Source: Truepera sp. (GTDB taxonomy: Bacteria; Deinococcota; Deinococci; Deinococcales; Trueperaceae). Taken from it: DNA of 64,000 bases. How positions within the stretch are numbered: the stretch's first letter is position 1; the number at the start of each line of letters is the position of its first letter. A program made the translations under genes and the position numbers. The stretch spans positions 172,345 to 236,344 of the forward strand of contig JAVSMU010000001.1 of assembly GCA_032027045.1 (NCBI GenBank). Direction: 5' to 3'. This document shows, piece after piece, positions 1 to 64,000 of the stretch. The notes beneath the pieces are model-generated. The model saw only the letters and a program-made list of their open reading frames with translations, searched no databases and was not told where the DNA came from.

Positions 1-2
1 GC

Positions 3-3000
3 GCACGCTGGTTCCGCGTGCTCGACGAGCCGCGCGCCTGGGAGGAGTTCTACCGGCGCCGTTGGTCCTACGACAAGACGGTGCGCACCAGCCACAGCGT
101 CAACTGCTCGGGCTCGTGCTCCTGGGAAGTGTTCGTCAAGGACGGCATGATCACCTGGGAGCTGCAGAAGACCGATTGGCCCCAGATCAACGACGAGACG
201 CCGAACTACGAGCCGCGCGGCTGCCAACGCGGGATCTCGTCGTCCTGGTACCCGTACAGCCCGGTGAGGCCCAAGTACCCGTACATCCGCGGCGTGCTGC
301 TCGACTTCTACCGGGCCGAGCGCGAATTGGGCAAGGGGCCGGTGGAGGCCTGGGCGGCCATCGTCGAAGACGAGGCGCGCTCGAAGGCGTACCGCACGGC
401 GCGCGGCAAGGCGGGCTGGCGGCGCGGCACCTGGGACGAGTCGACCGAGATCATCGCCGCCGCCACCATCTACACCATTCAGCGCTACGGAGCCGACCAT
501 CTCGCCTCGTTCTCCCCCATACCGGCGATGAGCATGGTCAGCTTCATCTCGGGACAGCGCCTCGCGAACCTGCTCGGCGGCACCATGCTGAGCTTCTACG
601 AGTGGTACCACGACCTGCCACACATGATGCCGGCCATCTGGGGCGACCAGACGGACGTGGCCGAGGCTGCCGACTGGTACCAGAGCGCCTACTGGATCGT
701 CGCGGGCACCAACCTGCCGATGACGCGCACACCCGACGCCCACTTCGCCTCCGAGCACAAGTACAACGGCGGCAAGATCGTCAACCTCTCGCCCGACTAC
801 GCCGACATCACCAAGTTCGCCGACCTCTGGGTGCCCCTCAAACCGGGCACCGACTCGGCGTTCCTGCTCGCTTGCATCCACGTGATCCTGCAGGAGTTCC
901 ACGTAGCCAAGCGCTCCGACTACTTCCTGCCCTACGTGGCGCAGTACACCAACCTGCCGTTCCTGGTGCGGCTCGACGAGGAGGATGGTCACTTCGTGAG
1001 CGGCCGTTTCCTACGCGCCTCCGACTTGGAGGGCTACGAGGACGAGGAACACGGCGACTGGAAGCTCATGCAGTTCGACACGGACGGCGGCTTGCGGCTG
1101 CCCCTCGGTTCGCTCGGCTTCCGCTGGGAAGAACGCACCACGGGTCGGTGGAACCTCAAGCAGGAGGACGCCCGCAGCGGCGAGGCCTTCGAGCCTGCGC
1201 TGACGGTGATGGACGGCGCCTATGAAGAGGCGACGGTGGCGTTCGCCGACTTCACCCACACCTTCAACGTCGAGTTCGGCACCACCGAGGGCAAGGGCGT
1301 GCCGGCGACGGCGAACTTCCGCGGCGTGCCGTCTCGCATGGTCCAGACGAAGGACGGGCCGGTGCGAGTGACCACCGCCTACGACCTGCTGCTGGCGCAG
1401 TTCGGCGTCGGGCGCGGGCTGTCGGGCGCCTACCCGGAGGGTTACGACGACGCGTCACAGCCGTTCACGCCCGCCTGGCAGGAGCAGGAGACCGGCGTCG
1501 ACCGCAACCTGGTCTTGCGTGTAGCGCGTGAGTGGGCCGACACGGCCGAGAAGACCAACGGCAAGTGCATGTTCATCACCGGCTCGGGCGCCCTCCACTG
1601 GTACCACGGTGGACCGCTGACCCACCGGGCCATGGCCGTCATGGGCATCCTCACCGGCTGCATGGGCCGTAACGGCGGCGGTTTCAACAACTACGTCGGC
1701 ACCGAGAAGGTACGCCCCTTCGCCGCCATCGGCACGCTCGGTGGGGCGGCCGACTGGGACGTCGTCTCGCGGCAGGCGAACTCCACCTCGTACTTCTACT
1801 TCCACACCGACCAGTGGCGCTACGACGGCATGACGCTGGAGCCGCTGTGGGCGCCGCGCGCCAAGGTGTTCCCGGGCAAGGCCGGGCACGTGGCCGACAT
1901 GAACATGCTGGCGGTCAGGAACGGCTGGCTGCCCTTCTTCCCGCAGTTCGACAAGCGCAACCCCATGGAGGTGCTCAAGCAGGCGCGAGAAGCCGGCTGC
2001 ACCACGGACGCCCAGGTGGCCACCTGGGTGGCGAAGCAGTTCCGTGACGGGGAGCTCGAGTTCGCGTTGCGCGACGTGGACGCTCCCGAGAACCACCCGA
2101 AGGTGCTGTGGATCTACCGCGGCAACCTCATCGGCACCTCGATGCGCGGCCACGAGTACGCCCTCAAGCACCTGCTCGGCACCCACAACAACGTCCTCGG
2201 GGACGACCGCTCGGAAGACCTGGTCGACGACATAGAGTGGCACGACGACGCGCCGCACGGCAAGCTCGACCTCGTCTACAACGTCAACCTGCGGATGGAC
2301 TCATCGGCCAATTACTCCGACATCGTGCTGCCCACCGCGCACTGGTACGAGAAGTACGACCTCACCTGCACCGACCTCCACTCCTTCTTCCACCCCTTCA
2401 CACCGGCCCACGACCCATCGTGGGAGTCGAAGCACGACTGGGACGCCTTCAAGCACGTCGCCGCAAAGATCTCGGAGCTGGCAATGACGTACCTGAGCGA
2501 ACCGGTCGAAGACCTGGTCATGACGGCGCTGTCGACCGACACGCCGGACGAGCTGGCGCAACCGCTGGGCGAGCTGGTCGACTGGTGGGCGACAGGCGAG
2601 ACGCCGGTGCCGGGCAAGACCTTCCCCAACGTCAGCGTGGTTACGCGCGACTACACCAAGATCCTCGACAAGTACACCACCCTCGGTCCCGCCGTGTCCC
2701 GGCCCAACGGCTACGGCGCCAAGGGCATCAAGACCGACCTCTCCGAGATAGTGGAGGAGCTCAAGGAGAGCTACTTGGTGGGCGAGAAGAACGGCCTGCC
2801 GTCGATGGAGGACGCCAAGCAGGTCGCCGAGATCATCCTGCGCATCTCGCCCGAGAGCGACGGCGAGGTGGCGTACCAGATCTTCCGGGGCCTCGAGAAG
2901 CGCACCGGCGTGCCCCTCGCGCACCTAGCCGAGCACGACCGCGAGATCCGCCACCACTACCCCGACCTGGTGTCGCAACCGCGGCGCGCGATGACCTCCC

Positions 3001-3734
3001 CGCACTGGTCGGCCATCGAGAGCGGCGGCCGCACCTACGCCTCCTGGACCATGAACGTCGAGACGTTGAAGCCCTGGCACACCCTGTCGGGGCGTCAGGA
3101 GGTCTACTTCGACCACCGCATGTTCCGCGAGCTGGGCGAGGACCTGCCGACCTACAAGCCGCCCGTCGACATGATCAAGATCGGCGACGTCTCAGCCGCC
3201 GACCTCAAGCTGCCCGGCACCAAGGCGTTCAGGTACATAACGCCGCACGGCAAGTGGTCCATCCACAGCATGTTCTGGGACACCTGGCACATGCTGAACA
3301 TGTTCCGCGGCGGCCAAGTGGTGTGGATCAACGACGACGACGCGCGCGAGATAAGCGTGGGCGACAACGATTGGGTCGAGCTCTACAACGAGAACGGCAT
3401 CAGCGTCGTGCGCGCCGTGGTGAGCGCCACCATCCCGCGCGACATGGCCATCTTCTACCACTCGTCCGAACGCCACGTGAACGTGCCGTTCTCCTCGCTG
3501 GCCCGCGAGCGGGGCGCCAGCGACCTGCGCGGCGGCAACAACAACGCCGCCACCCGCATCATGATGAACCCGGCCACCATGGTGGGCGGCTACGCCAACT
3601 GGACCTACTGGCTCAACTACCAGGGTCCCAGCCCTTCCGAACGCGACGCCGTCGTGTTGATCCGCAAGAAGCCGCTCGAGGCGGGCGGCCGCAAGGTCAT
3701 CTACCGCGAGGAACAGCTCGGAAGGAGCATGTGA
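3..3734 (+). CDS. narG: Respiratory nitrate reductase alpha subunit NarG (5' partial)
   Basis: Catalytic Mo-bisMGD subunit that reduces nitrate to nitrite on the cytoplasmic face using electrons from NarH and NarI. The frame is open back to the window edge, so the true start lies upstream; the GTG at 18 only opens the visible reading frame. Numbering from that GTG, the FS0 ligands are His26, Cys30, Cys34 and Cys69. Asp199 in the YHDLP segment matches the Mo-ligating Asp of E. coli NarG. The WGDQTD and TPDAHF blocks and the C-terminal GGYANWTYWLNYQG region are NarG-like throughout. The visible 1238 codons approach the family's full length of about 1,250. It is 3 nt upstream of narH in the same operon. 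Identification is very secure; only the N-terminus is missing. Confidence 0.97.
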   Translation, partial: ARWFRVLDEPRAWEEFYRRRWSYDKTVRTSHSVNCSGSCSWEVFVKDGMITWELQKTDWPQINDETPNYEPRGCQRGISSSWYPYSPVRPKYPYIRGVLLDFYRAERELGKGPVEAWAAIVEDEARSKAYRTARGKAGWRRGTWDESTEIIAAATIYTIQRYGADHLASFSPIPAMSMVSFISGQRLANLLGGTMLSFYEWYHDLPHMMPAIWGDQTDVAEAADWYQSAYWIVAGTNLPMTRTPDAHFASEHKYNGGKIVNLSPDYADITKFADLWVPLKPGTDSAFLLACIHVILQEFHVAKRSDYFLPYVAQYTNLPFLVRLDEEDGHFVSGRFLRASDLEGYEDEEHGDWKLMQFDTDGGLRLPLGSLGFRWEERTTGRWNLKQEDARSGEAFEPALTVMDGAYEEATVAFADFTHTFNVEFGTTEGKGVPATANFRGVPSRMVQTKDGPVRVTTAYDLLLAQFGVGRGLSGAYPEGYDDASQPFTPAWQEQETGVDRNLVLRVAREWADTAEKTNGKCMFITGSGALHWYHGGPLTHRAMAVMGILTGCMGRNGGGFNNYVGTEKVRPFAAIGTLGGAADWDVVSRQANSTSYFYFHTDQWRYDGMTLEPLWAPRAKVFPGKAGHVADMNMLAVRNGWLPFFPQFDKRNPMEVLKQAREAGCTTDAQVATWVAKQFRDGELEFALRDVDAPENHPKVLWIYRGNLIGTSMRGHEYALKHLLGTHNNVLGDDRSEDLVDDIEWHDDAPHGKLDLVYNVNLRMDSSANYSDIVLPTAHWYEKYDLTCTDLHSFFHPFTPAHDPSWESKHDWDAFKHVAAKISELAMTYLSEPVEDLVMTALSTDTPDELAQPLGELVDWWATGETPVPGKTFPNVSVVTRDYTKILDKYTTLGPAVSRPNGYGAKGIKTDLSEIVEELKESYLVGEKNGLPSMEDAKQVAEIILRISPESDGEVAYQIFRGLEKRTGVPLAHLAEHDREIRHHYPDLVSQPRRAMTSPHWSAIESGGRTYASWTMNVETLKPWHTLSGRQEVYFDHRMFRELGEDLPTYKPPVDMIKIGDVSAADLKLPGTKAFRYITPHGKWSIHSMFWDTWHMLNMFRGGQVVWINDDDAREISVGDNDWVELYNENGISVVRAVVSATIPRDMAIFYHSSERHVNVPFSSLARERGASDLRGGNNNAATRIMMNPATMVGGYANWTYWLNYQGPSPSERDAVVLIRKKPLEAGGRKVIYREEQLGRSM

Positions 3735-3737
3735 GCC

Positions 3738-5282
3738 GTGCGCGTGAAACAGCAGATGGCGATGGTCTTCAACCTCGACAAGTGCCTCGGCTGCAACACC
3801 TGCACCCTGGCCTGCAAGAACGTGTGGACCAACCGCGAGGGCGCCGAGTACATGTTCTGGAACAACGTCGAGACCAAGCCCGGCGTCGGTTACCCCAAGG
3901 CGTGGGAAGACCAGAACAAGTACCGGGGCGGCTGGACGCGCGACGAGGGGGGCAACAAACCGAAGCTCAGGCAGGCCTCGCGCTTCTGGTTGATGCTCAA
4001 CCTCTTCTACAACCCCGTCATGCCCCAGATGGAGGAGTACTACGGCAAGGGGCCGTTCACCTTCACGTATGAGGACCTCCACTCCGCCACCCCCACCAAG
4101 CTCTCCCAACCGGTGGCCAGGCCCAAGTCGCAGATTAGCGGCGAGGAGGACATCGACATCGAGTGGGCGGTCAACTGGGAGGACAACGCGGCCGGTGCGT
4201 TCGTAGGCGGCACCGGCGAGGCGGACCCCAACTTCAAGAACATGTCCCCGGAGGCGCGCAACGCCTACCTCAAGTTCCGCGACTCGTTCATGATGTACCT
4301 GCCGCGCATCTGCAACCACTGCCTGAACCCGGCCTGCGTCGGCTCGTGCCCCTCCGGCGCCGCCTACAAGCGCGAGGAGGACGGCGTCGTCCTCATCGAC
4401 CAGGACCGCTGCCGCGCCTGGCGCTACTGCGTCTCGGGCTGCCCGTACAAGAAGACCTACTACAACTGGCGGACCGGTAAGTCGGAGAAGTGCATCCTGT
4501 GCTACCCGCGGCTCGAGACCGGGCAGCCGCCCGCCTGCTTCGTGGCGTGCCCCGGGCGCATCCGCTACATGGGTCCCTTGCTCTACGACCTGGACCGGGT
4601 GGCCGAGGTCGCCAACGCCCCCGAGGCCGACCTGGTCCGCTTGCACCGCGGCCTGCTGCTCGACCCCAACGACCCCGAGGTCATCGCGGCCGCCCGGGAG
4701 GCCGGCGTGACGGAGGCCTGGCTCGACGCCTGCCGCCGCTCACCGGTTTACAAGATGGTGGTCGACTGGGAGATCGCGCTGCCGCTTCACCCCGAGTTCC
4801 GCACACTACCCAGCCTCTTCTACATCCCGCCCGAGAGCCCCGTAGCCAGCGCCGACAGCGCCGAGGGTCCTTACGACATGACCGGCGACGGGGAGCTGTT
4901 CCCCGGCCTCGACGAGTTCCGCATCCCCATGGAGTACCTCGCCAGCCTCCTCTCGGCCGGCAACGTGGCCGAGGTGCGCAAGGCGTTGGCGCGGCAACTG
5001 GCAGTCCGCCGCTTCCGCCGCTCCGAACGAGTCGAGGGCAGGGTCGACGAGCGCGTCATGGCCGACGTAGGCCTCACCGTGAAGGACGCGCGCCACATGC
5101 ACCGCCTGCTCTCGTTGGCCCACTACCACGAGCGTTTCGTGGTCCCCACGACCCATACGGAGAAGACCGCCAGCACCCCGTACATCGAGCGCGGCTTCGC
5201 CGGCTTCGCCGAGTTCACCGCCGACAAGGGTCCCAAGCGGCGCACCACCTTTCACGGGCCGGACGTGGGGGTCGAACACTGA
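3738..5282 (+). CDS. narH: Nitrate reductase beta subunit NarH
   Basis: Iron-sulfur electron-transfer subunit between NarI hemes and NarG. It has 514 aa from a GTG start 3 nt after the narG stop. Four cysteine groups are visible: Cys16/19/22/26, Cys192/195/200/204, Cys225/Trp228/Cys231/Cys235 and Cys252/255/267/271. The Trp in place of a Cys in the third group (CRAWRYC) is the hallmark of the [3Fe-4S] centre of NarH-type proteins. This separates it from ferredoxin subunits of other DMSO-reductase family enzymes. The stop codon overlaps the narJ ATG (TGATG). Confidence 0.97.
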   Translation: MRVKQQMAMVFNLDKCLGCNTCTLACKNVWTNREGAEYMFWNNVETKPGVGYPKAWEDQNKYRGGWTRDEGGNKPKLRQASRFWLMLNLFYNPVMPQMEEYYGKGPFTFTYEDLHSATPTKLSQPVARPKSQISGEEDIDIEWAVNWEDNAAGAFVGGTGEADPNFKNMSPEARNAYLKFRDSFMMYLPRICNHCLNPACVGSCPSGAAYKREEDGVVLIDQDRCRAWRYCVSGCPYKKTYYNWRTGKSEKCILCYPRLETGQPPACFVACPGRIRYMGPLLYDLDRVAEVANAPEADLVRLHRGLLLDPNDPEVIAAAREAGVTEAWLDACRRSPVYKMVVDWEIALPLHPEFRTLPSLFYIPPESPVASADSAEGPYDMTGDGELFPGLDEFRIPMEYLASLLSAGNVAEVRKALARQLAVRRFRRSERVEGRVDERVMADVGLTVKDARHMHRLLSLAHYHERFVVPTTHTEKTASTPYIERGFAGFAEFTADKGPKRRTTFHGPDVGVEH

Positions 5283-6001
5283 TGCACTCAGGAGCCCTCA
5301 CCTCAACTGCCGTTCGACTCGAGCAACTGCAGCTGGCCGCGGCCTACTTGCTCATCGCCGAGTTGCTCCTGTACCCGGAGGAGCGCGACGCCGCCACGCT
5401 GGAGGACTGCCGGCGAGTGCTCGACGGGGTGCCGGCGGTCACGGAGCCCATCGACGCCTTCCTGGCTTCCCCGCGCGCCGACGACCTCGACGAGTACCTG
5501 GCGCTGCTAGAGCTGGCGCCGACTTGCCCGCTTTACTTGGGCGCCTATATGTTCGAGGAGCCGAGCTCCTGCCGCGGCGCCGGGCTCTCAGATCGCAACG
5601 CCTACATGCTCGAGCTCAAGGCCATCTACCGCCATTTCGGGCTCGAGCCTGCCGGCAACGAGATGGCAGACTTCCTGCCCCTCGTCGCCGAGTTCCTCGC
5701 GCTGGCCCTGGCCCAAGGCGAGTTGGACGGGGTCGGCCTGCGGCGCCGACTCCTCGAACGGCACGTCGCGCCGGCCCTACCCGTGCTGCGCCAGAAGCTC
5801 GAGAAGTACGAGTCGCCCTACGCCAGGCTCATCGAGTGCCTGGCCCTGCTCGTCGAGCACGACGCGGCTAGCTGCCCTGGTCCTGCCTGGGAGGCCGAGC
5901 CGTCGGCGCTGGAGTTGCCGATGCTGAAACCGTTCGTAGAAGCAGCCGGGAGCGCTGGGGGCACCAGGGGCACGACCGGAGGCGAGGAGGCCCGACCATG
6001 A
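5282..6001 (+). CDS. narJ: Nitrate reductase assembly chaperone NarJ
   Basis: Cytoplasmic TorD/NarJ-family chaperone that holds apo-NarG for Mo-cofactor insertion and membrane attachment; it is not part of the mature enzyme. It has 239 aa. I chose the ATG at 5282 because it overlaps the narH stop by 1 nt and gives a normal NarJ length; the same frame is open much further upstream inside narH but that part is a shadow. The protein is helical and rich in Leu and Glu, with the conserved-type segments LLIAELLLYPEE near the start and EMADFLPLVAEFL mid-protein. Its stop overlaps the narI ATG by 4 nt (ATGA), so translation is probably coupled. Confidence 0.93.
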   Translation: MHSGALTSTAVRLEQLQLAAAYLLIAELLLYPEERDAATLEDCRRVLDGVPAVTEPIDAFLASPRADDLDEYLALLELAPTCPLYLGAYMFEEPSSCRGAGLSDRNAYMLELKAIYRHFGLEPAGNEMADFLPLVAEFLALALAQGELDGVGLRRRLLERHVAPALPVLRQKLEKYESPYARLIECLALLVEHDAASCPGPAWEAEPSALELPMLKPFVEAAGSAGGTRGTTGGEEARP

Positions 6002-7446
6002 ACCTGCTGCTATGGGCCGTGTTCCCCTACGTCTGCATCACGCTCTTCTTCGTGGTGCCGTTCATCCGGCTACGCAAACGGCCCTTCGAGTTCACCACCC
6101 GCGCCTCCAGCATGTTCGCGCGCGACCTCCTGGGCGTGGCTTCATTGCTGCTGCACTGGGGCATCGTGCTCCTGCTGGTAGGGCACACGATCGGCATCCT
6201 GGGTGGCGTGCTCGGCCTGGGAAGCTGGGTCCTCGCGTTCTTCTGGATCGGCGTCGTCGGTGGCCTGATGGCGCTAAGCGGCTCGATCATCGCGTTGCTG
6301 CGCCGACTGGCCGTGCCGGAGGTGCGGGCCCTGAGCCAGCATGACGATTACGGCGTCCACCTGTTCCTCATCGCGATCATGGGCTTGGCGCTCTACCAGT
6401 CGCTGGCCCAGTGGATCTGGGGCGCCTCCTTCAACGCCGGGCTCTGGCTCGCCAGCCTTTTCCGCTTCCAGCCGGAGCCCGAGCTGATGGTGGGGGCGCC
6501 GCTCTACACCCAGCTCCACGTGTTCCTCGCGTTCGCCCTCCTGGCCTACTTCCCGTTCACCAAGCTCGTTCACGCCTGGACGTTGCCCATCAACTACCTG
6601 GTACGCCCTTACCAGTCGATGCGCGGCCTTACACGCAAGTTCCAGCGCCGCTTCGAGCTGATGTTGCGCACCGACACCTCCGTGCTGCTCTACTCGGCCG
6701 GCACCATCTTCCTGCTCCTGCTAGGGACCGGGCTGGTGCTGCGCACCCCCACGCTACCGGGCGGAGCCCCGACGGCGCAGGCCACGGCGGCCCTGAACGA
6801 GGGCACCCCGGCCGCGGTGGCCGCCCTCGAGGGTTACCCCCTGTATCTCGGCTCCTGCGCCCGTTGTCACGGCACTCATGGTGACGCCAAGGTGTTGAGC
6901 CGAAACTCCCACAGCTTCGCCGTGCCGCCTCGCGACCTGACGCAGGGCAAGTTCCGCTTCGTCTCGACCACCAACGGCGTGGCGTCCGACGCCGACCTGC
7001 GCCATGTGATCGTCAATGGCCTGCCGGTGTCCGGGATGCCGTCCTTCGGGCACCTCACCGAGGCCCAACTGGACAGCCTGGTAGGGGTCATCGACTACTT
7101 CTGGGTGGGCAGGCCGACGGCCGGACCGACGGTGGACATCGGCACCGTTCCACCGCTCGACGCGAGTGAGGCGCGGGCCGGTAGGGAGACGTTCGCGGCC
7201 ATGTGCAGCGCCTGCCACGGCGCAACGGGACATGGCGACGGTCCCGCGGCAGCGAGTCTGCCGACGCGACCGGCGGATCTGGCGGCGGGCCGGGTGAAGG
7301 CCGGAACCTCGCCCACGCAGCTCTACTACCGCATAGCGGCCGGCATCCCGGGCGATCAGGGACAGGAGATGCCCGCGTTCGGAAGCCTCGGCCAGGAGAA
7401 GATCTGGTCACTGGTGGCCTACCTCCGAGACGACCTGCTGCCGTGA
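5998..7446 (+). CDS. narI: NarI cytochrome b subunit fused to a di-heme cytochrome c
   Basis: Membrane quinol-oxidising subunit, 482 aa, about twice the usual NarI length of about 225. Residues 1-225 are NarI: five membrane segments with the two b-heme His pairs at His53/His63 and His174/His192, the same spacings as E. coli NarI. An added hydrophobic segment at about 228-248 would return the chain to the periplasmic side. After a linker come two c-type heme sites, CARCH 287-291 and CSACH 403-407. Each is followed by a candidate Met ligand (GMPSF Met347, EMPAF Met458). Thermus has a separate di-heme NarC in its nar operon; here that function seems built into NarI. The fusion runs through one uninterrupted frame. 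Confidence 0.93.
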   Translation: MNLLLWAVFPYVCITLFFVVPFIRLRKRPFEFTTRASSMFARDLLGVASLLLHWGIVLLLVGHTIGILGGVLGLGSWVLAFFWIGVVGGLMALSGSIIALLRRLAVPEVRALSQHDDYGVHLFLIAIMGLALYQSLAQWIWGASFNAGLWLASLFRFQPEPELMVGAPLYTQLHVFLAFALLAYFPFTKLVHAWTLPINYLVRPYQSMRGLTRKFQRRFELMLRTDTSVLLYSAGTIFLLLLGTGLVLRTPTLPGGAPTAQATAALNEGTPAAVAALEGYPLYLGSCARCHGTHGDAKVLSRNSHSFAVPPRDLTQGKFRFVSTTNGVASDADLRHVIVNGLPVSGMPSFGHLTEAQLDSLVGVIDYFWVGRPTAGPTVDIGTVPPLDASEARAGRETFAAMCSACHGATGHGDGPAAASLPTRPADLAAGRVKAGTSPTQLYYRIAAGIPGDQGQEMPAFGSLGQEKIWSLVAYLRDDLLP

Positions 7447-7505
7447 CGGCATCACCCGGCCGCGAGGTGGAGGCTATGCCGCCGGCCGGCGGCGGCAACT
7501 AGACG

Positions 7506-8612
7506 ATGGCGCGCCGCACGGCGGCCAGGAGCGGGGCGCGCCACCGAGCTCACGAGGCACTGACGCGACTCGATGCCGCCGTTCGCATCCTCCCGCCGTC
7601 CTACTTCGCCATGGTCATGGCCACGGGGGTCATGGCCATCGCGTGCCACGAACTGGGTCTGCCGGGGGCGGCCAGCGTTCTCGGCAACCTGAACGTGCTG
7701 GCGTACGCGGCGCTCTGGGGCCTCACCCTGGCGCGCCTTTTCCGCCATCCCGCCAGCTTCCTGGCGGACCTGAGCGATCACGGGACCGGACCCGGGTTCT
7801 TCACCATCGTCGCCGCCACCGGTGTGCTCGGCTCTCAGGCCATCGTCATGTGGCAGGCCTGGGCCGCCGCCAAGCTCCTATGGGTCGTGGCCGCGAGCCT
7901 GTGGGCGGTTCTGACCTTCAGCATCTTCAGCGCGTTGGTGACCAAGGAGAAGAAGCCGTCACTTGCCGAAGGCATCAACGGCGGCTGGCTGCTGGCGGTG
8001 GTGGCGACGCAGGCGGTGGTGGTGCTCAGCATGAGCCTGTTGCCGGTGGTGGAGGCGCAACTGCGCTTGCCGCTGACCTTCATGGCGCTTTCCATGTGGT
8101 TGTGGGGAGGCATGCTCTACGTCTGGATGATCTCCCTGATCTTCTACCGCTACACCTTCTTCCCGTTCTCGCCGCGCGACCTGACGCCGCCTTACTGGAT
8201 AAACATGGGCGCCATGGCCATCTCCGCTCTGGCAGGAGCGTTCATGATCACCAACGGCGAGAACGCGGCGCCGCTGCTGGAGGCGCTGGCGCCGTTCCTG
8301 AAGGGCGTGACCGTGCTGTTCTGGGCCACGGGCACGTGGTGGATCCCGATGCTGCTCGTCATGGGGCTGTGGCGGCACCTCGTCAAGGGCTTCCCGCTCC
8401 GCTACGACCCGGGCTATTGGGGGGCGGTGTTCCCGTTGGGCATGTACACGCTTTGCACCTTGCGGCTGGCCGACGCCATGCACTTAGGCTTCCTCATGGC
8501 GGTCCCGCGGGCGTTCGTTTACGTGGCGCTGGCGGCCTGGTGTGTGACGTTCATCGGCCTGGCGTGGTCGCTGGTCACCGGCGCGGCGGCCGCCCGCGTT
8601 CCGGCGCGCTGA
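7506..8612 (+). CDS. TDT/SLAC1-family (TehA-like) anion channel or transporter
   Basis: Integral membrane protein of 368 aa with about ten hydrophobic segments. The N-terminal [12 protein letters not shown] block is the typical opening of the tellurite-resistance/dicarboxylate transporter (TDT) family. The family includes bacterial TehA, the sulfite exporter Ssu1, malate permease Mae1 and the plant nitrate/chloride channel SLAC1. It lies 59 nt behind narI on the same strand, where other bacteria place narK, so nitrate uptake or nitrite export is a reasonable inference. No NarK-type MFS protein is visible in the window. Substrate cannot be read from sequence; sulfite, malate or chloride remain possible. 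The 3' end is 3 nt from the convergent regulator gene. Confidence 0.82.
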
Positions 8613-8615
8613 CGG

Positions 8616-10568
8616 TCAGGGGCGCGGCCGCAGGCGGATCTGCTCCAGGAGCCGCTTCGTCTCGGCCAGCGGGGGCACTCCCAGCTCGCGCCTGAGCAAG
8701 CCCTCGCAGACATGGTACTGCCGCACTGCCTCGTCGCGGCGGCCGACCACCCAGAGGGCCTGCATCAGTTCGCGATGGTTCCGCTCCCGCAATGGATCGA
8801 CTTCGACGGCGGTGCGGAGGAACCGCACGCTGCGGCCCCATTCGGCCGCAGCGGCCGTGAGAGCCGCCAAACGCTGCAGCAGCTCCAGGCAGGTCTCACG
8901 AAGCAGTTCGCGCTCCTGCTGGCACCAGTCGGCGTAAGGTTCGTCGTCCATGTAGTCGCCACGGTACAGCGCGACCGCTGCCTCGAACGCGGCCATGGCC
9001 TTGGGCGCGTCTCCTTGCTCGTCAGACTTGAAGCCCAGCTCCGCCAGGGCTCGGAACTCCCACGCGTCGATGCGCGCGGTACCCGAGGGTTCGAAGCGGT
9101 ACCGGTCGGCGTCCGTGACGATGACAGTCGGCTCGTCCATCCGGGACGGTTCCACCAGGCGCCGCAGCTCGTGCACCAGAACGTAGAGCTGGCTCGTCTT
9201 GGTGGCGGGATCGCCGCCAGGCCAGAGCGCCTCGATCAAGGCGTCTTTGGTAACGGGCCGACCGTGATGCGTGAGGAGGACCTTGAGTAGGGTCAGCGCC
9301 TTCTTGCGGCCGAAGGCATGCGGGAGTACCGGAGCACCGTCCACCCGAAGCTCGAAAGACCCGAAGCAGCGCATGCTCAGGTGTGGCGCCACCCTGGGTT
9401 CGGCACGTGGCGGCTCGCCGGGAGCCACCAGCAGCCACCGGTGGAGTTCGCGCGAGCGCTGCTCCGCGTCGCCCCGGAGCCGCTCCCCGGCCACGAGCCG
9501 CGAACCGGAGGACGCCAGGGTCTCGACCATCACGAGGTCGCGACCCGGCGGCTCGTTCCCGCGCTCTCGGCGCCACAGGCTCACCAGGCCGAACACCGCA
9601 CCGTGGCTGAGCAGCGGCACACAGAGCCGCAGACCGCCCGCGGTGTGCCGACTCCGGCAGGGGGCGGGCCAGGTTTCCGAGCTACCGTAGAGCACTTCGC
9701 ACCGACCCTGGACGATGGCAGGGCACTCCTCTGGCGCGCAAGGCGGCAGCGTGCGACGCGCTACAGGTCCGGCGCCGACGCTCACCGTCGTCCTCGTGCC
9801 GGTCGCTCCGGAGGCAGGCTCCAGCAACCGTGCCTCGCCCGCGTCCGCGCCGCTGGCCAGCATCATCCGCCTGGCCAGGTCTTCCAGGTTCGCTTCCAGA
9901 CCAGCACCGATGAGGTCTACGTCGAGGGCGGCCGCGGAGGCCCCGGCCAGCGTCGCTTGCACGGCCGTGCCTATCGGGCCGCCGACCAGGATGAGGAAGT
10001 CTCGTGCTTGCTCCACCGCGTCGACGGCCGCGTTGCGGAAGGCCAACCCGACTGCGCCAAGCACCTCGCCGTGGTGGTGGAGCGGAGCGCAAACGTATGC
10101 CTTGAAGCCCGCGTCCTTCACCTGCTGACGCAAGTAGCGAGGGTCGCCTTGCAAGCGGTCGCTCAGCAGTGGGGCGCCACTGGCCAGTACCAGACCCGGG
10201 AACCCCTCGCCGCGGTCGAAGCGAACCAGCTGGCAGAAGGCCCGTCGGAATGGGCCCTTATGACTGGTGAGGACCGCTCCGAGGCCGCCAGGCTCGGACA
10301 GGAACAGGTCGGCGACTTCGGCGCCCGTGGTCTCGCGGATGAGCTCGAGCGACCGCTCCAGGCCGGCCTCGAGGCCGTCAACGGACAGGGCCGTCGTGAT
10401 ACTGGCCAGAGCAGCCAACGGGTTCACGGTGCCCGGGGCGGTTGGTGGTCCGGCCGACTGCTGCCCGGCCTCCTCCTGCGTCCGCGTGGCGCCAAGTAGA
10501 ACCTCTGCGCCGCCGTCCAGGTCGACGATGCGCTGCTCGGCGTCCAGCGTCGGTTTTGCTCGCACCAC
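8616..10568 (-). CDS. GAF-GAF-SARP (BTAD) transcriptional regulator with a cysteine cluster
   Basis: 650-aa cytoplasmic regulator. Residues about 60-205 are a GAF domain and about 220-360 a second GAF-like domain. Residues about 397-490 form an OmpR-type winged helix opening MRCFGSFELRVDG. Residues about 500-645 are a bacterial transcriptional activation domain (DAWEFRAL; YRGDYMDDEPYADWCQQERELL). This is the SARP layout with sensory GAFs added. The second GAF holds Cys277, Cys282, Cys290, Cys304 and Cys316, a candidate iron-sulfur or redox/NO sensing site. It is convergent with the nar cluster and divergent from moeA. From memory, Thermus nitrate-respiration elements encode a GAF-containing regulator, DnrS, so a role in controlling nar is plausible but inferred. 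A TATCCT box near 10691 could be its -10. Confidence 0.85.
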   Translation of the reverse strand: MVRAKPTLDAEQRIVDLDGGAEVLLGATRTQEEAGQQSAGPPTAPGTVNPLAALASITTALSVDGLEAGLERSLELIRETTGAEVADLFLSEPGGLGAVLTSHKGPFRRAFCQLVRFDRGEGFPGLVLASGAPLLSDRLQGDPRYLRQQVKDAGFKAYVCAPLHHHGEVLGAVGLAFRNAAVDAVEQARDFLILVGGPIGTAVQATLAGASAAALDVDLIGAGLEANLEDLARRMMLASGADAGEARLLEPASGATGTRTTVSVGAGPVARRTLPPCAPEECPAIVQGRCEVLYGSSETWPAPCRSRHTAGGLRLCVPLLSHGAVFGLVSLWRRERGNEPPGRDLVMVETLASSGSRLVAGERLRGDAEQRSRELHRWLLVAPGEPPRAEPRVAPHLSMRCFGSFELRVDGAPVLPHAFGRKKALTLLKVLLTHHGRPVTKDALIEALWPGGDPATKTSQLYVLVHELRRLVEPSRMDEPTVIVTDADRYRFEPSGTARIDAWEFRALAELGFKSDEQGDAPKAMAAFEAAVALYRGDYMDDEPYADWCQQERELLRETCLELLQRLAALTAAAAEWGRSVRFLRTAVEVDPLRERNHRELMQALWVVGRRDEAVRQYHVCEGLLRRELGVPPLAETKRLLEQIRLRPRP

Positions 10569-10858
10569 GTCGTGCCTCCAGCTTCACGCTGCTGGCTCTT
10601 CGTGGAGTCCACCTAGGCCGGCACTCCGTGGTCGTATCCGGCGCCGAAGGGCGTCCAGGCCGACCGAGCGAACTCACTTCGTGCGGGAAGGATAGCACGG
10701 GGCCGACTTCCGAGCCCGAGCCCGCTGCCAAGTGGGCGCCTGCCGGCAGCTCGTCGGCCGGCAGTATATTGGGGTGGTCCGGCCGGGCAACGCGCAGGAA
10801 TAGGCCGGGTAGGTTCCGCACGAGACTCAGCCGCTGGTAAGCGTGGAGGCCTGGACCG
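10569..10858. promoter_or_regulatory. Divergent intergenic region between SARP regulator and moeA fusion
   Basis: 290 bp without a convincing gene. On the plus strand a TATATT near 10766 sits 3' of two direct copies of GCCGGCAG with 15-bp period (about 10742-10764), so it may be the moeA promoter with an activator site. On the minus strand TATCCT near 10691 may serve the regulator gene. I did not find 11-bp-period heptamers like those at 44.3 kb. Assignment rests on position and short motifs only. Confidence 0.35.
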
Positions 10859-12739
10859 ATGGCGCCCGCCCGAACAGAGCCACTTAGGAACGTAGACCCC
10901 GATAGGGCCCTGCAGCTGGTGTTGGCCGCCGCGGCGCCGCTGGGTGCCGTCGAGGTCGAGCTCGCCAGGGCGCTGGGTTCGGTTCTGGACGAGAGCGTCG
11001 TGGCCGACCGCGACTATCCGCCGTTCGACCGGGCGATGATGGACGGCTTCGCCGTCCGCGTGGCCGATGCCGGGCGCGAGCTGCCGGTCGCAGGAGAAGT
11101 GGCGGCAGGTCACGTCGCGAGCATCGCGCTGCCCCACGACGCGGTCGTGGCGATCATGACAGGAGCCCCGTGCCCAGCGGGAACGGAGGCGGTCGTGCCC
11201 GTCGAAGCGGTCGGCGAAGCCCACGGCAAGGTCCGCCTTCCCCAAGGCGTCACGCCCGGCCAGAACGTGGCTCCGAGGGGGTCCGAATGCCGTGCCGGCA
11301 GCGAGATCCTGATGCCGGGGCAGGAGGTGCAGCCGCTCCGGTTGGCGTTGTTGGCAAGCGTGGGCCGTAAGGCCGTGCGGGTAAGGCGCCCTCCCAGCAT
11401 GGCGGTCATCTCGACCGGGGACGAGTTGGTCACTGCGGCAGCAACGCCCGGCGCCGCGCAGATCCGCTCCAGCAACGGCCCGATGCTCGCGGCGATGGCT
11501 ACGCTATGCGGCGTCAAGGCCGTCACGCAGTTGCACGCCGGCGACGAGCTCGGCGCGTTGCGGGCAGCGCTCGAGGCCGCCTCCGATCACGACATGATCC
11601 TGACCATCGGCGGGGTCTCCGCCGGTCGCTACGACCTGGTACCTGAGGCCATCGCCGCGTACGGCGCAACCACCGTCTTCCACCGGGTGCGCCAGAAGCC
11701 GGGGCATCCACTGCTGTTCGCGACGAAGGCCTTCGCGAGGCCGCGCTCGAACCCGCGGGCCCGCCAACTGATCTTCGGCCTGCCAGGCAACCCACTGTCG
11801 GCCCACCTCGGCTTTCACCGCTACGTTCGCCCCGCGATCCGCGTGAGCATGGGCCTCGACCCCGAACCGCCGACCTCGGCGGGAGTGCTGACCGAACCGA
11901 TCACCGTGAGCGGCACCCGTAGCACGTTCAGGCTCTGCCGGATTCAGGGGAGCGAAACCGGCTGGCAGGTTACGCCGGCGGCCGAGCGTGGCTCGGCCGA
12001 CGTCTTCGCGGCGGCGTCCGCCGACGCCCTGGTGCGCCTCGAACCGGCACCGGACCCTTACCCTCCCGGTTCCGAGGTGCGGTTCGAGTGGTTGGGGCAC
12101 CCGCGCGCCGCACCCCAGCCCGTTCGCGGGTCCGAGGCTGCAGCTGGACCCGGCGCGGGCGGGCTCCTCCTCCCGATAGCGGCACGGCGCAGCTTGCGCG
12201 CGTTCGACTCTCGGCCGGTCCCGTACACACTGCTTGCCCGCGCCCTGGAGGCGGCGCGCTGGGCGCCTTCGGCGGGCAACTCACAACCGTGGCGCTTCGT
12301 GTTGGCGCACCGCGGCGGGCCGGCGTTCGCGCGCTTGACCGACACCCTGCGGCCGAACAACGCCTGGGCTCGACAGGCGCCTCACCTCCTCCTGCTGGCG
12401 GCGAAGGAACTGCTCGAGCACCCCGAGAAGCCCCCGAGGCCAAACCACTTGACGCTGCTCGAGGTGGGCCTGGCGCTAGAGAACCTCCTGATCCAGGCGA
12501 CCGCGGACGGGCTGCTAGCGCACCCGTTCGACGGCTTCGACGCCGAGGCGGCCGGCGACGCCGTCGGTGTGCCTGCCGGGTACCGGGTGGCGGTGCTGGT
12601 GGCCATCGGCAGGCCGGGCGATCCGGCCGCCCTCGATGACAGGACGCGGGAGAAGGACGCGCGCCCCCGGCAGCGCCTGCCGCAGTCGGAGTTCGTGTTC
12701 GAGGAGAGCTGGGGCCGAGCGGCGCAGCTAGAGGATTAG
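10859..12739 (+). CDS. moeA: MoeA (molybdenum insertase) fused to a nitroreductase-family domain
   Basis: 626-aa two-domain protein. Residues 1-about 412 are MoeA, which inserts molybdate into adenylylated molybdopterin. Visible motifs are PPFDRAMMDGFAVR at 54-67, ISTGDEL at 184-190, GGVSAGRYD at 251-259 and LPGNPLSA at 308-315. Residues about 436-626 look like an FMN-binding nitroreductase: RRSLRAFDSRPV at 443-454, ARWAPSAGNSQPWRF at 466-480 and ALENLLIQATADGL at 539-552. There is no stop or second start between the domains, only a Pro/Gly/Ala-rich linker at about 413-435. Neighbouring nar genes need Mo cofactor, which explains the MoeA half. What the flavin domain does is unknown. I know of no standard MoeA-nitroreductase protein, but could not search. 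Confidence 0.9.
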   Translation: MAPARTEPLRNVDPDRALQLVLAAAAPLGAVEVELARALGSVLDESVVADRDYPPFDRAMMDGFAVRVADAGRELPVAGEVAAGHVASIALPHDAVVAIMTGAPCPAGTEAVVPVEAVGEAHGKVRLPQGVTPGQNVAPRGSECRAGSEILMPGQEVQPLRLALLASVGRKAVRVRRPPSMAVISTGDELVTAAATPGAAQIRSSNGPMLAAMATLCGVKAVTQLHAGDELGALRAALEAASDHDMILTIGGVSAGRYDLVPEAIAAYGATTVFHRVRQKPGHPLLFATKAFARPRSNPRARQLIFGLPGNPLSAHLGFHRYVRPAIRVSMGLDPEPPTSAGVLTEPITVSGTRSTFRLCRIQGSETGWQVTPAAERGSADVFAAASADALVRLEPAPDPYPPGSEVRFEWLGHPRAAPQPVRGSEAAAGPGAGGLLLPIAARRSLRAFDSRPVPYTLLARALEAARWAPSAGNSQPWRFVLAHRGGPAFARLTDTLRPNNAWARQAPHLLLLAAKELLEHPEKPPRPNHLTLLEVGLALENLLIQATADGLLAHPFDGFDAEAAGDAVGVPAGYRVAVLVAIGRPGDPAALDDRTREKDARPRQRLPQSEFVFEESWGRAAQLED

Positions 12740-13012
12740 AGGCCGTTGACGCGGCCAGGTGGGGTAGGCCAGGCGGGTCCGTCCAAGTAACTTGGCGCTG
12801 ACTTGCTCCACGGCTTCCTGACCCCCCTAGGCTCCGAAGTACGCGCACGCAACAACCCTGCGAATTCGACACCCGAGCAGACCAAGGTGCGCCGACGCCC
12901 GTCAGCCTGCTCGCGGACGGTTAGGGGGGCTCGACTGCCATGCTTCGTCACTACCCCCAGCACCGGCCCCTTCACCTATCCTGGTAGCAGACTCACAGAA
13001 GGGACCCCCACC
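12740..13012. promoter_or_regulatory. Upstream region of the SelW-like gene with a CCAAGT-A-ACTTGG palindrome
   Basis: The gap of 273 bp holds a perfect 13-bp palindrome at 12783-12795 (half-site CCAAGT, central A), a candidate operator. It also has a C-rich tract ending CCCCCCTAGGCT near 12824-12835 that resembles the promoter at 47.3 kb. No gene is convincing here. An open frame that runs upstream of the SelW-like start from 12803 has no family-like sequence. Confidence 0.3.
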
Positions 13013-13264
13013 ATGTCCAACCACACCGTCCACATCCAGTACTGCGTTCCCTGCGGCCACCTTCCTCGGGCGCTCGACGTTCAGAAGTCGATCCTAGAAC
13101 GCTTCGGCCAGAAGCTTGGCGGCGTCACTCTCAAGCCCGGCGACCACGGCATCTTCACGATCGACGTCAACGGCGAGCGCGTCTACACCAAGCCCGAGGA
13201 GTTCGAGCTCGACGCGCTGCTCGAGGCGATCGACCAGCGCGTGACCGGCGCAACTGCGCAGTAG
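13013..13264 (+). CDS. SelW/Rdx-family thioredoxin-like protein
   Basis: 83-aa cytosolic protein of the SelT/SelW/SelH (Rdx) family, small thioredoxin-fold proteins with a CxxC (CxxU in animals) redox site. The motif is Cys11-Val-Pro-Cys14 directly after the first strand (HIQYCVPCGHLPRA). The chain ends with the family-like helix ELDALLEAIDQRV. I chose the ATG at 13013 because it puts CxxC at the usual distance from the N-terminus and follows a purine-rich AGAAGGGA stretch. The next gene begins at its stop codon. The physiological partner of bacterial Rdx proteins is not settled. Confidence 0.85.
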   Translation: MSNHTVHIQYCVPCGHLPRALDVQKSILERFGQKLGGVTLKPGDHGIFTIDVNGERVYTKPEEFELDALLEAIDQRVTGATAQ

Positions 13265-13286
13265 GGCGGCGAGCGCCACGAAGGTA

Positions 13287-14234
13287 CTGTTCCCCACCAA
13301 CGCCGCCTTCGACTTCGCGCGGCAACAGGAGGGCGTGGACTACGTCGGCTACGACCCGCTACTGCCGGTTCCCGAGGAGCACTTCGACGCGGAGGTGCTG
13401 GTGGCGTGGCTCAACCCGCCGGATGAGTTGCGGCACGCCGCTCGGTCGCTCGAGCGGTTGAGGCTGGTCCAGGGCCTCATGGCCGGGTCGAACACGCTGA
13501 TAGCCGCCGGCTTCGGCCAGGGGGTGCCCATCAGCAACGGCCGCGGGCTGCACGATTGGCCCGTGGCCGAGCACACGGTCGCCTTGCTGTTGGCCGCCGC
13601 GCGGCGGCTGCACATCATGCGCGACGCCCAACACGAGCACCGTTGGCCCGGCGAGCTGGGAGGCGCGCAGCCCGACAGGAACCCGGACGTGTTCACGACC
13701 CTGAAAGACTCGCACGTGACGATCTGGGGGTTCGGGAGCATCGCGGCCACGCTGGCGCCGATGCTTAAGGTGCACGGCGCACGTGTGACGGGCGTGGCCA
13801 CCCGGGCGGGCACGAGGGCCGGATACCCGGTCGTCACCGACGCCGAGCTGGACGAGCTGCTGCCCAAGACCGACGCCCTCGTCATGATCCTGCCGGCGTC
13901 GCCCGCCACCGCCGGTGTGCTTGACGCACGGCGGCTGGCGCAGCTACCGCATTACGCCTGGGTAGTGAACGTGGGCCGGGGCGACTGCCTCAACGAGGCG
14001 GACCTGGTGCGCGCACTCGAGCGCCAGGAGATCGGTGGCGCGGCGCTGGACGTCTTCGCCGAGGAGCCGCTGCCCGCCGACTCGCCGCTCTGGGGGTTCA
14101 AGAACGTCATCATCTCGCCCCACGCGGCGGGTGGCCGGCCCATCGGGGGAGAGGGCCTCGTGCGCGAGAACGTGCGGCGGCTGTTGGCCGGCGAGCCGCT
14201 GCTCAACGTCATCGATCGCGCTAAGGGGTACTGA
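13287..14234 (+). CDS. D-2-hydroxyacid dehydrogenase family protein
   Basis: NAD(P)-dependent oxidoreductase of the D-isomer-specific 2-hydroxyacid dehydrogenase family. Features are an NAD-binding WGFGSIAATLAPML segment, VVNVGRGDCLNEADLVRAL, DVFAEEPLP and the catalytic-type His in IISPHAAGG. The start is awkward. A GTG at 13335 gives 299 aa, but the preceding codons KVLFPTNAAFDFARQQEG read like a genuine first beta strand. That stretch has no ATG, GTG or TTG, only CTG codons at 13254 and 13287. I give the CTG at 13287 as the likely limit of conserved coding. Translation may start at a non-standard codon coupled to the SelW-like gene, whose stop is at 13262-13264. Substrate is unknown; glyoxylate, hydroxypyruvate and phosphoglycerate are family options. 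Confidence 0.8.
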   Translation: MFPTNAAFDFARQQEGVDYVGYDPLLPVPEEHFDAEVLVAWLNPPDELRHAARSLERLRLVQGLMAGSNTLIAAGFGQGVPISNGRGLHDWPVAEHTVALLLAAARRLHIMRDAQHEHRWPGELGGAQPDRNPDVFTTLKDSHVTIWGFGSIAATLAPMLKVHGARVTGVATRAGTRAGYPVVTDAELDELLPKTDALVMILPASPATAGVLDARRLAQLPHYAWVVNVGRGDCLNEADLVRALERQEIGGAALDVFAEEPLPADSPLWGFKNVIISPHAAGGRPIGGEGLVRENVRRLLAGEPLLNVIDRAKGY

Positions 14235-14273
14235 GGCTCAACTACCGTCCGCGACAACGGGTACCGAGGCTCA
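14226..14273. repeat. 15-bp direct repeat, 33-bp period, at the dehydrogenase/rhodanese junction
   Basis: GGGTAC(T/C)GAGGCTCA occurs at 14226-14240 and 14259-14273. The first copy contains the TGA stop of the dehydrogenase gene and the second contains the stop (TCA on plus) of the convergent rhodanese gene. It looks like a small duplication of the gene ends. Confidence 0.6.
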
Positions 14274-14573
14274 CTTCTCGACCGGCAACCCCGCGTCTTC
14301 CCACAGAAGCATCCCGCCGACCAAGTTGGCCACCTCGCCGAAGCCGTGGCGGTCGAGGTAGTCGGCTGCAGCGCCGGAGCGCACCCCGCTGGCGCACGCC
14401 AGCACGAGCGGCGACGTCAGCTCGCCCAGGCGCGCGATGAACTCGCCGAGCGGCACGTTGACAGATCCGGGCACGCGGCCGCCGGCGAACTCCCACGGCT
14501 CCCGCACGTCGACCACCTTGGCGCGGCGCTCGAGCCACGCGGCTACGTCTTGAGGCAAGATCTCGAGGAACAT
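14271..14573 (-). CDS. Single-domain rhodanese-like sulfurtransferase
   Basis: 100-aa cytoplasmic rhodanese domain that carries sulfur as a persulfide on Cys60. The active-site loop reads CASGVRS at 60-66, preceded by VDVREPWEF at 21-29 and GSVNVPLGEF at 36-45. Length matches single-domain GlpE/PspE-type proteins, and there is no signal peptide, so it stays in the cytoplasm. It is convergent with the dehydrogenase gene and divergent from the ctaA leader region. Donor and acceptor cannot be told from sequence. Confidence 0.9.
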   Translation of the reverse strand: MFLEILPQDVAAWLERRAKVVDVREPWEFAGGRVPGSVNVPLGEFIARLGELTSPLVLACASGVRSGAAADYLDRHGFGEVANLVGGMLLWEDAGLPVEK

Positions 14574-14665
14574 CCGAGCAGTCTATGTTCGAGGTCGCGC
14601 GCCGGGCGTGGGCGGCGACACACCCGGAGTAACGGTTTGCCTTCAAGCGCCATGGTGGTTTGATC

Positions 14666-14756
14666 AGCCGATACTCCGCGCGAGGGAGTAAGCCGGTCAC
14701 GGTCGCGAGCGACCGGTTCTCGGTGAGGCCGATGCCTCGCGCAAGGTGGTAAGCCG
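14666..14756 (+). ncRNA. Candidate structured leader RNA upstream of ctaA (two repeated stem-loop motifs around a hairpin)
   Basis: Two 30-nt motifs at 14666-14695 and 14727-14756 match at 23 of 30 positions. Both share GCCGAT before, and AAGCCG after, an inner stem-loop with loop core GCGC(G/A)AG. The inner stem of copy 1 is ACTCC/GGAGT. Copy 2 changes a T-A pair to C-G and an A-T to G-T, with one T-T mismatch, a mostly pairing-preserving pattern. Between them lies a perfect 6-bp hairpin, CGGTCG-CGAG-CGACCG at 14700-14715. Downstream a CCCC-ACG-GGGG stem at 14770-14780 precedes the ctaA GTG at 14795. I do not recognise a known riboswitch class. Tandem aptamers or paired RNA-binding-protein sites are options. 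Confidence 0.5.
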
Positions 14757-14794
14757 ACGACCGCCCACTCCCCACGGGGGTAAAGTTCTCTAGA

Positions 14795-15943
14795 GTGAAC
14801 GAGACCAGCACGCTCGAAACCCTTCCCTTAGGTGCCCACCTGAACTCCGCTCGGCGACGCCACGTGGTCGTGTGGCTCTGGCTGGGCGCGGCGCTCACGT
14901 TCTCCATGTTGGTGGTCGGGGGCGTTACCCGGTTAACGCAGTCGGGCCTCTCGATAGTGGAGTGGGAGCCGCTCGTCGGCGTGGTGCCGCCGCTCAACGA
15001 GGCGCAGTGGCAGGACGCTTTCGCGCAGTACCAGCGTTTCCCTGAATACCGGCAGCTGCGGCCCGACATGACGCTGGCGGAGTACAAGACCATCTTCTAC
15101 TGGGAGTACGCCCACCGGCTCCTGGCCCGCTTCATCGGCGTGGTCTTCCTCGTGCCGTTCCTGTTCTTCTGGGCGCGGGGCTACCTGAAGGGGCCGCTGG
15201 CGCGGCGGTTGCTGCTTCTGTTCGGTCTCGGTGCGCTGCAGGGCCTCATGGGCTGGTTCATGGTGGCGAGCGGCCTCGTCGACAGGCCGTCTGTGGCGCA
15301 CGAGCGCCTGGCGGCGCACCTACTGCTGGCGTTCACCATCTTCGCGTTCTGCCTCTGGACGGCCGCGGACTTGCTGCCGAAGCGGCGCGAGGCGTCGCGA
15401 AGCAGGCTGTACGGCTGGCTGGTGGCCTTCGGCGTCATCCTCGTGCTGCAGGTGACCTACGGCGCGTTCGTCGCCGGACTCGACGCCGGCCTGGCCTTCA
15501 ACACCTACCCGCTGATGGCGGGAGGCTGGTGGCCGCCGGCCGCCTGGCGCCTGGATCCGCCCTTGCGCAACCTGCTCGACAACATCGCCACGGTGCAGTG
15601 GATCCACCGCACGCTGCCGCTGTTGCTGTTGGCCATGGCCTTGGGGCTAGTGGTGGCTACTTTGCGCGGCCGGCGCGCGCCTGGCGGCCGGTTGGAGCTG
15701 GGTTGGGCCGCGGTGCTCGCGACCCTGGTGTTGGTTCAGGGGACGCTGGGGGTGGCCACGCTGTTGTCGTTCGTACCCATCGATCTGGCGGCCACGCATC
15801 AGGCCACCGCCCTCGTGCTCTTCGGAACCTGGCTGCTGTGGCTGCACCGCGCCACGCGTCTGCGCCTGGCGGCGCGCGCCCCGGCGGTGAGTGAGGCCCC
15901 TGAGCGGCTTCGGGCTTCCGCCGCGGCCCCCTCGAGTCGCTGA
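14795..15943 (+). CDS. ctaA: Heme A synthase CtaA (COX15 family)
   Basis: Membrane enzyme that oxidises the C8 methyl of heme O to make heme A for cytochrome c oxidase. It has 382 aa with about eight membrane segments. Family landmarks are VGGVTRLTQSGLS after the first segment, YWEYAHRLLAR with the first His, WIHRTLPLLLL in the second half and ATHQATALVLFG near the end, giving the expected heme-ligand histidines. The GTG start follows the structured leader by 39 nt and has only a weak ribosome site. No ctaB or oxidase subunit gene is adjacent, so it stands alone in this window. Expression is probably tuned by the leader. Confidence 0.93.
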   Translation: MNETSTLETLPLGAHLNSARRRHVVVWLWLGAALTFSMLVVGGVTRLTQSGLSIVEWEPLVGVVPPLNEAQWQDAFAQYQRFPEYRQLRPDMTLAEYKTIFYWEYAHRLLARFIGVVFLVPFLFFWARGYLKGPLARRLLLLFGLGALQGLMGWFMVASGLVDRPSVAHERLAAHLLLAFTIFAFCLWTAADLLPKRREASRSRLYGWLVAFGVILVLQVTYGAFVAGLDAGLAFNTYPLMAGGWWPPAAWRLDPPLRNLLDNIATVQWIHRTLPLLLLAMALGLVVATLRGRRAPGGRLELGWAAVLATLVLVQGTLGVATLLSFVPIDLAATHQATALVLFGTWLLWLHRATRLRLAARAPAVSEAPERLRASAAAPSSR

Positions 15944-15971
15944 ACCCGGCGCAAGGCGGCGCGGCGATCTC

Positions 15972-16169
15972 TCAGCCCGCTTCCGACACTTCCTTCTCGA
16001 AGACCAACTCGAACTTCCCGCCCGTCATGAAGTCAGGTGGCAGTACCGAGGTGACGAAGCGCCAACCGTCGGCGGCGCGACGCTCGACCTCTTCCCTGTA
16101 GGGGGCCATCCGGTTCTTTGCCAGAAAGGTGTAATCGACTCGTACGAACTCGTACTTGTACTTTTGCAC
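15972..16169 (-). CDS. Small DUF4177-like protein
   Basis: 65-aa protein, MQKYKYEFVRVDY... with ERRAADGWRFVTSVLP in the middle and a C-terminal KFELVFEKEV strand. This two-strand/helix pattern with GWxFV resembles DUF4177-type small proteins. I chose the GTG at 16169 because a near-perfect ribosome site, AAGGAGGT, sits 6 nt before it. The frame is open for 40 more codons upstream, but that part is low-complexity Arg/Ser/Thr. Function is unknown. Confidence 0.75.
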   Translation of the reverse strand: MQKYKYEFVRVDYTFLAKNRMAPYREEVERRAADGWRFVTSVLPPDFMTGGKFELVFEKEVSEAG

Positions 16170-16200
16170 GGTCCTACCTCCTTCAGTACGGGGCCCCGCA

Positions 16201-17232
16201 CTAGGGGCAGTATTCCCCAGGAGCGGCGAAGCCGCCGTCTCCGCGCCGGCACTCGTACGCCCGCGCCGCGTAGAACTGGGGCGCCTCACCCATCCCCGGC
16301 AGTGCCACCAGCCGCTGCCACTCGGCGGCCAACGAGTCGTCGAGCAGGTGGCCCTGCCGTAGCGCCAGCTCGATGACCTGGTCCTGGGCCAGACCCGCCT
16401 CGAGCACGAACTCCGCGACTAGCAGGTGGCTACCCGTGACCTCGGACTCGTACGGGTCGAAGTGCGCCCGAGCGGCGACCAGGTCGAGCATCGCCGCAGG
16501 GCGGGCCAGGCCGTCCACCGTTCCCGGATAAGCCAGGCCGTCCAGTTCGGCTCCCAGGTGTACCTCTTCCACCTCGTGCCAAACGGCGATCTCTTCGGTG
16601 CCGCCATAAGGGAGCAGGCACGCCATGCCGAGACAGTCGGCCGCACCTGCCTGCTCCTCGCTGAGTTCTGCCCGGACGGCCGTGAACAGGGCGGCCTCTT
16701 GCCCCATCACTCGGCGCATGACGAAGCGCCACGACACGTGCGGCCCCTCGCCGAACTCGGCCGCCGGCGCAACGCGGTCCTCGCCCAGTTCGGCCACCAG
16801 CTCGTCGCGGATGGCGGGGCCGAGGTTGTAGCGATCGACCTGCAGGAACACGAACGGCACCGGGTAAGCCGCCGGAGGCTGCTCGGCAAGCAGCACACGT
16901 ACGCTCACGTGGTGGCGGGTGTGCTCCAAGGTGCCGTCGACGGCCTGAAGCGCCAGCAGCGCCTTGGCGAACGGGCTCAGGCTTCCGGAGGCCAGGAACA
17001 CCGAGTCGGTGGCGGGCAGGTGGGCCTCGATGGCCGTTTCGAGCTCGTCGACGTTTACGGCCAGGTAACTGCTCCCTGTGAACGCCCGGGCCTCGGCTTC
17101 GAACGAGGCCGGGTCGTACACGTGGCCGACTTCTTGTGCCGTGGCCGAGCCGGCGAGTACAGCGGCCACCACGAGGGTGGTCAGCGCTACGCGAGCGCGC
17201 GCGGTCGCGAAAGAACGACGGTGGTTGATCAT
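16201..17232 (-). CDS. Secreted protein of unknown function
   Basis: 343 aa with a clear signal peptide: a basic start MINHRRSFATARAR, a hydrophobic core VALTTLVVAAVLAGS and an AxA-type site ending ATAQ near residue 33. The mature part is acidic and predicted exported. It has two close Cys pairs, CLGMAC around residues 198-203 and CRRGDGGFAAPGEYC at the C-terminus, that could form disulfides outside the cytoplasm. I do not recognise the family. It is not obviously linked to its neighbours; the ABC operon upstream on the same strand ends about 45 nt before its start. Confidence 0.7.
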   Translation of the reverse strand: MINHRRSFATARARVALTTLVVAAVLAGSATAQEVGHVYDPASFEAEARAFTGSSYLAVNVDELETAIEAHLPATDSVFLASGSLSPFAKALLALQAVDGTLEHTRHHVSVRVLLAEQPPAAYPVPFVFLQVDRYNLGPAIRDELVAELGEDRVAPAAEFGEGPHVSWRFVMRRVMGQEAALFTAVRAELSEEQAGAADCLGMACLLPYGGTEEIAVWHEVEEVHLGAELDGLAYPGTVDGLARPAAMLDLVAARAHFDPYESEVTGSHLLVAEFVLEAGLAQDQVIELALRQGHLLDDSLAAEWQRLVALPGMGEAPQFYAARAYECRRGDGGFAAPGEYCP

Positions 17233-17276
17233 GCCAGCGAGGATACCCGCGGTGCGTCAATCGGCCGTCATCGGCC

Positions 17277-18497
17277 TCAACTGCCGGCGCCGCGCTGCCT
17301 GACGATCACGTCGACCATGATCGATGCCAGCAGCACGATGGCCGTGGCTATCAACTGGATGGCCGCGCTGAGGCCCAGCAGGGCCATGCCGTTGACGATG
17401 GCGGCTATGACCACGCCGCCGAGCACGGCGTGCAGCGGGTGCCCGCGGCCGCCGAAGAGGCTCGTGCCGCCGATGACGGCGGTGGCCACGACGTACAAGA
17501 CTATGGTGCCGCCGTCGAAACTCGTCGACATGGAGCGCAGCCTCGAGGCGTAGACGATGCCGCCCACGCCCGCCGTAACTGCTGCGAAGGTGAAGGCGAG
17601 CGTCCTCACCCACGAAAGCGAGATGCCCGCACGGCGGGCGGCCTCGGCGTTGCCGCCGATGGCGTAAACGTAGCGCCCGAAGCGCGTGCGAGTGAGTACC
17701 AGCGACCAGAGGGCCAGCACGGCGAAAACGAGGGGGATCACGTAGGGCATGCCCCTGAGCACGTAGGTGCCGACGCCGCGGTTGGCGTTGGTGAGTAGCA
17801 GCAGGGCCACTGCCGCGGCGGCGGCAAGCGCCACCTTCAAGATGGTGCGAGAGACGCTTGGCGCCGCCAGCCCGCTGGCGCGGCGCCTGCCGTCGGAGCT
17901 GATGGTGATGTAAGCGAAGAAGACCACCACAACCGCGGCGAGTGCCCAGCCGAAGGCGGGCGACATGGTGCCGTTGGCGATGGCGTTGATGGTGTCGTCG
18001 GGGATGGGGATGGTGCCGCCGGTGCCGAGCATGATGATCATCACGCCCTGCCAGCCGAGCAGGCCCGCGAGCGTCACCACGAACGACGGCAGCCGCAACC
18101 GCGTGACCAGGCTGCCCTGGAAGAGCCCGATGGCGGCGGTGACGGCCAGCGCGGCGAGGATGGCGGCCCACCAGGGCCAACCCGTGCGCACTTGCACGAG
18201 CTCGGTGACGACCACGCCCCCGATCCCGGCCACGTAGCCGAGGGAAAGGTCGATCTCGCCCAAGAGGAGCACGAACACCTCGCCCATGCCGATGAGCATG
18301 AACACCGAGGCCTGCACCAGCAGGTTGACGAGGTTACCGGTAGATAAGAAGTGATCGTTGAACGACTGGAAGATAATGGCGATCACGACCACGCCGATGA
18401 GGACGGGCACGACGTTCGTGCCGCCGCCACGGGCGAGGCGCTTGACGACCTTGTCGGGGACCGCGTCGGCCAGGGCCGGTGTGTCGACGTCGGTCAC
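17277..18497 (-). CDS. Sugar ABC transporter permease (XylH/RbsC type)
   Basis: 406-aa inner-membrane permease of the carbohydrate-uptake-2 class with ten or more hydrophobic segments. Typical blocks are GMGEVFVLLLGEIDLSLGYVAG, NRGVGTYVLRGMPYVIPL and ARRAGISLSWVRTLAF, the last being the ATPase-contacting loop type. The length is closer to XylH than to RbsC. The start overlaps the stop of the ATPase gene by 4 nt. It is the last gene of the three-gene operon. Confidence 0.9.
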   Translation of the reverse strand: MTDVDTPALADAVPDKVVKRLARGGGTNVVPVLIGVVVIAIIFQSFNDHFLSTGNLVNLLVQASVFMLIGMGEVFVLLLGEIDLSLGYVAGIGGVVVTELVQVRTGWPWWAAILAALAVTAAIGLFQGSLVTRLRLPSFVVTLAGLLGWQGVMIIMLGTGGTIPIPDDTINAIANGTMSPAFGWALAAVVVVFFAYITISSDGRRRASGLAAPSVSRTILKVALAAAAAVALLLLTNANRGVGTYVLRGMPYVIPLVFAVLALWSLVLTRTRFGRYVYAIGGNAEAARRAGISLSWVRTLAFTFAAVTAGVGGIVYASRLRSMSTSFDGGTIVLYVVATAVIGGTSLFGGRGHPLHAVLGGVVIAAIVNGMALLGLSAAIQLIATAIVLLASIMVDVIVRQRGAGS

Positions 18498-19273
18498 GCC
18501 GCGCCCGCCTTACCGGTGGTCATGAGCTCCACCACGGTCTGCACGTCGGTGTCGGCGGTCGGCCCCTCGCTCACGACCTGGCCCAGGCGCATGACGGCTA
18601 TGCGGTCGGCGACAGCGAAAACGTCGTTGAGGTTGTGAGAGATGATCATGACCCCCAGCCCGCGCTCGGCCAAGCGCGTCACGAGTTCGAGGACCTGCCT
18701 GGTCTGGGCCACGCCCAGGGCGGCCGTGGGCTCGTCGAGGATCACGAGCTTGGAGTTCCACATCACTGCCTTGGCCACGGCCACCGACTGGCGTTGACCA
18801 CCCGAGAGGGCGGCAACTGGCAGCCGCACCGACTGCACGGTGGTTACCCGGAGCTCCGAAAGGGTCTGCATGGCGTTGCGCTCCATGTCGTCCTCGGCGA
18901 GGAGCCGGTTGCGAAGGAGCTCGCGCCCCAAGTACATGTTCTGCACCACGTCGAGGTTGTCGCACAGCGCGAGGTCCTGGTAGACGACCTCTATCCCGAG
19001 CGTGGCGGCCTCGCGAGGGCTGCGCGGCCTTACGGGTCTGCCCTCCCAGTACATGTGTCCCTCGTCGGGCAGGTAAGTACCCGCGACGACCTTCACCGTC
19101 ACCGACTTGCCGGCGCCGTTGTCGCCGACCAGCGCAGTGACCTGCCCCGCGGGCACCGTGAGGTTCACGCCTTTGAGGGCGTGCACCGCGCCGAAGCTCT
19201 TGCGCACGCCCTCGAGGCGTAAGAGCGGCTCGGCAGCCGCTTTCACCGGTTGCCGAGCCTGCTCGTCAGTCAC
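18494..19273 (-). CDS. Sugar ABC transporter ATP-binding protein, single nucleotide-binding domain
   Basis: 259-aa ATPase with Walker A GDNGAGKS, signature LSGGQRQSVAVAKA, Walker B LVILDEPTAALG and switch His in ISHNLND. Most XylG/RbsA ATPases carry two tandem ATPase domains of about 500 aa. This one has a single domain, as in FrcA-type systems, and must act as a homodimer. It is 9 nt downstream of the binding-protein gene and overlaps the permease start. Confidence 0.9.
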   Translation of the reverse strand: MTDEQARQPVKAAAEPLLRLEGVRKSFGAVHALKGVNLTVPAGQVTALVGDNGAGKSVTVKVVAGTYLPDEGHMYWEGRPVRPRSPREAATLGIEVVYQDLALCDNLDVVQNMYLGRELLRNRLLAEDDMERNAMQTLSELRVTTVQSVRLPVAALSGGQRQSVAVAKAVMWNSKLVILDEPTAALGVAQTRQVLELVTRLAERGLGVMIISHNLNDVFAVADRIAVMRLGQVVSEGPTADTDVQTVVELMTTGKAGAA

Positions 19274-19282
19274 GCTAGAACC

Positions 19283-20455
19283 CTACTGCCCTATCCCGGC
19301 GGCCTTGCACTGATCGGCGAAGCCCGCGCAGAGGTCGGAGGCCTTGGTGAAGCCGTCCTTCACGACCGTGTCGGCCATGTTCTTGGGCGTCACCCAGATG
19401 GGGGTGAGGAGCACGGACGGCACGTCCATGTTGGCCTGGCTGTCGTTGGTCGTGCCGTTCACCAGCGCGGCGGGCGGGGTCTGGCCGGCGCGCACGAAGA
19501 TGGCGAGGGCGGCGGCCGCCTGGGCCTCGAGGTTGATGGCCTTGTAGACGGTGCCGCACTGGTAGCCCGCCAGAACGTTCTGCAGGCCCTGAAGCGTAGC
19601 GTCCTGACCGGTGGTCGGGAAGGTGTTGGCGGGCACGCCGAGCGTCTTGAGGTAAGCGATGACGGCGTTGGCGTTGTCGTCGTTAGGGGTGACCACGGCG
19701 TTGATTTCCTTGTGCGCCGTGTACTGGCCCTCGAACGTGGTCCTGGCCTGGGCCGGGTCCCACGTGCCGGCGGGTTCGGCGACCTTGGTGTAGGTGCCGT
19801 TCGCGAACAGCGGGTCGAGCACCGAGTGGTAGCCCTGCGAGAAGAGCGTGGCGTTGTTGTCGGTCGGCGCGCCGTTCATGATGAGAACGTGCGGGTCGGT
19901 GACGTTCCAGGCCTTCACGCAGTCGACGAAGCCGTCGCCGATGAGCTTGCCCACCTGGACGTTGTCGAAGCTCACGTAGTAGGCGCGCGAGCCGCCCAGC
20001 GTGAGGCGGTCGTAGTCGATGACCGTCACGCCGCTATCCTTGGCGGCCTTCTCGATGGAGGCACCGACGCCCGACGAGATGGGGTCGACCACGAGTACCG
20101 TGGCGCCCTGCGTGATGGCGGCCTGGGCCTGCGTCAGCTGAGTAGACTCACTGCCCTGGGCGTTCGTGATGATGACGTCGGAGTCGGGTACGCCCGCTTC
20201 CTTGAAGGCCCGCTTGAGGAACGGCTCATCGAACGCCGTGTAGCGTGCCGAGGTCGTGGTCTCGGGTAGCAGCACGCCTATCTTGCCTTTGCCTTGTTGG
20301 GCGAGGTCCTTCAGCAGGCTCATCGTCGAGAAGTCCGCGGTGAAGGAGTTGGCGGTGATGGAGGACGCGTCTTGCGCCCAGGCGGCGCCGCTGACCAAGA
20401 TGATCAACAGTGCAAGGCGGAGTACCCGCCACATGGACCGGATTCCGATTCGCAT
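19283..20455 (-). CDS. Xylose-type periplasmic sugar-binding protein (XylF family)
   Basis: 390 aa. An N-terminal signal peptide (hydrophobic LALLIILVSGAAWAQ, cleaved after AWA) is followed by a type-1 periplasmic binding fold. Visible landmarks are KIGVLLPETTTSARYTAFDEPFLKRA, VLVVDPISSG, VIDYDRLTLGG, FDNVQVGKLIGDG, VVTPNDDNANAVIAYL and FPTTGQDATLQGLQNVLAGYQ. The paired Asp/Asn and Arg residues resemble XylF more than RbsB. As first gene it sets the operon's substrate. D-xylose is the best guess, but other sugars are bound by close relatives. Confidence 0.88.
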   Translation of the reverse strand: MRIGIRSMWRVLRLALLIILVSGAAWAQDASSITANSFTADFSTMSLLKDLAQQGKGKIGVLLPETTTSARYTAFDEPFLKRAFKEAGVPDSDVIITNAQGSESTQLTQAQAAITQGATVLVVDPISSGVGASIEKAAKDSGVTVIDYDRLTLGGSRAYYVSFDNVQVGKLIGDGFVDCVKAWNVTDPHVLIMNGAPTDNNATLFSQGYHSVLDPLFANGTYTKVAEPAGTWDPAQARTTFEGQYTAHKEINAVVTPNDDNANAVIAYLKTLGVPANTFPTTGQDATLQGLQNVLAGYQCGTVYKAINLEAQAAAALAIFVRAGQTPPAALVNGTTNDSQANMDVPSVLLTPIWVTPKNMADTVVKDGFTKASDLCAGFADQCKAAGIGQ

Positions 20456-20698
20456 GTTCGCCGGCTTTCTCCCCGATGAGCATTGACTTCGGGCGGTGGG
20501 AAGACGTCGGGTCGCGGCCGCTGGTGTCGCGCCGGCTCTTGGGGGCCTTGGCTGACTGCGGCTCGCTACCGAGGGCGGGCGTGCCGGTCATCGGGGTGAC
20601 CCGGCCGTGCCTCCCGAAGCACGAACAGGCTAGCGCCGGGTTTCGTTGGACTGTGGTCAGCGGTCACGGAGGTGCCGGCGATGTGAACCGGCGGCCGG
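20456..20698. promoter_or_regulatory. Upstream region of the sugar ABC operon
   Basis: 243 bp between the binding-protein gene and the upstream aldolase-like gene, both leftward. A GGGGAGAAAG ribosome site lies about 9 nt before the binding-protein start. No operator palindrome, hairpin or small gene convinced me. Confidence 0.3.
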
Positions 20699-21778
20699 CT
20701 AACGCGTCTTGCCGCGGGCCGCGACCGGGAGCACCGCCTCGAGCACGCCGCGCCGGTGCGTGTACACCTCGTCGTGCAGGTTCGAGACTGGGCACACGTG
20801 GTTCGGGATCACGCGCAGGCGCTCGCCTATCGCCGGGGTGCGCGAGCAGGCCGAGAAGTCGACGGCCCCGTGCTCCTCGGACAGCACGGTGACGATGGCC
20901 TCGGGGTACTCGAGGATCAAGCCGTAGCCGCCCCCGCGGTCCTGCGGGAAAGGGTCGGCCGCGAGGGTCTTCGAGCCGGCGTCTATCACGCCGCGGTTGG
21001 GGGTGGGTTTGCTGACGAGCGTGACGTGCACGTGCAGGGCGCAGTCCTCAAGCGAGGCGCTGCCCGCGGCCATGCTGTTGCGGTCGTTGTAGATGTAAGT
21101 GCCCGCGCGGTGCTCGGTCACGAGTCCCGTGAGGTGCGTACGCCACATTCCCGGTGTGCCGCCGACGGACACGACCTTCACGTCGATCCCCACCTCGGCC
21201 AGCAGCTCGCGCGTGCGGGTCACGAAGCCGGGCACGCGCTCGGAGCTCGGGTAGGTGAGCAGGCCGAGGAACTCGACGTAGGGCCGGCCCGCCGCGACTT
21301 GCGCGAGCTCGGCCGCCTCCTCGGGCGTGACTACGCCTTGCCGCAGCTTTCCGGACTCGAACTCGACGAGCACGCCGATGGGTCTCTCGGCGAGCAGCGC
21401 CGCGGCGGCAACGGCCTCGAGCGCCACCTCGTTGTCTACGGCTACCCGCACGCGCGCCATGCGCGCCACCTGCGCCAGGCGCCGGACCTTCTCCTCACCC
21501 ATGACGTTGTAAGTGATCAGGATGTCGGTGAGACCGGCGCCCGCCATGACCTCGGCTTCGCCGATGCTCTGCACCGTTATGCCGCAGGCTCCAGCCGCCA
21601 CCTGCCAGTGCGCCAGCAGGGGGAGCTTGTGCGTCTTGATGTGGGGGCGGTTCTGTATGCCGTGCTCGTCCAGGTAGTCCTGGAGGCGGCGGATGTTGCG
21701 CTCCGCCACGTCGAGATCGACGACCACGCAGGGCGTGTCGATGCTAGTGATGGACGTGGCGACAGCGGGCGCGCTCAT
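20699..21778 (-). CDS. D-threonine aldolase / D-serine dehydratase-like PLP enzyme
   Basis: 359-aa fold-type III PLP enzyme (alanine racemase N-terminal barrel plus the D-Ser dehydratase-like C-terminal domain). The PLP lysine lies in RPHIKTHKLP at about residues 44-53. The C-terminal VIPNHVCPVSNL carries the His and Cys that bind the metal in the DSD1/D-threonine aldolase group. GGTPGMWRTH and AGTYIYND are phosphate-binding and barrel landmarks. It probably cleaves or dehydrates a D-beta-hydroxy amino acid in the cytoplasm. It is on the same strand as the sugar ABC operon, 243 nt away, so co-regulation is uncertain. Confidence 0.87.
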   Translation of the reverse strand: MSAPAVATSITSIDTPCVVVDLDVAERNIRRLQDYLDEHGIQNRPHIKTHKLPLLAHWQVAAGACGITVQSIGEAEVMAGAGLTDILITYNVMGEEKVRRLAQVARMARVRVAVDNEVALEAVAAAALLAERPIGVLVEFESGKLRQGVVTPEEAAELAQVAAGRPYVEFLGLLTYPSSERVPGFVTRTRELLAEVGIDVKVVSVGGTPGMWRTHLTGLVTEHRAGTYIYNDRNSMAAGSASLEDCALHVHVTLVSKPTPNRGVIDAGSKTLAADPFPQDRGGGYGLILEYPEAIVTVLSEEHGAVDFSACSRTPAIGERLRVIPNHVCPVSNLHDEVYTHRRGVLEAVLPVAARGKTR

Positions 21779-21787
21779 GGCGCTAGC

Positions 21788-22159
21788 TCAGGAGCCGACG
21801 GACTTCAGGGCCCAGGACCCGCCTGGACCGCAGGCCGTGGTCCGTGACGAGAAGGTCCCGAGGAGTTCCTCGGCGTCCACCGATCCCTTGAAGTCGTAGA
21901 CGCAGTCACCCGAGATGAGCGTCATCTCGAGCTTCGTGCCGGAGAGAGTCCCCTCGGTCCGGCCGGTCGGCTCCTCCGAGTCGGCGAGGAAGTACGTGCC
22001 GCGAACCAGTTCTCCGTAGGTGGTGAAACGGAACAGCAGCGGGGCCGAGACCGCGTTCACCGTCGCCGTGCCCTTGAACTCGTGGACGGGCATGAACGAT
22101 CCGCAAGCGGCCAGAAGGAGGGCGCTGAGCACCAGCGGCAGAAAGATGCGCTTTCTCAT
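21788..22159 (-). CDS. Small predicted lipoprotein
   Basis: 123 aa. MRKRIFLPLVLSALLLAACG is a textbook lipoprotein signal, with the lipobox LAAC and Cys19 as lipid site. The mature part is a short beta-rich domain, with two cysteines (GDCVY, TTACGPG) that could pair. I chose the ATG at 22159 because the signal peptide begins there, although the frame is open far upstream. It lies 10 nt from the aldolase-like gene stop. No function recognised. Confidence 0.75.
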   Translation of the reverse strand: MRKRIFLPLVLSALLLAACGSFMPVHEFKGTATVNAVSAPLLFRFTTYGELVRGTYFLADSEEPTGRTEGTLSGTKLEMTLISGDCVYDFKGSVDAEELLGTFSSRTTACGPGGSWALKSVGS

Positions 22160-22321
22160 GGGCAAAGCGTACACCACTACCGGTGGTCGGCCAACGGCGT
22201 TACCCTGTGCGTCACCCGGAACGGCCAGCCATCGGCGGTCGCCGCCGGGCCTCTCACGGATAAGGACACGCCGCTGCCCGCTGCCCGCTCTTTCCTCTAC
22301 CAGTGCCTTGGCTCCGGCCTC

Positions 22322-23566
22322 ATGGCGATGGCCTCCAGCATGATGGCGGTGATGGCGCCGCTCTACGCCGTCGACCTGGGCCTGGGCGCTCAGTGGTTGG
22401 GCGTGCTGATGGCGCTGCCGGGCATCTTCCCGGTCGTGCTGGCGCTTCCCGCCGGGCGCTGGATGGACGCCTTGGGCGCGCCGCGCTGGTACTTCCTGGG
22501 GCTGGCGGGCCTCACCCTGGCGCCGCTCGGCGTCGTGGCGTTCCCCGGCGTGCCGGCCCTGGCGGCGTCGCGCCTCCTTCTCGGCTTCTTCTACATCTTC
22601 TTCACGTTGGCCTCGCAGTCGCTGGTGGCGTCGCTCGGCAACGGACGCACGCACGAACGCAACTTCGCCGCCTACTCCACCTGGATGGCCGGCGGCCGCA
22701 TGGTGGGGCCCATCCTCGTGGGCATCGCCATCGATCACGCCGGTTACCGCACGAGCTTCCTGGTCGTGTTCGTGGTGCTGCTGGTGGCCTCGGCCATCGG
22801 CCTGTTGGTGGCACGCTCCGCACCGGAGGACCGGGACCGCCGGGTGCGGGCCAACCCGCGCCGCAAGGGCGTGGTGTTGGACACACTGCGCAACGTCGGC
22901 CTGCAGATGGCCGTCCTCACGAGCGCCGGCGTGTTCCTCGCGATCACCATGCGCGAGACGTTCCTCCCCGTGATGCTCGAGCAGATGGGCATGTCGGCAA
23001 CGCTCATCGGCTCGCTCGTGAGCCTGGGCTCGCTCACGTCCGTGCTGATCCGGCCGATCATGCCGCTTGTGACGCGCTTGCTGGGCGGCACCGGGAACAC
23101 CCTGGTGGTTTCGATGGTGGCCGTCGCCTCGGGCGTCGGCCTGCTGTCTCTGGCTAACAGCGTGACCACGTTCGCCGCGCTTGCCGTGGTGGTGGGCTTC
23201 GGCACTGGCATAGCCTTCCCGCTCAGCATCGTTGCGGTGGCCTCACACGTCCCGGTTCGCGACCGCGGCGTAGCCCTGAGCCTGAGGCTTTCCATCAACC
23301 ACACGGTCGAGGTCTTCGCCCCGACGCTCAGTGGGCTGGTGGTGGCTGCCACCTCGTTTCGCTTCGGGTTCGCTTCCGTGGGCGCGGCGCTCGGGGTGCT
23401 GGCGCTGCTGGCGCTCACCGTTCTGCGGCGGTTCAACGCCGGTGCGCTGGTCGGGAACGAGTCGGCCCTGGTGGAGGCCACCTTGTCCGCCGCCTCAACC
23501 TCCAGCGAAGCTCAGGTCCTCCACGCAGAGGCTGGGGGCCTGGATGGGGCTTCCGAAGCCGTATGA
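22322..23566 (+). CDS. Major facilitator superfamily transporter
   Basis: About 414 aa and 12 membrane segments. The first intracellular loop is GRWMDALGAPRWYF, a variant of the MFS A-motif, and a central loop (RSAPEDRDRRVRANPRRKG) splits the two halves. Substrate is unknown; it resembles drug or metabolite exporters. The start is unclear. The frame is open to an ATG at 22082 that would overlap the divergent lipoprotein gene by 78 nt. Sequence from about 22271 (LPAARSFLYQ) already looks MFS-like but offers only CTG. The ATG at 22322 keeps membrane segment 1 and is the conservative choice. The 3' end overlaps the convergent tldE gene by 72 nt. Confidence 0.82.
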   Translation: MAMASSMMAVMAPLYAVDLGLGAQWLGVLMALPGIFPVVLALPAGRWMDALGAPRWYFLGLAGLTLAPLGVVAFPGVPALAASRLLLGFFYIFFTLASQSLVASLGNGRTHERNFAAYSTWMAGGRMVGPILVGIAIDHAGYRTSFLVVFVVLLVASAIGLLVARSAPEDRDRRVRANPRRKGVVLDTLRNVGLQMAVLTSAGVFLAITMRETFLPVMLEQMGMSATLIGSLVSLGSLTSVLIRPIMPLVTRLLGGTGNTLVVSMVAVASGVGLLSLANSVTTFAALAVVVGFGTGIAFPLSIVAVASHVPVRDRGVALSLRLSINHTVEVFAPTLSGLVVAATSFRFGFASVGAALGVLALLALTVLRRFNAGALVGNESALVEATLSAASTSSEAQVLHAEAGGLDGASEAV

Positions 23567-24808
23567 CCACGTGAGGTCGGTGCCTACGGCGCTCACGCGT
23601 TGCAGGAGTTCGAAGAGGTTGAAGGAGATGGCGAAGTCGTCTACAGGGAACGTTTCACCGCCCACGCTCTCGAGGCCCATTGCCTGGACGCTCACGTCGC
23701 CGCTGATGGGGTTGGCGCCCGCGTGCACCCCCATGAGGTCGGTAATCAGCACGCCGTCGGCACCGTCGATGCCCTGGCCCGGGAGGAGCAGAAGGTTGCT
23801 GGGCTTCACGCCGAGCGTGCTCGCGTAGGTGCGTGACGCGTGCCCCGTGTTCGGTTGACCCGTGCGCCTGGCGGTCTCCGAGTTGTGCATGAACGACCGC
23901 AGGACGCCCTCCTCGACGAGCGTGAGGCGCCTGGACGCCGTGCCCTCCGAGTCGAACGGGCGGCTGCCGAGGGCGCCCGGGAGTGTGGGGTCGTCCACGA
24001 TGGTGATCAGGGGAGAGGCAACCCGCTGCCCCAGCTTGCCCTCCAGCTTGCTCTTGCCCTCGGCCAGCGCCTTTCCCGACAGCGAGAAGGCGAGTAGCTG
24101 GAGCAGGACGCCTACGACCTCGGGTTCGAACACCGCGCGGCGGCGGCCTGACTCGAGCGGCCTGGCGCCTAGGTGCCGCCCGACCTTGTCCAGGGTCTCG
24201 AGGGCGGTGCGGCCCGGTTCCAACTGGTGGTAGTCGCCCTCGGCGTGGAGGTTGTAACCCTGCTTCACGCTCTCACCCTCGCGCATGACGATGCCCGCCA
24301 TCAGCACGGCGACACCGGCGCGGTAGCCGCCGTCGACGCCCTTGCTCGAGCCGATCTCGAGGCGTTGCTCGGTCTCCATGTAGCGGCCGAACTGCATGGC
24401 CTGCAGGCGCGGGTCGGCCGTGAGGGTCTCCTCGAGTTCGGCGGCGCTTCCCAGCTTGTCCTCCATGGTCGCCGACAGGCCCTCGCCCAGGAGGTCCACG
24501 CGGCCCAGCGGCCCGCCCGCCGGGAGGGCGGCACCGTTGGCGGGGGTGAGGGAGGCGTTCTCGATGGCCTCGTCGAGGGCCCAGGCCAGGGCGTCCTCGC
24601 TCAGCTCCTCCGTGGAGGCGTAGCCGGTGCGGCCGCCGTCCACTACGCGCAGGCCGATGCCGCTCCTGGTGGAGGAGTGCACGTCCGACGCCTCGCCGCC
24701 GCGCGTTTCCAGCCGGAGGTTCCGGTCGCTGGTGGAGAGGACCTCCAGGTCCACTCCGCGCTTGGCGGCCTCGGCGAGCAACCACTCTTTGGCTTCGGTT
24801 ACCTTCAT
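23495..24808 (-). CDS. tldE: TldE/PmbA-type metalloprotease partner
   Basis: 437 aa, subunit of the TldD/TldE protease that trims peptides such as microcin precursors and CcdA in E. coli. The ATG at 24808 lies 2 nt after the tldD stop and gives a family-like N-terminus. Landmarks are STRSGIGLRVVDGGRTGYASTE, EGKLGQRVASPLITIVDDP and DGVLITDLMGVHAGANPISGD. It lacks a HExxxH motif, as expected for the non-catalytic TldE partner. Its C-terminus overlaps the convergent MFS gene. Confidence 0.92.
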   Translation of the reverse strand: MKVTEAKEWLLAEAAKRGVDLEVLSTSDRNLRLETRGGEASDVHSSTRSGIGLRVVDGGRTGYASTEELSEDALAWALDEAIENASLTPANGAALPAGGPLGRVDLLGEGLSATMEDKLGSAAELEETLTADPRLQAMQFGRYMETEQRLEIGSSKGVDGGYRAGVAVLMAGIVMREGESVKQGYNLHAEGDYHQLEPGRTALETLDKVGRHLGARPLESGRRRAVFEPEVVGVLLQLLAFSLSGKALAEGKSKLEGKLGQRVASPLITIVDDPTLPGALGSRPFDSEGTASRRLTLVEEGVLRSFMHNSETARRTGQPNTGHASRTYASTLGVKPSNLLLLPGQGIDGADGVLITDLMGVHAGANPISGDVSVQAMGLESVGGETFPVDDFAISFNLFELLQRVSAVGTDLTWSYGFGSPIQAPSLCVEDLSFAGG

Positions 24809-24810
24809 CG

Positions 24811-26214
24811 TCACGCCTCCCCGCCCACGATGATCTCGCTCACCAGCAGGTGCGGTTGCCCTACCTCCACTGGCACCGAGCCCGACAGCGAACCGCACAT
24901 GCCGGGCGCCGTGGAGACGTCGTCGGAGACGGCCGCGATGCGCTTGATCGACTCGGGCCCCCTGCCCACGAGCATGGCGCCGCGAACGGGCTCGGCCAGT
25001 TCCCCGTTGCGGATCAGGTAGCCCTCGTTGACGGCGAAGTTGTACTCACCCGAGCCGGGTTTCACCTGGCCACCACCCATGGTCTTGGCATAAAGGCCGA
25101 GCTCGATGCCCTCGAAGAGGGCCTCCTTGGGTGTGCTGCCTGGTATGACGAAGGTGTTGCGCATCCGTGAGGTGGGCGCGAAGGTGTAGTCCTGGCGCCG
25201 CCCGGAGCCCGTGGCGCGGTAGCCCGTCATGAGCGAGCCCCAGCGGTCCACCATGTAGCTCTCGAGCCGGCCGGCGTTTATCAGCACCGTGCGTTCCGTG
25301 GCCGCGCCCTCGTCGTCGAAGCGCGAGGAACCCCAGCCGTGCGGCGTGGTGCCGTCGTCCACGTAGGTCACCACGTCGGACGCTACCGCTTCGCCCAGTT
25401 TCCCGGCGAGGGCCGAGGCGTTGCGGGCCACGCTCGTGGTCTCGAGCAAGTGCCCGAGCGCCTCATGGAAGATGACGCCCCCGAAGGCGTTGCCTATTAC
25501 CACGGGCATGCTGCCGGCGGGCGCCTTGCGGGCGTGCAGGTTGAGGAGTGCCACCTCGGCGGCGCGCCGGCCCACCGACGCCGGCGGGTGGACGTCGAGC
25601 AGCTCGAGGCCCATGGAGAGGCCCGGCCCGTCGTGCGCCGCCTGAGTGTCGATGCCGTCGGTGGCGATCACCTGGGCGATGAGCCGGGTGCGCACGCGCC
25701 TGTCGTCGGCTATCACCCCGTCGGAGTTGGCCACCGAAACGTCCTGTTCCCACTCGATCAGCCGGCCCTCGACCTGCTTCACCTCGGGCGAGATGCGCGC
25801 GCCCGACTCGAGCTCGCGCATGCGCTCGAGCCGCCATGCCTTGTCCCTGGCTTCGAAAGCCACCTGCGGCGCGTGGATGTCGGTTCCGGCACGCTTGGTG
25901 CGAAGGTCGAGGCCGCCGCGACCGGTGGCGTCGGGCACGCCGGCGCCCTCCACGGCGCGCACCGCCACGAGGCTGCTCAGCAACTCGCCCAGGGCCGCGT
26001 CGGACAAGTCGTTCGTGTAGCCGTAGACGACGTTGGTGCCGAAGAACAGGCGAATGCCCGCGCCGAATTGCAGGCTGCTGCCGGCCTCCTCGACGTGATC
26101 GTCGATGGTGCGCAGCAGCCGGGTGCGCCAGCGCTCGGCGTAGACCTCCACGAAGTCCGCGCCGGCGGAGCGGCCCTTCTCGATCAGGGTGGCGTAACTA
26201 GCGTGGTTGAGCAT
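24811..26214 (-). CDS. tldD: TldD metalloprotease subunit
   Basis: 467 aa, catalytic half of the TldDE protease. The zinc motif is His250-Glu251-x3-His255 (HEALGH), and the C-terminal APGMCGSLSGSVPVEVGQP carries the conserved Cys that completes the metal site in TldD structures. It sits first in a two-gene operon with tldE, 2 nt apart. No obvious peptide substrate gene is adjacent. Confidence 0.95.
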   Translation of the reverse strand: MLNHASYATLIEKGRSAGADFVEVYAERWRTRLLRTIDDHVEEAGSSLQFGAGIRLFFGTNVVYGYTNDLSDAALGELLSSLVAVRAVEGAGVPDATGRGGLDLRTKRAGTDIHAPQVAFEARDKAWRLERMRELESGARISPEVKQVEGRLIEWEQDVSVANSDGVIADDRRVRTRLIAQVIATDGIDTQAAHDGPGLSMGLELLDVHPPASVGRRAAEVALLNLHARKAPAGSMPVVIGNAFGGVIFHEALGHLLETTSVARNASALAGKLGEAVASDVVTYVDDGTTPHGWGSSRFDDEGAATERTVLINAGRLESYMVDRWGSLMTGYRATGSGRRQDYTFAPTSRMRNTFVIPGSTPKEALFEGIELGLYAKTMGGGQVKPGSGEYNFAVNEGYLIRNGELAEPVRGAMLVGRGPESIKRIAAVSDDVSTAPGMCGSLSGSVPVEVGQPHLLVSEIIVGGEA

Positions 26215-26372
26215 GGTCGATGGTACCGCCTGAGGCGCCTATGTGGGACCCAAGTAGCGCTGAGGCAGCGTCGAGCGGAATGACAGCTAAGCGTCCATCG
26301 TGGGGCTAACTAAGCGGTATCAGGCGTGCCGGCGGCGTAGCGGCTGGGGCAGGCCAGTGGCCCCCGGACCTG

Positions 26373-26378
26373 TAGCAT
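26373..26378 (+). promoter_or_regulatory. -10 box TAGCAT for a leaderless sirtuin transcript
   Basis: TAGCAT lies 5 nt before the ATG at 26384, the spacing expected when transcription starts at or next to the start codon. There is no ribosome site before that ATG. This supports the shorter sirtuin start and matches similar boxes before 44683 and 50112. Confidence 0.45.
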
Positions 26379-26383
26379 CGGGC

Positions 26384-27253
26384 ATGTTCCATGTGCCGAC
26401 TGGAGTGGGTGCGCTGATGGAGTTCCTGGAGGGGCGCCGCAGCATGGTGTTGACGGGCGCCGGGATCTCCACCGACTCCGGCATCCCCGACTACCGCGGC
26501 GTCCACCGCCGTCGGCCGGCGCCCAAGCCGATGACGTTCCAGGAGTTCACGGGCGCCGCTGCAGCCAGGCAGCGTTACTGGGCGCGCAGCGCCGTGGGCT
26601 GGGGAGCCATGGCCGATCGCCTGCCGAACCCCAGCCACTTCGCCGTAACCGAGCTGGAGCGACTTGGCCTCACGACCGGCACCGTCACCCAGAACGTCGA
26701 CGGCTTGCACCGCAAGGCCGGCAGCCGCGCGCTCATCGAGCTGCACGGCGATCTCGCGCAGGTGACCTGCCTCGCGTGCGGCACCAGGGAGCGGCGCGAC
26801 GCGTTCCAGGCGCGCATTCTCGAGCTCAACCCGGGCTTCGCGAGCCTCGACGCCGACATTCTGCCCGACGGTGACGCGGCGCTCGACCCGGCGCTAACGA
26901 GTTCCTTCCGCGTGCCCATGTGTACCGTCTGCGGCGGCGTGATGAAGCCCGACGTGATCTTCTTCGGCGAGAACGTCCCCCGGGCGCGTGTGGAGCAGGC
27001 AGGCCGTTGGCTCGAGGCCGCGGAGGCGCTCCTGGTGCTCGGGTCGTCGCTGGAGGTCTTCTCCGGTTACCGCTTCGTGAAAGCCGCCCTGGTGCAGGGC
27101 AAGCCGGTGGCCGTGGTCAATCAGGGCCCCACGCGCGCAGACGGCGAGGCCACGCTGCGCGTCGAGGCGCCGTTGGCCGAGGTGCTGCCACAGGCGGCCG
27201 AGTTGCTGGCCGGCGCCTCGGAAGAGCCGGCACCTGGAACTCTCAGGAGCTGA
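26384..27253 (+). CDS. SIR2-family NAD-dependent protein deacylase
   Basis: 289 aa sirtuin. NAD-binding GAGISTDSGIPDYRG, TQNVDGLHRKAG and the catalytic His in LHGDL are intact. The structural zinc Cys pairs are CLAC and CTVC, and the Rossmann end shows GSSLEVFSGYRF. Motifs resemble the class II (SIRT4-like) group. I chose the ATG at 26384 over an upstream one at 26300 because a TAGCAT box just before it predicts a leaderless message, and the extra 28 residues are not family-like. It is divergent from tldD. Confidence 0.93.
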   Translation: MFHVPTGVGALMEFLEGRRSMVLTGAGISTDSGIPDYRGVHRRRPAPKPMTFQEFTGAAAARQRYWARSAVGWGAMADRLPNPSHFAVTELERLGLTTGTVTQNVDGLHRKAGSRALIELHGDLAQVTCLACGTRERRDAFQARILELNPGFASLDADILPDGDAALDPALTSSFRVPMCTVCGGVMKPDVIFFGENVPRARVEQAGRWLEAAEALLVLGSSLEVFSGYRFVKAALVQGKPVAVVNQGPTRADGEATLRVEAPLAEVLPQAAELLAGASEEPAPGTLRS

Positions 27254-27304
27254 TTAACGCGCGATGTGCGTGGCAGCCACCGAATCACATCCAGGGGCTC
27301 CAAG

Positions 27305-28531
27305 ATGGAAACGATGAAGCGGCGTTATGCCAACCTGTTCTGGATAGTGATCGTGCTTGCGGTGGTGGCCGTGCTCGTCACCCGCCTGCTCGGTCCGCCG
27401 GAAGGGACCGTCGGCAACGAGGCGGGGGCCACGGTCCGCGAAACTGAGGCCAGTGCCGGCGAAGTCCGGCCCGGCGCCGCAGGATCCAGTGCGGGAGGGT
27501 CCGGGGCGAGTGGGGCCGAGGTAGAGCGGCCCGCCAACGGTTCAGCTGCTAGTGAGTCCGAGCTCGAGCGGACCGCCGACGGATCAGCCTCCCAGAGCCC
27601 GGCGCCGAGCGGTACTTCTGCCCCCATGCTCACCCTGAGCCTGTCGGGTGGGGCCGTCACCCTGCACTACCCCGCCAGCATGTCCCTGGCCACGGCCGAG
27701 GACGAGGTCCGCGCCTCCTCGACGATCCCGCCTTGCGACGACGGTTTCGAGTACTGCCTCTACGTGCCCCAGACCTCTTACGAGAACACCAACTTCAGGG
27801 TCGCCGGCATGGCGATCCGGCCGCGGCCAGAGTTGGGCGCGCCCATCTCGTGCCTGTTGACCCAGCCCCCCGGTTACGTCGGCCTACAACCCGGGCTGGC
27901 GGTCGACCAGGACGGCTCCGGCAGCTTGTCTACCGCCCGCTTCGGCAACCTCACGGACGGCGCCGCCGGCACCTACGCAACGGGCGAGGCGCGGCGCCTG
28001 TGGGCGGGAGGGGCGTGTTACGACTTCACCGTGCGCGTCGTCGAGTCGCAGTTCGGCAACTACCCCGCGGGGAGCATCGAGGAGTTCACGGACGCAGATC
28101 GGCGGGCCGTGCTCGGCGAGTTCTTCGACGTGCTGGACGGCTTGAGCGTTCGTCTCGAGGGTGACGCTCGCTTCGTTACGTGGCCCGCCGCAGGCAAGTC
28201 GAACCTGGCGCCCTTCATCACCCTCGGCACGCCCACTCCCGGCGCCACCGTGAGCAGCCCGCTGCGCTTCGAGGGCGAGGCAGTCGGGCCCTGGTTCTTC
28301 GAGGGCACGTTCCCCGTGTCGGTCGTCGCGGAGGACGGCACCGTGCTGGGCCGCGGGTTCGCCACGGCCCAGGGCCCGTGGATGGTGACTGACAAGGTGC
28401 AGTTCCAGGGCGAGGTGGCGTTCGAGGCCGCTGGTGCCACGAGGGCCACGCTCGTACTCGAGCGCGATGACCCGTCGGCAGTGATGGAGCAAGTGGCGGC
28501 GCTGCACGTGGCCTTGAACCTGCAGCGCTGA
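27305..28531 (+). CDS. Membrane-anchored protein with C-terminal Gmad2 domain
   Basis: 408 aa. The N-terminal anchor ANLFWIVIVLAVVAVLVTRLL is followed by a Gly/Ser/Ala/Glu-rich linker (about residues 30-110) and a domain with spaced Cys residues. The C-terminal 100 residues match the Gmad2 immunoglobulin-like pattern: ITLGTPTPGATVSSPLRFEG, GPWFFEGTFPVSVVAEDG, FATAQGPWMVTDKVQF and LVLERDDPS. Gmad2 occurs in exported proteins, including spore-germination GerM relatives, and likely binds wall or partner proteins. The chain is probably exported and tethered. The ATG at 27305 is chosen over 27266 because it gives the cleaner anchor. Confidence 0.82.
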   Translation: METMKRRYANLFWIVIVLAVVAVLVTRLLGPPEGTVGNEAGATVRETEASAGEVRPGAAGSSAGGSGASGAEVERPANGSAASESELERTADGSASQSPAPSGTSAPMLTLSLSGGAVTLHYPASMSLATAEDEVRASSTIPPCDDGFEYCLYVPQTSYENTNFRVAGMAIRPRPELGAPISCLLTQPPGYVGLQPGLAVDQDGSGSLSTARFGNLTDGAAGTYATGEARRLWAGGACYDFTVRVVESQFGNYPAGSIEEFTDADRRAVLGEFFDVLDGLSVRLEGDARFVTWPAAGKSNLAPFITLGTPTPGATVSSPLRFEGEAVGPWFFEGTFPVSVVAEDGTVLGRGFATAQGPWMVTDKVQFQGEVAFEAAGATRATLVLERDDPSAVMEQVAALHVALNLQR

Positions 28532-28551
28532 ACCCTGGGAACTTCGGACCC

Positions 28552-29271
28552 TCACATCGAGAGGTAAGCCTCGCGCACGGCCGGGTCCACCAGCAACTCC
28601 TTGCCCGTGCCCCGCTTCACGACCTCGCCGTTCTCGAGCACGTAAGCGTGGTCGGCGAGGCGCAGCGACTGCTGCACGTTCTGCTCGACCAGCACGACAG
28701 TAACCCCGTCGGCGTTGATCTTCTTAAGGGCCTGGAAGACGGTCTTCGAGAGGGCCGGCGAGAGGCCCAAGGACGGTTCGTCGACGAGCAGCAACTGCGG
28801 GTCGCTCATGAGCGCGCGGCCTATGGCCAGCATCTGGCGCTCGCCGCCCGAGAGCGTGCCCGCCAGCTGCGCGCCGCGCTCGGCCAGGCGCGGGAAGAGG
28901 CTGAAGACGAGCTTGCGGTTGGCGTTGGCCCGCCCGCGGGCGCGGGGCAGGTACGCGGCGCCGCTCTCGAGGTTCTCGCTCACGGTCATGAGCGGGAAGA
29001 GTTGCCGACCCTCGGGTACGTGGCCGACTCCGGCGCGCACGACCCTGGCGGGCGACCAGCCCACCAGCGACGTGGTGCCGAACGCCTTCACGGTGCCGGC
29101 GCGCGCGTGCACCAACCCGCTGATGGTGCGAAGCAGGGTCGTCTTGCCGGCGCCGTTGGCGCCGATGATAATTACGAGCTCGCCCTCTTCCACGTCGAGA
29201 GCGACGTCCCACAAGACGTTGATCTTGCCGTAACCGGCCCGCAGGCCACGGACTTCCAGGGCCTTGGTCAT
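28552..29271 (-). CDS. livF: Branched-chain-type ABC transporter ATPase LivF
   Basis: 239 aa ATPase with Walker A GANGAGKTT, signature LSGGERQML, Walker B LLLVDEPSLGLSP and a VLVEQNV switch segment, all LivF-like. It overlaps livG by 4 nt and ends the leftward Liv unit. It powers uptake of branched-chain amino acids or, in many relatives, other organic acids and amides. Confidence 0.93.
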   Translation of the reverse strand: MTKALEVRGLRAGYGKINVLWDVALDVEEGELVIIIGANGAGKTTLLRTISGLVHARAGTVKAFGTTSLVGWSPARVVRAGVGHVPEGRQLFPLMTVSENLESGAAYLPRARGRANANRKLVFSLFPRLAERGAQLAGTLSGGERQMLAIGRALMSDPQLLLVDEPSLGLSPALSKTVFQALKKINADGVTVVLVEQNVQQSLRLADHAYVLENGEVVKRGTGKELLVDPAVREAYLSM

Positions 29272-30029
29272 GCGCCGCCCTCCGTTGCGTCGCCCTCTGG
29301 CGCGTCGTCCTCGGTTCCGAGGTAGGCCTCGACCACTTTAGGGTCGTTCGTCACCTCGGCGTAGGTGCCCCGGGCGAGCTCGGAGCCGTGGTCCATGACC
29401 AGCACCCGGTCGGCGAGGTCGCGCACCACGGGCATCACGTGCTCGATGAACACCACGGTGACGCCCTCCTCGCGAACGTTCCTGACCAGCTCGACGGCAA
29501 CGCGAGCCTCCGCCGGCCGCAGGCCGGCCATGACCTCGTCGAGGAGCAGCACCTCGGGCTGAGTGGCCAGCGCCCGCGCGATCTCGAGGCGCTTCTCCTG
29601 CATGAGGTTGAGGTCCTCCACCGAGTGCTCGCGGATAGGGGCCAGGCCGGTGCGTTCCAGCGCGAGGTCGGCGCGGCGCTGGGCCTCGGCCAAGCTCACC
29701 CTGTCGGAGCCGAACCGCGCGCCCACGAGCACGTTCTCCAAGACGGTCATCTCGGGGAAGGGCTGCACGACCTGGAAGGCGCGCCCCAGGCCCAGACGGC
29801 AGCGTTGGAAAGGCGGCAGGTGCGTGATGTCGGTGCCTAGCAGCTCGAGCTTGCCGGAGGTGGGCGCAAGCAGTCCCGATACGAGGTTGAGGAGCGTGGT
29901 CTTGCCGGCCCCGTTGGGCCCGATGATGGCGAAGATCTCGCCCCGCTCGACGTCGAACGACACGTTGTTGACGGCCGTCAGGCCACCGAACATCTTCGAC
30001 AGGCCCGCCGCGCGCAGGATGGGTCTCAC
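29268..30029 (-). CDS. livG: Branched-chain-type ABC transporter ATPase LivG
   Basis: 253 aa with Walker A GPNGAGKTT and Walker B LLLDEVMAGL. The signature is altered to NLMQEKRLEIARAL, as is common in LivG. The true start is the GTG at 30029, overlapping the livM stop by 4 nt; a longer open frame through livM is a shadow. The C-terminal KVVEAYLG segment is typical. It forms the heterodimer partner of LivF. Confidence 0.92.
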   Translation of the reverse strand: MRPILRAAGLSKMFGGLTAVNNVSFDVERGEIFAIIGPNGAGKTTLLNLVSGLLAPTSGKLELLGTDITHLPPFQRCRLGLGRAFQVVQPFPEMTVLENVLVGARFGSDRVSLAEAQRRADLALERTGLAPIREHSVEDLNLMQEKRLEIARALATQPEVLLLDEVMAGLRPAEARVAVELVRNVREEGVTVVFIEHVMPVVRDLADRVLVMDHGSELARGTYAEVTNDPKVVEAYLGTEDDAPEGDATEGGA

Positions 30030-31054
30030 GGCCGCGCCTCCTCGGGCTCTGCGGGGACGACCTTGCGTGGCCGCCTGAGCAGCCGCGATATCAGGCCCAC
30101 CAGCCCACGCGGCATGAAGAGGATGCTCGCCACCAGCACGATGCCGTAGCCGATAAGGTAGCCCTCGGAGAAGGTGCGCTTGAGCGTCTCTTCCAGGCCG
30201 GCGAGCACGGTTGCGCCCAGGATCGGGCCGAGGGTGGTGTACAGGCCGCCGAAGATGGGCGTGACGAGCGCGAGGACCGTCGTGTGCACCGAGAAGGCAC
30301 CGTCCGGGCTCACGCTGCCGAGGCGGTGCGCCTCGATGGCGCCGAGCGACCCGGCGATGAAGCTGGAGAGCACGAAGGCGAGGAGCTTGACGCTCACCGC
30401 GTTGACGCCCATGACGCCCGCCACTTGCTCGTTGGTGCGTATGGCCGTGAAGGCGGACCGCAGGCGGGAGCGTTGCAAGATGACCGAGACGATCACGGCA
30501 AGCAGCAACAGCCCCGCGTACACCCAGAAGTAACTCTGGTTGCGCAAGAACGCCAACTCCCAGCGTTCCATGGCGCCGGGCACGAAGGTGGGCCTGAAGA
30601 GCGTAGGGACGTTGATGCCGGCCGCACCGCCCGCCACAGCCGTGGGGAGTTGCTGCACGGCGGCCTTCAGGACCTCCGTGAACGCGAGGGTGGCGATGGC
30701 GAAGTAGATGCCGTAGAGGCGGAGGGTGACCGAGCCCAGCCCGAGCGCGAGCACCGCGGCCACCAGGCCGGCCAGTGGGATGCCCACCCAGAGGGGCGCG
30801 TTCACGAGCTTGAAGAGGATTGCGACCGTGTAGGCCCCGGCGCCGGTGAAGGCGGCGTGCGCGAGGGAGAGCTGACCTGTGCGAGCGAGCATGTCCCACG
30901 ACAGCGCCAGCGTGGCGAGCACGAGGGCGTTGGTGGCCAGCGAGAGGTAGCTGACGGATGAGCGCCCGAAGAACTGGCGCAGCGCCACCGGCAGCACGGC
31001 GAGGATCACACCGAACAGGATGGCGAGCGCCAGGTCGCGCCCCAACCCCTTCAC
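30026..31054 (-). CDS. livM: Branched-chain-type ABC transporter permease LivM
   Basis: 342-aa membrane permease with about ten hydrophobic segments. Landmarks are LATNALVLATLALSWDMLARTGQLSLAHAAF at the front, AIRTNEQVAGVMGVN in the coupling loop and GPILGATVLAGLEETL. I prefer the GTG at 31054 because it overlaps the livH stop by 4 nt like the other junctions; an ATG at 31075 is also open. Confidence 0.92.
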   Translation of the reverse strand: MKGLGRDLALAILFGVILAVLPVALRQFFGRSSVSYLSLATNALVLATLALSWDMLARTGQLSLAHAAFTGAGAYTVAILFKLVNAPLWVGIPLAGLVAAVLALGLGSVTLRLYGIYFAIATLAFTEVLKAAVQQLPTAVAGGAAGINVPTLFRPTFVPGAMERWELAFLRNQSYFWVYAGLLLLAVIVSVILQRSRLRSAFTAIRTNEQVAGVMGVNAVSVKLLAFVLSSFIAGSLGAIEAHRLGSVSPDGAFSVHTTVLALVTPIFGGLYTTLGPILGATVLAGLEETLKRTFSEGYLIGYGIVLVASILFMPRGLVGLISRLLRRPRKVVPAEPEEARP

Positions 31055-31917
31055 GCCGTCCTCCGCGAGCGCCACACGAGGGCCACGAAGATGATGGCGA
31101 AGAAGACCATGTTCCGTAGGGCGTCGCCGTTGGGCACCAGGGTGGCCACGAGCGACTCGGCGAGGGCGACCGTGAGCGACGCGGCCACGATGCCCCTGAT
31201 GTTGCCAAGCCCGGCGAGCACCACGATGGCGAACGCCTTGAGCGTGAACGCCAGGCCGATGGTGGGCGTGGGCGACTGGATGACGGCGATCATCACCCCG
31301 CCCATGCCGGCCAGCAGGGCCGAAAGCGCGAAGGCCACCAGGTAGACCCGGTTGACCTCCAGCCCCACCAGGCCCGCGCCGATGCGGTTCTGCGCCACCG
31401 CGCGCATGGCGCGGCCGAGTGGCGTGGACGCCAGCATCCAGTAGAGCGCCGCCACGAGAATGAGCGAGATGATGAAGCTGCCGAGGGGCACAGCGCCGAT
31501 GCTGACGCCGGCGAACTGGACGCCGAAGGAGCGGTACGGCACGTTCGAGATGGTCCGCGGGTCGCCGCCCCAGATGAGGAGTGCGAGGTTCTGCAAGATG
31601 ATGCTGAGCCCGAAGGTCAGCAGCATCTGATTGAGCTCCGGTGCTTGCAGCACGAAGCGGATGGAAGATAAGTAGATGACGGCGCCCAACACCGCCAGAG
31701 CCGGCGCCACGAACAGTAGAGATAACAGCGGGTCGAACCCGAAGCTGACGAAGAGCTGGTAGGCGAGGAAGGCGCCGACCATGAAGAACTCGCCGTGTGC
31801 GAAGTTGACGATCCCTATGACGCCGATGGCGAGCGCGAGGCCTACCGCCACCAGGGCGTAGAGCCCGGAGGCGAGGACGCCCGAGACCAGCGCTTGGGGT
31901 AGCAGAGATAGGTCCAT
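31051..31917 (-). CDS. livH: Branched-chain-type ABC transporter permease LivH
   Basis: 288-aa permease with about eight hydrophobic segments. The front GLYALVAVGLALAIGVIGIVNFAHGEFFM is the LivH hallmark, followed by GRAMRAVAQNRIGAGLVGLEVNRV and GLAFTLKAFAIVVLAGLGNIRG. It starts 66 nt after livK across a strong hairpin, which may keep permease levels below binding-protein levels. Confidence 0.93.
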   Translation of the reverse strand: MDLSLLPQALVSGVLASGLYALVAVGLALAIGVIGIVNFAHGEFFMVGAFLAYQLFVSFGFDPLLSLLFVAPALAVLGAVIYLSSIRFVLQAPELNQMLLTFGLSIILQNLALLIWGGDPRTISNVPYRSFGVQFAGVSIGAVPLGSFIISLILVAALYWMLASTPLGRAMRAVAQNRIGAGLVGLEVNRVYLVAFALSALLAGMGGVMIAVIQSPTPTIGLAFTLKAFAIVVLAGLGNIRGIVAASLTVALAESLVATLVPNGDALRNMVFFAIIFVALVWRSRRTA

Positions 31918-31934
31918 GAGACTGAGAGGTCGTC

Positions 31935-31971
31935 GAGCGTGGGGGCCGGACTTGTACCGACCCCCACGCTC
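31935..31971 (-). terminator. Intercistronic hairpin between livK and livH
   Basis: GAGCGTGGGGG at 31935-31945 pairs perfectly with 31961-31971 (11 bp), with a further CGG/CCG pair after a 1x1 mismatch. No U-run follows. The position between binding-protein and permease genes suggests partial termination or 3' mRNA protection, to give more LivK than LivHMGF. Confidence 0.6.
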
Positions 31972-31983
31972 TCAGCGACTACT

Positions 31984-33174
31984 TCAGCGGCAGCTGACCA
32001 GCGGCGCGGTGGCGCGGTCGGCGGGCCAAACGAGCTCGCGGACGCCGTTCTGGAACTGGAACACGTTCCACATCTCGGCGCCGAAGCCCTGGTGCAGGGC
32101 GATGACGGACGGCTTGAAGCTCCACTCGCCCATGGGGGAGGGGAAGGTGCCCGTCTGCATGGCTTCTATGACGGCGGCTTGGTCGGTGGTGCCGGCTGCA
32201 TTGATGGAGTCGGCGTAGCTCCACAGCTGCGCGTAGGCGAGGGCGGCCATGTAGTTGTCGGGGGCCTTGTTGAACATGGCCTGGTAAGCGTCGAGGAACT
32301 TCTTGGCCTCGGGGTTGGGGAGGTTGGGAAGGTAGCCGATGAGGCCGGTGACGCACTGCGCCTCGGGGGCCGTGTCGAACTCGCTCGGCCAGCCCGGAGG
32401 GGCACCGAAGATGTACTGCGGGTTGAACTTCATCTCGCGGATCTGGCTGATGAGGGGCACGACGTCGCTGTCGTAGCCGATCCAGAAGAGCGCGTCGGCG
32501 TTCGTGGCCGCGGCCTTGGCGATGATGGCGCGGAAGTCGCCGGTGCCGCCAGTGAGGGTCGACTTGAAGGCTTCCACGAGTACGACGTCCATGCCGGCGT
32601 CGGTGAGGAGCTTGGCCGCGGCGACGGCGCCGGGGCCGCCGAAGGCGGAGTCCTCATGCAGCAGGGCCACGGTGTGCGCGCCGGTGCTGGACATGAAGGC
32701 GGTGGATGCCTCGGTGTTCTGGTAGTCCCAGGGGTGCACGTGGAAGAACCACGGCTCCTGGCCGAGGAGCTCTTCGATGCCGTCGAAGCCGTCGATGCCG
32801 ACGCCAGAAACTGCGCCGCCGATCCACGACACGATGGGCTGGAAGGTCTTGAACGACTCGACGAGCGCGAGGGTCACGCCGGAGGAGTAGCCGCCGCCGA
32901 TGAACTCGACGTTGTCTTCGGTCATCAGCTTCTCGAACGCGGCGACGCCGGTGGCCGGGTCGGCCTTGGTGTCTTCGATGATGATCTTGAGCGGCTGGCC
33001 GAGGACGCCGCCGGCGGCGTTGATCTGGGAGAGGGCGAGCTCGAAGCCCGCCTTCTGGGCCTGACCGGTGCCGGCGGCGCCGCCCGTCAGGGGCGACAGT
33101 ATGCCGATGGTCACGCCTTGCGCCGAGGCGAGGGCGAAGACCGCGAAGACGAGGGTTGCGAGGATACGCTTCAT
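31984..33174 (-). CDS. livK: Branched-chain-type ABC substrate-binding protein LivK
   Basis: 396 aa with signal peptide (MKRILATLVFAVFALASAQ) and a type-1 periplasmic binding fold. Landmarks are IGILSPLTGGAAGTGQAQKAGFELALSQINAAGGVLGQPL, IIEDTKADPATGVAAFEKLM, ALLHEDSAFGGPGA and ADALFWIGYDSD. The ribosome site AAGGAGG lies 4 nt before the ATG. The adjoining acyl-CoA synthetase and KAS III-like genes suggest the ligand may be an aromatic or short organic acid rather than leucine. Confidence 0.92.
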   Translation of the reverse strand: MKRILATLVFAVFALASAQGVTIGILSPLTGGAAGTGQAQKAGFELALSQINAAGGVLGQPLKIIIEDTKADPATGVAAFEKLMTEDNVEFIGGGYSSGVTLALVESFKTFQPIVSWIGGAVSGVGIDGFDGIEELLGQEPWFFHVHPWDYQNTEASTAFMSSTGAHTVALLHEDSAFGGPGAVAAAKLLTDAGMDVVLVEAFKSTLTGGTGDFRAIIAKAAATNADALFWIGYDSDVVPLISQIREMKFNPQYIFGAPPGWPSEFDTAPEAQCVTGLIGYLPNLPNPEAKKFLDAYQAMFNKAPDNYMAALAYAQLWSYADSINAAGTTDQAAVIEAMQTGTFPSPMGEWSFKPSVIALHQGFGAEMWNVFQFQNGVRELVWPADRATAPLVSCR

Positions 33175-33413
33175 TCTTCCTCCTTCAGGACTTGCTTCCC
33201 GCTGAGTAGCGGGGCTCCGGACGGTGCCGGGAGATGGGCTCTTGGGTTGCGGGCGGAGGCGGCGTCGAGTGGGTCATCTCATGAGGTCCCCCCGTGAAGG
33301 TCGAGGTCCGTGGCGCTTGGAGGGCTTGCGTGGTCGGGCGTTCCAGGGCGGGGCCACGGTGGCCGCGGCCGCCGCTCGCCTTGCCCCCGGCACCCTCACC
33401 CCGTGGTTCGCGG
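33175..33413. promoter_or_regulatory. Gap between acyl-CoA synthetase and livK
   Basis: 239 bp with no convincing gene. A small perfect hairpin, CCCGCT-GAGT-AGCGGG at 33198-33213, precedes the livK ribosome site. A 9-bp direct repeat GGGGTGAGG (minus strand) flanks the synthetase stop. A separate livK promoter may be here, but no clear -35/-10 pair was seen. Confidence 0.3.
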
Positions 33414-34916
33414 TCATGCCTCACCCCCTTTCGAGGCGCGCTCGAAGCGCTCCCTGAGGGCGGTCTTGAGGATCTTGCCGGCGCCGCTCTTCGGCAGCTC
33501 GTCCGTCAACTCGATGTACTTGGGGACCTTGTAGCGCGCCAGGCGCCCAAGTAGGTGCTCGCGCAACTCCTCCTTGCCGACGTTGCTCCCCGGCCTTACG
33601 ACGACCTCGGCCAGCCCCACCTCGCCCCAGCGCTCGTCGTTCACGCCAAGGACGGCGCACTCGAGCACGGCGGGGTGATCGTAGAGGGCCGCCTCCACCT
33701 CGGCTGGGAACACGTTCTCGCCCCCGGAGATGAACATCTCCTTGCGCCGGCCGACGATGGTGAAGAAGCCGTCCTCGTCCACGCTGGCGAGGTCGCCGGT
33801 CCACAGCCAACCGCCGCGAAGCGCCTGGGCCGTGGCCTCGGGCCTGTCGAAGTAGCCCAGGAAGACGTGGGGGCCGCGCAACGTGAGCTCGCCGACCTCG
33901 CCCGGGCTGCAAACGCTGCCATCCTGACGGCGCACGGCGGCCTCGGCATGGAGGAGGGGCTTGCCCACCGATTCGGGCCTCTCCTCCGCCTGGTCGAGCG
34001 TGATGGCGAAGCAGTTGACCCCCGCCTCGGTGAGGCCGTAGCCCTGCCGGAAGCGCACGCCGCGGGCGGCGAACGCGCGCCGCACGGGCTCGGGGCAGGC
34101 GGCGCCGCCCGAGATGGCCCAGCGCACCCCGGACAGGTCGCGGGTTCGAAAGCTCGGGTCGGCGGCGAGCATGGCGTACATGGTCGGCACGAGGAAGAGG
34201 ACGGTGGCGCCCAGCTCCTCGACGAGCCGCAGGTACTCGGCGGGGTCGAACTTGCCCTGCAAGATGGTGCGCCCGCCCAGGTGGAAGAGGGGCGTGGTGA
34301 AGACGTTGACCGCGGCGTGGTAGCAGGGGGTGGACTGGACGACGGTGTCGTCGTCACGCAGTCCCCAGGAGAACACCGTGTTTACCGCGTTGTAGAAGAC
34401 CTGCCGGTAAGGCAGCATGGCCCCCTTGGGCAACCCGGTCGTGCCGCCCGTGAGGAGGATCATCTGCGCGTCCTCGGGCGTCAGGTCTGCCGTGGGAAGT
34501 GCCGGGGTGGAGGTACCGCGAGCGGCCACCTCGCCCCCCATGGGCGTGAGGTCGAGGAGTGGGGCGCCGTTCGCCGCCTCCCGCGCGGCCGTTTCGTGGT
34601 CATCGTCGTGCAGCACGACGCTCGGGCGCAGGTACTCGCCAAGGGCATGGAGCTCGGGGTTGGCCAGGCGCACGTTCAGTGGCGTGAAGATGAAACCGAG
34701 CTTGGCGGTGGCGAGGATGAGGTCCATGTGTCCGATGTGGTTGTGCGCGGCTATCGCCACGCGGTCGCCCTTGCGCACGCCCAGGCCCGCGAGCAGTAGG
34801 GCTGTGCGGTTGGCGCGCTCGTTCAACTCGGCGTATGTGTACCAGCGGCCTTCCCACCAGAGGGCGTCCTGCTCCGGCGTGAGGTCGGCGCGGCGAGCGG
34901 CGACGTCGAGGATCAT
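33414..34916 (-). CDS. AMP-forming acyl-CoA synthetase (ANL superfamily)
   Basis: 500-aa enzyme that activates a carboxylic acid to its CoA thioester via an acyl-AMP. Motifs in order are P-loop LLTGGTTGLPKGAM, QGYGLTEAG, WLWTGDLASVDEDGFFTIVGRRKEM and the C-terminal catalytic Lys in KSGAGKILKTAL. The ATG at 34916 overlaps the KAS III-like stop (ATGA). Substrate is unknown; medium-chain fatty or aromatic acids are typical for the subfamily. Neighbours suggest it activates what the Liv transporter imports. Confidence 0.92.
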   Translation of the reverse strand: MILDVAARRADLTPEQDALWWEGRWYTYAELNERANRTALLLAGLGVRKGDRVAIAAHNHIGHMDLILATAKLGFIFTPLNVRLANPELHALGEYLRPSVVLHDDDHETAAREAANGAPLLDLTPMGGEVAARGTSTPALPTADLTPEDAQMILLTGGTTGLPKGAMLPYRQVFYNAVNTVFSWGLRDDDTVVQSTPCYHAAVNVFTTPLFHLGGRTILQGKFDPAEYLRLVEELGATVLFLVPTMYAMLAADPSFRTRDLSGVRWAISGGAACPEPVRRAFAARGVRFRQGYGLTEAGVNCFAITLDQAEERPESVGKPLLHAEAAVRRQDGSVCSPGEVGELTLRGPHVFLGYFDRPEATAQALRGGWLWTGDLASVDEDGFFTIVGRRKEMFISGGENVFPAEVEAALYDHPAVLECAVLGVNDERWGEVGLAEVVVRPGSNVGKEELREHLLGRLARYKVPKYIELTDELPKSGAGKILKTALRERFERASKGGEA

Positions 34917-35938
34917 GCGGACGCCTCCTGATCTCCGGCCCAGCGCAGCGCGATGGCGTTCCACACATAGCCCACCCCGGCCGCCACGGCCACGGCGAGG
35001 TCGCCGGCGTGCAGCAGGCCGCGGTCTCTCGCCAGTTCCAGCGAGAGGATCTGATCGACCTGCCCCAGGTGGCCGTACTCGTTCAGGTAGATGCTCTGCT
35101 CGCCCGACAAGCCGAGGCGCCCCAAGAGGTAATCGTGGGCGCTGCGCTTGACGTGCAGCATGGCAAGGTAGTCGAGCTCGGGGAGGCCGGCCCCGCTGCG
35201 CTCGAGCGCCTCCTCGACCACGCGCACGAAGTTCGCGAGGCTGACGGGCTCGAGGCGCTCCTTCATCCCGGGAGGGTCGGTGACGCGCAGGCGGTAGTCG
35301 CCAAGGTTCTCCCTCGTGAGGGGCTCTTTCGTTCCGCCGACGGGCACCAGCACGTCGAGCGAGAAGCTGCCGTCGGTGACGATGCTCGAGCCGAGCAGCC
35401 GGTGCCCGGCGCCGCGCTGGACGACGGCCGCACCGCCGCCCGCGCCCAGGTTGTACATGAAGCGCACGTCGGGGTCTGTGAGGCTGATGAGGTCGGCGTT
35501 ACGGTAGCCGCCGGCGACCAAGACCACGTTCACGTTCTCGTCGGCGGTGAGGAGGTCCTTGGCCTGCTTGAGCGCGAGGACGGTGGTGCCGCACTTCTGT
35601 CCCAGGTCGTAGGCGTAGGCGTTGCGTGCGCCGACGTCGTAGGCGAGCTTGATGCCCGCCGTCCACACCGGGTACTCCTTGTACTCCTCGGTGATCGATA
35701 TGACGACGTCGACCTCGTCGGGCGCCACGCCGGCATCGGCCAGCGCCCTCGCGGCCGCCGTCACGCCCATGGCGACCGGGTGGTCGTCCTCGCCCGGCAG
35801 CACCCGGGCGGTGATGCCCAGCTTGTCCGAGACCACCCACTCCGGGAGGCCCGTTGCCGCGGCCAGGTCGGCGGCGCTCAGTCGGCCCGCCGGCACGTAG
35901 GTGCCGAGGCCCGTGATGCCTGCACCGGCGCCGGTCAC
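34913..35938 (-). CDS. KAS III / HMG-CoA synthase-like thiolase-fold enzyme
   Basis: 341 aa from a GTG that overlaps the tetR stop by 4 nt. The thiolase fold is clear from GITGLGTYVPAGRLS, the nucleophile-like Cys116 in GQKCGTTVLALKQAKDLL, and MYNLGAGGGAAVVQRG. In the C-terminal half His262 (MLHVKRS) and Asn286 (YLNEYGHLGQVDQ) fit the second and third catalytic positions, though the usual HxxN and NxGN contexts are altered. It may condense an acyl-CoA with a second thioester or act in ketone or aromatic acid breakdown. It is not the housekeeping FabH, given its place between a TetR regulator and an acyl-CoA synthetase. Confidence 0.8.
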   Translation of the reverse strand: MTGAGAGITGLGTYVPAGRLSAADLAAATGLPEWVVSDKLGITARVLPGEDDHPVAMGVTAAARALADAGVAPDEVDVVISITEEYKEYPVWTAGIKLAYDVGARNAYAYDLGQKCGTTVLALKQAKDLLTADENVNVVLVAGGYRNADLISLTDPDVRFMYNLGAGGGAAVVQRGAGHRLLGSSIVTDGSFSLDVLVPVGGTKEPLTRENLGDYRLRVTDPPGMKERLEPVSLANFVRVVEEALERSGAGLPELDYLAMLHVKRSAHDYLLGRLGLSGEQSIYLNEYGHLGQVDQILSLELARDRGLLHAGDLAVAVAAGVGYVWNAIALRWAGDQEASA

Positions 35939-36552
35939 GCCGCGTCCCCCCTCGCAGCCTTCTCGGGGGCGAGCCCCCTGGCCAGCATGTCGAAGGTCGC
36001 GTCGAGGACGGCCTGTGGCGGGACCTCGTGGCGCCAGATGGCGTACCTGAGCCCGAGGAAGTGAGCCGTGCCCATGAGCGACCACGCCTGCGCGCTGGCG
36101 TCACCGGGCCTTATCTCGCCCTTGGCCTGGGCCCGTTCGAGGTTCACCACGTAGGCGTCGGCGAGGGCCTGGTAGTACTCGCGGTAGATGGACTCGTCGA
36201 CGAACTGTGACTCCATAACGACCTTGTAGAGGTTCTGGTGCTCGAGCGAGAAGCGGATGAACGCCTCTAGGCCCACGCGTTCGACCTCCAGCCTGCCCTC
36301 GACGCCCGCGGTGGCCTCGCTGAGCGCGCGCCGCAGTTGCCGGCCCATGTGCTGGACGAGTTCGCGGAGCACGTCGGCCTTACCGGGGAAGTAGAGGTAG
36401 AAGGTCCCCTGGGCCACGCCGGCACGCCGAGTGATGCTCGATACGGACGTCGCCACGTAGCCGTTCTCGCCGAACTCGATCTCGGCGGCGTCCAACAGCT
36501 TGCGTCTCGTGGCCTCGCCGCGCGCGGTGCTGGGTCGTGGGAGTGGGCTCAA
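35935..36552 (-). CDS. TetR-family regulator (FadR/PaaR-like)
   Basis: 205 aa. The N-terminal helix-turn-helix reads RRKLLDAAEIEFGENGYVATSVSSITRRAGVAQGTFYLYFPGKADVL, followed by a helical ligand domain (FIRFSLEHQNLYKVVMESQFVD). I chose the TTG at 36552 because AGGAAGG lies 6 nt upstream and the residues before it are not TetR-like. As first gene of the KAS III-synthetase-Liv unit it is probably an acyl-CoA-responsive autorepressor acting at the palindrome 56-78 nt upstream. Confidence 0.85.
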   Translation of the reverse strand: MSPLPRPSTARGEATRRKLLDAAEIEFGENGYVATSVSSITRRAGVAQGTFYLYFPGKADVLRELVQHMGRQLRRALSEATAGVEGRLEVERVGLEAFIRFSLEHQNLYKVVMESQFVDESIYREYYQALADAYVVNLERAQAKGEIRPGDASAQAWSLMGTAHFLGLRYAIWRHEVPPQAVLDATFDMLARGLAPEKAARGDAA

Positions 36553-36607
36553 CTTCGGCCTTCCTGGTATCGCTCGGCGCAACCACCTGTGGGCGGGCGC
36601 CGAGAAC

Positions 36608-36630
36608 CTGACTGCTGATTCAGTTGTCAG
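36608..36630. promoter_or_regulatory. 23-bp palindromic operator upstream of tetR
   Basis: Half-sites CTGACTGCTGA and its mirror TCAGTTGTCAG pair at 9 of 11 positions around a central T at 36619. The arms CTGAC/GTCAG and CTGA/TCAG are perfect. On the minus strand the site includes ACAACTGAATCAG. Size and symmetry are those of TetR-family operators, and its place just upstream of the TTG start fits autoregulation. Confidence 0.65.
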
Positions 36631-36675
36631 TAGTAGAACCCACGCGGGCGGGGGTGTCAAGGCCGGCAAACGAAA

Positions 36676-36709
36676 GGCGAGGGCGACGCTTACAAGCGTC
36701 GCCCTCGCC
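36676..36709 (-). terminator. Strong hairpin terminator after the SDR gene
   Basis: A perfect 14-bp stem (36676-36689 with 36696-36709) and 6-nt loop lies 18 nt beyond the stop of the leftward SDR gene. On the minus strand it is followed by CTTTCGTTT. It separates that gene from the tetR unit. Confidence 0.75.
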
Positions 36710-36727
36710 CAAGTTCCCTATTCGGTA

Positions 36728-38416
36728 CTACCTTCCGTCTGTGGTTGCAGGCACCCGTTCCTCATCCAAGCGGGCTGGCATGCGGTATTCTTCGTCCCCC
36801 GCGTAAATCAGTTCACGCGCGTCATCGGCTGCGGTGCTCAAGAAGGTTCTATCGGTCAGTTCCTTCAGGGAGGCCACGTTGCTGTAGCGCGGGTCGCGGT
36901 AATCGGTGACCTTACCGGCCTTCAGGGCGTCGAGGACCTGGTTGATGCCTGCCTCCAGCGTCCAATCCGGTTTGAAGCCGAGCTCCTCGCGGATCTTGTA
37001 GAAGGAGACGCGGTAGTTTCTGCGGTCACCGTCAATGCCGGAGTCGAGGTAAGTGGCCGTCGGAACCAAGCGGTTCACCAACCTGCCCACGTCCCCGAGA
37101 GTCGCGTTCTGCTCTTCCGATCCCACGTTGAACGTCTGCCCTGCAACGAGGGGCACAGGCGCATTGACCACCTTCTCTATCGCCTTCGCAGCGTCTTCAA
37201 CGTGGACGAATGGCCGCCACTGGTTCCCACCGAACACGGTAATTACCCCGTCGAAGTAGGCCTTGGCGGTAAGCAGGTTCACAACCAAATCGAAACGCGT
37301 CCGGCCCGAGAAGCCGTAGATGGTGCCGAACCGTAAAATGGTCACGGCGAACTCGGGAGTCATCAGGCGTTGAAGAGCGCGCTCCGATCCGATCTTGCTT
37401 CGTGCGTAGAGGGACACCGGGTGGAGGCCCGACTCCTCGTCCAGGATCTCGTCGCTGGCGCCGTACACGGAACACGTGCTTGCGAAGACGAAGCGCTTGA
37501 TGCCGCTCGCCTTGGCGATCTCAGCGATGACCCGCGTGTAGGTGAGGTTGACCTCGACCGTCAGGGACTCGTTCCAGGCGCAAGCCGGATCGCCGACCAA
37601 GCCGCCGAGGTGGACGATCGTGTCGACACCTTGCATTGCGGTCACCAACTGATCGAGCTGACGGTAATCGGCCTTGATGATCTCGAGTTTCGGGTGGTTC
37701 AAGTAAGGGGCTATGGTCTCTTTCCCGTACATGAGGACGTCGAGGACCTTGACCTTGTCATGGGTGTCGAACAGGCGCGGCAGGAGTGCCGAACCTATAT
37801 AGCCCGCACCACCGATGACTAGGACCGTGCCGGTTGTGCTGTCGTCACCACCTGCAGCAAGGAGCTTCTCGGCTGCCCGCCGCCTGACGGCCAGGTCGTA
37901 GCGGTACTCAGCCCCCTTGATATCCAGCCGGTACGCCCACGACCACCACCGAGCTGCCGGCAGAATGATCAACGTGAGAAGCCCGGCCGCGAGCACGCTG
38001 CTTATAGACAAGGCATGGACACCTAACGTAAGGAACAGGATGACGCCTGCAGCAACGACGCCGATCAAGGTGCTCAGTCCTAGCCACAACAATTTCTCGG
38101 CAAGTGCGAACGTACGCTGATGGCCATAGACGCCCATCAATGTGTTGGCCGCGAGTACGAATAAAAGGAGGGTACCGGCAAGCAGCGGACCCGAGTTCGT
38201 AAGAGACTCGATGCCGACGACTATCCAAGAGTTCCGGGGGACCGCCGTGAAGAACGCAAGAAGAATCTGAGACACGACCACGGCCGTGACGATCAAGCCG
38301 GCATCCCCGACGATGCGGCTCAGCACGCCTACCGGTGCGAGTCGCGGGTCATACCTATCGCCACGGCGCCGAAGCGGTGGATCGTTGTTTACTGCCTTTG
38401 TGATTGCTGCTCTCAT
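36728..38416 (-). CDS. NAD-dependent sugar epimerase/dehydratase with N-terminal four-helix membrane domain
   Basis: 562 aa. Residues about 35-165 hold four hydrophobic segments that resemble the membrane domain of CapD/polyprenyl-phosphotransferase (WbaP-like) proteins. Residues about 196-510 are an extended SDR: NAD motif GGAGYIGSAL, ASTCSVYG with the active Ser, YARSK with the Tyr/Lys pair, and RFGTIYGFSGR. The likely role is NDP-sugar epimerisation or dehydration for surface polysaccharide at the membrane. It stands alone between a strong terminator and a 277-bp gap. Base composition is visibly less GC-rich than its neighbours, suggesting transfer. Confidence 0.82.
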   Translation of the reverse strand: MRAAITKAVNNDPPLRRRGDRYDPRLAPVGVLSRIVGDAGLIVTAVVVSQILLAFFTAVPRNSWIVVGIESLTNSGPLLAGTLLLFVLAANTLMGVYGHQRTFALAEKLLWLGLSTLIGVVAAGVILFLTLGVHALSISSVLAAGLLTLIILPAARWWSWAYRLDIKGAEYRYDLAVRRRAAEKLLAAGGDDSTTGTVLVIGGAGYIGSALLPRLFDTHDKVKVLDVLMYGKETIAPYLNHPKLEIIKADYRQLDQLVTAMQGVDTIVHLGGLVGDPACAWNESLTVEVNLTYTRVIAEIAKASGIKRFVFASTCSVYGASDEILDEESGLHPVSLYARSKIGSERALQRLMTPEFAVTILRFGTIYGFSGRTRFDLVVNLLTAKAYFDGVITVFGGNQWRPFVHVEDAAKAIEKVVNAPVPLVAGQTFNVGSEEQNATLGDVGRLVNRLVPTATYLDSGIDGDRRNYRVSFYKIREELGFKPDWTLEAGINQVLDALKAGKVTDYRDPRYSNVASLKELTDRTFLSTAADDARELIYAGDEEYRMPARLDEERVPATTDGR

Positions 38417-38693
38417 TAATGCGGCTTCTCCAGGGGAGCCGGGACCTTCTTGAGTAAAGTATTACCCCTTGTGGTGACAAACCCTGTTCCGGTCGTCACG
38501 GCTAGGGCTCGGGCCGAATGGCATACCTCCGTCGGCGGGAGATCAGCACGGGGCAGTTTAGTAACTGGGTTCTGACAGAAATCTCACAAGAGTCTCACAA
38601 CCGCCCATTCTTGGCGTCTATTCGAACCTGTCCAAGATCCGGCGCGCCCCAAGGCCGCGTTTGGGAGGTCGAAGTTCACGTGCGTCCTCCTGC
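38417..38693. other. AT-richer gap upstream of the SDR gene
   Basis: 277 bp between two leftward genes. It contains the likely SDR promoter (minus-strand TTTGTCACC... and TAATACTTTA near 38455-38485) and no convincing coding. No terminator-like hairpin was seen for the upstream YhaN-like gene. Confidence 0.3.
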
Positions 38694-41591
38694 TTAAGCG
38701 GCCGGCGGAAACCTCACATGCTTGGCCTCGGCCGCTTTCTCCATGACGAGCAGCGCGAGGTGCGGGTGGCAGGTGAGGAAGAGGAGCTGTTGCCTCTCCG
38801 CCACCTGCACCAGCACCCGTACGATCCGCTCGGCGCGCTCTGGGTCGGCGTTCACGAGCACGTCGTCGAGCACCAGCGGCAGCGCCACGTTCGCCTCTGA
38901 GAACGACTCGATGAGCCCGAGCCGCACCGCGAGGTAGAGCTGCTCGTGCGTGCCGCGGCTCAGTTCCTGCGTCGCCTTCACCTCGTCGCGCTGGCTGAAG
39001 ACCCTGAGACCCTCGTCCTCGCTGAAGTGCACGCGCACGTACGCGCCGTTAGTCACGGTCGCCATGTGGTCGCCGGCGCGGCGCAGGACGTCTGGCACCT
39101 TGTCGCGTTCGTACTCCCGCAGGGTGTCGTCTATCAGGGTCTTGGCGAGGCGGGCCACCAGCCAGCGCCGGACCTGGGCGTGCGCCTCCGTGGCCACGCG
39201 GTCGGCTGCCTCGAGGTTGGTGGCTAGGGCGTTTGAGGCTGCGAGCTGCGTTAACGCCTGCTGGAGTTGTCCCGTTTGCTCTTGGTGTCCCTTCGCGGCG
39301 TCCGCGTAACGCCGCTCCTGCTCGGTCGCCTCGGTAAGTTGCGAGTTCCAAAGCACCGGAGTGCCCTGTGCCAACTGGGCGGCCGCTCGAGCGGCCTCGG
39401 CCCCGAAGCGCGTCCTCAACTCCAGATCGGCGGCGGCTACTTGCGCCTCCAGGCGGGCGCGCTCCGTGGCCAACCCGGCCTGCTTCCCTGCGCTTGCCCT
39501 AAGCCTGTCGGCCCAGTCGCGTACCGTGTCGGCCACGTCGTCACCGGTCGGGTCAAGCCGGAGCTCCGCCGCCACTGCGCTCACGCGCGCGCGGAAGTCA
39601 TCGGCCCTGTCCATCGCCGGGCGCAACTTGGCGGTCACGTCGTCGAAGGCGGCCTGGACGCCCTTGAGCCGCTCGACTTCGTTGACGAGATCCACGAGGG
39701 CGGCCGGGGTGGTGCCCCGGTCCACGCCCACCGACTCGCACCAGGCTTGCCACTCGCTCAGCGCGCGGTTCCGGGCTTCTTCCTCTTGCTCGGCCCGCCG
39801 TTCGTGGTCCTCGAGTGCCCGCCGCGACCTGTCGACCTCGCGCTCGGCGGCCTCGAAGCCTTCGAGCGCTCCGATGGCCGCGTCGAGCGCCGCTACTTGG
39901 GCCGTGGCCCGGCGCTCTGCCGAACGCACCTCCGCGTTGCCGGCTTCCATACACCCCGTTTCGGAAAGCCCCAGCGCGGCCCTCGCGTCCCCGATGGCGG
40001 CCTCGAGCCCCAACCCTTCTGCTCGTAGGCCGTTCAGACGCGCCTCGAGCTCAGCTGCCGGCCGCACTCCCTCGGTCGCGGCGTGGCGCTGCCAGGGCCA
40101 CAGAAGCGCAGCGGCAGCGGCTCCGAGCGCGACTGCCACCAGCGCCAGCGTTCGATCGTCCGGCCAGGCCAGCCACGCCACGCCTCCCGTGCCGACGAGG
40201 ACGATGCCCCAGCCCAGCCAGCGGCGCCAGCGCCCCGCCTGTTGGGCGTTGGCGGCTGCTTGCAACTGTTCCAGGGTCCCGGCGCGCCGGTTGTTCACCA
40301 GGGCGAGGTCTGCCGTCAGGTCCTCGAGCTTGGTGAGAAGGTCGAGGCGGGCCACCACCTCGCTGCGTTGGTCGGCCAGTCTGGGGCCGACGGCGCCTTC
40401 GCCCTCGAGTGCTCCCGGGGCGAGCTGCCTGGCGGTGTCGGCGAGCTTCCGGTCGAGCTCGAGGCGCCTCTCCTCGGCCCTGTCGATAGCGGCCGCTACC
40501 GCTTGCCTCGCGCCCTCGCGGGCGCCCTGCAGCCGCGCTCGGGCCTCGTCGGCCTCCCTGAGCGCCGCCGCCATGGCCGCGGCGCGGGCGCGCCACTCCG
40601 CCCCGCCGTCGAACCCGGTCAACCGTCCCGCTGTCCACCCGGGCCCAAGGTTACGCAGACCGGCCCTGAGGGTCTCGACGTGCTTGCTCAACTCCGAGAG
40701 GCGGCTGCTCACCTCCCCCTGCGTCTGCTCGTGGGCTCCGAGGTCGGCCTCGAGGCCGGAAATGCGCCCGGCCAACCTGAGCCAGGCAGCCGGCGCCGGG
40801 CCCCCGTCCTCGGCAACCTCGAGCCGTGCCTCTTCGGCCGCCACTTCCTTCAGGCCGGCGGTAGCGGCCGCCCGGGCCTGCCAGGCAGGCCAGACGCGCA
40901 GGACGTTCTCGAGCCAGGCGCGGCGCTCGGCCGCCGCCTGCTGGAAGCGTGAACTCTCGTCCGCGCTCTGCGCCGCTCGTTCGCGCTCGCTCTGTAGCTC
41001 GGCGAAGCTTCGGGCCTCCGAGCGCGCCTTCCTCACCACCTCGTTCAGCTCGTTCAGTTCGGCGGCCAGCCCGGCGAGGATGGTCGACTGGCTGCGCGGC
41101 TTCAGAAGGGCGGACGCGCGCGCCTCCAGCTCCCTCGACGCTGACCCGGCATTCCTGCCGGCGCCGGCCACGGCGGCGGAGTAAAGGCGCTCCTTGACTG
41201 CCGCTTCGTCCAGCGCGTTCAGGGCCTGCAGCTCGGCCTGGCCGAACGCGAACACGTTGCGGTAGACGCCGGCGTCTAAGTTCCCTGTCAGGTCGGCGAG
41301 GAGGGCTAGGTCCAGTGTTTCGCCGGTGAGGCGCTCGGTGAGCCGATGGGTCGAGCGACCGCCGGAGCGCTCCAGCCGGTACTCCTTCCCTTCAGCGCTC
41401 AGGTCGAGGCTGCCGTCCACTTGTGTTTGGCTGGGGGTCGAGGTGGGGAAGAGTAGGGCCTGAATGAAGGCGAGCAGGCTGCTTTTTCCTGCCTCGTTCG
41501 GCCCCTCCACGACCACGAGTGGGGCGTCCAGGTCGAGTTCGAGAGGGCTCATGCCCCTGAACCTGTGAACGGCAAGCCCGCGCAGCCGCAT
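38694..41591 (-). CDS. YhaN/SbcC-like coiled-coil AAA ATPase
   Basis: 965 aa SMC/Rad50-like protein. The N-terminal half-ATPase has Walker A EGPNEAGKSS at about residues 34-43 and Q-loop FGQAELQAL. A long Ala/Glu/Arg-rich coiled coil fills about 160-830, interrupted by two hydrophobic stretches at about 470-500 (WLGWGIVLVGTGGVAWLAW and LALVAVALGAAAAALLWPW). The C-terminal half-ATPase has signature LSRGTHEQLYLAVRLGL and Walker B LPLVLDDVLVNADPERA. The membrane-like pair is characteristic of the YhaN family. It probably pairs with the phosphoesterase encoded just upstream in DNA end processing. Confidence 0.9.
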   Translation of the reverse strand: MRLRGLAVHRFRGMSPLELDLDAPLVVVEGPNEAGKSSLLAFIQALLFPTSTPSQTQVDGSLDLSAEGKEYRLERSGGRSTHRLTERLTGETLDLALLADLTGNLDAGVYRNVFAFGQAELQALNALDEAAVKERLYSAAVAGAGRNAGSASRELEARASALLKPRSQSTILAGLAAELNELNEVVRKARSEARSFAELQSERERAAQSADESSRFQQAAAERRAWLENVLRVWPAWQARAAATAGLKEVAAEEARLEVAEDGGPAPAAWLRLAGRISGLEADLGAHEQTQGEVSSRLSELSKHVETLRAGLRNLGPGWTAGRLTGFDGGAEWRARAAAMAAALREADEARARLQGAREGARQAVAAAIDRAEERRLELDRKLADTARQLAPGALEGEGAVGPRLADQRSEVVARLDLLTKLEDLTADLALVNNRRAGTLEQLQAAANAQQAGRWRRWLGWGIVLVGTGGVAWLAWPDDRTLALVAVALGAAAAALLWPWQRHAATEGVRPAAELEARLNGLRAEGLGLEAAIGDARAALGLSETGCMEAGNAEVRSAERRATAQVAALDAAIGALEGFEAAEREVDRSRRALEDHERRAEQEEEARNRALSEWQAWCESVGVDRGTTPAALVDLVNEVERLKGVQAAFDDVTAKLRPAMDRADDFRARVSAVAAELRLDPTGDDVADTVRDWADRLRASAGKQAGLATERARLEAQVAAADLELRTRFGAEAARAAAQLAQGTPVLWNSQLTEATEQERRYADAAKGHQEQTGQLQQALTQLAASNALATNLEAADRVATEAHAQVRRWLVARLAKTLIDDTLREYERDKVPDVLRRAGDHMATVTNGAYVRVHFSEDEGLRVFSQRDEVKATQELSRGTHEQLYLAVRLGLIESFSEANVALPLVLDDVLVNADPERAERIVRVLVQVAERQQLLFLTCHPHLALLVMEKAAEAKHVRFPPAA

Positions 41592-41594
41592 CCC

Positions 41595-42869
41595 TCAGCC
41601 CTCGACCAGGCCGGCGTCTATCAGGTCGTAGGCCAAGGTCTCTGCCTCGTCCCAGACTCCCTCGGCGTCCGCCACCAGATCCTCGAGGTCGAGTTGGTCG
41701 GCCACCGCCCTCAGTTGGGGGTGGCGGGCGAGCTCCTCGACCAACTGCTCAACGGCCTGCGCTGCAGACTGGCGCCCTGCGTCGCTCACTCGCAGCAGGT
41801 CGGCCACGAAGTCTCCGGCCCGAAGGCGGGCCTCGCGGTCAAGTGCCGGGCGGGTGAGCAGACGGGCATCGTCCCACCACACGCGAGCCGGCGCGACGTC
41901 GCGCAGGTACTCGACGAGCCCGTCCTCGCCCGCCTTGGCCAGGTCGGCGTGGCTGGGGCCCGAGCCGCGCAGCTCGGCTCTCAGGACGAGGGCTCGCTCG
42001 GCCGGGGTGAGCGCCGCCTTCATGAGCTCGTCCTGGACATCCTCCAGGTCGCCCAGCTCGCCGATGTCCAGGCTTACGCTCTCGAAGCGCACCAGGCCTA
42101 CCGGCACGAAGCTCTCAGTCGCAACGCCGTCCACGACGTCGACCAGCAGGAAACCCTTCTCGCCCGTCTCGTTGGGATGGCGGGCCTGAAGGTTGCCGGG
42201 GTAGGCGGCTAGGGGCCGCTCGGCGCTTAGGATCGTCCGGGCGTGCACGTGGCCGAGAGCCCAATAGTCGAGGCCCGACGCCCGCAGGTCCGCCAGCGTG
42301 GCGGGCGCGTAGTTCGCGTGGCCGCCGCGCCCGTCGACGTTCGCGTGCAGTAGGCCCAACTGGAAGCCGGCGAAAGCCGAGTCTCGGTGGAAGCGCGCGG
42401 CGAGGTTCTCGGTCACCTGAGGGGTGGCATAAGAGATGCCGTGGACGAGCGCCAGTTCCTCTCCGGCACGGATGACGGGGACGCTCGTCACCTCGTCGTG
42501 GCCGAAGATGGTCACGCCGTCCGGCCACGCCTTGACGGCAGACCAGCGCCCACCCCGCGGGTCGTGGTTCCCGTGCACCACGAAGCTCGGGACGCCCGCC
42601 GCGCTAAGGCGAGCGAGCCCGTCGCGGAAGCGGAGCTGAGCACGTGCGCCGGCGTCCTCGCCGTCGTAGACGTCGCCGGCCATCACCACGAAGTCGACGC
42701 CCGCATCCAAGCATGCGTCCACCGCGCGGTCCCAGGCATCCAGTGACGCACCTTCGAGCGCCGCCGCCAACTCCGGGTTCCGGTTGCGCAGGCCCTGGAA
42801 CGGCGTGTCCAAGTGGAGGTCGGCGAGGTGAGCAAAGCTGAAGCGCGTCAAGTCGTCCCTTTCAGGCAA
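41595..42869 (-). CDS. YhaO/SbcD-like DNA repair metallophosphoesterase
   Basis: 424 aa. Calcineurin-like phosphoesterase motifs are complete: ADLHLD (motif I), GDVYDGED (II), GNHDPRG (III), LLHANVDG (IV) and GHVHAR (V). The C-terminal 150 residues are the capping/ATPase-contact region. It is first in a two-gene leftward operon, 3 nt before the YhaN-like gene. Together they resemble the SbcCD/Mre11-Rad50 nuclease, fitting a lineage known for stress resistance. Confidence 0.92.
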   Translation of the reverse strand: MPERDDLTRFSFAHLADLHLDTPFQGLRNRNPELAAALEGASLDAWDRAVDACLDAGVDFVVMAGDVYDGEDAGARAQLRFRDGLARLSAAGVPSFVVHGNHDPRGGRWSAVKAWPDGVTIFGHDEVTSVPVIRAGEELALVHGISYATPQVTENLAARFHRDSAFAGFQLGLLHANVDGRGGHANYAPATLADLRASGLDYWALGHVHARTILSAERPLAAYPGNLQARHPNETGEKGFLLVDVVDGVATESFVPVGLVRFESVSLDIGELGDLEDVQDELMKAALTPAERALVLRAELRGSGPSHADLAKAGEDGLVEYLRDVAPARVWWDDARLLTRPALDREARLRAGDFVADLLRVSDAGRQSAAQAVEQLVEELARHPQLRAVADQLDLEDLVADAEGVWDEAETLAYDLIDAGLVEG

Positions 42870-42998
42870 GATCCCAACGATCTGGTTCCCTCGGAGGATA
42901 GCCCGCGCTCGCGTGGCCTACGCGGGATCTTCACCTTGGGCCCGCAACGGAACGGGGTGGTCTGCGTTCGCGTGACCCGCACGCGGCGCCTCGAGAAT

Positions 42999-43035
42999 GG
43001 GGTGAGGGTCACGTGCCCAACGTGACCCTCACCCC
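42999..43035. terminator. Perfect 16-bp inverted repeat
   Basis: 42999-43014 pairs without mismatch with 43020-43035 around a 5-nt loop GCCCA. It could terminate in either direction or act as a protein-binding palindrome. No U-run follows on either strand. It lies 130 nt upstream of the YhaO-like gene. Confidence 0.6.
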
Positions 43036-43167
43036 AACCTGGACCCCCCGGCCCGCGTGCGTCGCATGCACCTGATGGCGCTGCGACTTCTCTCTCTTTG
43101 ACCCCTCGAGCGGAGCGGCTACCTTGTAGCCAGGCCGGCTCGATTCATAACGGCGGCTTGCCCTAGT

Positions 43168-43197
43168 GGCGTCGGCGCAGGAGGAAACGCCGACGCC
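43168..43197 (-). terminator. Terminator hairpin directly after the EAL gene
   Basis: A perfect 10-bp stem (GGCGTCGGCG at 43168-43177 with 43188-43197) with a 10-nt loop begins 1 nt after the EAL stop codon. Outer CCCTAG/CTAGGG segments may extend it. It marks the end of the secreted peptide-EAL transcript. Confidence 0.65.
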
Positions 43198-43198
43198 C

Positions 43199-44062
43199 TC
43201 AGCTAGGGGCTTGAGCCGTTCGTCCGGCAATGGCGGGAAGCTTCGTTCCCACCTGCCGTTCGGCATGGTGACGATCGCTCGTGATCGTCACCGACGTCCG
43301 CAGCTCGGCTTCGGGTTTGGCGATCCCGAAGCCTTGCACGTGGCTCGCGCCAAGTGCCTTCAGTGCCTCGCATGCGGACGCATCCTCGACCCCCTCGGCC
43401 ACCACGAACTCGAAACGATCCCGCGCCCTTTGGATGAACTCCTGGGCGCCGTCTCGCAACACCCCCTCCGAGTAGAGAGCCGCGCGAACTACGCTGCGGT
43501 CGAGTTTCACGCCGTCCACCGGAGTGCCGAAGCGTAAGCGGCCGTCCAGGTCGGTGGGCGTGACGTCGTCGAGCAAGACTGCCCCGCAGCGCTCCCTGAG
43601 GACGGCAAGCTGGCGTGCCAGTGCCGGCGACTCCTCGGGTTGCGCCTCCACCACCTCGACGTAGAGCCGCCTCGTCACGCTCTCCAGCATCCCGGTCACC
43701 GTGCACAGCGTCACCGGGAGCAGAAGCTGGCCGGGAGTGAGGTTGATGGACATGCTCACGCCGGGATTCGTGGCCAGTGCTTGCGCCGCGCGCAGGAGGG
43801 TGAAGTGGGTGAACGCCTCCCTACGGCCCGGCGCCAGCCAGTAAGGCAGGATGTCGAGCGGACCCCGAACGGTGCCGTCGGCCAGCCGCCAGCGCACGAG
43901 CGCCTCGGACCAACCGGCCGGAGCGGCCCCAAGGGAGGCGATGGGTTGATAGAAGTGCTGGAGGTCGTCGAGTTCTGGGCTCATCGGGGGAAAGGGAAGC
44001 GCTTGCCGCTGCGGTAGATCGGGCGCCCGGTCGAGCGTGGTCAAGCCGGCAGCGACGACCAT
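43199..44062 (-). CDS. Stand-alone EAL-domain protein (c-di-GMP phosphodiesterase-like)
   Basis: 287 aa. The EAL core is recognisable with the main catalytic-type residues kept: Glu in EALVRW, Asn in SINLTPGQL, Glu in YVEVVE, the Asp pair in LLDDV, Lys in GVKLD, Glu in AEGVED and Gln in VQGFG. Loop 6, normally DFGxGxSS, is replaced by DVTPTDLDG, so activity or dimer coupling may be altered. There is no sensory domain. It starts 10 nt after the secreted-peptide gene and probably shares its promoter. An internal ATG at 43984 is an alternative start. Confidence 0.82.
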   Translation of the reverse strand: MVVAAGLTTLDRAPDLPQRQALPFPPMSPELDDLQHFYQPIASLGAAPAGWSEALVRWRLADGTVRGPLDILPYWLAPGRREAFTHFTLLRAAQALATNPGVSMSINLTPGQLLLPVTLCTVTGMLESVTRRLYVEVVEAQPEESPALARQLAVLRERCGAVLLDDVTPTDLDGRLRFGTPVDGVKLDRSVVRAALYSEGVLRDGAQEFIQRARDRFEFVVAEGVEDASACEALKALGASHVQGFGIAKPEAELRTSVTITSDRHHAERQVGTKLPAIAGRTAQAPS

Positions 44063-44072
44063 GGCAGGTGGC

Positions 44073-44219
44073 TCAGCCGACGTCCCACTCGCCGGGCAGG
44101 TTGCTGGTGCCTGCGAAAACGGCGCTGGACGGCGAGTAGGCGGCGAAACTGCCGGCCGCGAGGCCGGAGACTGCGAGGGTAACGAGGAGAGCGGCGGCGA
44201 TCTTCTTAAGGTTGCGCAT
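44073..44219 (-). CDS. 48-aa secreted peptide (candidate signal peptide pheromone)
   Basis: The gene encodes MRNLKKIAAALLVTLAVSG followed by LAAGSFAAYSPSS and a short acidic end GEWDVG. The first 27 residues form a strong Sec signal with a cleavage site near SFA-A, leaving about 20 residues (YSPSSAVFAGTSN... region). A GGAGGT ribosome site lies 10 nt upstream of the ATG. Upstream is a heptamer-repeat promoter (44250-44283). It is followed by the EAL gene after 10 nt. No cysteines are present. I recognise no family; size, export signal and place beside a TPR regulator suggest a signalling peptide, which is inference. Confidence 0.7.
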   Translation of the reverse strand: MRNLKKIAAALLVTLAVSGLAAGSFAAYSPSSAVFAGTSNLPGEWDVG

Positions 44220-44249
44220 GGTGGGGAACACCTCCGTGACGTTGTAGTG

Positions 44250-44283
44250 AAGTTAATCGAAGGTGCGCTTCAAAGGCGCTTCA
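44250..44283 (-). promoter_or_regulatory. Leftward SARP-type promoter: heptamer direct repeats and -10
   Basis: On the minus strand TGAAGCG occurs at 44283-44277 and again at 44272-44266, an 11-bp period with 4-nt spacer. Exactly 10 bp later comes TAACTT (44255-44250), a TANNNT -10 box. SARP/BTAD activators bind heptameric direct repeats with 11-bp period close to the -10, so this reads as an activated promoter for the secreted-peptide/EAL operon. Confidence 0.6.
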
Positions 44284-44301
44284 CCGGCCGGCGCCGTCGA
44301 G

Positions 44302-44335
44302 TGAAGCGGTGGCGAAGCGCGGCAGCGCCTAGCAT
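44302..44335 (+). promoter_or_regulatory. Rightward SARP-type promoter: heptamer direct repeats and -10
   Basis: On the plus strand TGAAGCG at 44302-44308 and CGAAGCG at 44313-44319 form an 11-bp-period repeat. TAGCAT follows at 44330-44335 after exactly 10 bp. It is the mirror image of the leftward promoter and would drive the 65-aa gene at 44397. Confidence 0.55.
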
Positions 44336-44396
44336 CAGGGCCATAGCGCCTGGCAACTGGGCACAACAACAATGAGAGAAGAGGATGGGATTGCCT

Positions 44397-44594
44397 ATGG
44401 ATCAAGAACTAGCCCTGCGCCAACTGCAGGCCACCACCTCGTTCACGTTCGTCGGTGACAAGGTCCTGCTGCGCAACACCACGCTTATCGAAGCCGTCGC
44501 CAAACTGCAGCGTCAGGCCGACTTCCCCTTCGCACTGAGCGCCCAACTCGCCGGTATGGCGGTGGGCAAGCAGCCTTCCTCCGCTAGCCACTAG
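44397..44594 (+). CDS. 65-aa protein of unknown function
   Basis: MDQELALRQLQ..., a small soluble protein with no signal peptide or membrane segment, probably mostly helical (TLIEAVAKLQRQ). An ATG at 44385 is also in frame. I prefer 44397 because the 44385 ATG is fused to the GAGAGAAGAGG purine tract that should serve as ribosome site. It has its own promoter candidate (44302-44335) and its own terminator (44634-44656), which supports it being real despite the lack of a recognised family. Confidence 0.6.
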   Translation: MDQELALRQLQATTSFTFVGDKVLLRNTTLIEAVAKLQRQADFPFALSAQLAGMAVGKQPSSASH

Positions 44595-44633
44595 ACCCCA
44601 AGGCCGTTACGTTCGGCCACGTTGCCGGGCAAA

Positions 44634-44656
44634 CGCCTAGCGCCTCCCGCTAGGCG
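44634..44656 (+). terminator. Hairpin terminator after the 65-aa gene
   Basis: CGCCTAGCG at 44634-44642 pairs perfectly with 44648-44656 around CCTCC. It isolates the small gene from the regulator gene, which has its own -10 box (TATCCT at 44671-44676). Confidence 0.65.
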
Positions 44657-44682
44657 AGCCGATCAGTGGCTATCCTGAAGCC

Positions 44683-47148
44683 ATGTGGCTCCCGCGCCTC
44701 GTCAGCGCCATCGAGGGGTCGGACCGCCCGGTCGTCCTGACGGGCGGCGAAGCCTACGGGACGCCCTTCCTCATCGAGGCGTTGAGGGGCCGCCACCCGG
44801 TCGCTTGGTTCGAGGTCGGGCGCGGCGCCGTCGGCGACTCGGTGGCGCAGGGCAACGCGCTCGCGCGCGCCGTCGACGACGCCATAGGTACCCGCCTGCT
44901 CGGGGCGGCGCTGCCGTACAAGGCACATCTGGCCGCCATGCGGCACCACGCCGCAGACATCGGGCCGCTGTGGCTCGCCATGACGACCGAGCTCGTTGAC
45001 GAACCGCTACTGGATGACCTGCTCCAACTCCACGGGGGCGGGTTCAGGGTCCTGCTGGACCTGCGAGGTGAGGCGACGCCCTCCGGCGGGCGGCCCCGGA
45101 ACTCGCTGCCCCGGACCCCGACGGTCCTGGGCCCCGACGAGTTGCGCGTGTCGCTCGAGGAGGCGGAGCTGCTCGTGCCTCGGGCGGTACCGACCGGGCA
45201 GGTAGAGGCCCTGTGGCACGTGGCCGACGGCCGCATAACCGAGCTGCTCAGGCGGGGGAACGACCTGGCGGGTATCCCTGCTCCAACGGTTCCCAGCCCG
45301 GCCGGCGCCCTCGTCGACCCCCAGGACGCGCGGCTCGTGGAGGCGCCGTTGGCGATCCAGGCCCTGCGGCGCGAGGGTGAGTACGTGGCGGCACTGGAAC
45401 TGGCCACACTCAAGGCCCCCGAGTTGGTGGACGATCTCCTCAGGCAGGCTGGGCCGCGTTTCCAGGAGGACGGACTGTTGCTCCGCTTGCACCTGCTCCT
45501 CTCGGCGCTTCCCGAGGAGTACTCGCGCTCGGAGAGGGTGTTGGAATGGCGCCTGGTGGCGGGCTTTGCCGCAGCCGACGTGGCGGACGTGCTGGCGGAC
45601 GTCGACTCCTACCTCGCCGTTCACGTGGCGCCGGAGCTGAGGGCCCGCCGCGCCGGCGCGCTGCCGCTTCAGCAGGGGTTCGAGTTGGCCAAGCAGGCAG
45701 TCGAGGCGCGCCGGACGCCCCTGACCCTGTGGCAGTACGGTCGCCTCCATCCCGACCCCGACGAGGCTCTCAAGGTCCTCCGGGAGTCCGTGCAACTGGC
45801 CGACGACGTGGGGGGACCCTACGACCTGGTGCGTAACGCCGGCATGCTCGTCGCGCGCCTCGGCCGCATGGGGGACTACGCTCAGGCCGCCCGTTGGGCG
45901 CGGTGGACGCTCGACGTCTTCGACAGGGGAGACGTCGTCGACGGCGCCAGGCGGCTCCAGGTCGTGAACGACCTGGCGATGGCCAACATCATGAGCGGTG
46001 ACCTCGTGGGCATGCGTGGCGTGCTCGAGAACGCCCAGGCGCTTGCCGAGGGCAACCTGCCACAGCTGTCCATGTTGTTGCGCGGCACCTTGGCGGCCCT
46101 GGAGCTGGCCGAATCCGACCCACGGGCCGCGCTGGAGCTGGCGTTGGCCAATTACCACGCTAGCCCCAGGCGCGCGCGCGCCATCCACGGTCAACTGCTG
46201 GTTCGCGTGCTGCTCGAGCTCGGCAGGCTCGACGAGGCAAGGCGCGTGGCGGAAGACGTGGTGGGGCTGGCCGAGCAGTCGCGCGGTTACGAGTGGACCG
46301 TCGCGCGCCTCGCGCGCGGCATGGTCGGCGCGGTCTCGCAGGCAGAGGGCGCCGCTGAGGACCTGCTCGACGCGGTGCTGGCCCCGGACCTCGCCGCCGA
46401 GCACCGGTTGAGCGCGGTCCTTCACTACCTGCTTGCCGCCGAAGGCGGCGGGGCCAACCTGCCGCGAGACACCTTGGCCCTCGTGTCGAGCGCCTCGATC
46501 ACGGCGCTAAGGGTCGCTAGTGGTCCCGAAGAGCTCTTCGCGGCGGTCTGGAGCAGCGTCTCCAAGCCCCAGGCGAGCCTGCGCCTGGAGCTCCTGGGAG
46601 AGCCGGTGGCGCGTTACGAGGGCAAGAGCAACCCGCTCCCGCAGCGACTGGCGGAGGTGACCGCCGCCCTGGTGGCCAACCCGGATGGGATCGCCCTCGA
46701 GGCACTCAACGACTACCTCGTGCCCGACGGCCAGGAGCCGTTCACGAAGAGCGGCATGCGCGCCATGATGACCCGCATGCGCAAGTTCTTGCCGGTGAGC
46801 GACGCGCCCTACCGCTTCGCCGTCCCGTTCTCCTCGGACCTGCTCGAGCTGCGCGCCCACCTCGCCAAGCGCGAGGTGCGGCAGGCGGTCGCTTTGTATA
46901 GGAGCGCCCTCGTGCCCCAGAGCCAGGCGCCCGGCTTGGTCGAGGAACGGCTCAACCTGGAAGAGGAACTGCGCCAGGCGGCGCTCGAGGCGCGCGACGC
47001 CGATGCGCTCTTCTCCCTGGCCGAGCGCTTGGCGGACGACCTCGAGTGTTGGGAGGGGGCTGCGGAAGTGCTGTTGCCGAGCGACCCGCGGCTCACGGTG
47101 GCGCGGGCGCGAGTAAGGCGGCTGCGGGAGGCCTATCAGGCGGGCTGA
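44683..47148 (+). CDS. SARP-like regulator with degenerate ATPase domain, TPR repeats and BTAD end
   Basis: 821 aa. Residues 1-about 190 resemble the STAND/MalT-type ATPase region, but the P-loop position reads LTGGEAYGTPFL without the GK(S/T), so ATP binding is doubtful. About 230-620 is helical TPR-like repeat (ALELATLKAPELV, YAQAARWARWTLDVF, RLDEARRVAEDVV). About 640-725 looks like an OmpR-type winged helix (LRLELLGEPVARYEG; RAMMTRMRKFLP). The end (LRAHLAKREVRQAVALYRSALVPQS) is BTAD-like. TATCCT lies 6 nt before the ATG, predicting a leaderless message. It is the obvious candidate to bind the heptamer repeats at 44.25-44.34 kb. Confidence 0.75.
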   Translation: MWLPRLVSAIEGSDRPVVLTGGEAYGTPFLIEALRGRHPVAWFEVGRGAVGDSVAQGNALARAVDDAIGTRLLGAALPYKAHLAAMRHHAADIGPLWLAMTTELVDEPLLDDLLQLHGGGFRVLLDLRGEATPSGGRPRNSLPRTPTVLGPDELRVSLEEAELLVPRAVPTGQVEALWHVADGRITELLRRGNDLAGIPAPTVPSPAGALVDPQDARLVEAPLAIQALRREGEYVAALELATLKAPELVDDLLRQAGPRFQEDGLLLRLHLLLSALPEEYSRSERVLEWRLVAGFAAADVADVLADVDSYLAVHVAPELRARRAGALPLQQGFELAKQAVEARRTPLTLWQYGRLHPDPDEALKVLRESVQLADDVGGPYDLVRNAGMLVARLGRMGDYAQAARWARWTLDVFDRGDVVDGARRLQVVNDLAMANIMSGDLVGMRGVLENAQALAEGNLPQLSMLLRGTLAALELAESDPRAALELALANYHASPRRARAIHGQLLVRVLLELGRLDEARRVAEDVVGLAEQSRGYEWTVARLARGMVGAVSQAEGAAEDLLDAVLAPDLAAEHRLSAVLHYLLAAEGGGANLPRDTLALVSSASITALRVASGPEELFAAVWSSVSKPQASLRLELLGEPVARYEGKSNPLPQRLAEVTAALVANPDGIALEALNDYLVPDGQEPFTKSGMRAMMTRMRKFLPVSDAPYRFAVPFSSDLLELRAHLAKREVRQAVALYRSALVPQSQAPGLVEERLNLEEELRQAALEARDADALFSLAERLADDLECWEGAAEVLLPSDPRLTVARARVRRLREAYQAG

Positions 47149-47280
47149 TGCTGGCACCGAAGAAGGTCGCCCCATGGCACGAGGCAGCGCACCAGATCAG
47201 CGCGGCTGATTGACAAGTGCTCGGGAGCGCTAACAAGAGGTGGTCGGGTGCTCATGGCCGGAGGTGTGTCCGGTTTGTCA

Positions 47281-47309
47281 TTGCACGCACCTTTCGGCCC
47301 CCCTAGAAT
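47281..47309 (+). promoter_or_regulatory. Sigma-70-type promoter of the beta-helix lipoprotein gene
   Basis: TTGCAC at 47281-47286 and TAGAAT at 47304-47309 are 17 bp apart, and the ATG follows 33 nt later behind GGGAGGT. Further upstream ATCAGC-GCG-GCTGAT at 47196-47210 is a 15-bp inverted repeat that could be an operator. Confidence 0.55.
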
Positions 47310-47342
47310 CCGACGGTAAACACCAAGCTCGGGAGGTACTGC

Positions 47343-49994
47343 ATGTCGTACGCCAGAATCCTGCTGGCCACTCTGCTAGTGGCCGTGTTGGCCGCCTGTG
47401 GGGGGCCAACCACTCCTCCAGTGCCGCCTAAACCCACCATCAGTGCGGTCACGCCGGCGGTCGCTCCTCGCGGTGGCGCCATCGTAGTCGACGGTGCCGA
47501 CTTCGGCACCAGCGGCAAGCTCATGGTCGGAGGCGTCGAAGCCGTCGTCAGCAGTTGGGCCAACGACAAGATAGAGGCCACGGTGGCAAGCGGCACGCTG
47601 GACGGCTGGCAGGACGTCGTGGTAGAGACGGCCGACGGCACGGACGACTTCTCCCCGTTCTTCGTAGGCGCGGAGTACAGTGGTACCGCGAGCGGCCTTC
47701 AGGCTTTCCTGGACGGGCTCGACAAGGGCACGGCCGTCCTGCTGCAGGCGCAGACGTACGACCTCAGCGCGGAGACCGACGAACTGCTCCTCGACAACCA
47801 CGGGCTTTACGGTCGCGGTGAGACCCAGACGACGGTCAAGCTGTCAAATACCGGCGGTGCTATCGTCCTGTCCGATTGGGGCGCGACCGTGACGATCGCG
47901 GATCTCGCGATCGAAGGCGACTTCATCGCCTTCTTCCACGGCAACGCGGTCAAGACACTCGCGACGCTCAGTTCGAACATGCTTACTGCCATGCCGTTGA
48001 ACGAGGCCATGGTGACCCGCACCATCTCCCCACCACAGCCGTCCGGGATGACCGATGCTTGGAGCACGGAGACGTTCTCCGAACTCGGATCCCCGGTTGA
48101 CGTCGTCTCATCGCCGGGAGCGCTCACCACGACCACCAGGGCACCCCGGGTATTCACTGCCAAGGCGTTGGCTCACGCACCCGAGGTCGCACTCGAGCCC
48201 GCCGGCCTTTCGACGCCGAAGATTACCTTGCAAAACGTCAGCTACTCGGATGTCTTGGGCGGCGGGTCCTTCGGCTTTCCGATGTTCTTGATCCCCACGC
48301 TCGACATCACACTGACCGACGTCACCATCGATGCCGGAGACAGCACAGTGGCCCTGTTCTCCGGCCGCAATGTGACGCTCGAGCGGGTCGACGTCACCTC
48401 GGACCTGGCTTGGGTCGGGTCGTATGGGGGGACGCTAACGGTGCAGGACTCGACAGTAGAGTCGGCGACCAACGTCTATCTCTTGGCTGAGGCTGGGATG
48501 AAGGTGAACGGCTCCACGGTTCGTGCGGCCGACGGGATGATCGATGTCGTCGGGGCCGCAAGCGCCTTCTTTGGCGGCGGCACGGATCCCACTGGTGGAT
48601 TCATAGAGTTCGTCGGCAGCACCATCGAGGCGCTCGACGGCAACCTGGCCGACGGCACCGTAAACGGGTTCATGATCTTCGAGACGCAGTTCGCGCCAAT
48701 CAGCCTGACCGATAACGTCCTCATCCGCTCGCACGACGCGACGGTCATAATCACGCAACAGAGCTTTAACGGCGAGGGTGACATCACGCTCGCGGGCAAC
48801 GGCGACGTGCGAGCGGGCGTGTTCAAGAGTGAAGATCCCGTCAACTTCCGCTCCGGTGAGATCTATGTCTACACCGGAGGCGGCGGGTCGCTCGCAGACG
48901 TCGTCAGGCTCGAGGGCAACACTATGGCTGCCACGGCTACGCTCGTGGTCGACCTGAGCGGCAGTTCGAGCCCGGGCTTCCTTTCAGCGAGCCACAACAC
49001 GTTGACCGCGGGAGACGGCGAGAACGACGGCCTCTTACAGTTGATCGCCGGCGCTACGGGCCAGTTGAGTTTGGAGGATAATGTCGTCTCGGCTGACGGG
49101 ACGATCGTTTTCGTGGCGCCAGACCTGTCGGGAACTACCGCCGTGCTGGCAGGTAACACCATCTCGGCCGTCGGTGCAGGGTCACCTGCGGTCATCTCAC
49201 AGTTGAACGGTGGGTCTTGCGAGATGGCCGGGAACACTTTCGAGGCCGAGGACATAACTGCGGTCAACCCCGCCGTGGTGTTCCTGATATGCACCGGTGC
49301 CGACCCACTCGTGGACACCTTCACGGTTACGGGCAACACCATGACTACTAGCGGTAACGGCGGCTCGAGCTTGCTGACGCTGTTCAGCGCCGGCGAGTTG
49401 ACCATGGCCTCCAATCAGGTAGCTACGGAGGCGACGTTCCAGGTGACGGCGGCTGACGTCGGCGTGGTCTCCGCGAACGACATCCAACTAGAGGACGGCT
49501 ACTGGATAGTGTCAGGCGGCTCCTCGAGCGATCTGACGGTCGATGCGAACGTTGTCACTTGCGAGGACCCGATCGCCTACGGCCTGTTTGTCTCCGGTGT
49601 CGGGAACACTGTCGTGACAGGCAACGAGTTCACCGTCAACGGCACGCCGGCTCCCTCCGCCGTCGCGCTCGCGTTTGCCACCAGCGGCGCACCCATCACG
49701 GTCGCCGCCAGCGGCAACACTTTCACCAACTTCAGCCGCGCGCTCTACGTCGCCGACCAAGCCACAACGGCCTGGGGCATCACGGCCACGGTCGAGGACA
49801 ACGTCTTCGACTTCCCCATCGACGCGGCGCCGAAAGCCGCCGAGCTTTTCAACGTGAAGAGCGCGATCGACGCCCGCAACAACCAGTGGGGCACGAACAC
49901 GAGCGCCGCCACGGTGACCACCTACGTCACCCTCAGCGGTGACACCGTGGCACAGGGGGGCAGCATCCTACTGAATCCGATCACCTTGCCCTGA
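47343..49994 (+). CDS. Surface lipoprotein with IPT/TIG domain and parallel beta-helix
   Basis: 883 aa. The lipoprotein signal ends LAAC with Cys19 as lipid site. Residues about 30-110 fit an IPT/TIG immunoglobulin-like domain (PTISAVTPAVAPRGGAIVVDGADFG; DVVVETADGTDDF). Residues about 115-880 are repeats of short strands with regularly spaced Asn, Asp, Val and Thr (SGNTFTNF, AGNTISAV, TGNTMTTS, LEGNTMAA). These are the ladder pattern of a right-handed beta-helix. It is exported and anchored, possibly an adhesin or polysaccharide-binding or -cleaving protein, but no catalytic motif is evident. Base composition is less GC-rich than its surroundings. Confidence 0.8.
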   Translation: MSYARILLATLLVAVLAACGGPTTPPVPPKPTISAVTPAVAPRGGAIVVDGADFGTSGKLMVGGVEAVVSSWANDKIEATVASGTLDGWQDVVVETADGTDDFSPFFVGAEYSGTASGLQAFLDGLDKGTAVLLQAQTYDLSAETDELLLDNHGLYGRGETQTTVKLSNTGGAIVLSDWGATVTIADLAIEGDFIAFFHGNAVKTLATLSSNMLTAMPLNEAMVTRTISPPQPSGMTDAWSTETFSELGSPVDVVSSPGALTTTTRAPRVFTAKALAHAPEVALEPAGLSTPKITLQNVSYSDVLGGGSFGFPMFLIPTLDITLTDVTIDAGDSTVALFSGRNVTLERVDVTSDLAWVGSYGGTLTVQDSTVESATNVYLLAEAGMKVNGSTVRAADGMIDVVGAASAFFGGGTDPTGGFIEFVGSTIEALDGNLADGTVNGFMIFETQFAPISLTDNVLIRSHDATVIITQQSFNGEGDITLAGNGDVRAGVFKSEDPVNFRSGEIYVYTGGGGSLADVVRLEGNTMAATATLVVDLSGSSSPGFLSASHNTLTAGDGENDGLLQLIAGATGQLSLEDNVVSADGTIVFVAPDLSGTTAVLAGNTISAVGAGSPAVISQLNGGSCEMAGNTFEAEDITAVNPAVVFLICTGADPLVDTFTVTGNTMTTSGNGGSSLLTLFSAGELTMASNQVATEATFQVTAADVGVVSANDIQLEDGYWIVSGGSSSDLTVDANVVTCEDPIAYGLFVSGVGNTVVTGNEFTVNGTPAPSAVALAFATSGAPITVAASGNTFTNFSRALYVADQATTAWGITATVEDNVFDFPIDAAPKAAELFNVKSAIDARNNQWGTNTSAATVTTYVTLSGDTVAQGGSILLNPITLP

Positions 49995-50019
49995 GGTTCG
50001 AGGCAACCTAGTTCCATCC

Positions 50020-50050
50020 CATCGCGCGCGGGCCCGGTCCGCGCGCGATG
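50020..50050 (+). terminator. Hairpin terminator after the beta-helix gene
   Basis: CATCGCGCGCGG at 50020-50031 pairs perfectly over 12 bp with 50039-50050 around a 7-nt loop, 26 nt after the stop codon. No U-run follows. Confidence 0.65.
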
Positions 50051-50111
50051 CCGTGGCCGGCGTCGGGCGCAGGCGAGGCAGCGTGACCACCCTGCGTTAG
50101 GCTCATGTCCC

Positions 50112-51005
50112 ATGGAGCCGAGGGGCACTGCCGCGCGCTTCGGGAGGGGCCTGTTGGCCAGCGCGCCAGTAGCCCTCGCCTACTTCCCGGTCGCCGTCTC
50201 GTTCGGCGTGGCGGCCGCCAAGGCGGGGTTCTCCCTGCCAGAGGCCGCGTTCATGTCGATAGTCATCTACGCAGGCGCCAGCCAGTTTCTCGCCCTGGCG
50301 TTGCTGGCGGGAGGGGCGTCCCCGGCGCTCACCGCGATCTCGCTCCTGGCCATGAATGCCCGTCACGTGCTCTACGCGCCCGCCCTGCTGGAGGGGTTGC
50401 GTCGCCTAGCCGACCTCCGCGCCCCTCGCCTAGCCGACCCCCGCGCCCCTCGCCTAACCAGCGCCGCGTTCGACGCGCCTGACGCGACCCTCGCCGACTT
50501 GCGTGTGCCACCCCGTACCCGCGCCGACCTCCGCGCACGTGGGGAGGCCCGCGCCGACTGGCCGCCCACGCGCTGGTCGTGGTTGTGGGCCTTCGGCCTC
50601 ACCGACGAGGTGTTCGCCGGCGCCCTTGGTAGGGTCGCGGGGCGAAGGCTGAACTGGAGCGAAGCGTGGCAGACGGGTCTGGGCCTCGGGGCCTACCTTG
50701 CTTGGGTCGGGGGCACGACATTAGGCGCGGTCTTGGGCGCTGGGGCCTTCGAGCGCTGGCCGGCCATCGACGCGGCCCTCGGGTTCCTGCTGCCCGCCCT
50801 CTTCCTTGCGCTCCTGCTTGCCATGTTCGAGGGGCGGCACCTGGCGGCGGCCGTGGTCGCGGTGGCGGCGTTCGCGCTCGGATCGGCGCTGGCCTCTCCC
50901 AGCACAGGGATCTTAGTGGGCATGCTGGCGGGCGGGTTGGCCGGCGTCCTGTCCTCGGCCCGGGGTGAACGTTCTGCCGGCCCCAGTGCGGGCGGCGCGC
51001 CTTGA
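50112..51005 (+). CDS. azlC: AzlC-family branched-chain amino acid exporter large subunit
   Basis: 297 aa. The front (ALAYFPVAVSFGVAAAKAGFSLPEAAFMS, YAGASQFLALALL and MNARHVLYA) is AzlC-type, and FGLTDEVFAGAL opens the second half. Residues about 97-150 are an extra hydrophilic Arg/Ala/Asp-rich insert built from a 24-bp DNA repeat (50403-50450). A TAGGCT box 8 nt before the ATG suggests a leaderless message. The stop overlaps the azlD start. The pair should export branched-chain amino acids or analogues. Confidence 0.88.
   Translation: MEPRGTAARFGRGLLASAPVALAYFPVAVSFGVAAAKAGFSLPEAAFMSIVIYAGASQFLALALLAGGASPALTAISLLAMNARHVLYAPALLEGLRRLADLRAPRLADPRAPRLTSAAFDAPDATLADLRVPPRTRADLRARGEARADWPPTRWSWLWAFGLTDEVFAGALGRVAGRRLNWSEAWQTGLGLGAYLAWVGGTTLGAVLGAGAFERWPAIDAALGFLLPALFLALLLAMFEGRHLAAAVVAVAAFALGSALASPSTGILVGMLAGGLAGVLSSARGERSAGPSAGGAP
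50403..50450 (+). repeat. 24-bp tandem repeat inside azlC
   Basis: Two copies, 50403-50426 and 50427-50450, differ at one base, with a partial third copy to 50459. They encode RLADLRAP, RLADPRAP and RL. The repeat sits in a predicted loop of the transporter and keeps the frame. Confidence 0.8.
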
Positions 51006-51367
51006 GCCTCGAACTGGTGGCGGTCTGCGCCGTCGTGGGCGTCGGAACTTACCTGTTCCGCTACCTGCCAACGCGCTTGGGCGCGGGGCGTACGCGCGGG
51101 CGCTTCGCAGGACCGCTCGGCGCTTTCCTCGGAAGCGTCGGCGTGGCCGCCGTGGCTGCGCTGCTCGCGGCCTCGCTCGAGCCCTACCTGGTGCCGTTCG
51201 CCCGCGGCGTGATCGCAGCTGGGCCGAGCCCGGCCGAGGCACGCGCCGCCATAGCGGCCGTGCTCGGAGCTCTTGCCACGGCCGCCACGTTCCGGTGGTG
51301 CAAGGACGTCGCCGTCGCGACCCTGACGGGAGCGCTCGTCTACGGCGTAACGTGGTGGTTGACGTGA
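51002..51367 (+). CDS. azlD: AzlD-family branched-chain amino acid exporter small subunit
   Basis: 121 aa with four hydrophobic segments. GTYLFRYLPTRLG matches the early conserved region of AzlD, and the end VATLTGALVYGVTWWLT is typical. It begins with TTG, whose last bases form part of the azlC stop (TTGA). Its own stop overlaps the next GTG. It works as a complex with AzlC. Confidence 0.88.
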   Translation: MSLELVAVCAVVGVGTYLFRYLPTRLGAGRTRGRFAGPLGAFLGSVGVAAVAALLAASLEPYLVPFARGVIAAGPSPAEARAAIAAVLGALATAATFRWCKDVAVATLTGALVYGVTWWLT

Positions 51368-52581
51368 GCCCTCAGGCCGAAGACAACAGCGCGATGACCC
51401 ACGTGAAACATCTGGCGGAGACCATCGGTCCGCGGGGGTCGACGACGCCCTCCGAGCGGCAGGCGGCGGAGTACGCCGCGGCCGTCATGCGAGGCGCGGG
51501 TCTCGAGCCCCGCCTCGAGGAGTTCACCTCGCCCGTCTCGGGTTGGCGGCCGTTCGCGCTGGGCGCGACCGTTGCCTTGGTGGTCACCGTGCTGCTGCTG
51601 CTTTCACCGGGCCTTGCCGGCGGTCGTTGGTTGGCCGCGCTCCTCGGCTTGGTCATGCTCGCCACGACCGCCTCGGTCTTCCTCGAGATGTACTTCCGGC
51701 CCAACCTGCTGCGGCCGTTCGTGCGCAAGGGCACGAGCCAGAACGTGTGGGCGGTGATACCTGCGGTGACCCGCGCCGCGGCCGCCACGGCGCGGGTCGT
51801 GCTCGTCGCCCACCTCGACACGCACCGCACCCCCTGGGTCTTCATGAGGCCCTGGCGCCTGCGGCTCTTCAGCACGGTCACGGCCCTCGGGGTGGCGGCG
51901 TTCGTCATCACGGCGCTGGTCTGCCTGGCGTACGCAGCCACGGGCTGGTCTTGGTTGGTCTGGGTGGCGCTGTGCCTCGCCCCCGTCCACCTGGTCGTGC
52001 TGGCGCTCACGCTTCAGCCCGACACGACTCCGCATACGGCGGGCGCCAACGACAACGCCAGCGGCGTCGGGGTGGTGTTGAGCTTGGCACAGCGCCTGGC
52101 GCGAGAACCCCTGCAGCACACGGAGGTCTTGGTCCTGGCAAGCGGCTGCGAAGAGGTGGGGTCGGTGGGCTCCAAGGCCTTCATAGTCAGGCATCCGGAC
52201 CTGCTCGAGGGCGCTTTCGCCATCAGCGTCGACAACGTAGGTGGGCGCGGAGTGGGCGTGTGCTACACGAGCCTGGAGGGCATGGTGTTCCCCTTGAGGC
52301 CGTCACCCGAACTCTTCGCGATTGCCGAGGAGATCCGCGTTGCGAACCCCGAGCTCGAGGCCTACTCGCAGCCCTACACCACGCTGCACACGGACGCCAC
52401 CTGTTTCATGGCGAACGGTGTGCCCTCCCTATCGTTCGTCGGCCTGACTCCCGGAAGCGTCATCCCCGATTGGCACCAGGTGAGTGACGTGCTCAAAAAC
52501 GTTGACCCCGGGACCGTTTCGCGCACCGAGGAGTTCGTCTGGCGGCTGCTCGGGAGTCTGGATGCCCGTATCCGCGGCTGA
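51364..52581 (+). CDS. Membrane-embedded M28-family metallopeptidase
   Basis: 405 aa from a GTG overlapping the azlD stop. Zinc-peptidase motifs of the M28 family are VAHLDTHRTP, GANDNASGVG, GCEEVGSVGS, VDNVG and the late His in LHTDATCF. Two hydrophobic pairs (about residues 65-105 and 170-215) put the enzyme in the membrane and split the peptidase domain between VAHLD and GANDN, an unusual insertion. Coupled translation with azlCD suggests it liberates amino acids that are then exported. Confidence 0.85.
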   Translation: MSPQAEDNSAMTHVKHLAETIGPRGSTTPSERQAAEYAAAVMRGAGLEPRLEEFTSPVSGWRPFALGATVALVVTVLLLLSPGLAGGRWLAALLGLVMLATTASVFLEMYFRPNLLRPFVRKGTSQNVWAVIPAVTRAAAATARVVLVAHLDTHRTPWVFMRPWRLRLFSTVTALGVAAFVITALVCLAYAATGWSWLVWVALCLAPVHLVVLALTLQPDTTPHTAGANDNASGVGVVLSLAQRLAREPLQHTEVLVLASGCEEVGSVGSKAFIVRHPDLLEGAFAISVDNVGGRGVGVCYTSLEGMVFPLRPSPELFAIAEEIRVANPELEAYSQPYTTLHTDATCFMANGVPSLSFVGLTPGSVIPDWHQVSDVLKNVDPGTVSRTEEFVWRLLGSLDARIRG

Positions 52582-52682
52582 CGGTGACACGCCCGCCACC
52601 GCCATGTCGGCCGTAGCCTCGCCGGTCTCGACCCCGACCGGTTCCAGCCGAGTGCCACCCCGGACCCGAGGGCACGCCGGGC

Positions 52683-52688
52683 TATAAT
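52683..52688 (+). promoter_or_regulatory. TATAAT -10 box of the DUF6351-like gene
   Basis: A consensus TATAAT lies 36 nt before the ATG at 52724. No good -35 hexamer is found 17 bp upstream. Confidence 0.45.
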
Positions 52689-52723
52689 GCAGCCTCGAAA
52701 CGTTGAATGGAAAGGCGGGAAAC

Positions 52724-54922
52724 ATGCGCGGAAGTCCTCTCGCACGTAAACGGTTCGTCACTCTCTTGCTTGCGCTGCTGCTGGCTGGGGCCGCGGCGGC
52801 CGAACGGCTCGTCATCACGGTCCCCTCCGGGCCACCCGAGTACGTGACGGGCGGCGACGCCCGCCTCCTGATCGAGGTGCCCCAGGGCGTAGAGCTGAGC
52901 GCCGTGAGCGTCTGGCAAGGCACGAAGGACGTCACGGCCGACTTCGCTCCCTACCGCAAGGGTCACGCACTCGAGGGTCTCGTCAGCGGCCTGCCGCTGG
53001 GTGACACGGTGATCACCGTCCTGGCGGGGCTGTACAAGGATCGGCTGACGCTGACCAACCACCGAAGCACGGACGCCATGTTTTCCGGACCCCAGCAGGA
53101 GCCGTTCTTCTGCGCCACCGAGAGCCACCGCGACAGGGCCGCACTTGGCGACATCCTCGACGACGACTGCTCCATGGAGACGCGCGTCGACTTCTTGTAC
53201 TGGTCCACCGCCGCCGACGACTTCCTGCCCTACGACGCCGGCGCGGCGCGGCCCGACGACATGGCCACCGTGACGCTGCCCGACGGCCGTGACGTCGACG
53301 CCATCGTGCGCTGGGAGCGGGGCACCCTCGACCGCTTCATCTACTCCATCGCCATGCTCTCGCCCAACGGCCAAGACGCCGCCACGCCCGACCTCAGCGC
53401 TTGGAACCGTCGCCTCATCTATCAGTTCCAGGGCGGCGTCGGCGTGGGCCACTATCAGGGAAGCCCGAGCCGGGGCTACATGCTCAACCCGACCTACTTA
53501 GGCCTCGGTTACGCCATCGCCTACTCCACCGGGACCAAGACGGACGTGCACTACAACCTGATCGTGGGCGGCGAGACGGCGCTGATGGTCAAGGACCGCT
53601 TCGTCAGCGCGTACGGCGTCCCCGACTACACGGTCGGTCTCGGCGGCTCCGGCGGGGGGATCCAGCAGTACATCTACGGCCAGAACCTTCCCGGCCTCCT
53701 TGACGCGCTGATCCCGCAATACCCGTACCCCGACATGGTGACCCAGACCATCCACGTTGGCGACTGCGAGCTTCTGGAGCGCTGGATGGACGCCAAGGTG
53801 GCTCAAGACCCCGACTCCAAGTGGGCCACGTGGAGCAACCGCACCATCCTCGAAGGCATGGCAGCCTGGGACGACATCCCCAACCCCTACTTCGGTGGCG
53901 AACCGGGCCTCACCGAATGCATCAACGGCTGGCGGGGCCTCAGCCCCCTCGCCCTGAACCCCCACTTCGGCACTGCCCCCGGCATCACGGCCGAACAGCA
54001 GGCCGCCGTCGACTGGACTCACTTCGAGGACGCCGTGCAGGTCTACGGGCGCCGGGCCGACGGCTACGCGCGCAGCACATGGGACAACGTCGGGGTGCAG
54101 TACGGCCTCGTCGCCCTGAACCAGGGCCAGATCACGCCCGCGGAGTTCCTCGACCTCAACGCGTTCGTGGGGGGCTGGAAGGACCAGTCCGAGATGGTCC
54201 AGGAGGGCTGCCCGTTCATCGAGCAGCTGTGCGACGACCCCACGCAGTTCGACCCGTGGAGCTCGCGCAACATGAACCTGAGCCCGGACGGCCTCACACC
54301 CGCCCCGCGCACCGCCGCCGACCCGGGAGCCATCGACGCCGTGCTGAGCAGTGGACTCTACTTCCGTGGCGAGCTGAACCTGCCCACCATCGACGTGAGG
54401 CACTACCTCGAGCGTGAGCTGGACATGCATAACACCAGGCAGTCGTTCGTCATCCGCGAGCGTATAAAGCGCAACGGCTCTCCCGAGGGCAACCAGGTCA
54501 TCTGGTTCGTCGACGCGGTGCCCGGCGAGCCCCGCTACGACCCGACCCTACAGGCGTTCCAAGTCATCGATCAATGGATGGCCAACCTCGAGAAGTACCC
54601 CGGCATGAGCGTGGCCGAGGCGCGACCCGCGCGGGCCGTCGACTCCTGCTTCGCGGCCGATGGTGAGTTGCAGTACGCGGGCGCCGACGCCTGGTGGGGC
54701 ATCATCGACGACCACCGGGCCGGCCCCTGCGCGGAGCGCTACAAGATCTACGGCACGTCGCGCACGCAGGCCGGCGCGCCCTTCACGGGTGACGCCTACA
54801 AGTGCGACCTGCAGCCCGTGCGCGCCGCCGTCGCTTCCGGCGTCTACGGCGACTGGCGCCCGACCGACGCGCAAGTGGCGCGGCTCGAGGCCATCTTCCC
54901 GACGGGAGTGTGCAAGTACTAG
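52724..54922 (+). CDS. Secreted DUF6351-like protein
   Basis: 732 aa with a signal peptide (RKRFVTLLLALLLAGAAAAE). I chose 52724 because AAGGCGGG precedes it; an ATG at 52703 is also in frame. The early mature part is a small beta domain (RLVITVPSGPPEYVTGGDARLLIEVP). The remainder resembles DUF6351 proteins. The segment YTVGLGGSGGGIQQYIYGQNLPG has the look of an alpha/beta-hydrolase nucleophile elbow followed by a helix. Many Cys residues, at CATES, DDDCSME, GDCEL and EGCPFIEQLCDD, suggest disulfides. Substrate is unknown; an extracellular ester or polymer hydrolase is possible. Confidence 0.75.
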   Translation: MRGSPLARKRFVTLLLALLLAGAAAAERLVITVPSGPPEYVTGGDARLLIEVPQGVELSAVSVWQGTKDVTADFAPYRKGHALEGLVSGLPLGDTVITVLAGLYKDRLTLTNHRSTDAMFSGPQQEPFFCATESHRDRAALGDILDDDCSMETRVDFLYWSTAADDFLPYDAGAARPDDMATVTLPDGRDVDAIVRWERGTLDRFIYSIAMLSPNGQDAATPDLSAWNRRLIYQFQGGVGVGHYQGSPSRGYMLNPTYLGLGYAIAYSTGTKTDVHYNLIVGGETALMVKDRFVSAYGVPDYTVGLGGSGGGIQQYIYGQNLPGLLDALIPQYPYPDMVTQTIHVGDCELLERWMDAKVAQDPDSKWATWSNRTILEGMAAWDDIPNPYFGGEPGLTECINGWRGLSPLALNPHFGTAPGITAEQQAAVDWTHFEDAVQVYGRRADGYARSTWDNVGVQYGLVALNQGQITPAEFLDLNAFVGGWKDQSEMVQEGCPFIEQLCDDPTQFDPWSSRNMNLSPDGLTPAPRTAADPGAIDAVLSSGLYFRGELNLPTIDVRHYLERELDMHNTRQSFVIRERIKRNGSPEGNQVIWFVDAVPGEPRYDPTLQAFQVIDQWMANLEKYPGMSVAEARPARAVDSCFAADGELQYAGADAWWGIIDDHRAGPCAERYKIYGTSRTQAGAPFTGDAYKCDLQPVRAAVASGVYGDWRPTDAQVARLEAIFPTGVCKY

Positions 54923-54970
54923 AGCGACTTCAATCACCTAGGTCAATGTCGCGCTGTTGAAACACGTGAG

Positions 54971-55318
54971 ATGCTGGCCGGCATGACACTCACTCGCCAC
55001 GACCTCGCCGCCTGCTTCGTGCCCGACCCCTCGGGCCCGAGCAGGCGGGTTCTCGTCAAAGAACCCGGCTTGACGATCCTCCACCTGACGATGGGACCGG
55101 GCCAAGCCATGCCGGTCCACAACCACCCCGGTTGCACCGTGACCATCCAGTGCATGGCGGGGGAGGCATGCGTCGTGTTGGAGGGCGCAAGCTACCCACT
55201 CAAGACGCACGAGTTGTTCAGCTTCTCCGGTGAGCTGATGGTGCGGCCCTGCAACGAGTCGGACGAACCCGCAGCGGTGCTCATCACGCTGGCCGAGGTG
55301 ACCGACCGCGCCGCCTGA
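54971..55318 (+). CDS. Small cupin-domain protein
   Basis: 115 aa single cupin. The metal-binding motif 1 is PVHNHPGCTVTIQCMAGE and motif 2 surrounds LKTHELFSFSG. An ATG at 54983 is an alternative start. No enzyme family can be assigned; small cupins act in sugar, cysteine or phenolic metabolism or in sensing. A partly palindromic sequence centred on ACCTAGGT lies at about 54933-54950. Confidence 0.8.
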   Translation: MLAGMTLTRHDLAACFVPDPSGPSRRVLVKEPGLTILHLTMGPGQAMPVHNHPGCTVTIQCMAGEACVVLEGASYPLKTHELFSFSGELMVRPCNESDEPAAVLITLAEVTDRAA

Positions 55319-55321
55319 GGC

Positions 55322-57496
55322 CTAGTTCCGGCGAGGCGGCCGGCGTGGCAAGATCACTCCGGCCAGCACCAACACCGTCGAGACCGCGCTGACGGTCACG
55401 CCGACGATGGCGGCTATGCGGATGATGATGCGTTCCGCCGGCAAGGTTATCTCGGTGAGCGGGGCTCCAACGACCAGCGCCGACGCCAGCATGAGGCCCA
55501 CCAGCGAGATGCTCAGCACCATGCGCCTGAAGCCCCGCTCGAAACCGCGCTCCACCGACTCGAGACGGTAGGTCAGGTTTCCCACGTCCATCTGCAGGGC
55601 GGTGCGGCCATGCTCGAAGTCCTCCAGCAGGTTGAGCGCCGCCCCCACGAGGTTCGGTACACGGCCGATGGCCTCGCGCGTCCACGGCTCGAGGACGTCG
55701 GGCACGAACTTACGCGGGTCGAGGCGCCTGAGGACCAGGTCGCGCAGCGTGCGGTAGGCGATGTCCACCACCTCGTCCGCCTCCTCGCCACCCATCAGCG
55801 TGCGCATGATGCCCTCGCCCTGGCCCATGGCCTTGAACGCCAGCGTGAACTCGCGCCGCAGCCTCAGCCCGTGGCGCATGAGCAGCGTCACCAGCTCGCT
55901 CAGGAGCTCGCCGACGTCGGGGTTCGTGGGGTGCAGTAGGAGGTGGCGGTTGAGCAGGCGCCGCACGTCGCGCTCCAGCGCCGCCGAATCGACCGAAACG
56001 TTCGGTTGACACACGGAAAGCAACACCCGCGCGGTGGGGCCGGCGGCGCGGTCGTGTAGCGCCCAGATGAGTTGCGCCAACCGAACGCGGTCGCCGCGCG
56101 CGAGCTGGCCCACCTGGCCCATGTCGAGGAACACGATCTGCCCCTGCTGGCGGTCGTACCAGACGTTGCCGCCATGCAGGTCCGCGTGGAAGAAGCCGTC
56201 AAGCACGACCTGCTGCAAGAGCACCTCGAAGAACTGAAGCGCCAACTTGCGCCGCCCACGCTCGTCCAGGCCGAGGGCGGTGACGTCCGTGATCTTCTTG
56301 CCAGAGACTCGCTCGAGCGTCAGGACCCGGCGGCTCGACCAGTCGCCATAAACCGCCGGCACGTGCACGAACGGGAACTCCTTCAGGTTGTGCCTGAGCT
56401 GCTCGGCCTGATACGCCTCGTTGTCGAAGTCGAGCTCGTCGACGACCAAGTCCGCGAACTCGTCGAACAGCGGCGAGAGCCCCAAGCGGCGCACCCGCCC
56501 AAGCCGCGCCTCGAGGGTCGCGATGAGGTCTCGCAACACGTTCAGGTCGCCGCGCACCTGCACTTCGATGTTGGGGCGCAGCACCTTGACCACTACCGAC
56601 GTCCCGTCGGGCAAAGTGGCCGCGTGCACCTGGCCCATGGACGCGGCGGCCAGCGGGGTGGGATCGAACGTGGCGAAGGCTTTGGAGAGGGGCATCTTGA
56701 GGTCGCGCTCCACGAGCGCAGAGGCCTCCGCGAACGTGAACGGCCGCACGTGATCCTCGAGCGTCTCGAGCTCCGCGCGCCAGGTTGGCGGCAGCACCTC
56801 GATACGGCTCGCCACCAGCTGCCCGAACTTCACGAAGGTCGGCCCCAGTTCCTGGAGCATGAGGCGCAACTTCACGGCCGCGCTTCCCTCGACCAGGCGC
56901 GGCCTCAAGCGGTAGAGGATGCGCTTCATGAAGTTGCGGACGGGCCCCAGGAACGTGTAGCCGAGCGCTATGTCTATCAGGTACGAGCGCAAGATGGCGA
57001 TCAGTTGCACCGTGCGCAGGTTCTCCACCAGGCGGTTGCGCTCCCCGCCCGGCAGGCGCTCGAGCCAGCGCCAGTAAGCCGGCGAGGCCCGGGACTCGGC
57101 TGGCTTGCGGGGGCTGTCGAAGCCGACGATGGCGTCGAGCACGAACACGAGCACGCCCATCAGCACCGCACCCATGAAGGCCGTCGTCAGGCGCCCCAGG
57201 GGGTCCGCCCAGCCCTCTCGCGCCAGGTAGCTTAGACCTAAGAAGATGAGGACGTCGACGACCATGGCGATGAGGCCCAGTGACCAGATGTAGAGGCGGC
57301 CGGTGAACACGAGCATGACGGGGCGCACGAAGGAGTGGAGCGCGCCGAAGACGAGGCCCACCAACAAGTAGGCGAGCAGTGGCGGCAACGCCGCCGCCGG
57401 AGCGTCGCTGCCGCGCGCCAGTAGGCCCGGCACGACGTTCAGCACCACCGCAGCGGAGAGCGTGTAGACGAGTAGTCTCACCAGGAAATAGATCAT
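55322..57496 (-). CDS. UbiB/ABC1-family kinase-like protein with N-terminal 4-TM domain
   Basis: 724 aa. Residues 1-130 contain four membrane segments similar to the small phage-holin-like 4-TM family. About 165-600 is the ABC1/UbiB atypical kinase core, with KFGQ in FVKFGQLVASR, the Ala-rich loop AAASMGQVHAA, the ATP-site Lys in VVVKVLRP and FFHADLHGGN with FLDMGQVGQL. Two more membrane segments close the chain (VLSISLVGLMLASALVVG, IIIRIAAIVGVTVSAVSTV). UbiB relatives support quinone or lipid handling. The N-terminal 4-TM part is an added domain compared with E. coli UbiB. It is convergent with the cupin gene. Confidence 0.88.
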   Translation of the reverse strand: MIYFLVRLLVYTLSAAVVLNVVPGLLARGSDAPAAALPPLLAYLLVGLVFGALHSFVRPVMLVFTGRLYIWSLGLIAMVVDVLIFLGLSYLAREGWADPLGRLTTAFMGAVLMGVLVFVLDAIVGFDSPRKPAESRASPAYWRWLERLPGGERNRLVENLRTVQLIAILRSYLIDIALGYTFLGPVRNFMKRILYRLRPRLVEGSAAVKLRLMLQELGPTFVKFGQLVASRIEVLPPTWRAELETLEDHVRPFTFAEASALVERDLKMPLSKAFATFDPTPLAAASMGQVHAATLPDGTSVVVKVLRPNIEVQVRGDLNVLRDLIATLEARLGRVRRLGLSPLFDEFADLVVDELDFDNEAYQAEQLRHNLKEFPFVHVPAVYGDWSSRRVLTLERVSGKKITDVTALGLDERGRRKLALQFFEVLLQQVVLDGFFHADLHGGNVWYDRQQGQIVFLDMGQVGQLARGDRVRLAQLIWALHDRAAGPTARVLLSVCQPNVSVDSAALERDVRRLLNRHLLLHPTNPDVGELLSELVTLLMRHGLRLRREFTLAFKAMGQGEGIMRTLMGGEEADEVVDIAYRTLRDLVLRRLDPRKFVPDVLEPWTREAIGRVPNLVGAALNLLEDFEHGRTALQMDVGNLTYRLESVERGFERGFRRMVLSISLVGLMLASALVVGAPLTEITLPAERIIIRIAAIVGVTVSAVSTVLVLAGVILPRRPPRRN

Positions 57497-57681
57497 CGGC
57501 TGCGCACCGGCATGCCCAATATTGGCACCTCGCGCGCGGTGCGTCGCCGGTAACCGCCCCTCGGACGCCTCAGGGGCCGTGTCGGCTTCGGCTGCGGATC
57601 AGGTAACGAGGGTCGCGAGTCATCCGAACGGCGGATGCGCCAAGGCGTTCCCCGACCTAACCTGTTGTCAAGGAGGTAGTC

Positions 57682-58050
57682 ATGAACGAGGCCACAGGCA
57701 GCAACGAGAACGGCGGCGGCCAGGGAGCCGACCACGGGTCCGGTGCCGGCACCGCCGGCAGCAGCGAGTCGCGGACCAGGGACGGCCGCACCACTACGGA
57801 GGAGTTCCGCGTATCCGGCGAGGCGGTCGTTTCCAAGGTCAAGGAGCTCGTGCGAGAGGGCAACGTGCGCCGCATCGTCATTAAGAACGACGACGGTAAA
57901 GCGCTCATAGAGATCCCGCTCACGATCGGGGTCATCGGCACCGTGCTGCTGCCCGTCTGGGCGGCGGTGGGCGCGATAGCCGCGATGGTCGCGCACCTGA
58001 CGATCTCCGTCGAGCGCGTGGTGCAAGACGAGGAGCAGCCGCAAGCCTGA
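57682..58050 (+). CDS. DUF4342-family protein
   Basis: 122 aa. A Gly/Ser/Asn-rich disordered start of about 40 residues precedes the conserved core EEFRVSGEAVVSKVKELVREGNVRRIVIKNDDGKALIEIPLTIGV. One hydrophobic segment follows (VLLPVWAAVGAIAAMVAHL) and then TISVER. This is the DUF4342 pattern. The ribosome site AAGGAGGT lies 5 nt before the ATG. Function is unknown; a membrane-associated regulatory role is possible. Confidence 0.85.
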   Translation: MNEATGSNENGGGQGADHGSGAGTAGSSESRTRDGRTTTEEFRVSGEAVVSKVKELVREGNVRRIVIKNDDGKALIEIPLTIGVIGTVLLPVWAAVGAIAAMVAHLTISVERVVQDEEQPQA

Positions 58051-58093
58051 GTCAGTAACTGGGCCGAGCCCGAAGCGAGACTGACCACGGAAG

Positions 58094-58198
58094 ATGCGCG
58101 GGTGCCGGACGCGCGGGTGCCCGACGCGCGGGTGCCGGACGCGCGGGTGCCCGACACCAGGATGCAGGAAGGGCGGATGCCGGGTGCGCGAGCCCCCG
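58094..58198. repeat. Seven-unit 15-bp tandem repeat
   Basis: Units of the type ACGCGCGGGTGCC(G/C)G start at 58094, 58109, 58124 and 58139, with three decayed units to 58198. As 15 is a multiple of three, the array is open in all nearby frames. On the plus strand it reads (T/M)RGC(R/P). It fills most of the space between the DUF4342 gene and the PLP-enzyme gene and holds no assured gene. Confidence 0.85.
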
Positions 58199-58284
58199 AC
58201 GGGCGGCCAAGTCTCTTGGTCCTGCTGCCGACCCGCCGACGCTAACGGCGCCCGCGGTCCTGGCGCCGCCGGGCTCCGGTCTGC

Positions 58285-59487
58285 TCAGCCAGGTACCGCA
58301 ACCCCGGCTGCAACGGTGGCCGCGCGCAGCACGTCGGCCACCAGGTCCTCGGCTGCCTCGATGCCCACCGAGAGGCGCACGAGGCCATCGGTGACGCCCT
58401 CGGCGGCGAGCAGCTCCTGGGGCAGAAGCTGGTGGGTCGTCGAGGCCGGGTGGCACGCCAAGGAGGCAACGTCGCCGAGCGATACCGCGTGGTCGAAGAG
58501 CCGCAAGGACTCGAGGAACGCGGCCGCCGCAGGCAGGCCGCCCTCCAACTCGAGCGAGACCATGCCGCCGAAGTCACTCATCTGGCCGGCCGCTACGGCG
58601 TGACCAGGATGATCCTCGAACCCCGGATAGTGGACCCGCGAAACGCCCGGCCGGCCGCGAAGCGCCTCGGCCACCGCGCGGGCGTTGCTGCAGTGAGCCT
58701 CCATGCGCAAGTGAAGCGTGCGCATGCCGCGCAGCAAGAGGTACGCCGCCTGCGGGTCCAGAGCGGCCCCAAGGTGGCGCAGGCCCTCCATGCGAACCTC
58801 GTGAAGGAGCTCGGCCGGACCGACCATCACGCCGCCCAGCAGGTCGCCGTGTCCACCAAGGTACTTGGTGGCGGAGTGCACCACGATGTCGATCCCGTGC
58901 TCGATGGGCCGCGTCAGGTAGGGGGTGGCGAACGTGTTGTCGGCCACGCTGATGAGGCCGTGCGTGGCGGCGACCCGCCCGACCAGCGACAGGTCGTGGA
59001 CGCGCAGGTCGGGGTTGGTGGGCGACTCCACGTAGATCATGCGGGTGTTCGGACCCACCGCGGCCTCGAGCTCCGCGTCGTCCACCGCCCGTGAAGTGAC
59101 GCCGAACCGCGGCAGCAGGTCGGTGAGCATGCCGCGCGTGCCGCCATACAGCGGTCCCAGCAGCAGCACCTCGTCACCCTGTTTCAATAGGCTCAAGAAC
59201 GCGGCCGAGATTGCGCCCATGCCGGACGCGAAGGCCACGCCCTCCTCGGCGCCCTCGAGGGCGGCGACCTTCTCCTCCACGGCCCTCACCGTGGGATTGC
59301 CGATCCGCGAGTAGACGTTGCCCTCGGCTTCGCCCGCGAAGATCGCGGCGCCCCGGGCCATGTCGCCCAGCACGAACGTGCTGGTCTGGTAGATGGGCGT
59401 GGCGTGCGCCTTGGTCAGCGGATCCGCATGCTGTCCGGCGCGCACGGCACGCGTGGCGAACCCTCGCCCCGTCCCGTTATCGTTCAT
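58285..59487 (-). CDS. Cys/Met-metabolism PLP enzyme (cystathionine gamma-synthase / methionine gamma-lyase-like)
   Basis: 400 aa fold-type I trans-sulfuration enzyme. Landmarks are [18 protein letters not shown], the PLP-stacking Tyr in [21 protein letters not shown] and the PLP Lys in [14 protein letters not shown]. The C-terminal [19 protein letters not shown] is typical. At the spot where true methionine gamma-lyases carry a Cys (GPLYGC) there is Gly, so a synthase, sulfhydrylase or broader lyase is as likely. It is monocistronic. Confidence 0.88.
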
Positions 59488-59566
59488 GCCTCAAGTCTAA
59501 ACGGCCCGCCGGCCACCGAACGTCCGTCCAGGAAGCACGAGTGCACGGCGCGTGCGCCTCGGCCCT

Positions 59567-59596
59567 TTGCCAAGCGCCGGGGCGTAGGCGTAGAAT
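59567..59596 (+). promoter_or_regulatory. Sigma-70-type promoter of mmsA
   Basis: TTGCCA at 59567-59572 and TAGAAT at 59591-59596 are 18 bp apart, 72 nt before the mmsA ATG. An imperfect hairpin (GCCGCCACC with GGTGACGGC) follows in the leader. Confidence 0.5.
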
Positions 59597-59668
59597 GCCG
59601 CCACCGAACAATGGTGACGGCGGAACCCGTACACCTCTATATCTATACGCAGGGACGGTGGCTCGAAG

Positions 59669-61150
59669 ATGATCGATACGGCACAGGAGCTTCTCAACTA
59701 CGTCGGCGGCGAATGGCAGCGTTCGCGGTCCGGCACGCATCAAGACGTACACAACCCCGCCACTGCCGCGACGATCGCGCGCGTGCCCATGAGCGCCAAG
59801 GACGAGGTCGACGAAGCGGTGAAGGCCGGCGTGGCGGCGTACAAGGCGTGGCGCGAAACGCCCGTGGTCGACCGGATCAAGCCGCTATTCAAGCTGCGCG
59901 AGTTGCTCATCGCGAACGCTGACGAACTCGGCCGCACCATCACCAACGAGGCCGGCAAGACCTACGCGGAGAGCATGGGCGAGATGGCGCGCGGCGTTGA
60001 GAACGTCGAGGTGGCCTGCGGCACGCCTTACATGATGCAGGGCACCAACAACGAAGACATCGCCCACGGCATCGACGAGCACATGATCCGCCAGCCGCTC
60101 GGCGTGGTGGCGGCCATCACGCCGTTCAACTTCCCGGGCATGATCCCGCTGTGGTTCCTGCCTTACGCCGTGGCGACTGGCAACTGCTTCCTGCTCAAGC
60201 CGAGCGAGAAAGTGCCCATGACCACCCAGCTGCTGTTCCGCCTCCTCGAGGAGGCCGGCTTCCCGCCCGGCGTGGTGGGGCTGGTCAACGGTGGCAAGGA
60301 GACGGTCGACGCGATCCTGGACCACCCCGACGTCAAGGCCATCTCCTTCGTGGGCTCTACGCCCGTCGCGCGCTACATCTACTCCCGCGCCACCGCGAAC
60401 GGCAAGCGGGCCCAGTGCCAGGGAGGGGCCAAGAACCCCGCCGTCATAATGCCCGACGCCGAGATGACGATGGCCACGCGCATCCTGACCGACTCCGCGT
60501 TCGGTTGCGCCGGCCAGCGTTGCCTCGCCACCTCGGTCGCCATCACGGTGGGCGACGCGCGTAAGGAGTTCACCGAGCGCCTGGTGGCGGCAGCCGAGCA
60601 GCGCAAGGTCGGGTACGGCCTCGAGAAGGGCGTGGAGATGGGCCCCGTCATCTCCGCGGAGTCACGCAGCCGCATAGCCGGCCTGATCGACAAGGGCGTC
60701 AGCCAGGGCGCCCGCCTGCTGACGGGCGGCGCTGAGGCCGCGGTGGACGGCTTCCGAGACGGTTACTTCATGCACCCGACGGTGCTCGATGACGTGGCCC
60801 CCGGCAGTGAGCTCGCCAAGACCGAGGTCTTCGGCCCCGTGCTGTCGATGATGCACGCCTCGAGCCTCGACGAGGCCATCAGCTGGGTCAACGACCGCGC
60901 CTTCGGCAACCAAGCCTCCATCTTCACCAGCTCCGGCAGCGCCGCCCGCCAGTTCCGGCACCAGGCGATAGCCGGCAACATCGGCATCAACTTAGGGGTC
61001 GCGGCGCCCATGGCGTTCTTCCCGTTCAGCGGTTGGAGCGACAGCTTCTTCGGTGACTTGCACGCGCAGGGAGCGCACGGAATCGAGTTCTACACGCAAA
61101 CGAAGATCGTCATCGAGCGGTGGCCCGAGAGCTGGAGCCGCACCTTCTGA
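59669..61150 (+). CDS. mmsA: CoA-acylating methylmalonate-semialdehyde dehydrogenase
   Basis: 493 aa aldehyde dehydrogenase of the MmsA/IolA group, which converts (methyl)malonate semialdehyde to propionyl- or acetyl-CoA with loss of CO2. ITPFNFPGMIPLWFLPYA, KPSEKVP and the catalytic Cys in GCAGQRCLA are diagnostic, as is the lack of the usual catalytic Glu of hydrolytic ALDHs. Together with preT-preA downstream it fits the end of thymine/uracil breakdown, though valine or inositol degradation also use it. Confidence 0.93.
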   Translation: MIDTAQELLNYVGGEWQRSRSGTHQDVHNPATAATIARVPMSAKDEVDEAVKAGVAAYKAWRETPVVDRIKPLFKLRELLIANADELGRTITNEAGKTYAESMGEMARGVENVEVACGTPYMMQGTNNEDIAHGIDEHMIRQPLGVVAAITPFNFPGMIPLWFLPYAVATGNCFLLKPSEKVPMTTQLLFRLLEEAGFPPGVVGLVNGGKETVDAILDHPDVKAISFVGSTPVARYIYSRATANGKRAQCQGGAKNPAVIMPDAEMTMATRILTDSAFGCAGQRCLATSVAITVGDARKEFTERLVAAAEQRKVGYGLEKGVEMGPVISAESRSRIAGLIDKGVSQGARLLTGGAEAAVDGFRDGYFMHPTVLDDVAPGSELAKTEVFGPVLSMMHASSLDEAISWVNDRAFGNQASIFTSSGSAARQFRHQAIAGNIGINLGVAAPMAFFPFSGWSDSFFGDLHAQGAHGIEFYTQTKIVIERWPESWSRTF

Positions 61151-61265
61151 GTTGATCGAGCACGTTCGCGGTCGCAGTAGGGAGGCGGCCGCGGACGCTA
61201 TCTAAACCTAGTCGGCCCCGTAACACACTGCCGGCGCCCTACGCCGGCGGAGTCCCAGGAGGAGC

Positions 61266-62699
61266 ATGGAGCAACACGAGTTGTCGCTGGCGCAGCTACA
61301 GGACTCTTTCTCCGAGACCTATCCGCGCTACACGAAGAACGAAGCCACCGTGGAGGCCGACCGCTGCCTGTACTGCTTCGACGCCCCCTGCATAAAGGCG
61401 TGCCCCACGAGCATCGACGTTCCCACCTTCATCCGCCAGATAGCCAACGACAACCTGCTGGGCGCCGCTACGACCATCCTCGAGTCGAACCTCATGGGTC
61501 ACTCGTGCGGCCGCGTTTGCCCGGTGGACGAGCTCTGCGTCGGCGCCTGCGTGCTCGGACGGGAACACCGCCCCATCGCCATCGGCCGGCTGCAGCGCTA
61601 CGCCACCGACTTCGTCTTCGACAACGACATCCCGGTGTTCGAGCCCGGGCCCGACACGGGCAAGAGCGTGGCCGTCATCGGCGCGGGCCCGGCGGGCCTA
61701 AGCGCCGCCGGCGAGCTGGCCAAGCGCGGCGTTCGGGCCACCGTCTTCGAGCGTAAGGAGCTGGGCGGCGGCCTCTCCACCTACGGCATCGTCGTCTTCC
61801 GCGAGCCCACCCAGGTGGCCCTGGACGAGGTCGAGTTCGTAAGGAAGCTCGGGGTCGAGGTTCGCACCGGGGTAGAGATAGGGCGCGACGTCACCGCCCA
61901 GCAGCTGCTCAACGATTACGACGCCGTGGTATTGGCCGCCGGCACCGGCCGCGTGCCCGACCTGGACGTTCCGGGCGAGGACCTACGGGGCGTCGTCGAG
62001 GCCCTGCCGTTCATCGCGGCAACCAAGATGGCCGACAAGGACGGCCTGGAGGCCCTGAACGCCATCGAGGTCGGCAACGAGGTCATCGTGGTGGGTGCCG
62101 GCAACACCGCCATCGACGCCGCCACGGTCGCCAAGCGCTTGGGCGCCGAGCGCGTGACCATGCTCTACCGCCGCAGCCGCGAGGAGATGGGCGCGTACGA
62201 CTTCGAGGTCGACTTCGTCCGCAGCGAAGGCGTCGACATCAGGTTCCAGACCCAGCCCGTGGAGTTCATCGGGGAGAACGGCAGACTAAGGGCCGTGCGC
62301 TGCGTGCGCACGCGCCTGGGCGAGCCAGACGAGGACGGTCGGCGCCGGCCGGAGACCGTTCCCGGCAGCGAGTTCCTGCTTCCCGCCGATCAGGTCATCA
62401 AGGCGATCGGGCAGGAGAAGCTCATCGCGCTCTACGACGCGGTGGGTGTCGACCACGTTGGTGGTTACGTGAAGACCGACGACGAGCTGCGCACCAGCAA
62501 CCCCAAGGTGTTCGGCGCCGGCGACTGCGTGCGCGCAACCGGCCACGCCCTCACCGTCACGGCGGCAGAGGACGGCAAGATCGTCGCCCGCGCCATCGCC
62601 AAGCAGCTCGGCCTGCCCGAGCCCGAGAGCGCCCCGGGCGCCACCCGCGGCCGTTTCCTTCACGAGACAGTCAACGAGTTCGGGAGGATCCATGGCTGA
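61266..62699 (+). CDS. preT: NAD-dependent dihydropyrimidine dehydrogenase subunit PreT
   Basis: 477 aa flavin/iron-sulfur subunit of the GltD type. N-terminal cluster ligands are Cys34/37/42/46 and Cys81/85/91/95. FAD motif GAGPAGLSAAGEL is at about 139-151 and the NAD(P) motif GAGNTAIDAATV lies further on. It passes electrons from NAD(P)H to PreA for reduction of uracil or thymine. The ribosome site AGGAGGAG lies before the ATG. A hairpin GCCGGCG-CCCTA-CGCCGGC is at 61230-61248 in the leader. It overlaps preA by 8 nt. Confidence 0.93.
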   Translation: MEQHELSLAQLQDSFSETYPRYTKNEATVEADRCLYCFDAPCIKACPTSIDVPTFIRQIANDNLLGAATTILESNLMGHSCGRVCPVDELCVGACVLGREHRPIAIGRLQRYATDFVFDNDIPVFEPGPDTGKSVAVIGAGPAGLSAAGELAKRGVRATVFERKELGGGLSTYGIVVFREPTQVALDEVEFVRKLGVEVRTGVEIGRDVTAQQLLNDYDAVVLAAGTGRVPDLDVPGEDLRGVVEALPFIAATKMADKDGLEALNAIEVGNEVIVVGAGNTAIDAATVAKRLGAERVTMLYRRSREEMGAYDFEVDFVRSEGVDIRFQTQPVEFIGENGRLRAVRCVRTRLGEPDEDGRRRPETVPGSEFLLPADQVIKAIGQEKLIALYDAVGVDHVGGYVKTDDELRTSNPKVFGAGDCVRATGHALTVTAAEDGKIVARAIAKQLGLPEPESAPGATRGRFLHETVNEFGRIHG

Positions 62700-64000
62700 C
62701 CTGACTACCGACTTCGCGGGGATAAAGAGCCCGAACCCCTTCTGGCTCGCGTCGGCCCCGCCGACCAACTCCGCCTATCAGATCAACAAGGCCTTCGAGT
62801 ACGGTTGGGGCGGCGCCGTGTGGAAGACGATCGGCGACCCCGTCCTTAACGTCTGCAACCGTTACGGCGCCTTCGAGTACGCCGGCAACCGTCTCGTGGC
62901 CATCAACAACGTCGAACTCATCTCCGACCGCCCCATCGAAGTGAACCTGCGCGAGATCCGCGAGGTCAAGAAGCTTTGGCCCGACAGGGCCGTGATCGTC
63001 TCGGCCATGGTCTCCAGCAACGAGGCGGCCTGGAAGCAGGTCGTGCAGCAGATCGAGGACACGGGTGCCGACGGCATCGAGCTCAACTACGGCTGCCCGC
63101 ACGGCATGAGCGAGCGCGGCATGGGTGCCGCCGTCGGACAGGTGCCCGAGTACTGCGAGATGATCACCGGTTGGGTGACCGCGGCCGCGAGCATCCCCGT
63201 GATCGTGAAGCTCACTCCCAACGTCACCAACATCGTGCCGCCGGCTCACGCGGCCATCAACGCCGGCGCCGACGGCATCTCACTCATCAACACCATCAAC
63301 TCGATCGCCGGCGTCGACCTCGACAGCTTCGAGTTGAGGCCCAACGTGGGCGGCAAGGGCAGCCACGGCGGTTACGCGGGGCCTGCGGCTCGCCCCATCG
63401 CACTGCACCTGCTCTCGCAGGTGGCTGCGGACCCCAAGTACCAGGCTGCCGGTATCCCGATCTCGGGCATGGGCGGCATCGAGACGTGGCGCGACGCGGC
63501 CGAGTTCGTCCTCCTGGGTTCGACCAGCCTCCAGGTCTGCACGGCCGTCATGCATTACGGCTTCCGGATCATCCACGAACTGTGTGACGGGCTGTCCAAC
63601 TGGCTTGACGACAAGGGCGCCGCCTCGCTCGGTGAGGTCGTGGGCGCGTCGGTAAGCCGCATCAGCAACTTCGGCGACTTCGACCTCTCGTTCAAGTCGG
63701 TGGCCGTCATCGACGAGGACAAGTGCATCCAGTGCAACCTCTGCTACGTGGCCTGCGACGAGGGCGCACACCAGTGCATAGACCTGACGGCCGACGGCGT
63801 GCGCGTGGATCCAGCTACCTACACGGGCAGCGCCCTGCTCCAGCCGATAGTGCGCGAGGAGGACTGCGTGGGTTGCGACCTCTGCAGCCTCGTGTGCCCC
63901 GTGGATGCGTGCATCACCATGGTCGAGCGGCCGCCCGAGCGCGCGCCCGTGACGTGGAACGAACTCACGCGCACTCGGCCGGAAGTGACCACCGATTGGG
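62692..64000 (+). CDS. preA: Dihydropyrimidine dehydrogenase catalytic subunit PreA (3' partial)
   Basis: At least 436 aa, running off the window. A dihydroorotate-dehydrogenase-like barrel comes first, with FMN site GWGGAVWKTIG and the active-site Cys in NYGCPHGMSERGMGAAVGQ. Two [4Fe-4S] ferredoxin motifs follow, CIQCNLCYVACDEG and CVGCDLCSLVCPVD. This is the PreA layout, equivalent to the C-terminal part of mammalian DPD. The ATG at 62692 lies inside the end of preT. The stop is not in the window. Confidence 0.93.
   Translation, partial: MADLTTDFAGIKSPNPFWLASAPPTNSAYQINKAFEYGWGGAVWKTIGDPVLNVCNRYGAFEYAGNRLVAINNVELISDRPIEVNLREIREVKKLWPDRAVIVSAMVSSNEAAWKQVVQQIEDTGADGIELNYGCPHGMSERGMGAAVGQVPEYCEMITGWVTAAASIPVIVKLTPNVTNIVPPAHAAINAGADGISLINTINSIAGVDLDSFELRPNVGGKGSHGGYAGPAARPIALHLLSQVAADPKYQAAGIPISGMGGIETWRDAAEFVLLGSTSLQVCTAVMHYGFRIIHELCDGLSNWLDDKGAASLGEVVGASVSRISNFGDFDLSFKSVAVIDEDKCIQCNLCYVACDEGAHQCIDLTADGVRVDPATYTGSALLQPIVREEDCVGCDLCSLVCPVDACITMVERPPERAPVTWNELTRTRPEVTTDW

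Follow-up and report, generated by a model that had tools for sequence, protein, structure and literature searches.

What drives the two tiny genes that diverge from a short intergenic region of Truepera sp., an uncultured relative of the radiation-resistant bacterium Truepera, and are they part of a circuit with the large regulator gene beside them? We address this in a window of 64,000 nucleotides, the whole stretch of DNA that was analysed. An initial annotation, made from the sequence alone, had proposed mirror-image promoters of the kind bound by SARP/BTAD activators. The features concerned are as follows.

43199-43984, minus strand: predicted EAL-domain c-di-GMP phosphodiesterase (Pfam EAL, 3.9e-20; start uncertain, 43984 or 44062).
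44073-44219, minus strand: candidate pheromone precursor MRNLKKIAAALLVTLAVSGLAAGSFAAYSPSSAVFAGTSNLPGEWDVG, a secreted pre-peptide of 48 aa, with the Shine-Dalgarno sequence GGAGG before its ATG.
44250-44283, minus strand: leftward SARP-type promoter, TGAAGCG-CCTT-TGAAGCG-10 bp-TAACTT, repeat 7/7 (TGAAGCG 44283-44277, CCTT, TGAAGCG 44272-44266, 10 bp 44265-44256, TAACTT 44255-44250).
44302-44335, plus strand: rightward SARP-type promoter, TGAAGCG-GTGG-CGAAGCG-10 bp-TAGCAT, repeat 6/7 (TGAAGCG 44302-44308, GTGG, CGAAGCG 44313-44319, 10 bp 44320-44329, TAGCAT 44330-44335).
44397-44594, plus strand: 65-aa protein (MDQELALRQLQATTSFTFVGDKVLLRNTTLIEAVAKLQ...), no recognised family.
44671-44676, plus strand: TATCCT, −10 box of the regulator gene, 6 nt 5′ of the regulator ATG.
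44683-47148, plus strand: 821-aa regulator, with domains from its predicted fold (AlphaFold): STAND-like N-terminus without P-loop, ~1-215; TPR superhelix, ~220-612; SARP-like DNA-binding and BTA domains, ~632-821.

A direct reading of the sequence reproduces base by base the layout described in the initial annotation, with two heptamer pairs of 11-bp period, each 10 bp before an outward TANNNT box, in half-regions of 34 bp. Both promoters have a −10 box and no −35 box. If the first base of TANNNT is placed at −12, the pair of 11-bp units spans −40 to −19, with its centre at −29.5. The gap of 6 bp between this 22-bp box and the −10 box is the same as for the afs box, which is located at −40 to −19 (PMC10936776), and repeats that replace the −35 element at this position are a hallmark of SARP activation (PMC10936776). 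The distance from the 3′ heptamer to the −10 element is 10 bp in the TGAAGCG register, which agrees with the ~8 bp of SARP promoters, a value that depends on the register. Chance as the origin of the repeats is ruled out by shuffle statistics, given that, when this intergenic region was shuffled 5000 times with its dinucleotides preserved, both sides reached at least 6/7 just once.

Are these promoters maintained in evolution? We compared the orthologous regions between the pre-peptide and 65-aa genes from 16 Trueperaceae genomes in nine genera, i.e., 32 outward promoters, and asked of each whether its heptamers repeat to 6/7 or better at period 11, with TANNNT exactly 10 bp on. By this test 27 of the 32 promoters pass, as compared to a mean of 0.04 and a maximum of 1 in 300 rounds of shuffling. 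The right side of genome G010 is a register artefact that arises from the back of its left heptamers, and the count by hand is 26; in G002 and G005 the right-hand spacer is 9 bp when read in the TGAAGCG register. When period and spacing were varied in a grid, the signal appeared at period 11 alone, the other periods from 7 to 16 giving zero or one, and the optimal spacing was 10. The direct repeats of SARP-type promoters have a period of 11 or 22 bp, with which this result agrees. Heptamers, period and spacing are kept in eight of the nine genera. The right promoter persists in most orthologous regions and the left one in every sampled genus except that of G034, whose intergenic region has no convincing heptamer pair, though the tandem peptide gene is present.

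The promoters also appear to be confined to this locus. NGAAGCG-N4-NGAAGCG occurs seven times in the organism's own genome, with TANNNT at the right distance in these two cases alone, and in nine genomes searched, no sequence outside the locus comes within two mismatches of the full pattern. Thus, the alignment and the genome scan that the initial annotation had suggested as checks both come out in its favour, and its notion of a self-contained regulon, with a secreted peptide and an EAL protein on one side and a 65-aa protein on the other, holds at the level of sequence. A larger regulon with the same heptamer was considered and rejected, as the residual matches have three mismatches and are no commoner than those of a reversed-pattern control.

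With respect to the regulator, a full-length model was built from 17 relatives (mean pLDDT 89.5, AlphaFold). The fold search with this model was dominated by TPR proteins, and for this reason the C-terminal domain was folded alone. The last 200 residues, modelled separately at a pLDDT of 92.9, are matched by AfsR as seen in its transcription complex (Z 15.7 over 190 residues, rmsd 4.2; a second entry has Z 15.2) and by EmbR (Z 13.8), in alignments that span 188-194 residues, while the next matches are single winged-helix domains with Z of at most 7.7. Because of the AfsR and EmbR matches we assign a SARP fold to the C-terminus of the regulator, an assignment that is well supported by the predicted structure: it has an OmpR-type DNA-binding domain followed by a BTA domain, as is expected of a SARP. 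In the SARP family, however, this domain is N-terminal, whereas here it occupies residues ~632-821 of 821, a point that the initial annotation overlooked. Its description of the 821-aa neighbour as BTAD-like is borne out by the fold but hardly by Pfam, which in the window regulator finds weak TPRs alone and no Trans_reg_C or BTAD. Among 20 relatives, BTAD turns up in three (best 0.011) and the best value for Trans_reg_C is 8.6e-05, in one relative, none above the cut-off, and a sequence-profile search of the PDB found no SARP. Taken together, promoter conservation and the SARP-like fold of the neighbour support the reading as divergent SARP-type promoters, and we regard both the promoter architecture and the fold as well supported.

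The TPR part (~245-604) has its best fold matches in Rap-CSF (Z 23.2) and the phage phi3T Rap with pheromones (22-23), and also in MalT domain III (22.9) and NprR-NprX (19.2). Since unrelated TPR proteins score Z 20-21.6 in the same list, the likeness to Rap is not specific, and we treat it as a resemblance of the predicted structure rather than as proof. The N-terminus resembles a STAND ATPase, but GGExYGxPFL stands in the place of the P-loop and the Walker A lysine is absent. Directly 3′ of the regulator, at 47343-49994 of the window, lies the gene for a secreted protein of 883 aa, which contains IPT/TIG regions as well as right-handed beta-helix regions.

Does the regulator bind the heptamers next to it? 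All twelve regulators examined that have TGAAGCG or TGGAGCG sites carry T-R-[L/M]-R in the recognition helix, while the site TTCAACG in G010 pairs with S-H-L-R and the site CGGYAAC on the left side of G017, where a third copy (CGGTCAC) lies one 11-bp step farther upstream, pairs with S-R-L-R. Heptamer and recognition helix thus vary in parallel, pointing to the neighbour as the predicted binder. Because of this covariation and the afs-box-like position of the repeats, we consider it very likely that the neighbouring TPR-SARP protein binds the heptamers, and only slightly less so that it activates rather than represses. Its own start region contains no heptamers. Instead, TATCNT is found immediately 5′ of the start codon in most orthologs, and as TATCCT here lies only 6 nt 5′ of the ATG, the regulator gene probably has a leaderless promoter without heptamers.

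The pre-peptide has a hydrophobic N-terminus, its secretion being assigned by eye, and conservation favours the 48-aa start at 44219, a minor correction. Both its length and its C-terminus are conserved among orthologs, the latter as approximately S-[N/S/G]-[Q/L]-x-x-[D/E]-x-D-x-G (SNLPGEWDVG here). It occurs in 16 of 111 genomes of the class, once each and at this locus alone, with dN/dS below 1 in four pairs. An adjacent small secreted pre-peptide of this sort is what is expected of an RRNPP system. G027 has two copies of the C-terminal unit, and in G034 a 33-bp unit encoding DSGGLVVPDVG is repeated in 5.4 tandem copies up to the contig end; the assembly probably broke within this array (L119:5395-5571, also L014), which runs off the contig. 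The G017 peptide lacks the common C-terminal motif, ends in RPGNGGGDVCRTSVSSTR and has no EAL gene adjacent. In that genome, the peptide and 65-aa genes are found past the 3′ end of the regulator gene, not before it (L083:3132-3580; G017:C1:1462100-1462600). The conserved C-terminus and tandem units, which give the peptide the look of a pheromone precursor, escaped the initial annotation, as did the likeness of the TPR part to the peptide receptors Rap and NprR.

The EAL gene follows the peptide gene on the minus strand, and its product has the signature residues EALVR, INL, EVVE, DD, KLD and AEGVE, as judged by eye. An EAL protein was also found beside the peptide in six further genomes checked (G004, G005, G009, G010, G018 and G019), while none was seen beside the locus in G017. 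On the other side, conservation favours the start at 44397 for the 65-aa gene, again a minor correction. This protein is present in 18 of 111 genomes of the class (E < 1e-8), one copy each and always at this locus, and has dN/dS below 1 in two pairs; Pfam and NCBIfam gave no match above chance. It is perhaps a cytoplasmic feedback partner of the regulator. The peptide gene, the 65-aa gene and the regulator, whose orthologs are found in the same family, co-occur and are adjacent.

We think that these observations are best explained, with a fair degree of probability, by a self-contained SARP-activated peptide-signalling module that consists of a pheromone, a TPR-SARP receptor and an EAL output. 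Copies of the 821-aa protein would sit next to one another on each heptamer pair, in the manner of AfsR on its 22-bp box, and recruit RNA polymerase to the two promoters, which have a −10 box without a −35 box. The leftward transcript would yield the secreted pre-peptide and the EAL c-di-GMP phosphodiesterase, and the rightward transcript the 65-aa protein in the cytoplasm. The circuit would close as a feedback loop if the secreted peptide is sensed by the TPR-SARP regulator, for which we see about an even chance; any purpose assigned to such a loop is more tentative than that. The peptide reading is supported by peptide-type permease genes, which lie 3′ of the regulator in G019 and 3′ of a paralogous regulator in G006. 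Counting against the explanation as a whole are the tandem peptide of G034 without recognisable heptamers, the G017 peptide with neither motif nor EAL neighbour, the unspecific resemblance to Rap, the Pfam SARP/BTAD matches below the cut-off and the existence of Pho-box-like sites that share the geometry.

It is also conceivable, though we consider it unlikely, that the same SARP-type switch senses an intracellular cue and that the peptide is an output alone (a bacteriocin, an envelope peptide or a matrix component), co-regulated with the EAL and 65-aa genes. Relatives of the regulator adjoin radical SAM/SPASM peptide maturases with similar promoters, which means that the family can control product peptides, and for AfsR, the fold relative, modulation by kinases rather than peptides has been reported (PMC10936776). 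However, the module contains no maturase, immunity or dedicated exporter gene, the same single-copy gene set is kept in nine genera, and the tandem short units resemble pheromone precursors, in which duplicated units are known (PMC11343458).

Two further readings, both of them improbable in our view, concern the binding event itself. The heptamers may be bound by an OmpR/PhoB-type response regulator whose gene lies elsewhere, with the TPR-SARP protein next to them acting on other targets. Such response regulators likewise use 11-bp direct repeats at this promoter position, one probable PhoB-type site of this geometry precedes a PstS-like gene, and the lack of heptamers before the regulator gene would fit. 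Against this, the motif is confined to one locus in the nine genomes searched, it varies along with the recognition helix of the neighbour, and the peptide gene, the 65-aa gene and the regulator stay together. Alternatively, the regulator may repress both promoters, with the peptide or another ligand relieving or enforcing the repression. The sign of regulation is not readable from sequence, and binding across the −35 region can obstruct the polymerase as well, but the repeats lie at the activating position of AfsR, in place of the −35 element (PMC10936776).

How does the activated peptide-signalling module that we favour relate to known systems? It shares with AfsR-afsS of Streptomyces the SARP fold, the two direct repeats before the −10 box, a TPR part within the same protein and a small-protein gene as target. 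It differs in the order of domains, in a STAND-like part without P-loop, in having a secreted peptide and an EAL enzyme among its targets, and in its phylum, Deinococcota. As in RRNPP/RRNPPA systems (Rap-Phr, NprR-NprX, Rgg-SHP, AimR-AimP), a secreted pre-peptide adjoins a cytoplasmic TPR protein and peptide units are duplicated in tandem; Rap and NprR are among the best matches of the TPR superhelix, with other TPR proteins scoring close. In RRNPP signalling the mature peptide leaves the cell, is re-imported and binds the receptor, as it would in the module proposed here. RRNPP receptors, however, are 250-500 aa long with an N-terminal HTH or none (PMC10075063), while the receptor here has 821 aa and a C-terminal SARP domain; a large RRNPP survey covered Bacillota and viruses alone (PMC10075063). 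The protein thus falls outside the classic SARPs because of its domain order and outside RRNPP because of receptor size and domain type, and the locus would work as a SARP promoter does and, with less certainty, in the manner of RRNPP signalling. MalT and the large ATP-binding LuxR-type (STAND) regulators have in common with it a STAND-like N-terminus, a TPR superhelix and a C-terminal DNA-binding domain, but here the Walker A lysine is missing and a SARP domain replaces the LuxR HTH. Pho boxes also consist of 11-bp direct repeats in place of the −35 element, but they are bound by receiver-domain response regulators and have no link to a TPR-SARP gene. Deinococcus is known to possess a SARP-type response regulator, but that protein includes a receiver domain (PMC3564903). 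The open-access literature gave us nothing relevant on Deinococcota with respect to peptide signalling or regulators of the TPR-SARP type.

Many relatives retain the module, which has the appearance of a peptide-signalling circuit that had not been recognised before. To our knowledge, most documented cases of peptide signalling through cytoplasmic TPR receptors come from Bacillota and their phages, and SARPs have been described almost solely as antibiotic regulators of Actinobacteria. If true, a conserved Deinococcota module that joins the two would extend both fields, suggest a class of ligands for TPR-bearing SARPs, and give Deinococcota a route from cell density to c-di-GMP. The broadest version is a peptide-pheromone quorum-sensing family in Deinococcota, with a secreted pre-peptide, a receptor that joins TPRs to a SARP domain at its C-terminus, divergent SARP promoters that make the circuit self-contained, cell density coupled to c-di-GMP breakdown, and Truepera and Thermus paralogues that would act through other heptamers on radical-SAM peptide clusters. 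We hold this to be a little short of an even bet.

At paralogue loci, the same promoter form was found 20 times at period 11 and spacing 10 against a background of ~5-10, and perfect repeats 8 times against ~1-2, though period 10 gave 5. As this enrichment over other periods is about two- to fourfold, single matches are suggestive and serve as leads only. In Truepera sp. CROMO_A_191 (L101:7593-12400), a paralogous TPR-SARP gene is accompanied by a radical SAM/SPASM maturase and then a 44-aa secreted peptide ending in RVDTAIIPMTVCQLTSH; the same stretch holds an MFS protein, an M16 peptidase and promoters with AGGTTGC and GGCAACC heptamers, the AGGTTGC pairs lying 5′ of the radical SAM/SPASM gene. 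This is possibly an undescribed RiPP cluster. In Thermus (L112:835-5900, L113:5867, L116:10454), SARP-like genes lie near radical SAM genes, with promoters of the form CGTAACC-N4-CGTAACC-10-TACCCT; CGTAACC pairs are found 3′ of the regulator, a similar pair is found 5′ of a TIGR04463-like maturase, and L112 has a possible short precursor, MLKEVQEVKVGGRTRRVYVKPFA.

In two genera, genes for an SBP_bac_5 peptide-type binding protein and permease lie directly 3′ of the TPR-SARP gene (L124:9305-12958 and L108:7655-11386). At L107:5764, CCATGAC-N4-CCATGAC, with a 10-bp spacer to TAGCCT, precedes a PstS-like gene; it is probably a Pho box with the same geometry. Finally, at L105:7666-7850 a heptamer promoter just 3′ of a paralogous regulator is followed by a leaderless 47-aa secreted ORF ending in CSRFGDEF, and this ORF and its regulator are possibly another peptide-receptor pair.
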